Shown here: positions 1 through 31,394 of the stretch, one piece after another
Layout: each line of letters begins with the position of its first letter
Position numbering within the stretch: position 1 is the stretch's first letter
DNA from: a virus
Reading direction: 5' to 3' (one strand)
Virus record (IMG/VR): IMGVR_UViG_3300046003_002324
Span: 1 to 31,394 of that record
DNA length: 31,394 nt
The notes under the pieces: model-generated
Database searches by the model: none
The model's input: the letters and a program-made list of their open reading frames with translations, nothing else
What the model was told of the DNA's origin: nothing
Translations under genes and position numbers: made by a program

Positions 1-689
1 GGACGCAGTCCCTGCATGGTGCGGGTCTGTGCGGACGAGCCGAGCGAGTTCGTGCTGTTCAGCACACCGCGCACGACTTCCTTCTCGAGCTGATGCATCA
101 TGTCGACGACGCCCTTGGCGACGGCGTTGTCATACGCATCATTGCCATACACGTTGATGGCAAGGTCGGTGCCACTGGCCGCCACCGGCATCTGGAACAG
201 CCCGACCGTGTTGGCACGACGGTCGCCCAGACGACGCGTGTGGCGTCCATCGTGGTCGGCCCCTTCAATGCCAGCCATGCCGCGGACGTACAGCTGACCG
301 CCAGCCGCCAGCGAACCAACAGCACCGCCGCCATACGCACGCGTCACGACGATGCTGTTGGCACCGACGATGGACGACACCTGCATGACTTCGGTCTGCG
401 TTTCGTTTTCGAGGATGGTGCCCACGGTCAGGGCTTCACCGAGTCCGTTGACCTGCACAGCCGTCGCCGCCGTCGCGGAGTTAATCGCCGTCGACGCCAC
501 GATGTAATTGGGCAGCATGTAGTCCTGAATCCACTCATGCTTCGTCGAGGTGGCAAACACATCGCCATCGCCCAGCCAATTCAGGAACGGCGTTTCCTTC
601 GGCGAGAGGGTCGCAATGAGGCGCGACACATCCTCCTGCACGAGTGACGCGGTAAACAAATCGTTTGTTGACAGACCACTAAAAGCCAT
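1..689 (-). CDS. Major capsid protein, SU10/DUF5309-like (3' end cut by window edge)
   Basis: This is the N-terminal 229 codons of a head shell protein; the gene runs off the left edge. The start is an ATG at 689, reading MAFSGLSTNDLFTASLVQED. The early segment SPKETPFLNWLG (about residues 31-42) resembles the 'SPTDTPF' signature near the N terminus of the DUF5309/SU10 major capsid family. This is followed by a beta-rich stretch with RAYGGGAVGSLAAG and then DHDGRHTRRLGDRRANTVGLFQ-type sequence around residues 145-165, also usual in this family. It lies directly downstream of the scaffold-like gene, where a major capsid gene is expected. The family is recalled from motifs, not searched. Confidence that it is the capsid protein is high because of position and motif together. 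Confidence 0.8.
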   Translation of the reverse strand, partial: MAFSGLSTNDLFTASLVQEDVSRLIATLSPKETPFLNWLGDGDVFATSTKHEWIQDYMLPNYIVASTAINSATAATAVQVNGLGEALTVGTILENETQTEVMQVSSIVGANSIVVTRAYGGGAVGSLAAGGQLYVRGMAGIEGADHDGRHTRRLGDRRANTVGLFQMPVAASGTDLAINVYGNDAYDNAVAKGVVDMMHQLEKEVVRGVLNSTNSLGSSAQTRTMQGLR

Positions 690-701
690 AATCAGTCCTT
701 G

Positions 702-1445
702 TTACTTAGTGCCGTTTGCTCGGGCACGTAGTGAACGAATGGCCGCGCCGACATTTCGCACGGTGGGATTCTCTGCCACCGCCGCGAACGCATCATCATG
801 CGCGTCCGATACCTGCCCCATTGACTGACGCATCGCCACACCACCCTGAGCGCGACCGGCGGTTGACCGGCCTCCCTTGAGGTGATGCGGATGCGACGCA
901 AGGTATTCACGCACCAACCCCTCGATGCTCATTGCCTTGCCATCCTGCTCACGCTTCGTGCCATCCGAGTCGCGAACAAACGGCTGCAAATCTGCATCAA
1001 GGTCGACATCCGCTCCGAGGAGCTTCGACAGTTCGGGCAAACTTTCTTCACGCGCACCGGCAGCGACGGCGGCGGCGCGAATCTCTGCACCGAGCATGTC
1101 CTTGAGCCGAGTCGTCCTCCGCTCAATTTCTTGACTGGCGGCGGTGACACGCGCCTCCGCATCAGTCAATGTTTTCTGGAAGCGTTCTTCGCGCAAGCGA
1201 GCCGCTTCCTCAAAGTTTTTATCGCGTGTGGCAATCTCTTCACGCAGCAGACGATTATCCTGTTCCGTCTGCATCAGCCGTTCGCGTTCAGCCGGGTCAA
1301 CCACACGGTCGGCCAGTCGCTGTTCCGCTTTCTCGGCTCCGCTCTTATACGCCTCGCGGATGGCGCGGTCGACAAACTGCTGCAGTGGTTCCGGCAGTGT
1401 GCCAAACTTGCCCTGCTCGTCAATCTGAACGGTGACTTCTGCCAT
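702..1445 (-). CDS. Scaffold-like capsid assembly protein
   Basis: The product is 247 aa, highly charged and mostly helical. A long heptad-like coiled coil spans about residues 50-115 (ERLMQTEQDNRLLREEIATR and onward). The C-terminal tail is basic and ends RSLRARANGTK, as in many scaffold proteins whose C terminus contacts the coat protein. Start is ATG 1445 with AGGAG about 10 bases upstream. It sits 12 bases before the capsid gene, the classic scaffold position. No protease motif is visible, so I do not call a maturation protease. Function is inferred from position and composition; these proteins have little sequence conservation. Confidence 0.65.
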   Translation of the reverse strand: MAEVTVQIDEQGKFGTLPEPLQQFVDRAIREAYKSGAEKAEQRLADRVVDPAERERLMQTEQDNRLLREEIATRDKNFEEAARLREERFQKTLTDAEARVTAASQEIERRTTRLKDMLGAEIRAAAVAAGAREESLPELSKLLGADVDLDADLQPFVRDSDGTKREQDGKAMSIEGLVREYLASHPHHLKGGRSTAGRAQGGVAMRQSMGQVSDAHDDAFAAVAENPTVRNVGAAIRSLRARANGTK

Positions 1446-1458
1446 GTCGTGCTGTCTC

Positions 1459-1668
1459 CTACGATATGCCCAGTCGCGCTCGCAACTGTTTGTCTAACGT
1501 GTCCGCAATATAATCCACGTCGGCTTGGTTTAATTCAAAAAACTGTCGTTTGACTTTACTACGTCCGGCCCCATCGACCTGATGGTATATCGCTTTCTGC
1601 ATGGGCGACAGCGCACGCGAGTCCCGCGTGAGTGTTTCTTTGCGCCCGCTAAATCGTCGACGCCCCAT
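1459..1668 (-). CDS. Small conserved-looking head-region protein, unknown function
   Basis: The 69-aa basic protein starts MGRRRFSGRKETLTRDSRAL. ATG 1668 has AAGGA 5 bases upstream and lies one base from the stop of the preceding gene, so translation is probably coupled. The C-terminal half is acidic-helical (LNQADVDYIADTLDKQLRAR). No domain is recognised. Its place between the tail-completion-like and scaffold genes suggests a head accessory role, but nothing in the sequence proves it. Confidence 0.55.
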   Translation of the reverse strand: MGRRRFSGRKETLTRDSRALSPMQKAIYHQVDGAGRSKVKRQFFELNQADVDYIADTLDKQLRARLGIS

Positions 1669-1669
1669 G

Positions 1670-1963
1670 TTAATCCTTGAACGTGACCGTCACGCTTGTG
1701 TTGGTGGGCGTCACCACCATACCGGTCATCATCTGACCGCTCACCTGCAAATTCACGGGTGACTTGCGAAACCCTTCACGCTCGCGCAGTTTTGCGTATT
1801 GCGGCGAGTAGGGCGCAAACGGTCTGTTCTGTCCGTCAACGCCCGCCGCGGTGCGTCCTTGAATTCGGTCAGTGATGGCAATGCCGATGATTTGCCAATC
1901 CACCCGGGTGAACCGCGCATCTCGTGCAATAGGGCCGAAGTTCCGCTTCGTCGTAATCGCCAT
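1670..1963 (-). CDS. Virion morphogenesis / tail completion protein (Mu gpG-like)
   Basis: The 97-aa product carries the pattern of the phage virion morphogenesis family: an early RIQGRTAAGVDGQNRPFAPY segment (residues about 33-52), a basic YAKLREREGFRKSPVNL stretch, then a short beta segment with SGQMMTGM. In this family the 'G-V-D-G-x-x-F-x-P-Y' and 'L-x-x-S/T-G-x-M' blocks are typical, and members act at head-tail joining or tail assembly. ATG 1963 overlaps the TAA of the MuF gene (TAATG), indicating translational coupling. The neighbours (MuF on one side, scaffold on the other) agree with a late morphogenesis role. The exact step is not visible. Confidence 0.65.
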   Translation of the reverse strand: MAITTKRNFGPIARDARFTRVDWQIIGIAITDRIQGRTAAGVDGQNRPFAPYSPQYAKLREREGFRKSPVNLQVSGQMMTGMVVTPTNTSVTVTFKD

Positions 1964-2859
1964 TAGTTCGTGACCGTGCGATTCCGCGCCAGTCGTCGGC
2001 GGTCTGCGCGTCTCGCGTTCTCGCGGAGTTTGCGAATCTCGTTCATGTTGACGGCAAAATTGGGGGCGCGCTTATTCTTGCCCACAAGCGAGGTGTATTC
2101 CTCCGACACCACCGGGAGAAACGAATGTCGGCAGTTATAGCCGCCACCGGTAATAAACGGATTAGGCAATTGATTATTGTCCATCGCTTCAATCTCGGCA
2201 CGGGTGTAGACCTTGCCGTATCGCTCGAGGCACCAATCACGCGTGCGGCCATCCGCAGGGCCAACATACATATACGCTTGCTCAGGGCCAAGGTCTTCGG
2301 TACTCATGGCCTGTAGCTGTCGCCCGTAAATACTCACCTGCGTATCGAACAGCGTTTGAACGTCGTTGAAATTCGTGTCAAGAACCTTTGCCAACCCTTT
2401 CAGGATGTCGTCCTGATTCCGCACGGTCAGTGACCACACCGACACGGCGGCATTCAGTGCCGTCGCAATATCCTCCGCAACCCCTAACAGGTTGGCACGG
2501 CCAATCTCCGCAAGAGCCGCGATGCGCTTCGGGTTGGGCATAATAAATGCTTGCACGCCTGACACACGGCGTTGCTTTCGCAACACTTCAGCCATGCGTT
2601 CCACCGCGTCACTGGCGGTGGTTTCAATCAGGTCGTCATAACCAGCGGCCCGAAGCGCCTCACGAATATCGGTGCGAAGCGTCAAGCCCCGCACGGCACG
2701 TATGGTTGCCGTGCGGTCTTTGTCGAGGGCGTCACGTAAGACAGGCAGCAACGCCCGGTCTGATGCGCGGAGAACATTGACCAGTAACCGCGCAAAGTCA
2801 TCGCTGATGTCCTGCGCGACGGCGGCAATTGCATTCCCGGCGCTCTCAGGCGTTGCCAT
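1963..2859 (-). CDS. MuF-like minor head protein
   Basis: This 298-aa protein is a phage Mu gpF-like minor head protein, which usually associates with the portal inside the capsid. The N-terminal 170 residues are helical. The diagnostic C-terminal block is YVGPADGRTRDWCLERYGKV near residues 198-217, followed by FITGGGYNCRHSFLPV. It matches the family pattern 'D-x-x-T-R-x-x-C ... G-K-x ... N-C-R-H/C'. The last 30 residues are strongly basic (ENARRADRRRLARNR), possibly contacting DNA. ATG 2859 overlaps the end of the portal gene by 14 bases, the usual portal-MuF pairing. No extra toxin or ADP-ribosyltransferase domain is fused. Confidence 0.8.
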   Translation of the reverse strand: MATPESAGNAIAAVAQDISDDFARLLVNVLRASDRALLPVLRDALDKDRTATIRAVRGLTLRTDIREALRAAGYDDLIETTASDAVERMAEVLRKQRRVSGVQAFIMPNPKRIAALAEIGRANLLGVAEDIATALNAAVSVWSLTVRNQDDILKGLAKVLDTNFNDVQTLFDTQVSIYGRQLQAMSTEDLGPEQAYMYVGPADGRTRDWCLERYGKVYTRAEIEAMDNNQLPNPFITGGGYNCRHSFLPVVSEEYTSLVGKNKRAPNFAVNMNEIRKLRENARRADRRRLARNRTVTN

Positions 2860-4465
2860 TCGTAGAACCGCTTACTTCTTCTTCGGCTTCTTCGTCATCT
2901 TCATTGGCGTCCTCCTCTTCGAGTGTGGTTAACCGCTGCGTCAATGCCTCAACGCTTGCCTGTCGACGTGCCGTCGCAGACTCTGTGGGCGTCTGTTCAA
3001 TTTCCGTATCCACTGTTGCGAGTGTCTCGTCGTTCAAATCCGTCAACACCGCACGGGCGGCACGCTTGCGAATTTCCGACGAGGCGGTCGGCCCGAGGTC
3101 TAGCGTCAACGCTTCGCTAAACTGCTTGGTCAACTGCTCGAGTGGCGTGACTTCGAACGACTGCGGCCACCGAATGGTCAACGCATCTTGCTCTTGCCAT
3201 GTCTCTGCCGCGTCGCCATAGTAGGCGCGATACACGAGGCTGGTCACAAATTCGTCCACGCGCTGCAGTTCGTCGGCAAAGCTCGATAGCTGCTGATTCA
3301 GGTCTTCGCGTTTGATGCGTCGTGACTCGCCAGATTCGTTTGATCGACTGTCGCCTTCCCACGGCAACACTGACAAGCGATAAATCAGTCGCGTGAGACG
3401 GTCAATGTGTTCGTGGTAACTCGTCACATTCGAGTTATCAGGCGACAGCATCTGCGCGGAGTTTGTGGTGAACAGGATGTTGCCCGTGCCACTCTGCTGC
3501 CCAATGAGTTCCTGCTCACGCTGCACGCCACCCGGCGTGTCTCCGACCGGGACATTCAGAATGCTGAACGTCTGCTTGCGGAGGAGTTCGCGTGTCTCGC
3601 TGACAAGGTTATACAAGTCGATGAATAGCTGCGGGTCGCCCAGCACACTGCGCCCGATGAACGGTGTCAGGGCGCGACGCTTCGCATACAACACAAACGC
3701 TGGCACGCGCCCGAAGTCATGCTCGCCCTCGGTAATGACTTTGCCGGCACGATTCAACAGTCGCCACCCATCGGCGGTCACCTCGCGGATACGAATATCC
3801 ACCGACTGTGTGTTACTGAGTTTAGCAAACGTTTCACGTGGAACGGCCTCAAGAAACTTGACGGCGGTGAGTGCGCCCTGCTCATTCACGAGCCAGTCCA
3901 CCACATCGACAGGCGTGTACCATTTCACGATGGCACGACGCGGGTCGTCGGGCAGGACATCGACATAGCCCCACATATGCCCGAACGCAGCACACGGACT
4001 CCACGCTTCCATGAGCGAGTCATTCCACGTAGTGCCATTGCCGTCACTGTCATTCCAAAATTGCTGAATGGGACGCATGACTGGCGAGTCACTCTCGTCG
4101 GCGAAGCTGCGGTCAGCTTTGACGCGGAAGAGTGCCCCGCTCAATTGATCAATCAGTGTGGCGGCAATGTTCTCGTAGCGCGCCAGCTTGCGTCGTTCCT
4201 TTAGCTTGGCCGACGGGTTACGCGGTGACGGATTTGGCTCATACCGCAGGAGTTCATTGTTCGGGCCATAGACTGGCGTCGAGTGGTCAAGCCATTCACG
4301 CGGGTGGGCAATCAGATACGGCTTTGACTCGTCAAGGAATCCACCAGCGCCCTCGTAAACATCGAGGAGTTTGATCCACACGCTACGCCATCGCGTATAC
4401 AGCGGATGGGCAACACCAAGAACGGAGGACGGCTGACTGAGTGGCGATGAGGCGGGAATCGGCAC
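2846..4465 (-). CDS. Portal protein (DUF4055-like)
   Basis: The 539-aa product should form the dodecameric ring at the head vertex through which DNA is packaged. Size, position before MuF, and segments such as AKLKERRKLARYENIAATLI followed by LIDQLSGALFR, a beta-rich wing with WYTPVDVVDWLVNEQGALTA, and a later helical region rich in Q/E (LNQQLSSFADELQRVDEFVT) fit DUF4055-type portals. The C-terminal tail is very acidic (EEEDANEDDEEAEEEVSG). The start is a GTG at 4465 with no good ribosome site. An in-frame stop lies 12 codons or fewer upstream and no ATG follows for over 150 codons, so GTG 4465 is the best available start. The family is recalled, not searched. Confidence 0.78.
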   Translation of the reverse strand: MPIPASSPLSQPSSVLGVAHPLYTRWRSVWIKLLDVYEGAGGFLDESKPYLIAHPREWLDHSTPVYGPNNELLRYEPNPSPRNPSAKLKERRKLARYENIAATLIDQLSGALFRVKADRSFADESDSPVMRPIQQFWNDSDGNGTTWNDSLMEAWSPCAAFGHMWGYVDVLPDDPRRAIVKWYTPVDVVDWLVNEQGALTAVKFLEAVPRETFAKLSNTQSVDIRIREVTADGWRLLNRAGKVITEGEHDFGRVPAFVLYAKRRALTPFIGRSVLGDPQLFIDLYNLVSETRELLRKQTFSILNVPVGDTPGGVQREQELIGQQSGTGNILFTTNSAQMLSPDNSNVTSYHEHIDRLTRLIYRLSVLPWEGDSRSNESGESRRIKREDLNQQLSSFADELQRVDEFVTSLVYRAYYGDAAETWQEQDALTIRWPQSFEVTPLEQLTKQFSEALTLDLGPTASSEIRKRAARAVLTDLNDETLATVDTEIEQTPTESATARRQASVEALTQRLTTLEEEDANEDDEEAEEEVSGSTNGNA

Positions 4466-4523
4466 GTGGGTAGTGTGTCACATGCCACGACGCATTGCGG
4501 CGTATCGCCACAATCGGTTGTGA

Positions 4524-4766
4524 CTATCGTGGCTCAAACGTGACGCGCACTCGCAACGACAGCCCCTCAGCTAACGCGTGCAGGGTGAGGAGATGCACCT
4601 GTTGTGCTTGCAACGCCCGGTAAATCGTATTGGCATGGACACCAGACACCGCGGCAAGGTCGACCGCGGTCATCGATTGCGCGTGCATGTAGCCCTCGAG
4701 TGCATTGGCAACACTCTCAAGCAATTCCTCTCGTCGACGCTGCGCGTCATCATACGCCACCATCAT
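4524..4766 (-). CDS. Small helix-turn-helix protein
   Basis: The 80-aa protein carries a lambda-repressor/XRE-like helix-turn-helix: MTAVDLAAVSGVHANTIYRA (roughly residues 32-51), followed by a third helix and HALAEGLSLRVRV. It is small enough to be only a DNA-binding module. I chose ATG 4766 because it overlaps the TGA of the upstream gene as ATGA. A longer reading from ATG 4805 would overlap that gene by 43 bases. It probably acts as a transcription regulator, but its target is not visible. Finding it between terminase and portal is uncommon. Confidence 0.65.
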   Translation of the reverse strand: MMVAYDDAQRRREELLESVANALEGYMHAQSMTAVDLAAVSGVHANTIYRALQAQQVHLLTLHALAEGLSLRVRVTFEPR

Positions 4767-5068
4767 TTGCCGTATGTGCCCCACTTCACGTGATAGGCCC
4801 ACCATGCCGCACTCATCTTGCCTTTCTTGATGTCCGCTTCGTGGCGTTTATAGAATGCGACGCGTCGCGCTTTGTAGTCGGCAGATTCCTTATCCTTTGG
4901 TGGGTTACCTCTCACGCCCTGCTCGCCGAACCGGATGGTTTTGATTTGATCGCCGTCCTTGGCGACGACGACGTGTGACTTGGTCGGATGCCCCGGTGTG
5001 CGTTTGGGCACATTGTAGTCGCTGACGCCAATAGCGGCGAGGCGTGGATCAATGGGTCGTCGGGCCAT
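4763..5068 (-). CDS. DUF6321-like small phage protein
   Basis: The 101-aa basic protein contains KRTPGHPTKSHVVVAKDGDQ, then IKTIRFGEQGVRG and a closing SAAWWAYHVKWGTYGK. This 'K-R-T-P-G-H-P-T-K-S-H-x-V ... I-R-F-G-x-Q-G' layout is one I recall from the DUF6321 family seen in many environmental phages. Molecular function is unknown. ATG 5068 has GGAG about 8 bases upstream. Its end overlaps the HTH gene by ATGA, and its start overlaps the membrane protein gene by 20 bases. Confidence 0.65.
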   Translation of the reverse strand: MARRPIDPRLAAIGVSDYNVPKRTPGHPTKSHVVVAKDGDQIKTIRFGEQGVRGNPPKDKESADYKARRVAFYKRHEADIKKGKMSAAWWAYHVKWGTYGK

Positions 5069-5303
5069 CGGGATGTCTCCGTGTCATGAAGTCGAGAATA
5101 ACGGCACGCGTGCTGGCGTCTTTCTCCGTCTGCGCTTTCAACACTTCCACGCGAGCCATCGCCCAGCCCACGAGATAGCCCATAGCGTTCGCGCCACACC
5201 AACAGCCAACGGCATAGGTCGCCCATCGCGGTAGCTCAGCGGTCATGACCAACACGATGCCGCACACGAGATACACCACCCCTTTGATGAGCATCACAGC
5301 CAT
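5049..5303 (-). CDS. Small two-helix membrane protein, unknown function
   Basis: The 84-aa product has two hydrophobic segments, about residues 4-21 (LIKGVVYLVCGIVLVMTA) and 27-49 (WATYAVGCWCGANAMGYLVG). A short charged C-terminal tail follows (RVEVLKAQTEKDASTRAVIL). ATG 5303 has AGGA about 8 bases upstream and overlaps the TerL stop by 10 bases; a second ATG lies three codons in. A holin-like or inner-membrane accessory role is possible, but a better holin candidate sits beside the lysozyme at 24921-25085. Confidence 0.55.
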   Translation of the reverse strand: MAVMLIKGVVYLVCGIVLVMTAELPRWATYAVGCWCGANAMGYLVGWAMARVEVLKAQTEKDASTRAVILDFMTRRHPDGPTTH

Positions 5304-6568
5304 GAGGAAAATCCTACTCCAACACCGCCTCGCGTTACGGGTGGAAAATCCTGATGCACCCAGTAGCCCAACGCATCGGAGATGTGCGTCAGTAACGGGT
5401 TGCTGCGTTTGTCGAGGTCGCCAGACTCCGCGAACACGACCTGCTCAAGGTCGCTGATGAGATGCTCGCAGGATGGATCCACAGTTAACCACTGTCGCCC
5501 GTCGTGTGTTTCGCATCGGGCATTCACCGCTTGGATACGGTCACGCACATGCGGTGCCGCTTTAGGAATGCGCCATGACGCTCGAGGAAATACCTGCGCC
5601 AACACCGCATGGTCGGACGGCCCGGTGGTTTTGCCGGCTCGCCCAGCAGGGTCACCGTAACCATAGATAGGGCCAGTCCACTGCGCGGCATTCAAATGTG
5701 CTTGCACCGCAAGAGCCGCCGCTCGCGTCGCCTCGCCACCCGCGTGCGACACCCACACTTCGCGCCACACCCGAATCTCGTTGCCAATCCGTTGCCCGAT
5801 CACCGCCGTCGCCGGGTTCAGGTTGAAGTCAAATGAGATGCACACCGGCACCGCCGGGTCGAGCGTCGCCGGGCGCATGTGCGTCGCACGTGCGAACGCA
5901 TAGTAGGCGCGACCGGATAGCCCCTCGAAGCTGGCTTCAAACTCCTGCCGATACGTTCGCGGATCCATCTCTCGGCGCATCTGCTCGAGTGTGTCGGCAG
6001 GAATATGAGGCGCATCCGCGGTGCGGAATTGCCATGACTCCCACCCGGCATAGCGTTCGTCAGTCGACTGACCTCGTGCCCAGAGTGTATACAAATGGTT
6101 GAATTGTTTCGGCGTGCCCGTAATGAGTGCCGTGCCGTTCGTCGTCAGGAGCATCGGTTGAAGCACCTGCTCCCAAATCGTCATGCCGTCTTGCCAGTCT
6201 TGAAACTCATCGATCAGCAATTTCCGCACGCCACGTCCGCGAAGACGATCAGGCCGGTCGGCAGACTTAACGCTGAACTGACAGCCCCAAATGGTGTGCA
6301 TGTCCATGCGGCTGTCATTCGGTTCTTTAATGAGCCATGCACGCGGAATAATCGCACGCAATGGCTCCCAAAAGATTTCACGCCCCATGTCGTATGTCGG
6401 GGCCACATACCACACTTTGCCCGGTGTGCCGAACTCACACGTGGCGTCGGCCTTCTCGAGTTCTGTCTTGCCCCACCGTCGCCCTGCGACCACCACGCGA
6501 TAGCGTGCCCGTGACCGATACACTTTGGCTTGGCCGCGGTGCAACGACAACCGCACCGGGTCATTCAT
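5294..6568 (-). CDS. terL: Terminase large subunit
   Basis: This 424-aa enzyme is the ATP-driven DNA packaging motor and genome-cutting nuclease. The ATPase domain has a Walker A AGRRWGKT (residues 28-35), a Walker B LLIDE (117-121) and a coupling motif ITGTP (149-153). The C-terminal RNase H-like nuclease domain shows acidic residues at D246 (SFDFN), D305 (GYGDPAG) and D397 (HISDALGY), as in active terminases. Length fits a normal TerL. ATG 6568 overlaps the TerS stop (ATGAATGA). Packaging mode (cos or headful) cannot be read from the window. Terminus recognition may have to cope with modified bases if the upstream cassette is active. Confidence 0.93.
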   Translation of the reverse strand: MNDPVRLSLHRGQAKVYRSRARYRVVVAGRRWGKTELEKADATCEFGTPGKVWYVAPTYDMGREIFWEPLRAIIPRAWLIKEPNDSRMDMHTIWGCQFSVKSADRPDRLRGRGVRKLLIDEFQDWQDGMTIWEQVLQPMLLTTNGTALITGTPKQFNHLYTLWARGQSTDERYAGWESWQFRTADAPHIPADTLEQMRREMDPRTYRQEFEASFEGLSGRAYYAFARATHMRPATLDPAVPVCISFDFNLNPATAVIGQRIGNEIRVWREVWVSHAGGEATRAAALAVQAHLNAAQWTGPIYGYGDPAGRAGKTTGPSDHAVLAQVFPRASWRIPKAAPHVRDRIQAVNARCETHDGRQWLTVDPSCEHLISDLEQVVFAESGDLDKRSNPLLTHISDALGYWVHQDFPPVTRGGVGVGFSSWL

Positions 6569-7013
6569 CGTCGTCCGTCTGCACCTGTAGCACGAACTTT
6601 GGCAGCTCGCCGATAATCTCTTGCTTCGTGGCTGCGTCTAGCCCGAGATACCGTGACCGCCGTTCCTGCACACGGAGCAAGGTCGTGATGGCGGCAATGT
6701 CGCCCTGTGCGGCTCGAGGTGCGAGTGCCCGTGTGTAGTCGTCGAGCCGTCGCAGTTCGAGTTCACGCACTGCTGTCGCGTCTTCCACCGTTTGCAATCG
6801 CAACGCGGATAGTTCGGCCTGTACATCTGAGTAGGCCGTTTCAAGACTGACGCCGGTGGCCGTCGCAATCTGCTGATACGTGACCCCGGCACGGCGAAGA
6901 CTCAACGCCTTCGCTCGTCGTTCCATAATGATTGTGTCTTCAGCAATATGAGGAGGACGCGTTGCACGGCCCTTACCTCTGCGATGAGGCGCCACTGTTT
7001 TTTTGACACTCAT
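6561..7013 (-). CDS. terS: Terminase small subunit
   Basis: The 150-aa basic protein precedes TerL and has a helix-turn-helix near residues 40-65 (RRAGVTYQQIATATGVSLET), a central oligomerisation helix (ELELRRLDDYTRALAPRA) and a C-terminal tail, the usual TerS plan for DNA recognition and ring assembly. I use ATG 7013, which has GAAGG 7 bases upstream. An upstream in-frame TTG would add 8 residues and overlap the kinase gene. The stop overlaps TerL. Only 10 bases separate it from the DNA-kinase gene, so the modification cassette and packaging genes are probably on one transcript. Confidence 0.78.
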   Translation of the reverse strand: MSVKKTVAPHRRGKGRATRPPHIAEDTIIMERRAKALSLRRAGVTYQQIATATGVSLETAYSDVQAELSALRLQTVEDATAVRELELRRLDDYTRALAPRAAQGDIAAITTLLRVQERRSRYLGLDAATKQEIIGELPKFVLQVQTDDDE

Positions 7014-7023
7014 GGATTGGCCT

Positions 7024-7575
7024 TCACGCTTGCTCAACGATTGCCCAAACTTGTTCGGCTAACACATCTGGCGATTGCCGCGCATCCAAATGAATTACCG
7101 CTTGATGCCGTGCCGCCAGATTGGCGTGTTTCGTAATGCGCCCTCTCACCCACGACGTGGCTTGCAACGATAGCCCGTGAGCAGAGGCTCTTGCTGTGCG
7201 TCGTCGAGCCGCCTCATCATCAGGGCATGCGAGATAAAACGCTTTGAGCCGGAAGTGTTTTTGAGTCACTTCAAAAAACTTGTCATTCGCGAGTCGGTCA
7301 CCTTCGCCAAATACCAATTTGCCTGCCGCACATGATGACAGTGCGTGTAGCCACTGATCTGCGGTATTAATCGCCGTGTATGACAGCGTATCTGTGCCGC
7401 CAAATGGATATGCGTCCGCGCCTAAAATTGAAAACAAGCGACCGTGTTTATTAAAACAGCGATGTTTGATAGGGTCTTGTGCTTCATAGAGCAAGGACGC
7501 TGAGTTACAAACTGCCCTAAGCAAACTGGTTTTACCTGCCCCCGGTTGGCCGAAAACATACGCAAGAGTATTCAC
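7024..7575 (-). CDS. P-loop kinase, 5-hydroxymethyluracil-DNA kinase-like
   Basis: The 183-aa protein has a clean Walker A GQPGAGKTS (residues 9-17), a FGGTDTLSY segment (58-66), a LVFGEGDRLAN segment (87-97) holding the likely Walker B acids, and SWVRGRITKHANLA (141-154) with lid-type arginines. This arrangement resembles the small P-loop kinases that phosphorylate 5-hydroxymethyl-dU in phage DNA (5-HMUDK), here without the helical domain, which is a separate protein encoded next door. GTG 7575 has AGGAGG 4 bases upstream and overlaps the neighbour's stop (GTGA). The inferred role is to phosphorylate the hydroxymethyl group in DNA. A generic nucleotide kinase is the main alternative; the partner genes argue for the DNA-kinase reading. 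Confidence 0.75.
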   Translation of the reverse strand: MNTLAYVFGQPGAGKTSLLRAVCNSASLLYEAQDPIKHRCFNKHGRLFSILGADAYPFGGTDTLSYTAINTADQWLHALSSCAAGKLVFGEGDRLANDKFFEVTQKHFRLKAFYLACPDDEAARRRTARASAHGLSLQATSWVRGRITKHANLAARHQAVIHLDARQSPDVLAEQVWAIVEQA

Positions 7576-8447
7576 TGTGCCTCCTGACGCCAGCGAGCGT
7601 CAAATGTTTCGGCTCGATAATCCCACAACACTTGCCATTCGACTCCGCGATTTACACGTGTGGCCATCTCTTGAATTTCCTCGCGTTGCCGTTCAATATA
7701 AAATCCGACATATCGCTTGCCATAGCAATACTTCTTGTAGGCGCATAACGTCGTCTCAATGTTCCACACATTGTTGCGCGGGTCTGCGGTTTTCATCGTC
7801 GCCACTAAGGCATCGAATTGTTTCTGTAGATAGGCGTGTTGCGCCTTGTTTAGTTTGACGCCAGTGCCGTGCGTGTTCAGGTCTCCGCGATTTATGGCAA
7901 GAGCTAATCCGTTACGACAACTCTCAGCGTCAGTCATGTTCATTGACGTTGGTTCCATGGGAAACCCTGTCACGACGTGCAGCGCCTCCAGATAGAGGAA
8001 CATGGCGAATCGGCCAAATTGATACATTCGTGCAAAACTATTCCAGCAGTTGTGATAGTTCAGCCGAATGTCATGAGACTTTAGTTGTTCGAACCGTTGT
8101 TGCTGCGTGACTGGCCCAATGGTGGCGCGATAACTCTTGAACATGTCAACAAACTGATTTCTGGAATACACCCAGCGACGATCAGTCTGAAACACCAGTT
8201 GATGCTTGTGCGCTTTCCACCATCGCTCGAGTCTGCCCTCATCCACGTTCTCAAAGTCAGGGAACTCGTTGTAAATATAAAAGACTGTCGGGCCGCAATA
8301 ACAGGTCGCGTACAGCCACGCTAGCCAGTAGCGTTGTTCCACATTTAAATCAAACCGGTCACAGACATACCGAAGCATTGAATAGGACGGGTCAATATCA
8401 CCGGCCTCCATGCTTTGTTGGTGATACGTTTGGTAATCAACCAACAT
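7572..8447 (-). CDS. Amino-acid:DNA transferase / alpha-glutamyl-putrescinyl-thymine pyrophosphorylase-like protein
   Basis: This 291-aa protein has the all-helical, aromatic-rich character of the HMUDK-helical / aGPT-PPlase / amino-acid:DNA transferase group described in phage thymidine hypermodification. Recognisable blocks are GDIDPSYSMLRYVCDRFDL (residues 16-34), EQRYWLAWLYATCYCGPTVF (37-56), YIYNEFPDFENV (57-68), RLERWWKAHK (72-81) and NIETTLCAYKKYCYGKRY (229-246). Known members displace the activated (pyrophosphorylated) hydroxymethyl group with an amine or amino acid. I chose ATG 8447 with GGAG 9 bases upstream; it overlaps the amidotransferase stop by 11 bases. The identity of the incoming amine is not visible here. 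The family is recalled from motifs; a profile search would settle it. Confidence 0.75.
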   Translation of the reverse strand: MLVDYQTYHQQSMEAGDIDPSYSMLRYVCDRFDLNVEQRYWLAWLYATCYCGPTVFYIYNEFPDFENVDEGRLERWWKAHKHQLVFQTDRRWVYSRNQFVDMFKSYRATIGPVTQQQRFEQLKSHDIRLNYHNCWNSFARMYQFGRFAMFLYLEALHVVTGFPMEPTSMNMTDAESCRNGLALAINRGDLNTHGTGVKLNKAQHAYLQKQFDALVATMKTADPRNNVWNIETTLCAYKKYCYGKRYVGFYIERQREEIQEMATRVNRGVEWQVLWDYRAETFDARWRQEAQ

Positions 8448-9057
8448 GGACTGCGACTCCGCACGGCACGGGCGTGGGCAGTTCCGTAAAACCGGCTCGT
8501 CTAAAAATGTCAGCGGTCGATGCAAAGAATGTTGCGTTGTTGTGTTCTACTCGAAACAACGGGCGGTTTTTATTGCGAAGTGCAGTCATTCGACCGCGTT
8601 GCAGAGTCAACCCGGCAAATGAGAATCGCCCAGTCGCGACAAACTCCAGCCACCCGTCGTGGCGCACAAACTTATCAAGAAAGATTTCTCCATCATTTTC
8701 TGTGAGGTATGCGCGAGCATATTGCCGCTCATACTCTTCCTTGACTGCCATTGAAATTACTCCGTTAAACGCCAACGCCGCGTCAGCAATCTGCAGCGGT
8801 TGATTATTGTCAACGTTCTGGTAATCGCCACTTGTCGAGTAACGGCAGTGCCCGATTAGACGTGTCACCTGACGAGGCAGAGCGGCAAGGCACTGCTTGA
8901 AATCAAGGAACCGCTGTGTTGCAACACGCTGGCCGTCCCACGCAGAAAATCCGAACGCGTGCAAGCCGCGTACGCGAGACTCATAAAATAACGCACGCAC
9001 CGCGTCTGCGTGTTCTGTCTGCGGGTCATCGCACGCGTAACCAATCAGGGCGCACAT
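8437..9057 (-). CDS. Class II glutamine amidotransferase (Ntn hydrolase)
   Basis: The 206-aa protein begins Met-Cys, so removal of Met would expose the catalytic Cys1 typical of class II glutamine amidotransferases. Supporting motifs are LIGHCRYSTSGDYQNVDNNQ (residues 67-86) and an ALAFNGVIS block (93-101), matching the family's 'G-H-x-R-Y-S/T-x-G ... Q-P' and 'N-G-x-I' glutamine-binding elements. It is a stand-alone glutaminase domain without a fused synthetase, so ammonia or an amino group would have to pass to another protein, plausibly the transferase whose gene overlaps its end. ATG 9057 directly follows the previous stop (TGAATG). Known family members act in amide and amine transfer. 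A role in making an aminated DNA base is my inference from context. Confidence 0.8.
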   Translation of the reverse strand: MCALIGYACDDPQTEHADAVRALFYESRVRGLHAFGFSAWDGQRVATQRFLDFKQCLAALPRQVTRLIGHCRYSTSGDYQNVDNNQPLQIADAALAFNGVISMAVKEEYERQYARAYLTENDGEIFLDKFVRHDGWLEFVATGRFSFAGLTLQRGRMTALRNKNRPLFRVEHNNATFFASTADIFRRAGFTELPTPVPCGVAVHVG

Positions 9058-9456
9058 TCACCACCCCTGATATACGTTGAGCGTTTTTCCGCTTCTGCTT
9101 CTTGTCTGCCCGACGCACATCAAGCCCATTGCCCTGTAGAAGGCATTGCTTTCGACATTGTCTGCGTCTGTTTTTAGCGATACTGGACGACCCACTGCCT
9201 TCACCAACTGTTTGCCGATGCCAGAACGTTTGGCAGACTGACTCACGGCCATTTCAATAATTGTTTTCATCCCGCCAGTATTACGTTTGTAATGAACAAA
9301 TCCAACAGGACGCACGACTAGCAATGCGTGATTCGGCCTGTTGTATGAATTCAATAACCAAAACGGGTTGCCAAGGATTTTCTCGTTCGCATAGTACAAC
9401 AGTGTTATCCATGGAATGTCGTCTGCTTTCGCTTCGACAACATCGCTCTTGCTCAT
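9058..9456 (-). CDS. GNAT-family N-acyltransferase
   Basis: The 132-aa protein shows the GNAT core: a beta strand ending TIIEMAVSQSAKRSGIGKQL, in which the last part is the acetyl-CoA pyrophosphate-binding 'R/Q-x-x-G-x-G/A' loop (KRSGIG), and a C-terminal SLKTDADNVESNAFYRAMGL block (motif B: N-x-x-x-x-x-F-Y-x-x-x-G). I use ATG 9456 because it overlaps the dioxygenase stop as ATGA and has GGAG about 10 bases upstream; a further ATG at 9492 would overlap by 40 bases. GNAT proteins are known in phage thymidine hypermodification clusters, where they may acylate an amine on the base. Here the substrate is inferred from neighbours only. Confidence 0.8.
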   Translation of the reverse strand: MSKSDVVEAKADDIPWITLLYYANEKILGNPFWLLNSYNRPNHALLVVRPVGFVHYKRNTGGMKTIIEMAVSQSAKRSGIGKQLVKAVGRPVSLKTDADNVESNAFYRAMGLMCVGQTRSRSGKTLNVYQGW

Positions 9457-10361
9457 GACAAGCGTTCTCCGCGTTTGCGGTTCTTGGCCCATTCCACTTC
9501 CTCAGTGGCTGGTTTGCAATGAATCATATTTTCACGGAAGTAAAACACCATCGTGATGCGTTCATAGCCCACGCGCATTTTTGAAAATCCGGTATTGCTG
9601 TGCCACTCGTGCACATCTGCTAAACACAAACAGCCGTGTTCCAAATTGACGGCCACGCGATACGCTGGAAACACAAGGTATGCGCCGTCAAATTTGTTAT
9701 TCCGTAAACACGACATGACGCCAAAACCTGCGGCTAAATCTCCGGCGTCTTTATGAGTGGCCGTCTGCCAGTTTTTATTGACCGTCACCGTCGTGAATGT
9801 GCTTTGTGGGATGATCCAGTCCGATGCCGTTCTGTCGGCATACTCGCGTTGCGCGGCCCATCGCTCGGGCAATAGCTGACGCAGCCCTTCATCTGCGCGT
9901 TGAATATACGGCAGGAACTGTTTCCACGAGGCGGCTTGAACAATATTGAATGACGTTTGACGACAAAACGGAAACCTTGATGAACGGTCAAAATATCCAA
10001 TGACGCCGCTGTTCACAGGAGCTGCATAATTGGTATTGCTCAGGGTGCCATCAGATTTTATTGGAATATAACGCGTCTGTGTTCGTTTGCCGGCAACACG
10101 TTCTGGAACTGTTTCAAACGTCCCCGCCGCCATACCTCGGTTGTTGGTTTCAGTGGCGGCTTTACGAGCCGACGGCAATACCGCAGCACAAAGCTCAGCT
10201 GAAAACCACTGGGGCCGATACTTGACGAGCGGGGTGCCGTCGGGTTTGTAGATGTCGCAAGCCTCGTCACCACCCAACACTTCGTCGTAAAACGCTTCTG
10301 TCAATTTGGTGCCGGCCAGATGGTCGGCGTCAAACTTATGTTTGCAATGATGCACTCTCAC
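9453..10361 (-). CDS. TET/JBP-family Fe(II)/2-oxoglutarate dioxygenase (DNA base hydroxylase)
   Basis: The 302-aa product (counting from GTG 10361) contains the TET/JBP signature. TTVTVNKNWQTATHKDAGDL gives the iron-binding H203-x-D205, followed by GAYLVFPAYRVAVNLEHG, then CLADVHEWHSNTGF with the distal histidine H251 (or H254), and ERITMVFYFREN with R268 positioned to bind 2-oxoglutarate. TET/JBP enzymes hydroxylate the 5-methyl group of T or 5mC in DNA. No cytosine methyltransferase is in the window, and the neighbours are hydroxymethyl-U kinase/transferase-like, so thymine is the favoured substrate (inference). GTG 10361 has GGAGG 9 bases upstream and overlaps the ParB-like gene by 26 bases; a TTG at 10418 is open in frame but lacks support. 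Confidence 0.82.
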   Translation of the reverse strand: MRVHHCKHKFDADHLAGTKLTEAFYDEVLGGDEACDIYKPDGTPLVKYRPQWFSAELCAAVLPSARKAATETNNRGMAAGTFETVPERVAGKRTQTRYIPIKSDGTLSNTNYAAPVNSGVIGYFDRSSRFPFCRQTSFNIVQAASWKQFLPYIQRADEGLRQLLPERWAAQREYADRTASDWIIPQSTFTTVTVNKNWQTATHKDAGDLAAGFGVMSCLRNNKFDGAYLVFPAYRVAVNLEHGCLCLADVHEWHSNTGFSKMRVGYERITMVFYFRENMIHCKPATEEVEWAKNRKRGERLS

Positions 10362-10974
10362 GGGTAACTGCCTCCAAGACCGTGTCTGTAATGTTTTTCG
10401 TGCCGTATGCCTCCGCAAGCGCAGTGCACGCGTTCTGAAAATCTACGATGTTCGATTCATCAAGGAACAATTGCACCATGCGGACGCCGCTCGGCGTCAA
10501 TTCATTGGCGTTGTCTATGTCGTGCGTTGACGCTGGACGCACTTCCTCGTCGGCGTCATCTTTATACAGTCCTGCGGCATTAGCTGTTGCGGTAATCAGC
10601 CTTTGCAGGTCGGCGTTGCCTGTATCAATGCTCTGCAGCAGTTCATCAAGCTTTTGAGCATCAGACCCGGCCATCGCAGCTAACGGGTCAAGTGTTGCCA
10701 ACAGCTTATCTGCCTCAGCCTCGCTGACATCCAGCACCAACACCGGCACTACGGCGGTGCCGACGGTTTCCGCACGGAGATGCCCGTCAATAAGCATCAG
10801 CGTGCCGTCTGGAAGTTCACGCGCAATACACGCGTCGGCCATGCCGATTTCTGACAGCAAACCCCGCAATGCATTTTTCTGCGGGACTTGATGTGTGCGC
10901 CAGTTTTTCGGGTTGGGCCGCAGGTCGGCGGCTGGCACCCGGCGAAGTTCTTTGATGCGGTCACGAATCTGCAT
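10336..10974 (-). CDS. ParB-like (ParB/sulfiredoxin-fold) protein of the modification cassette
   Basis: This 212-aa protein has a ParB N-terminal-type domain: PADLRPNPKNWRTH-like start (VPAADLRPNPKNWRTHQVP, residues 13-31), ALRGLLSEIGMADACIAREL (35-54) and the nucleotide-binding LIDGHLRAE box (61-69). A linker DPLAAMAGSDAQKLDELL and a C-terminal domain with NELTPSGVRMVQLFLDESN follow. ParB-like proteins are recurrent partners of TET/JBP and aGPT-PPlase genes in phages; a DNA-targeting or NTPase role has been proposed but I know of no firm function. ATG 10974 has no clear ribosome site. It is the first gene of the cassette, after a 90-base gap, so a transcript start just upstream is possible. 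Confidence 0.75.
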   Translation of the reverse strand: MQIRDRIKELRRVPAADLRPNPKNWRTHQVPQKNALRGLLSEIGMADACIARELPDGTLMLIDGHLRAETVGTAVVPVLVLDVSEAEADKLLATLDPLAAMAGSDAQKLDELLQSIDTGNADLQRLITATANAAGLYKDDADEEVRPASTHDIDNANELTPSGVRMVQLFLDESNIVDFQNACTALAEAYGTKNITDTVLEAVTRESASLQT

Positions 10975-11064
10975 ACCGCAGTGTAACCGTTTTTGGGGTT
11001 CTTGTGTTTTGTTTCGCCGGGTGCGTATGTTGATGAATTACTCGCCCGGCGTGACAGGCGGCGA
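10975..11064 (-). other. Gap upstream of the modification cassette with a long-looped inverted repeat
   Basis: This 90-base gap separates the tail-fibre block from the modification cassette. It holds an inverted repeat CGCCGGG (11015-11021) / CCCGGCG (11045-11051) with a 23-base loop. No T-run follows on either strand, so I do not call a terminator. I see no convincing -35/-10 pair. It could be an operator or an RNA structure in a read-through transcript. Confidence 0.35.
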
Positions 11065-11490
11065 TTACACAGCCGACTGCATGGCAGTCCACAGCGCGTC
11101 ACGCCGCGCTTGCGTCAGTGCTCCGACCGCCACGCAATAGTCGAGCATCTGCCCGACCAATGGATTGTCAATATCGAACGGGTCTGCTGCGGCATCAAAA
11201 CATGCCACGCCATACACCAACTGCGCGTCTGTCTGCGTGAACATGGCCGCATACTCGACAGGCGTCAGCAATCGCAGGAACGCAAACTTGGTCAGCAGAC
11301 GCGGCGCTGCTGGTGGCACCGGCGGTGTAAAGACGCCATTGGCATACGTGCTGCCGATGGGCACTTCCGTCTCGGTGGGAATCATCGTCGCAGGAATCGT
11401 TGCCCACGCCGGGTCGGTCGCGTCACGCGAGACGCATAACGTATTGATAACCACGCTCTCTTCCAGTTCTACAAACCATCGCAGCGGCAT
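11065..11490 (-). CDS. Tail-fibre-associated protein, unknown
   Basis: The 141-aa product opens MPLRWFVELEESVVINTLCV, with a beta-rich, Pro-rich first half (VPIGSTYANGVFTPPVPPAA). A helical second half follows, KFAFLRLLTPVEYAAMFTQT and later LVGQMLDYCVAVGALTQARR. Proteins of this kind, with a short N-terminal beta region and an 'F-x-x-R-L-T-x-x-E' helix, are commonly encoded just after phage tail fibres, sometimes as fibre assembly factors. ATG 11490 overlaps the previous stop (TAATG). Function is inferred mainly from position. Confidence 0.5.
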   Translation of the reverse strand: MPLRWFVELEESVVINTLCVSRDATDPAWATIPATMIPTETEVPIGSTYANGVFTPPVPPAAPRLLTKFAFLRLLTPVEYAAMFTQTDAQLVYGVACFDAAADPFDIDNPLVGQMLDYCVAVGALTQARRDALWTAMQSAV

Positions 11491-11759
11491 TAGTAAAACT
11501 CCACGACGCGATATTGTGGGTTAATTGTAAGGCTGTTACTTGTGCTTGCTCTCGTGGCCGTCACGGTTGTGCTATTGGTCAATGACATGCGTACACTTGA
11601 CTGGGCAAGCGTGGTTGTAGTACCTGTCGTCGTCCCGTTAAAGGACAAAATTGTTTTATCTACATTTACAGCGGTAATAGTTGCCGTTGCGCTTGCGCCA
11701 TTGGTAAGACTAATGGTGCCTTCCTGCGTGGATTTCACGACTGTTGGTGAGTAGCTCAT
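11490..11759 (-). CDS. Small Thr/Ser-rich virion protein next to the tail fibre
   Basis: The 89-aa beta-rich protein reads MSYSPTVVKSTQEGTISLTN at its start and ends with NPQYRVVEFY. The middle contains Thr/Ser runs (FNGTTTGTTTTLAQSSVRMS and LTNSTTVTATRAST). ATG 11759 has GGAGG 5 bases upstream, one of the clearest ribosome sites in the window. Similar short proteins ending 'V-V-E-F' occur beside phage fibres, probably as fibre or baseplate decorations. I infer a structural role. Confidence 0.55.
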   Translation of the reverse strand: MSYSPTVVKSTQEGTISLTNGASATATITAVNVDKTILSFNGTTTGTTTTLAQSSVRMSLTNSTTVTATRASTSNSLTINPQYRVVEFY

Positions 11760-11768
11760 GATGCCTCC

Positions 11769-14701
<2,933 letters not shown>

Positions 14702-14705
<4 letters not shown>

Positions 14706-15055
14706 CGCGTCACCTCTGGCCGCACCGTGAATGTGCCCTGCACGAGTCGTGTCACCACTGTGCCGGTGATGAGTTCCAAGTCGTAGACATACTTGAGCGG
14801 CAGGAGCGTCGCCATATCGGCGGCGGTGATCGTGAGCGTGATGGTGCCCGCCACACCGCCCAGTGCGATGCGTCCGTTGCTCGTGGTGAGTTCAAGCACC
14901 ATCGATTCATTCTGCACGGAGGTGCGTAGTTGCATCCGTGCGGTGTAGCTCGTTAAATTGACGGCGGTGCCGGTGTCGTCTTTCCACGTCAACTGCCGCG
15001 TGAATGTCGCGCCTTGGTCAGCGATGATGTGATACTGCCCTGCCGGTGCTGCCAT
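14702..15055 (-). CDS. Ig-like tail/baseplate accessory protein
   Basis: The 117-aa beta-sandwich-like protein starts [20 protein letters not shown] and continues with [35 protein letters not shown] and [20 protein letters not shown], ending [11 protein letters not shown]. This 'D-Q-G-A-T-F ... L-T-W-K-D ... Y-T-A-R-M-Q-L-R' layout is one I recall in many phages immediately before collagen fibres, related to BppU-type N-terminal domains. It probably links the fibre to the tail. Its stop overlaps the fibre start as ATGA, so the two are translated together. Confidence 0.65.
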
Positions 15056-15061
15056 AATCGA

Positions 15062-15388
15062 TTACTCCGCGTGCGATAGAATTGCCAATGCCCACGCCAA
15101 TGCCTGTCGGGTCATCACCTGCTGTGGCGTGACACGCAGGAACAACCATCCGTCCATGGCAAGGTGAGCGATTTTTTCGTTATCTTTCATGACGCCGGTG
15201 CCTCGCGTGTGTCGTCCTTGCACCCAGACACCGCCGTCAATTTCAATGGCAAGCTTGCGTGACGTGGTGGCACTCGAGACGGCGACATCAATACGCCATC
15301 GTCGTGTCTCATGGAATTTAAATTCCGTACGCACGACAAAGCCACTCGCCGCTAATGCGTCGGCGAGCAGCCGTTGAGCCTGTGTCAT
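15062..15388 (-). CDS. Small PD-(D/E)XK endonuclease (DUF559/Vsr-like fold)
   Basis: The 108-aa protein has D34 in RRWRIDVAV, then LAIEIDGGVW with E49 and D51, and then GRHTRGTGVMKDNEK, MDGWLFLRVTP. This arrangement resembles very-short-patch-repair/DUF559-type nucleases of the PD-(D/E)XK superfamily: a beta strand with D, a beta strand with E-x-D/K, a charged helix and 'G-W-x-x-x-R-x-T'. I use ATG 15388 since it overlaps the preceding gene's TGA as ATGA; a GTG at 15412 would add eight residues. It could act in DNA repair, in host DNA degradation, or as a homing-type nuclease. No intron or intein is visible. Confidence 0.7.
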   Translation of the reverse strand: MTQAQRLLADALAASGFVVRTEFKFHETRRWRIDVAVSSATTSRKLAIEIDGGVWVQGRHTRGTGVMKDNEKIAHLAMDGWLFLRVTPQQVMTRQALAWALAILSHAE

Positions 15389-15528
15389 TTGGTTTGAGTC
15401 GAGGGTGTCCACCCGGCCTTGCGGAGTGCGCCGTAAATATACGCCTCGGCTCGTGTGCCTGTTAAGCCTTTCCGAGCGGCTTCGCGTTTCAGGTCAGCCT
15501 CGAGTTTCCCGTATTTGTCCTGCGGCAT
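15385..15528 (-). CDS. 47-aa conserved-looking small protein
   Basis: The start is MPQDKYGKLEADLKREAARK, the centre GLTGTRAEAYIYGALRKAGW and the end TPSTQTK. The pattern 'L-x-x-x-A-x-x-K-G-L-x-G-x-R-x-x-A-Y-x-Y-G-x-L-R-K-x-G-W' is one I recall as a short conserved phage protein, often beside a nuclease. ATG 15528 is preceded by AGGGG. Its stop overlaps the nuclease start as ATGA, so the two are likely co-translated and may function together. Confidence 0.6.
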   Translation of the reverse strand: MPQDKYGKLEADLKREAARKGLTGTRAEAYIYGALRKAGWTPSTQTK

Positions 15529-15552
15529 AATCCCCTCTGCCGCATCGTAGCA

Positions 15553-15711
15553 TCAGTCATCCTCGAGGATGTAAAAGTGTCCGATGCCCCACAACAAGAT
15601 GAGGGAGACGGCGAGCCAGTCGAGGCGCACGCTGGCCCCGGCCACCATCGCCGCCCCCGATAATCCCAGCGTGGCGGCGGCGAGAATGACGTCACGAATG
15701 ATTCGGCGCAT
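15553..15711 (-). CDS. 52-aa membrane protein
   Basis: The product begins MRRIIRDVILAAATLGLSGA, giving a positively charged N terminus and a first hydrophobic helix. A second helix WLAVSLILLWGIGHFYIL and a short acidic end LEDD follow. ATG 15711 shares a base with the TAA of the previous gene (TAATG). Two membrane spans with both ends probably cytoplasmic. Function unknown; it could alter the host membrane. Confidence 0.55.
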   Translation of the reverse strand: MRRIIRDVILAAATLGLSGAAMVAGASVRLDWLAVSLILLWGIGHFYILEDD

Positions 15712-15818
15712 TACCGCAGCCACAGTTTCCGAGCCGCGTCCCGCTCGGCGGTCAGGCGCTCTACCTTATCGCTCAGATGTGCCAATGTCAGTGCCACCAC
15801 GTCGTAGTCGTCACTCAT
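15711..15818 (-). CDS. 35-aa coiled-coil micro-protein
   Basis: The sequence is MSDDYDVVALTLAHLSDKVE followed by RLTAERDAARKLWLR, a single amphipathic helix. ATG 15818 overlaps the preceding TGA as ATGA and the stop overlaps the next gene as TAATG. The coupling on both sides is the main evidence that it is translated. Confidence 0.5.
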   Translation of the reverse strand: MSDDYDVVALTLAHLSDKVERLTAERDAARKLWLR

Positions 15819-16075
15819 CGCGTCCCCTCCATCAGCGCCCGGATGCGCCGTGCCATCTCCGCTGCCGCGTCTTTGCCGCCCCACGTTTCGGCGGTCGCTT
15901 CCACCTCGTCGGCCACCGATGCACAATGCGCGAGCAGTTCTGCCCGCGCCTCGTCGCGCTCTTCCCGCAGCCGCTCGACTTCGGCCCGATGGTCGTCGTA
16001 GCGTATCCATTCGCCATCGACCGCTGGCGTATACACGCAAGGGCCATAAATAATAAACCGTTGAATATCACTCAT
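15815..16075 (-). CDS. Small coiled-coil protein, unknown
   Basis: The 86-aa product starts MSDIQRFIIYGPCVYTPAVD, with a helical charged centre YDDHRAEVERLREERDEARA and end MARRIRALMEGTR. ATG 16075 lies inside the end of the preceding gene (8-base overlap). The N-terminal 25 residues look beta-like, the remainder a coiled coil. No family is recognised. Confidence 0.5.
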   Translation of the reverse strand: MSDIQRFIIYGPCVYTPAVDGEWIRYDDHRAEVERLREERDEARAELLAHCASVADEVEATAETWGGKDAAAEMARRIRALMEGTR

Positions 16076-16250
16076 CGCGTCCCCCTATAGGCATCCACGC
16101 GCTGGGCACCAGCACATGGCCTTCCACGTCATACCACAGCCCGTCTCGCCATCGGGCAAGGTAGATGGCATCGCCCTCCTGCACGAGGACATCATCAGTC
16201 CGTTCGTCCCACTCGGCGAGTGGGATCCAGACATACGCGGGTGCCGTCAT
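16068..16250 (-). CDS. DUF551-like small protein
   Basis: The 60-aa protein opens with MTAPAYVWIPLAEWDERTDD and continues DAIYLARWRDGLWYDVEGHV, ending PSAWMPIGGRDE. The layout 'W-I-P-L ... W-R-D-G-x-W-x-D-x-x-G ... W-M-P' resembles the DUF551 group of small phage proteins of unknown function. ATG 16250 overlaps the previous stop as ATGA, which decides the start over an in-frame site 51 bases upstream. Confidence 0.55.
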   Translation of the reverse strand: MTAPAYVWIPLAEWDERTDDVLVQEGDAIYLARWRDGLWYDVEGHVLVPSAWMPIGGRDE

Positions 16251-16435
16251 CGCTGCGACTCCCGGAGCCGCTGCACCGCCCGATAATTTTCTGCCTCCCA
16301 ATCGTAGGTGTCCCAGTCACGAAGGCGCACCTGATGCGCCTCGAGTTTCCGCGCTAGCCGCCACGCATGAACATACCCTGCGCCACCGCCGACCATTAGC
16401 CCCGCCAATAACGAGATAATCATTGATTCAGTCAT
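16247..16435 (-). CDS. Small membrane-anchored protein
   Basis: The 62-aa protein has one membrane span near residues 4-24 (SMIISLLAGLMVGGGAGYVH) followed by a charged helical tail (RLARKLEAHQVRLRDWDTYD). ATG 16435 overlaps the previous stop as ATGA. Small phage proteins of this shape can be inner-membrane accessory factors; nothing specific is visible. Confidence 0.5.
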   Translation of the reverse strand: MTESMIISLLAGLMVGGGAGYVHAWRLARKLEAHQVRLRDWDTYDWEAENYRAVQRLRESQR

Positions 16436-16587
16436 CGTCCCATCCTCTGTATACGCCATCGGGCAATACGCCACCGCAGACACCGTGGCACCCATCGCCA
16501 TCCAAAACCGTGCTGTTGCATGGCTTCAAGTATCACCACTGAGACTTCCGGGCCGTTAAGGTTCACACTCGTCTCGCCAATCCTCAT
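16432..16587 (-). CDS. Small Arg/Trp-rich protein, start uncertain
   Basis: The 51-aa reading starts MRIGETSVNLNGPEVSVVIL and ends in a basic, tryptophan-rich tail (WRWVPRCLRWRIARWRIQRM). ATG 16587 overlaps the preceding gene by 32 bases and has no clear ribosome site. ATG 16521 would give only 29 aa but does follow a GAAG. The stop couples to the next gene as ATGA, which supports translation up to that point. The amphipathic R/W tail could associate with membrane or nucleic acid. Confidence 0.4.
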   Translation of the reverse strand: MRIGETSVNLNGPEVSVVILEAMQQHGFGWRWVPRCLRWRIARWRIQRMGR

Positions 16588-16963
16588 AACGTGCGTCGTC
16601 GTCTGCGTGCCGGTAATAATCTTGACAGTCTGAGCAGACGCATTCGTCGACCATTTCATTCATCGCACACTCGAGGTCGGCCATGCATTCAATCGTGAGC
16701 GAGTGTTGCCCGTCACTCCCGATGCACCACCCGGTATCCACCTCCAATACGATCTCCATCTCCGGTGTGAGTTCGCCATCCTCCTCGACCCATCGCACGG
16801 GCCAGATACTAGGCGTGGCAAGTGTGATGTGTTCCTCGGCGAGCAATTCAAACAACATCGGTGGAACAGTCGCGGCGGCACTCGCGTCTTTCGCAAACGC
16901 CCAGTCGCGTTCTTCCTGCACACGCGTCTCCCACTGTCGTCGTTGTGTGGATGCAGTCGTCAT
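16556..16963 (-). CDS. Acidic small protein with CxCxxC motif, unknown
   Basis: The 135-aa acidic protein starts MTTASTQRRQWETRVQEERD. It has a beta-rich middle (IVLEVDTGWCIGSDGQHSLT) and a Cys-containing C terminus, CVCSDCQDYYRHADDDARYE. ATG 16963 has AGGAGG 5 bases upstream. The Cys cluster could bind one metal ion. The strong acidity recalls DNA-mimic or inhibitor proteins, but that is only a suggestion. Confidence 0.5.
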   Translation of the reverse strand: MTTASTQRRQWETRVQEERDWAFAKDASAAATVPPMLFELLAEEHITLATPSIWPVRWVEEDGELTPEMEIVLEVDTGWCIGSDGQHSLTIECMADLECAMNEMVDECVCSDCQDYYRHADDDARYEDWRDECEP

Positions 16964-16971
16964 GGTTCCTC

Positions 16972-17157
16972 CTATCGTCCGACAAGCTCCCGTCGCGTTA
17001 GCGCGTGAATCACCTGCACATCGTCGAGGGCCGCATCTCGTGCGGCGGCTCGAGTCGTGAATACGCCCACCTCGCGTCGATGCCCCTGTGCGTCGTAATA
17101 CACATACCAGAACCAGCGTTCCGCATCGATCACGCGTGAAATGATTTCAGGTTCCAT
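16972..17157 (-). CDS. 61-aa small protein, unknown
   Basis: The product begins MEPEIISRVIDAERWFWYVY, then has a HRREVGVFTTRAAARDAALD segment, ending ALTRRELVGR. ATG 17157 follows a GGAGG about 8 bases upstream. The aromatic YVYYDAQGH turn and 'F-T-T-R-A-A-A-R-D-A-A' helix resemble small phage proteins of the DUF2188 or AP2-like shape, but I do not assign a family. Confidence 0.5.
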   Translation of the reverse strand: MEPEIISRVIDAERWFWYVYYDAQGHRREVGVFTTRAAARDAALDDVQVIHALTRRELVGR

Positions 17158-17206
17158 CGTTTTGTCCTCCCTGCATGTAGGGACTTAGTCCTCCACGTGT
17201 CTGCCG

Positions 17207-17473
17207 TTACGCCCGAGGCCCATCGAGTCTAATCGCATCCCCGCCCGTGAGTCGGATCTTGCCGACCGCTTGCGCCACCCGCTCCGCCCGCTGGCGATCC
17301 CACGGTTCCCCCATCGCCGGCACCTCCGCCCACACCCGAGGCCCATCCTCCGGTTCGGTGTAGTGGATGATGACGGCCCCCAGCTCCGCCGCCGCCCGCC
17401 GCGCCCGCGCCAGATCGCGCCCATCCACCCGCCGTCCCCGCAGATACGTCACGCCGAACTGATACGGTGTCAT
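17207..17473 (-). CDS. 88-aa basic small protein, unknown
   Basis: The start is MTPYQFGVTYLRGRRVDGRD, with later AAAELGAVIIHYTEPEDGPR and a GEPWDRQRAERVAQAV helix. ATG 17473 overlaps the previous gene's TGA as ATGA. The alternative frame from 17424 overlaps it fully and is compositionally poor. The gap between its stop and the next gene (17158-17206) holds the next ribosome site and nothing else obvious. Confidence 0.5.
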   Translation of the reverse strand: MTPYQFGVTYLRGRRVDGRDLARARRAAAELGAVIIHYTEPEDGPRVWAEVPAMGEPWDRQRAERVAQAVGKIRLTGGDAIRLDGPRA

Positions 17474-17715
17474 GACTGCACCCCGTCCTGCACTTGAACG
17501 GCCACGCGCTCCGTAATTTGATAGGTCGTCATTGTCTCGTCCTCCGTAACCAGAACAGGGTTCAGGTTGTGCCGGTACTCATGCATAAAGCGTGTCTTGC
17601 CACACTCGTCTATCCAGACCACGGTCACCACGGTCGTGTCGCCTTCGCCATCAAACACTTGGACGACACGCTCACCCCCCGCCGGGTGAGCCATATAGGC
17701 ATCGTAGGTTTTCAT
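17470..17715 (-). CDS. 81-aa small protein with possible internal start
   Basis: The product begins MKTYDAYMAHPAGGERVVQV and continues TVVTVVWIDECGKTRFMHEY. ATG 17715 overlaps the previous stop (ATGA) and has GGAGG 4 bases upstream. A second ATG inside the gene (at about 17532) has its own GGAGG 8 bases upstream and would yield a separate 20-aa product MTTYQITERVAVQVQDGVQS. Both share a stop. The internal site may be chance. Confidence 0.5.
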   Translation of the reverse strand: MKTYDAYMAHPAGGERVVQVFDGEGDTTVVTVVWIDECGKTRFMHEYRHNLNPVLVTEDETMTTYQITERVAVQVQDGVQS

Positions 17716-17984
17716 CGCGCCTCCTCGAGCAAGGAAGAGGATGTCGTCCGTGACCCTGCGTTCCACTCGCAGCACACCCGCACGGCCTCCCAGTAGCCGT
17801 TCGCGTCGTGACACGGCACCCGCCACTGCTCGACCGCGTAGCCCATATCGTCCTCATCCTCGAGTGGCTGGTGAGTGTCGATGACGCGCCAGCAGGATTC
17901 ATCCGCGCCATGCCAGCCAGTCACAATGTATCGCTCGGATGCGTAGCCCCACATCGGGCCGTTATTGGTGCCGCTGTAGTTCAT
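17712..17984 (-). CDS. 90-aa small protein, unknown
   Basis: The start is MNYSGTNNGPMWGYASERYI, followed by VTGWHGADESCWRVIDTHQP and an aromatic-rich C-terminal half (QWRVPCHDANGYWEAVRVCC). ATG 17984 has GGAGG 5 bases upstream, clearly better than an upstream TTG. Four cysteines are present but without a tidy metal-binding spacing. The composition suggests a compact beta/alpha protein. No family recognised. Confidence 0.5.
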   Translation of the reverse strand: MNYSGTNNGPMWGYASERYIVTGWHGADESCWRVIDTHQPLEDEDDMGYAVEQWRVPCHDANGYWEAVRVCCEWNAGSRTTSSSLLEEAR

Positions 17985-17994
17985 GATGTCCTCC

Positions 17995-18318
17995 TCAGAA
18001 TTCTTGAATGACAATGCCGGCGTGATGCTCGATCACCGCAGTCTGATGCATCAGCCACACCCGCGCCCGCTCTTCCTGCTCGTCTGCGGTGTCGTCGGCA
18101 TCGAACACCCAGCCGTGGGCGGTTGCAGCCTCCAGATAGGTCTCGTACTCGCTCCAGTCACACCGCAGGGCCACCGGGTCAAACTCCATCAGCTCAGTCT
18201 CAGACTCGTGCATCTCGAGCCACTCGACAAGTGCTTCGGCACCCGTCCGCGTCCAGTCCGCATCCATGTCGTTCAGCAGCTCGCGCACACACTCGGCGTT
18301 GCTCAGCGTTTTAATCAT
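17995..18318 (-). CDS. 107-aa acidic helical protein, unknown
   Basis: The product begins MIKTLSNAECVRELLNDMDA. It has LVEWLEMHESETELMEFDPV, then CDWSEYETYLEAATAHGWVF and a helical end (HQTAVIEHHAGIVIQEF). Net charge is strongly negative. ATG 18318 has GGAG about 9 bases upstream, just after the hairpin at 18340-18359. The shape recalls small phage-encoded inhibitors, but nothing identifies a target. Confidence 0.5.
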   Translation of the reverse strand: MIKTLSNAECVRELLNDMDADWTRTGAEALVEWLEMHESETELMEFDPVALRCDWSEYETYLEAATAHGWVFDADDTADEQEERARVWLMHQTAVIEHHAGIVIQEF

Positions 18319-18339
18319 GGTCGTGTCTCCCTTTAAACC

Positions 18340-18359
18340 GGCGGGGCTACTGCCCCGCC
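18340..18359 (-). terminator. GC-rich hairpin between small genes (attenuator or stability element)
   Basis: An 8-bp perfect stem GGCGGGGC / GCCCCGCC with a 4-base loop lies across the stop codon of the upstream gene. Downstream in the transcript comes CGGTTTAAAGGGAG, so the U-run is only three bases. It may be a weak terminator, a transcript-end stabiliser or a translation spacer. Confidence 0.45.
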
Positions 18360-18649
18360 TTGAGTTCGGCGGCTTTCTGCCGCTCCGCAATGACTTTCAA
18401 ATCGGCGTAAGCTTTCATCAGCAAATCGAGCCTCATGTTCGACTGGATGTTGGCCATAGCATGCATGAGAGAATTCAGGGCGTCAGCCTTGTATCGCGGA
18501 TCCTCGGTCGCACCGTAGCGATTGCGGATCGTATAGACTTCCTCCGCGGCCCGTTCAAGCGCCGACGCAATCTGCAGAATTGAATCGATGCCGAACTGCT
18601 GGGCTGCTGCTGATTCGAACTGAAGCTTTTCTGCTGCTGTAATTGCCAT
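18347..18649 (-). CDS. 100-aa helical protein, unknown
   Basis: The protein begins MAITAAEKLQFESAAAQQFG and is helical throughout, with IASALERAAEEVYTIRNRYG, LMHAMANIQSNMRLDLLMKA and a Lys-rich end. ATG 18649 has a GGAGG about 8 bases upstream; a longer reading would run through the hairpin at 18674-18691. It may oligomerise. No family recognised. Confidence 0.55.
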   Translation of the reverse strand: MAITAAEKLQFESAAAQQFGIDSILQIASALERAAEEVYTIRNRYGATEDPRYKADALNSLMHAMANIQSNMRLDLLMKAYADLKVIAERQKAAELKAGQ

Positions 18650-18673
18650 CGTCGTATCCTCCTCGAGTCGGGA

Positions 18674-18691
18674 GGGGGGCCGAAGCCCCCC
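18674..18691 (-). terminator. UUCG-capped hairpin between small genes
   Basis: On the transcribed strand the sequence is GGGGGGC TTCG GCCCCCC, a 7-bp GC stem closed by the very stable UUCG tetraloop. It begins 7 bases after the stop of the 18699-19013 gene and just before the next ribosome site. No U-run follows, so a classical terminator is unlikely. Transcript-end protection or insulation of the next ribosome site is likelier. Confidence 0.5.
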
Positions 18692-18698
18692 CAATCAA

Positions 18699-19013
18699 TT
18701 AGAAGTTGAAATCGTAGAATTTAACGGGCGTGTCCGAGAGCTTGAACTGTCCCCGCTCATTGCGCCACTCGCCCTTCTTGTTGAGACGAATACGTTCCAC
18801 GGGAGCCGTCTCATCGACAGTGATTGTCCAGTGCTGGTCATTCTGATTGACCACTCGAGCAGCGAATCCCATCACGCGGAAATCAGGCTTCCACTCGCCA
18901 CGCTCAGCTTTCATCTCCCGAACTTCGATAGTCTTATCCGATACGACTCGCACGACCTCGTAGGGAGTCACGTCGCTGTATCCGCAATGATTCGCGTAGT
19001 TGAGTGTCGTCAT
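18699..19013 (-). CDS. Conserved phage hypothetical protein (first gene after promoter)
   Basis: The 104-aa protein begins MTTLNYANHCGYSDVTPYEV, continues VRVVSDKTIEVREMKAERGE, then NQNDQHWTITVDETAPVERI and RLNKKGEWRNERGQFKLSDT, ending KFYDFNF. I recall this 'Y-S-D-V-x-P-Y-E-V ... N-Q-N-D-Q ... I-R-L-N-K-K-G ... K-F-Y-D-x-N-F' layout in very many phages and prophages; function unknown. ATG 19013 has GGAGG 9 bases upstream. It is the first gene behind the promoter at 19057-19085 and so probably the most strongly expressed of this small-gene train. Confidence 0.7.
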   Translation of the reverse strand: MTTLNYANHCGYSDVTPYEVVRVVSDKTIEVREMKAERGEWKPDFRVMGFAARVVNQNDQHWTITVDETAPVERIRLNKKGEWRNERGQFKLSDTPVKFYDFNF

Positions 19014-19056
19014 TGTCAGTCACCTCCGTCGGGCGTCATGCCCAACCAATGAACAT

Positions 19057-19085
19057 AGTCTAGTTAACCCCTTTCAGGCTGTCAA
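19057..19085 (-). promoter_or_regulatory. Strong sigma70-type promoter
   Basis: On the minus strand a perfect -35 TTGACA (19085-19080) is followed by a 17-base spacer and a -10 TAGACT (19062-19057, four of six consensus). An A-run of eight lies just upstream of the -35, like an UP element. Transcription would start near 19050, about 37 bases before ATG 19013. It probably drives the train of small genes toward the endonuclease and tail fibre. Confidence 0.75.
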
Positions 19086-19171
19086 CAAGTTTTTTTTAGG
19101 GTGTTGAATTTTCCATGGGGAAACATAAACACTTGACATTCTGCAACGAATTAGGGTAAGCGGTTGCGCCC

Positions 19172-19414
19172 CTAGAACCGCCGCTGTGCCCCGCATACGT
19201 CGCACGTCCAGATGGTCGGCATGAAGCCCGGTGCCTCGCGTCGATGCGTCGTATGCACTTGCTGCCGCATCGCATCCACCCAGCCCTCCGGCATCGACGG
19301 CATCGCCATGTGTTCGGGTCGCCATCGCTGCGTTGCTGTAATGCGTTGCTCGTCCAATCGCGACAGCAAGGGGTTGCACGCGCCCTCGCAGATCAACTCT
19401 CGTGTCTCGCTCAT
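19172..19414 (-). CDS. 80-aa protein with C-terminal CxxC, unknown
   Basis: The protein begins MSETRELICEGACNPLLSRL and ends IWTCDVCGAQRRF. A CEGAC pair near the start and a CDVC near the end could together bind a zinc ion (CxxxC plus CxxC). ATG 19414 overlaps the previous gene's TGA as ATGA. The stop at 19172 is followed by the 158-base promoter region. Function is unknown. Confidence 0.55.
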   Translation of the reverse strand: MSETRELICEGACNPLLSRLDEQRITATQRWRPEHMAMPSMPEGWVDAMRQQVHTTHRREAPGFMPTIWTCDVCGAQRRF

Positions 19415-19872
19415 ACGGCCTCCTTGAGTGCCTTCAAGAATGATTGTTGTGCGGCCTTGACCGATGGCCGCGTCGGTGCCTCAGCGACTTGCGCCAACGC
19501 GTGTGCCCGAATGCGTGGCGCAACATCAAGACCGAACTGCTCCGCACACGCGTCCCAGCCGCGCTGATACCCTTCCGTGAATTTGCGTCGCGCCAATGCA
19601 CTACCCAACCGTTTCGTCTGCCACCGCGCCCCCGCAAGGAATGCCGCCATTGGCGTCAAGTGATTCACCTGTTCCCCGAGTGCCGCCTTGAGCTTGTCGC
19701 GTTTCGTCTTGCCGCTCGTGCTGCCACCCTTCTGCCCCGTCGCCCGATACCACTTTGGCCCACGCGCTTTCGCGCTGCACGCATTCGAGCAGAACCGTTG
19801 CGTGTCTCGGCGCGGACGGAACACCGTGGGACACATGGCACAGGTGATGTCGTGGAATCGTCGAGTCGGCAT
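19411..19872 (-). CDS. Zinc-finger-like basic protein, unknown
   Basis: The 153-aa protein has a zinc-ribbon-like N terminus: CAMC at about residues 11-14 and CSNAC about 14 residues later, in the frame TCAMCPTVFRPRRDTQRFCS. A basic, Gly/Ser/Lys-rich centre (GQKGGSTSGKTKRDKLKAAL) and a helical end follow. The zinc region recalls the 'F-C-S-x-x-C' signature of small zinc-binding modules that detect nucleic acid. No HNH residues are present. ATG 19872 overlaps the previous TAA (TAATG). Confidence 0.6.
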   Translation of the reverse strand: MPTRRFHDITCAMCPTVFRPRRDTQRFCSNACSAKARGPKWYRATGQKGGSTSGKTKRDKLKAALGEQVNHLTPMAAFLAGARWQTKRLGSALARRKFTEGYQRGWDACAEQFGLDVAPRIRAHALAQVAEAPTRPSVKAAQQSFLKALKEAV

Positions 19873-20441
19873 TACGTAATGGCCTTGATGGGACGACGCA
19901 ACACCGGGGCATCTACCGGCAGCGTTTGCCATTGGTTCGCGAGTCGAGCCGCGCCCATCTCCCGCAGCCGCACATAGAATTGTTCCTCCGTCAGGGCAGG
20001 GGGTGTCGGTCGACTGAGCAACCAGTCACGATGTTCCGTCGACGACATCGGCACCCGCGATCCCTTCGGCACGCTATACGAGGGTTCAGGAATGCCGCAC
20101 TCGGGGCACCGTCGCATCCCCCCGTAGAGCTGACCCATGCTGCGGAATGGCACCGCCTCCACCCAGCCAGTGCCCTGACAGCTACCGCACCGGTAGGACA
20201 CTTCTGGCTTCGGCCCTGCGGCGGCTCGAATTGCCGCCAGCACTTCGCCCACAGTCGGCCACCACCGGTCGGTGCGATGCTGAATGACCCAGTCGACACC
20301 CGCAATGATGTGTGCCGCGTCGTGATGCCCTAACATCCGCGTCCACTCCGCGACCATCAGCGCCAGCTTCTCGCCGGTCGGCGCAATAAACCCGGCCAAC
20401 GCCAACCGCTCCATCTGTTCTTGCACCACGTAACTACTCAC
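19872..20441 (-). CDS. Replication-region protein with zinc motif (possible helicase loader or accessory)
   Basis: The 189-aa protein has a helical first half (EKLALMVAEWTRMLGHHDAA, then VDWVIQHRTDRWWPTVGEVL) that resembles the N-terminal part of phage helicase-loader or replisome-organiser proteins, where 'W-P-T-x-x-E-x-x-x-x-I' is common. The second half contains CGSCQGTGW and RRCPECG, likely one zinc site. GTG 20441 has GGAGG 6 bases upstream and overlaps the initiator stop by 8 bases. No ATPase motif is present, so a DnaC-like loader is not supported. The role is inferred from its place after the initiator. Confidence 0.55.
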   Translation of the reverse strand: MSSYVVQEQMERLALAGFIAPTGEKLALMVAEWTRMLGHHDAAHIIAGVDWVIQHRTDRWWPTVGEVLAAIRAAAGPKPEVSYRCGSCQGTGWVEAVPFRSMGQLYGGMRRCPECGIPEPSYSVPKGSRVPMSSTEHRDWLLSRPTPPALTEEQFYVRLREMGAARLANQWQTLPVDAPVLRRPIKAIT

Positions 20442-21270
20442 CCCACACCTCCTGCTTTAACGCAGCAATGCGTCGCATCTCGGCACGAGCCGCCTCGCGT
20501 CGCTGCTCGTCCTTTGCGCGTTTGTCCTCCACCGTCTTCAAGTGCGAGTCGTAATACTGATGCAACGATGATGCTCTCGTCTGCCGCTCAGCCCATCGCG
20601 CATTCCAAAACTCCCACATCCCACCCACCGGCACCCGCTTCGACGAGTGCCATGCCTGTCGCACCGACGACGCCCATGCCACCACCTCCGCATCCGTCAG
20701 ACCGGCACGAGTCGCAAATTGATGCGCCAGTTCCTGCGGCAGACATACCCAGTCACAAAACTGGCTGACATGGCTCCCGTGTCGCTTGTGAAATTGTAAA
20801 GGGCTTTCAACTAATGGCGCGACGCGTACCTCTGGTTCATGTACCTCTGGTTCATGTACCTCTGGTTTATACACAGTTTTCTTGGGGTAGGTATCCCCAG
20901 TTTTTTTGGGGTAGGTATCCCCAGTTTTCTTGGGTATCCCAAGTTTTTCGGGGGTATCCAAGAACACCAGCTGATAGTAATTCGTGGCTGGTGCGCCACT
21001 CGCGTGCATCCGCTTGCGCTTCGTCACCGCGCCTACGGCAATCAATTCTTTGAGGGCCGCACCGATAGTGTTGGCACTGACGTTCAGGTCAGCCGCGAGC
21101 CGTGACTGTCCGGGCCAACACGCCCACGTCGAGCGGTTGGCATACTTACACGCCATCCACCCGAACAAGACCTTCGCCGTGCTGGAGATGTCGGCAACCA
21201 ACAGCCATTCGGGAATCATGCCGAATGCGCCAATGCCGCGAAGATGCGTGGGTTCCTGCTCTACATCCAT
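20434..21270 (-). CDS. Replication initiator-like protein with winged helix
   Basis: The 278-aa protein has an N-terminal winged helix-turn-helix region (WPGQSRLAADLNVSANTIGA, residues about 52-71, then ALKELIAVGAVTKRKRM). A repetitive linker follows (KKTGDTYP twice, then PEVHE repeats, residues about 109-147), and then a helical C-terminal half ending in a charged coil (KRAKDEQRREAARAEMRR). Lambda O-type and DnaD/replisome-organiser initiators have the same plan, with DNA binding at one end and helicase-loader contacts at the other. The linker-coding DNA is an iteron-like array, as in lambda O. ATG 21270 has AAAGG 8 bases upstream. An ordinary transcription regulator is the alternative. Confidence 0.65.
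   Translation of the reverse strand: MDVEQEPTHLRGIGAFGMIPEWLLVADISSTAKVLFGWMACKYANRSTWACWPGQSRLAADLNVSANTIGAALKELIAVGAVTKRKRMHASGAPATNYYQLVFLDTPEKLGIPKKTGDTYPKKTGDTYPKKTVYKPEVHEPEVHEPEVRVAPLVESPLQFHKRHGSHVSQFCDWVCLPQELAHQFATRAGLTDAEVVAWASSVRQAWHSSKRVPVGGMWEFWNARWAERQTRASSLHQYYDSHLKTVEDKRAKDEQRREAARAEMRRIAALKQEVWGE
20826..20870. repeat. Three tandem 15-bp repeats in the initiator gene (candidate origin iterons)
   Basis: GTACCTCTGGTTCAT occurs three times in exact tandem at 20826-20840, 20841-20855 and 20856-20870; the third copy has one change. In protein they encode the PEVHE repeats. Tandem iterons inside an initiator gene are the layout of lambdoid origins. Confidence 0.8.
20877..20962. 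repeat. 24-bp repeats with T-runs in the initiator gene (candidate origin)
   Basis: TTTTCTTGGGGTAGGTATCC-type units of 24 bp occur at 20877-20900 and 20901-20924 (one mismatch). Two shorter 19-bp derivatives follow at 20925-20943 and 20944-20962. Each holds a GGGG...CCCC inverted element and a T-run of four to seven. The local AT richness would help strand opening. Confidence 0.75.
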
Positions 21271-21282
21271 GTCGTCATCCTT

Positions 21283-21477
21283 TCATCGCGACACGGACTC
21301 CGTCATACTACGGAAACCCGGTCGCTGCTGACTCAGCGTCACGGTCAGGGCGGCATGACTGGTTGCGGCAGTCATGTCGCCCGTCTTGTTATTGGGTCGG
21401 TCGTGAGGCTCCCAGCACGTACACATCGCACGCCGGTTTCCGTCAGGGTTCGGGAGACGAATTGCCAACGGTGGCAC
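21283..21477 (-). CDS. Possible small protein upstream of the initiator, start uncertain
   Basis: A reading frame of up to 64 aa from GTG 21477, or 47 aa from ATG 21426 (MCTCWEPHDRPNNKTGDMTA), fills most of the 227-base gap between the ParB-like and initiator genes. Its stop lies in CGATGAAAGG, immediately before the initiator's ribosome site, the spacing seen at real gene junctions here. No strong ribosome site or family supports it. If it is not a gene, this gap is simply untranslated leader. Confidence 0.35.
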   Translation of the reverse strand: MPPLAIRLPNPDGNRRAMCTCWEPHDRPNNKTGDMTAATSHAALTVTLSQQRPGFRSMTESVSR

Positions 21478-21497
21478 CGCTCACGACCGACACAAAC

Positions 21498-22340
21498 TTA
21501 GCACCTGTCGATATGCCCCGGCCCCTCGTGATGGTCTTTCACATAGTTCAACACATCACGCACCATTGCCCGATACGATTCCGGTTCCCCGTCCATAATT
21601 TGCAATCGCGTGTGATTGGCGCGTGACTTATCAAACACCTTGCACCCGCGTGCCAGTAGATTGCGGCTGTCCCATTGGCTCGTGCGCGTCCCCGCAGACA
21701 TCGCGACCTGTCGGGACAGTGACTGCGCGAGAGGAGACATGCGCTCATAGTCCTGCTCGCACAACGCTCTATATTGCGTCATGACGTAGTCGGATTCTTT
21801 GTCGCGCATAATCATAATGACTGCCGCCAGTTTCATCGGCGCTGACGAGAACACGCGCACGCGCCGATTGCAATGTCCCATGAGCAGTTCCACAAGCTGC
21901 TGAAACCCTGCATTGACATATGGGTGCATCTGCGCCACCGTCGGCTTGTTGTTGTTTAGGGCAATGGCACACCCGAGTCGAAGCACATCGGTCACTTCAC
22001 GCGGTAGCTGTAACCGGTCGGCATATGACCGCTTACGCCCGGTGTCCGTGACCTCATACGACTCGACCGGCAAGCCGTAGTTCACCTGCACCTCGATGGG
22101 CTTGCCCACGAGCTTGATGGCGTGCAAGCGGTGATGCCCGTTCATCAATTGATCTTTCACGTTGAAGCCGACGAGGTCGCTGTTGAACGTCCATTCGCCC
22201 CGCTTCATGGCGGCGGCCAGCAGTGCGATCTCCTGCCAATTCAACACGCGGTTATAGGCACTCTTGGCAAGCCACTCGTCGGCCATTGCTGGCGTCACTT
22301 CCACAATGTTGCTATACGGTCGATACTTAATTTTGTCCAT
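21498..22340 (-). CDS. ParB-like/DGQHR-type DNA-binding protein
   Basis: The 280-aa protein has a ParB/sulfiredoxin-fold N-terminal region: YRPYSNIVEVTPAMADEWLA, NSDLVGFNVKDQLMNGHHRL (the 'G-H-x-R' nucleotide-binding box near residue 75) and a following KPIEVQVNYGLPVESYEVTD. A helical C-terminal domain follows. It is distinct from the ParB-like protein in the modification cassette. ATG 22340 has GGAG 6 bases upstream. Proteins of this type occur in phage replication or recombination blocks; the function is unproven. Its place between the DUF736-like gene and the initiator fits an early DNA-metabolism role. Confidence 0.65.
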   Translation of the reverse strand: MDKIKYRPYSNIVEVTPAMADEWLAKSAYNRVLNWQEIALLAAAMKRGEWTFNSDLVGFNVKDQLMNGHHRLHAIKLVGKPIEVQVNYGLPVESYEVTDTGRKRSYADRLQLPREVTDVLRLGCAIALNNNKPTVAQMHPYVNAGFQQLVELLMGHCNRRVRVFSSAPMKLAAVIMIMRDKESDYVMTQYRALCEQDYERMSPLAQSLSRQVAMSAGTRTSQWDSRNLLARGCKVFDKSRANHTRLQIMDGEPESYRAMVRDVLNYVKDHHEGPGHIDRC

Positions 22341-22353
22341 CGTTCTCTCCTCA

Positions 22354-22614
22354 TTAAAACGGAATGTCGTCTGTCCCCACATCACTGGCATGACGCACGG
22401 CGCTCGTCAACGCCGTATGAATCTGCTCGACAGGCGCAGTCTCCCGAGGCGTGTCGGGATACACACGCCAGTCGGGCGTGCGCTCGCCCTCCTGCTTGCG
22501 TTCGTTGCGGAAGAGGACGACACGCTGCCCTTGGATGGTGCCCGAGAGATACGTCTTCCCGGCTTTGCTCGTCTTGACCCACAACGCTCCGATGTCCTTA
22601 CTTGTCTGCTCCAT
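22354..22614 (-). CDS. DUF736-like small protein
   Basis: The 86-aa protein contains DIGALWVKTSKAGKTYLSGT and then IQGQRVVLFRNERKQEGERT, ending DVGTDDIPF. The 'G-A-L-W-x-K-x-S-K-x-G-x-x-Y-L-S-G' block resembles DUF736 and related OB-like small proteins that often lie near single-strand annealing and recombination genes. The acidic DDIPF tail is the tip seen on single-strand-DNA-binding proteins (D-D-x-P-F), suggesting contacts with replication proteins. ATG 22614 has GGAGG 4 bases upstream. Confidence 0.65.
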   Translation of the reverse strand: MEQTSKDIGALWVKTSKAGKTYLSGTIQGQRVVLFRNERKQEGERTPDWRVYPDTPRETAPVEQIHTALTSAVRHASDVGTDDIPF

Positions 22615-23257
22615 AGTTCCTCCAATACTCCACCTTGTCATCCACCAATCCGTTGAACGCGTCGACCTGCGCCACGTAGTCCGTCATCTCGCTCATCCAC
22701 TCAGTAACCTCCACACGACGAATGACCAATTGCAAGTGCGCCGGGAGCTGCGGACAAAATGACGCGAACACGGCGCGTTGCGCCCCCGTCACCCACATGT
22801 TGTGCAACACCTGAGGGCGATAGTCCTCGGGGATGTTGTCGTCCTGCAAGTAACGCAAATGCGTGGTCGGCTTCGGGCACTTCAATTCAACAATGCCCTC
22901 CTGTAATGACCCGTTCAGGTAGCCGTCAACGCTGCACCCGACCTTGCTCCCGGGCAACGCCACAAACCCGATTTCAAAGATGGGACTGTCAAGCGCTTGC
23001 TCGAGTGCCGACCGTGCAGCTGGCTCAAGGTCACTGCCGCGCTGCATCCACGGCGTGACCGTCGTCACCTCCTGCGAGGTGCCGGTCAACCGCTCCGCAA
23101 CCAATTGCGTCAGGTAGTCATAGTACGCGGCAGTCGGCTTGCCGTCCTTGCGTCGCGCCACGATGTCGGCGGCACGGCTCCCGGTAATGTGCCCGACGCG
23201 AGCGGCCAACCATTCCGGCGTGCCTTGCGCGGCGGTGTTGATGACCAGACTAGACAT
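22598..23257 (-). CDS. YqaJ-like viral recombinase (exonuclease)
   Basis: The 219-aa protein begins near QGTPEWLAARVGHITGSRAA, the typical 'W-x-x-x-R-x-G-x-I-T-x-S' start of YqaJ/lambda-exonuclease nucleases. The active-site pattern follows: PWMQRGSDLEPAAR, CSVDGYL (D111) and IVELKCP (E124-x-K126). It should digest one strand of double-stranded ends to feed the ERF annealing protein, whose stop it overlaps by 8 bases. ATG 23257 is used; a longer open frame upstream is an antisense-like, Arg-rich artefact over the ERF gene. Its end overlaps the DUF736-like gene by 17 bases. Confidence 0.85.
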   Translation of the reverse strand: MSSLVINTAAQGTPEWLAARVGHITGSRAADIVARRKDGKPTAAYYDYLTQLVAERLTGTSQEVTTVTPWMQRGSDLEPAARSALEQALDSPIFEIGFVALPGSKVGCSVDGYLNGSLQEGIVELKCPKPTTHLRYLQDDNIPEDYRPQVLHNMWVTGAQRAVFASFCPQLPAHLQLVIRRVEVTEWMSEMTDYVAQVDAFNGLVDDKVEYWRNYGADK

Positions 23258-23867
23258 GGCTGTCCTGCTGCGTCGCCAGTTCCTTGATGTGATGCCACTC
23301 AGCCGCAAACGCGGATTGCACCAGCGCCTTGTATTCCGTCTTGCTCTGCTTCCACGCGCCCAGCAGCGCCGTCGTGCCGCCCTGTCGCGCCACAATCTCC
23401 ATGTCGTCCATCCAGTCGCGGAACCCATCGGGCAGAGCCGCGACCTCATGCGTCTCAGCATCTGCATCAGGTGTGCCCTCCGTCGGCACACAGAACGTCT
23501 GGAACATCGCGTATTTGTAGGCCGCAGACATCGCTTTATTCGTCGCCTTGTCGCCCGAGTCCATCGCCTCGCCCACGACACGCACGGTATGCCGCGACCC
23601 ATCTACCGCCGCCACGAGGTCGTATTCCACTTCCACGACCACGTAGAACAGCGCCGTGCCCTTGCCCGTGACCCGCTCCACGCACTGTCGCGCCAACACA
23701 CGCGGCAACACGACCAGCCGATGTTTCGCCAGTAGGGGCGCAAGCGTATTCATCACCGCATCGATGCCACGAAAGGCAAAGCCTTGCTGCTGGTTCCTCG
23801 AGGTCTTGCCGATACCAATCGCGGCAAGCTCAGCCGCCACATTGGAAATTGCCTGATAGATATCCAT
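23250..23867 (-). CDS. erf: ERF-family single-strand annealing protein
   Basis: The 205-aa protein starts MDIYQAISNVAAELAAIGIG, then QQGFAFRGIDAVMNTLAPLL and AKHRLVVLPRVL, the ERF pattern 'Y-x-F-R-G-I-D-x-V-x-N-x-L-x-P-L-L-x-x-H-x-L'. Later GEAMDSGDKATNKAMSAAYK is the conserved Lys-rich helix used in DNA binding. ERF proteins anneal complementary single strands in phage recombination and genome circularisation. ATG 23867 has a GGAGGGGGAACG ribosome site. With YqaJ it forms a two-component recombination system. Confidence 0.9.
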   Translation of the reverse strand: MDIYQAISNVAAELAAIGIGKTSRNQQQGFAFRGIDAVMNTLAPLLAKHRLVVLPRVLARQCVERVTGKGTALFYVVVEVEYDLVAAVDGSRHTVRVVGEAMDSGDKATNKAMSAAYKYAMFQTFCVPTEGTPDADAETHEVAALPDGFRDWMDDMEIVARQGGTTALLGAWKQSKTEYKALVQSAFAAEWHHIKELATQQDSHV

Positions 23868-23880
23868 CGTTCCCCCTCCG

Positions 23881-23976
23881 TTACAGTAGAGTCCAGAAGA
23901 ACACCATCTCCACAAACGCCAGTGCCACTAACACGAACTGGCCGACCATCAACGCGATCGCCTTCACTCGTCCCAT
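23881..23976 (-). CDS. 31-aa single-span membrane micro-protein
   Basis: The sequence MGRVKAIALMVGQFVLVALA followed by FVEMVFFWTLL is almost entirely one membrane helix after a basic start. ATG 23976 has GGAGG 5 bases upstream, which is the main argument that it is expressed. It lies between the HTH gene and erf. Confidence 0.5.
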   Translation of the reverse strand: MGRVKAIALMVGQFVLVALAFVEMVFFWTLL

Positions 23977-24011
23977 CTCGTCCTCCTGCGGCATCACGCC
24001 GCGCTGTGACC

Positions 24012-24236
24012 TTACTGGTTCTTGTTTGATACCGTCAACCGCTTCGGGCGTCCAAGAGGACGTCGAGGCCGTGCCAACACCAACGCACGGTCAGCTTCTG
24101 AGAGCAGCCACTGTGACCCGACCTTCGTCGGGGCAATGCCACTCTGCTTCAACATCTGATAGACCCACGCTCGACTGCACTGGAGTTCGTCGGCCCACTG
24201 CTTGACTGTCATCACACCGGGTTCTGTATGCACCAT
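24012..24236 (-). CDS. Excisionase/MerR-like HTH DNA-binding protein
   Basis: The 74-aa protein contains a small winged helix-turn-helix: MTVKQWADELQCSRAWVYQM (residues 9-28) followed by a KQSGIAPTKVGSQWLLSEAD wing. This is the AlpA/excisionase-like helix-turn-helix_17 layout. A very basic tail (RPRRPLGRPKRLTVSNKNQ) follows. ATG 24236 begins only 7 bases after a TATAAT box, so its transcript may be leaderless; ATG 24212 is the alternative. It could regulate the early operon it heads. No integrase is present to suggest a true excisionase. Confidence 0.65.
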   Translation of the reverse strand: MVHTEPGVMTVKQWADELQCSRAWVYQMLKQSGIAPTKVGSQWLLSEADRALVLARPRRPLGRPKRLTVSNKNQ

Positions 24237-24243
24237 ACAACCA

Positions 24244-24249
24244 ATTATA
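24244..24249 (-). promoter_or_regulatory. TATAAT -10 box ahead of the DNA-metabolism operon
   Basis: A perfect TATAAT lies on the minus strand just before ATG 24236. The -35 position at 17 bases (GTGCAG, inside the terminator hairpin) is poor, so activation by a phage or host factor, or a chance match in AT-rich DNA, must be considered. If used, transcription would start at or within two bases of the start codon. Confidence 0.45.
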
Positions 24250-24252
24250 AAC

Positions 24253-24277
24253 TAAAAACGCCCCGGCTGCACGGGGA
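24253..24277 (-). terminator. Intrinsic terminator after the late lysis/kinase genes
   Basis: On the minus strand CCCCG - TGCAGC - CGGGG forms a 5-bp GC hairpin, followed by CGTTTTTAGTTT. It would end transcripts coming from the tail-lysis-kinase block and insulate the early operon that starts just below. Confidence 0.65.
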
Positions 24278-24345
24278 CGAGTCCGCGCAACCGAGGCGAA
24301 AGGGGGAACGATGGTTTGCTTACGATAGCATAAAGATTTCTTATG

Positions 24346-24918
24346 TCACGTAAAACTTTCGGCCCATGCCCAGTAGTGGCGCTGCACTAGCTGGACAAGC
24401 CGCTGTTGCATCACCTCGGGCCGCCCGTGCAGGTTGTCAATTCGTAGATGAAAGTCTGACGCGGTCAGCGCCGTCTCGCTGATGTGCGTGGTTGGGCGGT
24501 CACCCGAGACGAACGGCACGCCGTCGGGCGCATAGCGCGTGATGCACACGAGCAAGCCGTGGTTTTCCCGTATCCACTGCGCCTCATTGGGAAACCGCAC
24601 ATCGGGCACCACGACCACACCGGGACGATAGTTGCGGTCAACGCTCCAGTCATGCACCGCCCACGCCACCGCTCGCACCCAGACGTCTGGATCGGTTTGT
24701 CGACGACCGACGCCCACCTGCTGGAGCAAGGCGGCATCCTTCTCCGTCATCTCATGATTGACGCGACACACGGCACGCACCGCATCGGCAAACCCAATGC
24801 GATACGCTTCGGCCCCGAATGCCGCACAGATCGCGGCGGCGGCGGTGTCCTTGCCGTGTCGAGCTTTATGTCCCAGCCCGACAATAAACACGTTGCGGAG
24901 TGTCGGGAACGGACGCAC
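24346..24918 (-). CDS. Deoxynucleoside monophosphate kinase-like P-loop protein
   Basis: The 190-aa protein has a P-loop-like GLGHKARHGKDTAAAAI (residues 14-30), with GKDT replacing the usual GKS/T, and a VVVVPDVRFPNEAQWI block (101-116). This 'G-x-K-x-x-G-K-D-T ... D-V-R-F-x-N-E' pattern is that of the T4 gp1-type dNMP kinase group, which phosphorylates dNMPs for DNA synthesis. GTG 24918 is the start, four bases from the preceding stop and without a strong ribosome site. It might supply dNTPs; whether it handles a modified nucleotide cannot be told. The region 24237-24345 downstream holds the terminator and TATAAT box only. Confidence 0.75.
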   Translation of the reverse strand: MRPFPTLRNVFIVGLGHKARHGKDTAAAAICAAFGAEAYRIGFADAVRAVCRVNHEMTEKDAALLQQVGVGRRQTDPDVWVRAVAWAVHDWSVDRNYRPGVVVVPDVRFPNEAQWIRENHGLLVCITRYAPDGVPFVSGDRPTTHISETALTASDFHLRIDNLHGRPEVMQQRLVQLVQRHYWAWAESFT

Positions 24919-24920
24919 GA

Positions 24921-25085
24921 CTATTCTTTCGGAGCCGCGTCCTTAGCGACGAGCAGCCCAATAGCCGTCAGAATGGCAGGGCCGTCGGTCTGCCAATCCA
25001 CCTGCCCCGTCGCGGCAATCTTCGCGACGATGGCAAGAATGGTGGATACACCGGCCAGTGAGGTCTTCCAGTTTTTTTTCAGCAT
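24921..25085 (-). CDS. Holin-like small membrane protein
   Basis: The 54-aa protein reads MLKKNWKTSLAGVSTILAIV near the start and then AKIAATGQVDWQTDGPAILT, closing with AIGLLVAKDAAPKE. Two hydrophobic stretches around a short polar loop, a basic N terminus and a location beside the lysozyme fit a small phage holin or holin-like protein. ATG 25085 has AGGAG 9 bases upstream. The same frame stays open further upstream to a GTG at 25262, so a longer 113-aa form cannot be excluded. The first 169 bases before ATG 25085 contain no other convincing gene. Confidence 0.55.
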   Translation of the reverse strand: MLKKNWKTSLAGVSTILAIVAKIAATGQVDWQTDGPAILTAIGLLVAKDAAPKE

Positions 25086-25254
25086 GATGTCTATCTCCTG
25101 CGGCACACCAAGCACGAGGGCCGCATCTCGTGTGGTCTGCAGGATTGCCGACCACCACTGTGATGAGTGATAACGTCGCGTCTCAGCGCGAGCGTTGTCC
25201 CACAAGACTACCCACCGCCAACCAAGACGCGATAATGTCCAGACACGCCGCAGT

Positions 25255-25452
25255 CTATTCACGCGGCACCGATGGCGTATCATGCCACACATCGAGGGCG
25301 ATACGGGCCGTGATGCATCCGGTGTCACGATGCGCGGTCACAATCAACATAGGCTTGCGTCCGCGTCGCACATTCTCGATGGGCATATGCACCGTCACAG
25401 CATTATCCTGACGTGACCGCCAGACGGTGCCACCGGGGTGCTGCTCATCCAC
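25255..25452 (-). CDS. 65-aa small protein after lysozyme, unknown
   Basis: The frame starts with GTG 25452, overlapping the lysozyme TGA by 8 bases, and reads VDEQHPGGTVWRSRQDNAVT, then VHMPIENVRRGRKPMLIVTA and RIALDVWHDTPSVPRE. No family is known to me. ATG 25389 region starts (MPIENVRRG) would give a shorter form. It may be a lysis accessory or unrelated. Confidence 0.4.
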   Translation of the reverse strand: MDEQHPGGTVWRSRQDNAVTVHMPIENVRRGRKPMLIVTAHRDTGCITARIALDVWHDTPSVPRE

Positions 25453-25897
25453 GACGCGCCACGACAGGCCAGATGCCCGTGCGAAGTGCCTCGACGAGTC
25501 GACGGCCACGACGGACACCGACCTGCCCATACCACCGGCTGTCCTGTAGTTCGTCGGCAGCACGGTCGTAGTCCTTCACCGCCAATGCGGCAATCATTTT
25601 CCGAAAACCTTGTAGACGAGGTAGGCCCATATTGAACGCCAATTCCACAATGACCTCCTGTCGCACCGCGTCCAAGGTCGGGAACCATGCAAACGATGAC
25701 GCGTCGTGAATCGCGTCAGCCACATCACGCAGTAGCTGTGTCTCGGACTGGCCTTTTGTCCAGCGCAAACCCGATGGCGGTTCTTTGATCAATGCGTGGC
25801 CGTAACCAATCGTCCAGATGCCCACCGTGTCGGTATACGGCACGGGCGACCATCCTTCGGCGGTCTTCAGATGCCGCTTGAGCCGCGTCATGTTCAT
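25445..25897 (-). CDS. Endolysin, T4-type lysozyme (GH24)
   Basis: The 150-aa protein has the GH24 muramidase triad: E14 in KTAEGWSPVPY, D23 in TDTVGIWTIG and T29, with the exact E-8-D-5-T spacing of T4 lysozyme. GYGH follows, and later AFNMGLPRLQGFRK. It should cleave peptidoglycan glycan strands at lysis. There is no signal peptide or signal-anchor helix, so release to the periplasm needs a holin. ATG 25897 overlaps the previous TGA as ATGA. Confidence 0.92.
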   Translation of the reverse strand: MNMTRLKRHLKTAEGWSPVPYTDTVGIWTIGYGHALIKEPPSGLRWTKGQSETQLLRDVADAIHDASSFAWFPTLDAVRQEVIVELAFNMGLPRLQGFRKMIAALAVKDYDRAADELQDSRWYGQVGVRRGRRLVEALRTGIWPVVARRG

Positions 25898-26097
25898 TTG
25901 CGTTCCTCCAACACACGGTCGATGCGGTCACGCAGGTAACGGATGTCGGCCATGATCTGTCCCATCTTGGTGCCCTGCTCGAGTTCAATGCGTTGCAAGT
26001 CACGTTCGGCGGCTAACACTTTGCCCTCGATACGCACCAGCCACGCAATCGCCGCAACAATAGCAAGGGCACTCATGACAAGCACTTCGCCTGTCAC
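25894..26097 (-). CDS. Single-span coiled-coil membrane protein (spanin/lysis-cassette like)
   Basis: The 67-aa protein has one membrane helix (about residues 8-22: MSALAIVAAIAWLVR) and a charged coiled-coil tail (VLAAERDLQRIELEQGTKMG and IMADIRYLRDRIDRVLEERK). This shape matches an inner-membrane spanin or a membrane-anchored lysis accessory. GTG 26097 overlaps the previous TGA as GTGA; ATG 26076 is the alternative start. It overlaps the lysozyme start by ATGA. No separate lipoprotein outer spanin is visible. Confidence 0.55.
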   Translation of the reverse strand: MTGEVLVMSALAIVAAIAWLVRIEGKVLAAERDLQRIELEQGTKMGQIMADIRYLRDRIDRVLEERK

Positions 26098-26354
26098 GGC
26101 AGTCCACCACCTAGTGGCGTCGGCGGCACCGGTACCTGCACGCTAATCGGCACGCCCACCTGCTGCGTCACCGACGGTAGCTGTTGCATCACGTAGCCCA
26201 GCACACCGCTTGTCAATGCTGGGTCGTTGACGATAAACCCTTTGTTGCCGATGTAGCCGAGGGTGCTGTCATACAGCTCCACCGAAAACTCCAGATGCAC
26301 CCCGGCTTGTGTAAATCGCGCAGATGCCGCGACAAGGTTCCCAGTAATTGCCAT
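26094..26354 (-). CDS. 86-aa protein between tail fibre and lysis genes, unknown
   Basis: The product begins MAITGNLVAASARFTQAGVH, continues LEFSVELYDSTLGYIGNKGF and ends in a proline-rich tail (PISVQVPVPPTPLGGGLP). ATG 26354 has GAGGAG 4 bases upstream; the same frame is open for another 98 codons but that part overlaps the fibre gene. It is beta-rich and may be a minor virion protein. Confidence 0.5.
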   Translation of the reverse strand: MAITGNLVAASARFTQAGVHLEFSVELYDSTLGYIGNKGFIVNDPALTSGVLGYVMQQLPSVTQQVGVPISVQVPVPPTPLGGGLP

Positions 26355-26362
26355 ATGACTCC

Positions 26363-27136
26363 TCAGACAAAATAAACCAGATTGGCAATGGTATCGATAC
26401 CAGCCGTAAACGTATTCGAGGTCACATACAGTGTTGTACCCGTGATAATGCACGACCCCTGCGCCGCGCCTTCCGTATTCACCACGGTACCAACGCCGTA
26501 GGTCGACGCGTTCTGCGAGAACGGCAGACTGGCAAACGCGCCAACCGTCGCCCCGCTTTTCGCCCCGCCACGGAATTGGAGCGACACGTGTACTAGTCGA
26601 CCCAGTTTGGTATACGTGCCCGTCAGGTTTGTCGGCAGCGTCGTCCACGTGCCCGTCAGCGTTGGCGTGAACGTACCTTCCTCGTAGTCATCAAGGGTGT
26701 TGGCATCCGAACTTGCCGACTGCGTGGCCGGGAATGAAATACCGGCACCAGATGTCGCGGGTGTGGCTCCACCGACACTGATGGTCGATGCACCTTTGAT
26801 GCGCCCAGTCTGAAAATCGTAGAGCGTCGCGCCCGACCATGTCAGGGTGTCCGTGCTGTGCGTCTGTAGGACGTCGCCATTGGCAAAGTTAATGACGCCG
26901 CCGGTCGCTAGATACAGGTCACTCCACGGCAGCGCCGTCGTGCCGAGTGTCGCGGTGGGAGACGTCGGCGAGAACGTGCCGTTCACTCGCACCGCGCCGC
27001 CAAAGTCGAAGGTCGTATAGCCCACGCCCCCGGCGAACATCTGGTCAATCTTGTCGTAGACCACTGAAGAGATGGTGGCCGAGTTCCACGCCGTGGAGTT
27101 GTCGTAAATGGTGGCTCGTGTAATCGTGGTCGCCAT
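26363..27136 (-). CDS. Tail fibre/spike-like protein B (paralogue of upstream gene)
   Basis: The 257-aa beta-rich protein starts MATTITRATIYDNSTAWNSA. The shared core is GRIKGASTISVGGATPATSG with ANTLDDYEEGTFTPTLTGTW further on, the 'D-D-Y-E-E-G-T-F-T-P' element seen in many phage fibre and host-attachment proteins. The ends differ from the paralogue. It lies 6 bases after the paralogue's stop. Likely adsorption or baseplate role. Confidence 0.65.
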   Translation of the reverse strand: MATTITRATIYDNSTAWNSATISSVVYDKIDQMFAGGVGYTTFDFGGAVRVNGTFSPTSPTATLGTTALPWSDLYLATGGVINFANGDVLQTHSTDTLTWSGATLYDFQTGRIKGASTISVGGATPATSGAGISFPATQSASSDANTLDDYEEGTFTPTLTGTWTTLPTNLTGTYTKLGRLVHVSLQFRGGAKSGATVGAFASLPFSQNASTYGVGTVVNTEGAAQGSCIITGTTLYVTSNTFTAGIDTIANLVYFV

Positions 27137-27142
27137 AAGTCC

Positions 27143-27919
27143 CTACACGTAGTAGAACACGCTGCCGATGGTCGTGACGGTAAAGGAATTGCCCGTGGTG
27201 AATGCCTGCGCGCCGTAGACGCCAAGGACGCCGTGTGCCACCGCGTTCGTATCGACCACCGGCCCCGGTGCGCCGACAATGCGGTCAGCCGCGGCGGTGA
27301 ATGGCAGATTGCCAAACGCGCCGTTGAAGGTTCCCGCCTTCGTGCCGCCCGTCCACTGCATGGTGACATGCACCGCCCGGCCCACCTTGGTGTAGTAACC
27401 GGCGACCGATGTTGGCGTCGACGCCCACGTGCCTGTCACCGATGGCGTGAACGTGCCTTCCTCATAATCGTCGAGGGTGTTAGGGTCAGTGCTGGCCGAC
27501 TGCGCGGCAGGAAACGACACACCCGCGCCCGAGGTGGACGGTGTGGCACCACCGACGCTAATGGTTGATGCGCCCTTGACTCGGCCACCTTGCAGGTCAT
27601 AGAACGTGCCACCCGTCAGCGTCCACGTATCGACCGCGTGCGTCACCGTGATGCTGCCCGCGTAGTTAATCGTGCTGAGGCTTTTGAGGAACAGACTGCC
27701 CCACGGCTTCGTGCTGTCGCCTAATGCACCGCCGTCTGGATAGGTTTGTGTCAGATTGCCGATGGCGGTCATCACCCCGCCAAATTCAAATTGCGTGTAG
27801 TTGCGGCCTCCCGCAAACAATTGGTCAATCTTGTCAAAGATGAACGACGACAGCATCTGCGTGTTCAAGATGCTGACACCATTCACAATCGTCGGGCGTG
27901 TAATGGTTGTCGCTGGCAT
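27143..27919 (-). CDS. Tail fibre/spike-like protein A
   Basis: The 258-aa protein begins MPATTITRPTIVNGVSILNT. It shares with its neighbour the opening 'T-I-T-R-x-T-I', the FxFDKIDQLFAGGxNYTxFxFGG stretch, GGRVKGASTISVGGATPSTS and NTLDDYEEGTFTPSVTGTWA. The C terminus (SFTVTTIGSVFYYV) ends like the paralogue's LVYFV. ATG 27919 shares a base with the tail-hub stop (TAATG). It is likely a surface-binding or baseplate protein, arising with its neighbour by tandem duplication. Confidence 0.65.
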   Translation of the reverse strand: MPATTITRPTIVNGVSILNTQMLSSFIFDKIDQLFAGGRNYTQFEFGGVMTAIGNLTQTYPDGGALGDSTKPWGSLFLKSLSTINYAGSITVTHAVDTWTLTGGTFYDLQGGRVKGASTISVGGATPSTSGAGVSFPAAQSASTDPNTLDDYEEGTFTPSVTGTWASTPTSVAGYYTKVGRAVHVTMQWTGGTKAGTFNGAFGNLPFTAAADRIVGAPGPVVDTNAVAHGVLGVYGAQAFTTGNSFTVTTIGSVFYYV

Positions 27920-29448
27920 TACTGCCTCACCGTCATGAGCCGTGCAAACGTCGCCTGTGCAATGGTTTGTTCAAACGCACGTTGCTTCAAATCCGTTGCC
28001 GCTCGAATCTGCCGCGAGATGTCGACAGTGCTATTCACAATCGACCCGCGCTGTGTGATGGTCACGTCCGTCACCAACAGACTGGTAACATTGACAAACA
28101 ACGAGGAGGTGGCCGAGTTCGCTTGAATCGCCACATTGACATTGACACCCGGCAACAACAAGCGCGACGCATTCTCCACGCGTAAGGTCGTGTCAATCTC
28201 GTCGTCGGTCGTAAACTGCACTGACGTCAACGGCGAGTTATACAGATTCAAAAGCTGCTGCGCTCGTCGCTGTGCCTCGCCTTGGATGAGGGTGTCGTTG
28301 GCCTCGTGGAAGAGCGTGCCATATCGCAACGATTGACTACTCGTCGCGACGCCCAACACCGCAACCCGCGTGCCCTGACTCCAGAAGCGATTCACCGAGG
28401 GCGTCGCCGTCGTCACACCGACAATGGTCGTGTAGGTCGTGCCGGGCACGAGACTGCTCGTGCTGCCATCCGTCGGAGGCGTAATGACGGACGAGACTTG
28501 AATCACGCCTGTGATGGTGCGGACATCCGTGCCCACGACCATGCGCCCATTCAACGTCGGGTTCTTTAACGCGACACGGTCGCGGGTAATCAATTGGTCA
28601 AAGATGGTCGGGTCATCCACGCGGATGTTGGTAGTGTCGTCACCAGATAGCGGGTCGACTGCTTGGCTCAGTCGCGTCGACGCGCCAATGACTTGCGCTT
28701 CGCGCACTTGATTCGTCGCGTCGGTATTCACTTGCAAGCCGCGAAAGTTTTTTGACGTATCCGCAATCGTCGACACGTCGCTGAGATGGTCGGACCGTCG
28801 CGTCAGATGCACATGTTTATGCACATCGATGGACAGATACGCATCCGTCGTATCCGCGATGCGCTGTAGCGCATCCATCACGGTGTCATAGTTGAACGTG
28901 AACAACGGCGCGATGCCCAGCGACTGCGGCACGTAACCCAGTTCAAACCCATCCGTCGGCCCGGTAAACTGGTCGAGGATTTGCGCCATCATCGTGTTAT
29001 ACCCGACGCTGCCAAATGTGCCAGCGACACGCGCATACCGGTTAATCAACCACGTGTGGTCGACCGCTTCCACATCCGACACGACGCGACGCTCTGCTTG
29101 CCGGTCGTATCGCTTGCGAACGTTCAGCACCGTGCCCGAGAACAGCACATCGCCGAAGGTGAACGCAGTGGTCGACGACACATCACAGGGCGACAGCGAC
29201 ACGACGACGGGTTGCCCGACCGCCGGAGTCAGACTATACACGGCAAAATTAAATGTGGCTGGCTTGCCGAGTGACTGCTGAATCTGCCAGTCCTGTGCGA
29301 CGTAGCGGGTCAGGTCGATGCGGTGATACGTCTCACCACTGCCGGGAGATTGAATCGAGGTGGCGTGAATAAAAAACTGACGGGGAAAGAATCCCACCGT
29401 GAGGCTGTTGCTCACCGTGCATGACCCAATCACCGACAGGAATGACAT
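27919..29448 (-). CDS. Tail hub / baseplate-like protein
   Basis: The 509-aa protein follows the tape measure, where siphophages encode Dit/Tal-type hub proteins. A beta-rich N terminus (YVAQDWQIQQSLGKPATFNF), a FSGTVLNVRKRY segment, and NTMMAQILDQFTGPTDGFEL followed by FNYDTVMDALQRIADTTDAY and LSIDVHKHVHL recall gp27/Tal hub domains, where a helix 'D-A-L-x-x-I-A-x' and a following beta strand 'Y-x-I-D-x-x-x-x-x-x-H' are common. No peptidase motif is visible at the C terminus. ATG 29448 overlaps the tape-measure stop (TAATG). Confidence 0.65.
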   Translation of the reverse strand: MSFLSVIGSCTVSNSLTVGFFPRQFFIHATSIQSPGSGETYHRIDLTRYVAQDWQIQQSLGKPATFNFAVYSLTPAVGQPVVVSLSPCDVSSTTAFTFGDVLFSGTVLNVRKRYDRQAERRVVSDVEAVDHTWLINRYARVAGTFGSVGYNTMMAQILDQFTGPTDGFELGYVPQSLGIAPLFTFNYDTVMDALQRIADTTDAYLSIDVHKHVHLTRRSDHLSDVSTIADTSKNFRGLQVNTDATNQVREAQVIGASTRLSQAVDPLSGDDTTNIRVDDPTIFDQLITRDRVALKNPTLNGRMVVGTDVRTITGVIQVSSVITPPTDGSTSSLVPGTTYTTIVGVTTATPSVNRFWSQGTRVAVLGVATSSQSLRYGTLFHEANDTLIQGEAQRRAQQLLNLYNSPLTSVQFTTDDEIDTTLRVENASRLLLPGVNVNVAIQANSATSSLFVNVTSLLVTDVTITQRGSIVNSTVDISRQIRAATDLKQRAFEQTIAQATFARLMTVRQ

Positions 29449-31394
29449 TACGCGGCCCGTCCTTCACGCCGAAGCTGCTTGCTCAGTTCCGTCTTCACGA
29501 CATCCGCGAGATTGGCGCGAGCCGTTGCGCTATCCAGATACCCAGCCACATTGATGACGACCGACACTGCCGTGTCTCCACCGCGGCTCAATCCACGTGA
29601 CGCTTGCTCCGGCGTCAACACCACTTCACCGGGACGCAGCAATGCCGGAATCACATCGCGGCTTGTGGGCGGTCGATAATGACGACCCACGACACCACCG
29701 ACATCAAAGCCCGGTGTATCGTTGTGAAACTCAATGCGGTCAGGAATGCCTTCGATCGCCGTACCCACACGACTCGCAAACTTCTCCCCAGCATCTGCCG
29801 CCGCGCTAAACGACCTCGGCATACCCTTTTCAAACTTGTCAATGAGTTCTTCGATTTTCTTAATCAGCCGATCCATCGCCGTTTCAATAGGCGGGCCGAA
29901 TTTGATCGTGCTCAGGTCTTTGAGTTTCTGCCCATTCTCATCAGTGAGTTGCCCCTGTTCGAGCATTTTGTCCAAGATCGGGCGCATATTTTCTGGCACC
30001 GTGCGTCCTGACTTCACCGCCTCCTGCACAAACTTATTAATCTCGTCCGACATCCCCGCAATGACGCCGGTGATATCAGCGCCCCCCTTCATCAGCACAT
30101 TAAAGGCATCAATGATTTCACCAGCAGTCTTGTCGAGTTTGTTTTGCTGAAAGGCTGGCCCCAGCGCAGAGAGTTCGATGCCATATTTCTTGGCCGCATT
30201 TTCCATCGCCTTGAAGTTGGCCTCACCACCTTGGCCCAATGCGCGCAGCAGTTCGGCCGTCTCCCCGGTAATCTGCCCCGATTCAATCATTGCGAGCATA
30301 CTGTCGTTCAACGCATCGGGCAGGATGAGTCCGATGTCGTTGGCCTCGCGCAGAAGCCCGCCGAGTTCATCATTAAACTTCTGTGTGTGTTCCGCGACCG
30401 CTTGCATATGTTTTTCAGCAGCGGCAAGCTGACGATTAAAGTCTTCCATCGCACGCTGGAAGTCACTTGTCGTGCGTGCGTTCATCAGACGGTCCATCGA
30501 CACGCCAGCACGCTCGGCACGTTCACGCAGCACATCGAGACCACCAGCCGCCTCGACAAACTTGTTCCGCATCTGTAACACTTGCGCGGCCTGTGACGGG
30601 CCGAACAATTTGCCGAACAACTTCCCTGCGAGGTCACCCGCGAGACTGCCAAGGATGCCGCCGATTGGCCCGGCTAACCCACCAAGGTGTTTCCCGAGAG
30701 TGCCCCCAATGTTTTTGGCAATGTTCGCTCCAATATCCTTGCCAATGTCTTGACCGAGGCCGCCGAGCAACGATGTGCCGATGGCCCTAGCAACATTGCC
30801 ACCACCCTGCACAGCACCGAGAATCGTCTGCGGCAACGATTGAAACGCCTTAGAGAAATTCTCAAACGACATCCGCTGCTGTGTGCGGTCGGCCTGTTCA
30901 ACGGCTTGCTTATACGTCGCCCACGCCTTAGACCCCTCAGCCGAGAAATACGTCACGCTGTTTCGGAATCTCACGAGGTCTTCAATGGGTTTATCAAATG
31001 GGAGTTTTTCAAACTCAAGCACATCTGACAGCTTCAACGTTCCACGTGTGTGTAGCGCGTCAATCTCACGCGTCAGGTTCGCCACATAGTTGATTGCCGC
31101 TTCAATGCCACTGCCCCACACGATGCTCGCTTCGTACGCTTTGCGTTGCGCCTCAGCCAAACGGTCAGCCGCCGCAGCCGCACGTTCAGACTCCACACGT
31201 TGTTTATCCAACGCAGCGCTTGCACGCTCAAAATTCGTGACGCCAACATCTCCAGTCGGGCCAATATTTTTCGGTGCCCACTCCTTGGGCATGGCCGCAG
31301 GTACGGCAAGTTTAGACATGCGAGTGAACTCGGCCATCTCCTCGCTCAAGCCTTGCCACTGCAGTTTGTAACCTTCAATCGTGTGGGCATCCTT
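29448..31394 (-). CDS. Tape measure protein (5' end beyond window)
   Basis: At least 648 codons of a large helical protein are present; the frame stays open to the right edge. A long Gly/Ala/Leu-rich hydrophobic region (about 30590-30840, GNVARAIGTSLLGGLGQDIG through LAGPIGGILGSLAGDLAGKL) is typical of tape measures, which set tail length and reach the host membrane. The C terminus has SRDVIPALLRPGEVVLTPEQ, a motif common at tape-measure ends. A TTG at 31349 and ATG 31337 are internal to the frame. The gene starts somewhere outside the window. Confidence 0.85.
   Translation of the reverse strand, partial: KDAHTIEGYKLQWQGLSEEMAEFTRMSKLAVPAAMPKEWAPKNIGPTGDVGVTNFERASAALDKQRVESERAAAAADRLAEAQRKAYEASIVWGSGIEAAINYVANLTREIDALHTRGTLKLSDVLEFEKLPFDKPIEDLVRFRNSVTYFSAEGSKAWATYKQAVEQADRTQQRMSFENFSKAFQSLPQTILGAVQGGGNVARAIGTSLLGGLGQDIGKDIGANIAKNIGGTLGKHLGGLAGPIGGILGSLAGDLAGKLFGKLFGPSQAAQVLQMRNKFVEAAGGLDVLRERAERAGVSMDRLMNARTTSDFQRAMEDFNRQLAAAEKHMQAVAEHTQKFNDELGGLLREANDIGLILPDALNDSMLAMIESGQITGETAELLRALGQGGEANFKAMENAAKKYGIELSALGPAFQQNKLDKTAGEIIDAFNVLMKGGADITGVIAGMSDEINKFVQEAVKSGRTVPENMRPILDKMLEQGQLTDENGQKLKDLSTIKFGPPIETAMDRLIKKIEELIDKFEKGMPRSFSAAADAGEKFASRVGTAIEGIPDRIEFHNDTPGFDVGGVVGRHYRPPTSRDVIPALLRPGEVVLTPEQASRGLSRGGDTAVSVVINVAGYLDSATARANLADVVKTELSKQLRREGRAA

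Follow-up and report, generated by a model that had tools for sequence, protein, structure and literature searches.

A proposed glutamine-dependent thymidine hypermodification cassette in uncultivated viruses

The window analyzed, the whole 31,394-nucleotide stretch of the virus record IMGVR_UViG_3300046003_002324, carries a six-gene cassette that is read, with somewhat more confidence than doubt, as a glutamine-dependent thymidine hypermodification system acting on thymine already in DNA, in the order TET, kinase, GAT with ADDT, and GNAT. The core of ParB, TET, ADDT and kinase genes is already known from phages of soil, while the glutamine-dependent step appears to be undescribed. The reading draws on the content and identity of the genes, their catalytic residues and predicted folds, their conserved linkage and exclusive gene swaps, from which a substrate, an order of steps, a donor and a product are proposed.

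In the proposed pathway, the TET enzyme would oxidize the thymine methyl group to give 5-hydroxymethyl-dU in DNA, which the P-loop kinase would phosphorylate to 5-phosphomethyl-dU. The GAT would then hydrolyze glutamine and hand the ammonia to the ADDT, which would displace the phosphate to form 5-aminomethyl-dU, and the GNAT would acylate this amine, perhaps to form an N-acetyl cap. Binding to DNA may be assisted by the ParB-like protein, and the modified base would shield the phage genome from nucleases.

Gene layout and family assignments

The six open reading frames were confirmed at 7024–10974, all on the minus strand and placed directly upstream of the terminase genes. Their start and stop coordinates agree with the single co-oriented cassette, linked end to end by overlaps or abutments of 0 to 26 bases, that had been described initially. 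The cassette and its downstream context are as follows:

10336–10974, minus strand: ParB-like protein, first cassette gene; PHROGs 1.8e-13, 1e-10 and 3e-10, Pfam ParB_N 0.12
9453–10361, minus strand: TET/JBP Fe(II)/2-oxoglutarate dioxygenase (TET); GTG start, 26-base overlap with the ParB-like gene; PF12851 2.5e-19
9058–9456, minus strand: GNAT acyltransferase; ATG start, 4-base ATGA overlap with TET; PF13508 and PF00583
8437–9057, minus strand: stand-alone class II glutamine amidotransferase (GAT) with N-terminal Cys2; ATG start, abuts GNAT; PF13522 1.8e-8
7572–8447, minus strand: amino acid:DNA transferase (ADDT) with the PUGT fold; ATG start, 11-base overlap with GAT; PF18724 5.6e-23
7024–7575, minus strand: P-loop kinase; 4-base overlap with ADDT; PF18751 3.2e-14
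6561–7037, minus strand (context): probable small terminase, next gene downstream, from its position before the large terminase; phrog_645 1.4e-27, there named RNase E
5294–6568, minus strand (context): terminase large subunit (TerL); phrog_2 3.5e-40

The Pfam matches to Tet_JBP, ADDT, Ploopntkinase3, GATase_6 and Acetyltransf_7 (8.9e-7) all exceed the curated cut-offs, and in the GNAT both PF13508 and PF00583 do so. The ParB-like protein matches weakly in Pfam and clearly in PHROGs, where its best match is a DNA methyltransferase family and the other two are ParB-like families; it is the first gene in most related cassettes and possibly aids DNA recruitment or binding. All six families named in the preliminary description were thus recovered by profile searches, with one correction: the kinase belongs to PF18751 and not to the HMUDK families as named, PF18748 being absent from the matches listed for it.

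The catalytic motifs are in place. In an alignment of 33 homologues, two actinophages included, the metal and 2-oxoglutarate residues of TET (H203-x-D205, H254 and R268) are invariant, and the enzyme is proposed to oxidize thymine in DNA to 5-hydroxymethyluracil. The kinase conserves the GxPGxGK Walker A motif, T61-D62 and EG-R94 (25 homologues for Walker A and EG-R94). It belongs to a P-loop family linked to DNA modification and is a candidate 5-hydroxymethyl-dU DNA kinase; its profile matched only generic P-loop proteins in the PDB. The GNAT has a KRSGIG motif resembling the acetyl-CoA loop and is proposed to cap the newly made amine. Cassette kinases are labelled "terminase small subunit" in PHROG phrog_800 and in PaMx11 gp49 (L152, 19218–19787), probably because they adjoin the terminase.

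The cassette is the most AT-rich part of the record, with a GC fraction of 0.515 against 0.567–0.639 in every other segment of equal length, which suggests that it was acquired as a block. The window kinase (36% identical to that of Wooper) lies nearer to actinophage kinases than to most cassette kinases (about 20–35%), in which it differs from the window's TET, GAT and ADDT; the cassette is therefore regarded as a mosaic. The record is a fragment, as 548 bases of a sister contig extend beyond its left end without a match. Elsewhere in the window, two BLAST pieces of sister contig L002 overlap across 46 bases (15942–15987), pointing to a difference in short tandem repeat copy number or in assembly. 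A deoxynucleoside monophosphate kinase-like gene is found at 24346–24918 (phrog_139 4.1e-28, DNMK slightly under cut-off) and a small restriction-endonuclease-like protein at 15062–15412 (MTES_1575 3e-7, under cut-off).

Conservation and gene replacement in related cassettes

Pattern scans with the ADDT, GAT or kinase as a single protein matched almost only the same phage, so that alignments were needed. A scan with the TET gave 68 loci, and the ADDT-alignment scan of one public viral collection gave 190 relatives, of which 80 were kept. HMM annotation of these loci resolved 67 ADDT clusters at 95% identity, counts that are not phylogenetically independent and that include a first scan selected for TET.

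HMM searches showed the same gene set, adjacent and co-oriented, in dozens of independent viral contigs, far beyond chance, with TET and ADDT mostly 40–56% identical to those of the window. The form with a GAT is widespread among uncultivated viruses: the GAT adjoins the ADDT or lies one gene apart in 55 of the 67 ADDT clusters, and a GNAT is present in 35 of those 55. The commonest order is ParB-TET-GAT-GNAT-ADDT-kinase; that of the window, with GNAT before GAT, also occurs in L107. A large terminase was recognized downstream in 40 clusters, and in 30 of them it starts about 230–510 bases past the kinase. The closest other TET (L087) is 74% identical, its ADDT 78%, and in this cassette an Amidoligase_2 gene separates TET from GAT, at the place taken by GNAT in the window. 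An optional GNAT and an Amidoligase_2 gene in this position are what one would predict if a free amine were the substrate of both. Amidoligase_2 genes replacing or beside GNAT were seen in L087 (about 2206–3036, 7.9e-7) and L096 (6885–7745, linked to the L087 gene only by an HMM match of 1e-10). Another cassette (L061, 504–2467) has two neighboring TET genes, and a 328-aa gene of no recognized family before ADDT.

Two pairs of genes exclude each other among the 67 ADDT clusters. The GAT (55 clusters) never occurs together with a PaMx11-like flavin-lyase gene (5 clusters, among them L010), and the flavin-lyase clusters have a shorter ADDT of 240 aa. The flavin-enzyme gene of these cassettes matches two flavin-dependent lyases of solved structure (8z2o and 8z79), and an HMM built from the cassette lyase-like genes found no match in the window, which is a fragment. 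In one cluster with a 240-aa ADDT (L057), both the GAT and the flavin lyase are missing. Similarly, TET (59 clusters) and a radical-SAM gene (4 clusters) do not co-occur, and the latter may be an alternative activator of the thymine methyl group.

The radical-SAM gene was seen only in TET-less GAT-ADDT cassettes (L083, 9918–11162; L085, 9865–11115; L096, 8768–10018; L135, 6235–7524), and where PF04055 matched, in two of them, it fell slightly short of the cut-off. In L083, a Bacteroidales MAG contig, a SAM synthetase gene (5511–6545, PF00438 2.7e-20) immediately precedes the ParB-GAT-ADDT-radical-SAM set. A nearby dUMP hydroxymethylase was considered for the TET-less Bacteroidales loci; none was recognized in the cassette loci retrieved, although the two MAGs have PF00303 matches elsewhere.

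The proposed aminating step and its substrate

The predicted ADDT structure (pLDDT 93.3) matches best PaMx11 gp46, or PUGT (8z2m), with Z 19.0 and rmsd 3.4 over 255 aligned residues, and the next matches are DNA glycosylases with Z under 8. The title of 8z2m names a 5-phosphomethyl-dU glycinyltransferase, so the window ADDT is expected, from its model, to act on 5-phosphomethyl-dU in DNA. The ADDT profile also recovered 8z2m among PDB sequences, together with the ADDT-domain entry 25qc; PDB sequence searches with single cassette proteins gave no matches. In the GAT, the class II residues C2, R72, N98, G99 and D122 are invariant in an alignment of 27 homologues. Its model (pLDDT 93.6) is closest to the GlmS glutaminase domain (Z 22.3) within a range of Z 19–22 for GlmS and PurF glutaminase domains, and on this basis it is proposed to supply ammonia to the ADDT. 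A GAT-ADDT fusion ORF was looked for and none was found. Distances in GAT and ADDT are correlated with a Mantel r of 0.92, the highest of the cassette pairs, those with TET giving 0.68–0.72. One ADDT site is Ile or Leu in the GAT-linked proteins, Lys in PUGT, in the 240-aa ADDTs and in three actinophages, and Asn or Ser in others.

PaMx11 encodes, in gp46–gp51, PUGT (gp46), a flavin-dependent lyase (gp47), a GNAT (gp48), a P-loop kinase (gp49), gp50 and a thymidylate-synthase-family gene (gp51). An ADDT fold, a GNAT and a P-loop kinase thus stand side by side in both systems; however, the window has TET in place of the thymidylate-synthase-family enzyme and the GAT in place of the flavin lyase. 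The PaMx11 route passes through 5-phosphomethyl-dU, to which PUGT adds glycine before cleavage by the lyase, two steps for which the GAT and ADDT together would stand in. Because transferase, kinase and GNAT are kept and the GAT replaces the lyase, we infer that the GAT is the direct supplier of the amine. The GAT and its ADDT clade would then be the two subunits of a glutamine-dependent DNA base aminase, exchanging the phosphate on the thymine methyl carbon for ammonia to give 5-aminomethyl-dU in one step; no precedent was found for such an enzyme, and belief and doubt in it are evenly balanced. The order anticipated earlier, namely oxidation, phosphorylation, amination and acylation, fits the swap patterns and the predicted resemblance of the ADDT to the glycinyltransferase.

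Transfer of an amino acid by the window ADDT is doubted because the GAT replaces the lyase, although an amino-acid donor is conceivable since the same fold transfers glycine. The ADDT might therefore put an amino acid on 5-phosphomethyl-dU, with the GAT later trimming the adduct as an Ntn amide hydrolase or amidating a carboxylate, before acylation by the GNAT. The only characterized relative with a structure is indeed the glycine-transferring 8z2m, and the GAT model also resembles an amide hydrolase, EgtC (Z 18.6). Nevertheless, the GAT fits glutaminase domains better, it carries the PurF-like motif set RYST-G...NNQP / FNG / NDG, and it takes the place of an amine-freeing lyase across clusters, so that this scheme is given roughly half the credence of direct amination. 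It is far less probable that GNAT and GAT are unrelated passengers in an ordinary actinophage-type thymidine hypermodification operon. Isolates do have ParB-TET-ADDT-kinase without GAT, but all 55 clusters with a GAT have it fixed beside this ADDT clade, across several gene orders and whether or not TET is present.

Neither the window nor any of the 42 records searched matched the dUMP hydroxymethylase profile PF00303, in keeping with its reported absence from the window, and the C5-cytosine methyltransferase profile PF00145 was missing from the window and from 43 of 47 related records, the window being a fragment in both cases. Two relatives, G048 (49,946 bases) and G036 (29,616 bases), have all six genes and look complete since they carry direct terminal repeats; neither profile was found in these two. 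Both were likewise absent from complete core-bearing phages of Gordonia, Rhodococcus, Microbacterium and Mycobacterium, Wooper, Magpie, Matzah and Tonitrus among them. The control search with PF00303 was positive for Shigella phage Ag3, and PaMx11 gp51 also matches. A phage-borne ThyX (PF02511) was checked for and not found. Thymine is favored as the substrate because terminally redundant relatives with the full cassette lack both dUMP hydroxymethylase and C5-methyltransferase.

A pathway in which TET oxidizes 5-methylcytosine, supplied by a C5-methyltransferase of the phage or, conceivably, of its host, with later enzymes acting on 5-hydroxymethyl-dC, is accordingly thought improbable. It would have a parallel in the phage TET of Burke 2021, also part of a modification pathway but reportedly active in cytosine hypermodification, as cited in PMC11347163, and PF00145 does occur in 4 of the 47 related records. 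The absence of that profile from the window fragment, from G036 and G048 and from the complete core-bearing actinophages argues against it, as does the fold match of the ADDT to a deoxyuridine enzyme.

Relation to known systems and significance

An operon of ParB, TET/JBP, aGPT-Pplase2 and kinase near the terminase, which matches the window in its four core genes and in how they are ordered, is found in the Gordonia phages Wooper and CaiB and in Rhodococcus phage Tonitrus, and related core sets occur in Microbacterium and Mycobacterium phages. In contrast to the window, no GAT or GNAT was found in the actinophages, and their TET and ADDT are only 20–23% identical. The ParB, TET, aGPT-Pplase2/ADDT and kinase genes of Tonitrus have been presented as possibly forming a system for thymidine hypermodification (PMC11955845), and nucleotide modification genes before the terminase of CaiB were reported citing Iyer 2013 (PMC9302106). 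The preliminary description had presented an in-DNA oxygenase replacing a nucleotide-level hydroxymethylase as new; this was not supported, since purified phages already carry such operons.

Its remark that this exact gene set had not been seen described for a purified phage agrees with the searches: tblastn of the phage collection recognized no isolate with the six genes, and TET, GAT and ADDT came together in no isolate neighborhood examined. Thirteen isolates have a TET of the window's clade, none in the host groups holding GAT matches. The GAT, which had not been singled out before, is the part of the cassette for which no precedent was found. The literature search, which fell short of the field's main papers and is weak evidence of novelty, found no text on a GAT in thymidine hypermodification.

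In phages M6 and Vi I, the starting point is 5hmdU that has been incorporated into the DNA (PMC6449724), on which a DNA kinase and then a transferase act, as proposed here; their 5hmdU enters as a nucleotide, whereas in the window, which lacks PF00303, it would be made by TET in DNA. A glutamine amidotransferase domain also serves DNA modification in the Gat-QueC of deoxyarchaeosine phages (PMC6884629), but there the substrate is a 7-deazaguanine and the GAT is fused to QueC.

The cassette would represent a modular means of introducing amines into phage DNA, with parts exchangeable at each step and with direct amination of a DNA base as one possibly new reaction. It also makes it testable whether phage TETs oxidize thymine itself, without dUMP hydroxymethylase or cytosine methyltransferase. 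If the glutamine-fed step is true, it would offer a simple way of placing a reactive primary amine on thymine in DNA with enzymes, a useful tool, and for the phages it would likely be a counter to restriction.

What the first reader, a model, noticed from the sequence alone, without database searches (positions are those of the whole stretch)
9453..10361. TET/JBP enzyme likely acting on thymine rather than 5-methylcytosine
The HxD...H...R residues (H203, D205, H251, R268) look complete, so the enzyme should be active. Some phage TETs are known to act on 5mC together with a phage cytosine methyltransferase. No such methyltransferase is in this window, and the neighbours are of the hydroxymethyl-U type. 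That would make it a JBP-like thymine hydroxylase in a phage.
Basis: partly seen in the sequence, partly recalled or inferred. Interest (0 to 1): 0.75.

Follow-up and report, generated by a model that had tools for sequence, protein, structure and literature searches.

The report
Phage enzyme hydroxylating thymine in DNA
This virus of bacteria carries a TET-type enzyme that most likely oxidises ordinary thymines in its own DNA so that a row of neighbouring genes can hang a larger chemical group on them, probably as armour against bacterial defences; the idea had been predicted for phages, but the gene evidence here is sharper and the set of decorating genes is a variant.

Summary
Window 9453-10361, minus strand, is a 302-aa TET/JBP dioxygenase (Pfam PF12851, 2e-19; AlphaFold model closest to TET2 and NgTET1). 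The active site is complete, with one correction: the distal iron histidine is H254, not H251.

Thymine rather than 5mC is well supported by genomics, not by biochemistry. (1) The gene lies in a coupled operon ParB-TET-GNAT-GATase-ADDT-kinase; the ADDT is homologous to that of phage ViI, whose DNA carries hypermodified thymine. (2) No C5 methyltransferase lies in this record, in any of 11 complete ADDT phages, or next to any of 47 related TETs. (3) TETs beside a C5 methyltransferase (65 of 73 loci) form a separate clade without ADDT. (4) Among complete ADDT phages, six have a divergent thymidylate-synthase homologue (dUMP-hydroxymethylase family) and no TET; four have TET and no such gene: TET stands in as the hmU source.

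The kinase alone is not diagnostic; a homologue occurs in 5mC-type cassettes. JBP membership was not testable. Phage TET/JBP in thymidine hypermodification was already predicted and annotated; the variant part is the glutamine-amidotransferase plus acetyltransferase branch. Activity on T remains unproven.

The parts
9453..10361 (-). TET/JBP 2-oxoglutarate/Fe(II) dioxygenase, 302 aa; iron ligands H203 (9753-9755), D205 (9747-9749), H254 (9600-9602); 2OG arginine R268 (9558-9560)
   Evidence: PF12851 2.2e-19; fold TET2 Z 21.8; residues; GTG start with GGAGG
10336..10974 (-). ParB-like protein, first gene of the cassette; overlaps the TET start
   Evidence: phrog_620 1e-10, phrog_498 1.8e-13; ParB homologue upstream of 51 of 51 related TETs
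9058..9456 (-). GNAT N-acetyltransferase; ATG at 9456 overlaps the TET stop (ATGA)
   Evidence: PF13508 8.9e-7, PF00583 1.4e-6; junction; 24 of 47 related cassettes
8437..9057 (-). Class II (Ntn) glutamine amidotransferase domain, no synthetase domain; starts Met-Cys, the catalytic N-terminal Cys
   Evidence: PF13522 1.8e-8; all 50 relatives start MC
7572..8447 (-). ADDT, amino acid:DNA transferase homologue; overlaps GATase
   Evidence: PF18724 5.6e-23; homologous to Salmonella phage Vi01 protein, 27.7%, 6e-12 (H87)
7024..7575 (-). P-loop nucleotide kinase, predicted hmU-DNA kinase; GTGA overlap with the ADDT stop
   Evidence: PF18751 3.2e-14; junction
6561..7013 (-). Terminase small subunit-like HTH protein, next gene downstream (context)
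   Evidence: HTH_23 6.3e-5; adjacent to terminase
5294..6568 (-). Terminase large subunit (context)
   Evidence: PF03237 4.9e-8

Best explanation
The enzyme hydroxylates the methyl group of thymine in phage DNA after replication, giving 5-hydroxymethyluracil (hmU). The P-loop kinase then phosphorylates the hydroxymethyl group. The ADDT displaces the phosphate with an amino nucleophile, with the glutamine amidotransferase probably supplying it (ammonia from glutamine) or trimming it, and the GNAT probably acetylates the resulting amine. The ParB-like protein probably binds DNA and directs or loads the machinery. The product would be a hypermodified thymine that shields phage DNA from host nucleases. 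Shown here: gene identities, intact catalytic motifs, conserved cassette, absence of C5 methyltransferase, mutual exclusion with divergent thymidylate-synthase homologues. Inferred: substrate T, order of steps, chemistry of the final base, protective role.
For: Coupled operon ParB-TET-GNAT-GATase-ADDT-kinase. In 47 related TET loci with 3.5 kb downstream: kinase in 42, ADDT 36, GATase 33, GNAT 24, adjacent C5 methyltransferase 0; ParB upstream in 51 of 51. Of 40 ADDT loci with 4 kb flanks, 38 have TET. PF00145 in 4 of 45 and 1 of 29 whole records, only the distant Melnitz one next to TET. ADDT homologous to phage Vi01, whose DNA holds 5-NeOmdU and hmdU (PMC6449724). Complete ADDT phages: divergent PF00303 (33-59 bits) without TET in Vi01, Ag3, D503, Ds23CZ, VPALA, IME250; TET without PF00303 in Magpie, Kozie, CloverMinnie, MO526; PF00145 0 of 11. 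C5-linked TETs are a separate clade, 100/100, without ADDT. No DNA polymerase or thymidylate synthase recognised in the window, so hmdUTP incorporation is unlikely. Related cassettes swap later genes (FAD-type oxidoreductase, TET-associated glycosyltransferase) but keep TET.
Against: No activity or base analysis. The record is incomplete. Nearest solved folds are 5mC enzymes. D208, equivalent by position to an NgTET1 residue said to contact the 5mC amino group (from memory), is invariant in both classes. A kinase homologue occurs in 5mC-type cassettes. One relative (G002) has a C5 methyltransferase about 4 kb from TET, though its close relatives G005, G007 and G018 have none. The mutual exclusion rests on 10 genomes, several closely related.
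Confidence: 0.85

Rival explanations
1. The enzyme is a conventional phage TET that oxidises 5-methylcytosine, made by a C5 methyltransferase in the unsequenced part of the genome or by the host, and the kinase and ADDT then decorate hmC.
For: Experimentally studied phage TETs act on 5mC (Burke 2021, from memory; summarised in PMC12730594). Melnitz-type loci pair C5 methyltransferase, TET and a PF18751-like kinase. Record incomplete.
Against: No C5 methyltransferase adjacent to 47 related TETs, in 11 complete ADDT phages or in complete relatives HTVC112P, P12024L, DLP6, Cr30, S-CBWM1, C48C1. C5-linked TETs are a separate clade without ADDT.
Confidence: 0.08
2. Base-J-like route: hmU made by the TET is glycosylated, for instance by the glycosyltransferase-methyltransferase fusion encoded just past the left end of the window, and ADDT and kinase act elsewhere or are vestigial.
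For: Glyco_trans_1_4 domain in L076 17887-19602; related TETs sit next to TET-associated glycosyltransferases in L038, L053, L064 and P12024L.
Against: The fusion gene lies behind the capsid gene, outside the cassette; it is not a TAGT; ADDT, GATase and kinase are coupled to TET in this operon.
Confidence: 0.03
3. The enzyme acts on another substrate (N6-methyladenine, as reported for CcTet, or RNA, or a free nucleotide) or is inactive.
For: Fold matches include CcTet bound to 6mA DNA and AlkB-like enzymes.
Against: Catalytic residues invariant; 38 of 40 ADDT loci carry TET; no adenine methyltransferase found among the window genes scanned.
Confidence: 0.04

Closest known systems
Predicted phage TET/JBP thymidine-hypermodification cassettes (Iyer 2013, from memory; Rhodococcus phage Tonitrus, PMC11955845; Mycobacterium phages such as Magpie)
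   Same: ParB-like, TET/JBP, ADDT or aGPT-Pplase, P-loop kinase, then terminase in Magpie, in the same order
   Different: Window adds a GNAT and a class II glutamine amidotransferase; its TET is far from the Magpie type, in a different deep branch
Salmonella phage ViI / Pseudomonas phage M6 thymidine hypermodification (Lee 2018, 2022)
   Same: Homologous ADDT; hmU kinase step; amino group carried on the thymine methyl (PMC6449724)
   Different: There hmU is made before replication (divergent PF00303 present, no TET); here TET would make hmU on finished DNA; kinase is PF18751 here and PF18747 in Vi01
Phage TET cytosine hypermodification (Burke 2021; Melnitz-type loci here)
   Same: TET/JBP dioxygenase starting a phage base modification; a P-loop kinase may follow
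   Different: C5 methyltransferase adjacent, no ADDT, separate clade, about 28% identity
Trypanosomatid JBP1/JBP2
   Same: Predicted reaction T to hmU in DNA

Membership tests
TET/JBP dioxygenase superfamily | Tet_JBP domain above curated cut-off | tested here: met
   PF12851 69.7 bits vs 34.9
TET/JBP dioxygenase superfamily | HxD...H iron triad and 2OG arginine | tested here: met
   H203, D205, H254, R268 invariant in 33 TETs; H254 aligns with the TET2 LHATTP His
TET/JBP dioxygenase superfamily | Fold nearest to TET enzymes | tested here: met
   TET2 Z 21.8, NgTET1 Z 20.0
TET-initiated thymidine hypermodification | hmU kinase and ADDT/aGPT-Pplase in the operon | tested here: met
   PF18751 and PF18724, coupled
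TET-initiated thymidine hypermodification | No C5 methyltransferase supplying 5mC | tested here: met
   the window record itself is incomplete
TET-initiated thymidine hypermodification | hmU or derivative in virion DNA; activity on T | not testable with these tools
   Needs enzyme assay and LC-MS
Phage 5mC-type TET systems | C5 methyltransferase next to TET | tested here: not met
   None in the window; 0 of 47 related loci; 65 of 73 in the Melnitz group
JBP (kinetoplastid) | Closer kinship to JBP than to TET | not testable with these tools
   No JBP dioxygenase sequence or structure on hand
JBP (kinetoplastid) | J-binding domain (JBP1) | tested here: inconclusive
   No second Pfam domain in the 302 aa; JBP2 also lacks it (from memory)

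The most novel reading that the evidence does not exclude
The operon builds an ammonia-derived thymine: the amidotransferase releases ammonia from glutamine, the ADDT uses it to displace the phosphate from phosphomethyl-U and gives 5-aminomethyl-dU, and the GNAT acetylates it; glycine addition and flavin cleavage, as in the known pathway, are bypassed. TET-made hmU feeding a glutamine-dependent ADDT would be a new branch of thymidine hypermodification.
Probability: 0.3. Interest if true: 0.68.

Novelty: new variant of a known kind. Interest (0 to 1): 0.5.

Why it matters
If phage TETs split into a cytosine class and a thymine class, the thymine class gives an enzyme that writes hmU on finished DNA, and a paired set of sequences from which to learn how the TET pocket tells T from 5mC. 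It also separates two routes to the same intermediate in phages, one at the nucleotide level (dUMP hydroxymethylase) and one at the DNA level (TET), which do not co-occur in the genomes tested. The glutamine amidotransferase and GNAT suggest a thymine derivative not among those I know to be described.

Tried and rejected
Pocket residues as the decider: rejected, because D208 (HxD+3) is conserved in both the ADDT-linked and the C5-linked class. Positions that do differ between classes (for example T193, V194, G214, V250, N256, R276) are listed only as candidates. H251 as the distal iron ligand: rejected in favour of H254. The kinase as proof of hmU: rejected, as a homologue occurs in 5mC-type cassettes. 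Single-sequence search of the PDB: no match; the profile search found only weak TET2 matches, so the fold was used instead. Nucleotide search for the virus among deposited phages: no match. ADDT single-sequence scan of viral contigs: only two loci, replaced by an alignment scan. Key papers (Iyer 2013, Burke 2021, Lee 2022) are not held. Literature searches found no experimental report of a phage TET acting on thymine in the held library; that library is partial. Mycobacterium phage Cooper was not in the collection under the accession tried; Magpie of the same genus was used.

Full report
Observation. The finding lies on the minus strand; the + strand reading of 9453-10361 is broken by stops. 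The minus-strand ORF 9453-10418 holds a GTG start at 10361 preceded by GGAGG. The 302-residue product matches Pfam Tet_JBP (PF12851, 2.2e-19, 69.7 bits, cut-off 34.9). H203, D205 and R268 are invariant in 33 TETs from two phage classes. H251 is not the distal iron ligand: it is invariant only in the window's class and is Gln in the C5-linked class (sequence, ADSQEVHGVTP), while H254 is invariant in all 33 and aligns with the TET2 LHATTP histidine, which lies about 15 residues before the 2OG arginine. The site is therefore complete with H203, D205, H254 and R268. An AlphaFold2 model from 33 sequences has pLDDT 88 and pTM 0.86. Its best solved matches are human TET2 (Z 21.8, 254 residues, rmsd 3.1), NgTET1 (Z 20.0), CMD1 (18.3) and CcTet (17.6); ALKBH3 follows at 15.1. 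So it is a TET/JBP dioxygenase, very probably active.

Operon. The gene is second in a tightly coupled minus-strand run: ParB-like protein 10336-10974, TET, GNAT (ATG at 9456 overlapping the TET stop as ATGA), class II glutamine amidotransferase 8437-9057, ADDT 7572-8447, P-loop kinase 7024-7575 (GTGA overlap), then terminase. The amidotransferase starts Met-Cys, as do all 50 relatives examined, so the N-terminal nucleophile of class II amidotransferases is kept.

Conservation of the cassette. A scan of viral contigs gave 68 loci with a TET relative. With family profiles on these loci, of 47 with at least 3.5 kb downstream 42 have the kinase, 36 an ADDT, 33 the amidotransferase and 24 the GNAT within 6 kb; none has a C5 methyltransferase there. 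ParB lies upstream in 51 of 51. Starting from ADDT instead, 38 of 40 loci with 4 kb on both sides carry a TET; the other two carry a radical SAM protein. Many contigs are related, so these numbers are not independent events. Some relatives change the later genes: a short ADDT plus FAD-type oxidoreductase and kinase (L006, L042), or TET-associated glycosyltransferases (L038, L053, L064). TET and ParB are the constant part.

Is the substrate T or 5mC? Four tests. First, C5 methyltransferase (PF00145) is absent from the record, found in 4 of 45 whole records of relatives and 1 of 29 further ADDT records. Only the distant Melnitz phage has it beside TET. In G002 it lies about 4 kb from the cassette, in G012 and G028 further away; close relatives of G002 lack it. 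Complete relatives HTVC112P, P12024L, DLP6, Cr30, S-CBWM1 and C48C1 have none. Second, a contrast group was built from the Melnitz TET: 65 of 73 such loci have the C5 methyltransferase adjacent, and 16 records plus Melnitz have no ADDT. On the tree these form one clade (100/100), apart from the window, whose sister is the ADDT-linked L150. Third, the window ADDT is homologous to the protein of Salmonella phage Vi01 (27.7%, 6e-12), whose DNA is measured to hold 43% 5-NeOmdU and 7% hmdU among thymine-derived bases (PMC6449724). Fourth, among complete ADDT phages, Vi01, Ag3, D503, Ds23CZ, VPALA and IME250 have a divergent PF00303 protein (33-59 bits, the family of dUMP hydroxymethylases) and no TET, whereas Magpie, Kozie, CloverMinnie and MO526 have TET and no PF00303. 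A chance split of ten genomes that way has probability 1 in 210 if they were independent, which they are not fully. Cr30 has TET and a canonical thymidylate synthase (373 bits). PF00145 is absent from all eleven. TET thus occupies the place of the hmU-making enzyme. No DNA polymerase or thymidylate synthase was recognised in the window, which fits oxidation after replication.

The distal histidine is H254. The kinase by itself does not mark hmU: Melnitz-type cassettes with a C5 methyltransferase carry a PF18751-like kinase too. The argument stands on ADDT. The pocket does not decide: D208 at HxD+3 is shared by both classes. 'JBP-like' describes the predicted reaction; membership in JBP could not be tested.

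Mechanism proposed. T in DNA to hmU (TET), to phosphomethyl-U (kinase), to an amino-substituted thymine (ADDT, with the amidotransferase as ammonia source or trimming enzyme), then acetylation (GNAT). Acetyltransferases and flavin enzymes are part of the published thymidine hypermodification toolkit (Lee 2022, recalled, not held). That the amidotransferase feeds ammonia to ADDT is my inference (about 0.3).

Novelty. Phage TET/JBP in thymidine hypermodification was predicted by Iyer 2013 (recalled; cited for gene-cluster prediction in PMC6449724), and the same ParB, TET-like, aGPT-Pplase, hmU-kinase set is annotated as thymidine hypermodification in phage Tonitrus (PMC11955845). I found no experimental proof of a phage TET on thymine in the held library. 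The finding is a variant of a known, predicted kind with an amidotransferase-GNAT branch.

Noticed in passing
L157 10768-12018 (99.6 kb contig), L194 6235-7524, L208 8001-9272: ADDT-kinase cassettes without a recognisable TET or PF00303 carry a radical SAM protein instead (2 of 40 well-flanked ADDT loci, never together with TET). It may be a later-step enzyme as in phage M6 or an oxygen-free stand-in for TET; the 99.6 kb contig also has a C5 methyltransferase about 7 kb from ADDT.
   Followed up: partly
L070 7902-10167 (Nonlabens phage P12024L); L038, L053, L064: TET next to TET-associated glycosyltransferase (PF20691); P12024L is a complete genome without a C5 methyltransferase, so a glycosylated hmU (base-J-like) in a phage is possible.
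   Followed up: partly
L069 7599-9195 (Pelagibacter phage HTVC112P): ParB-TET followed by an FkbM-type methyltransferase (PF05050), with no ADDT or C5 methyltransferase in the complete genome.
   Followed up: no
L075 7557-8090 and L078-L148: Cytosine-type cassettes C5 methyltransferase-TET-kinase: a predicted hmC kinase, with an unknown 427-aa protein between.
   Followed up: partly
L076 17887-19602 (same virus, just past window position 1): Glycosyltransferase-SAM methyltransferase fusion gene behind the capsid gene.
   Followed up: partly
window 15942-15987: Two assemblies of this virus differ near a short repeat here: the other contig has roughly 50 extra bases.
   Followed up: no
window 11769-14705: 978-aa collagen-like (GXX repeat) tail-fibre-type protein with an internal repeat of about 350 bases at 79% identity.
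   Followed up: no
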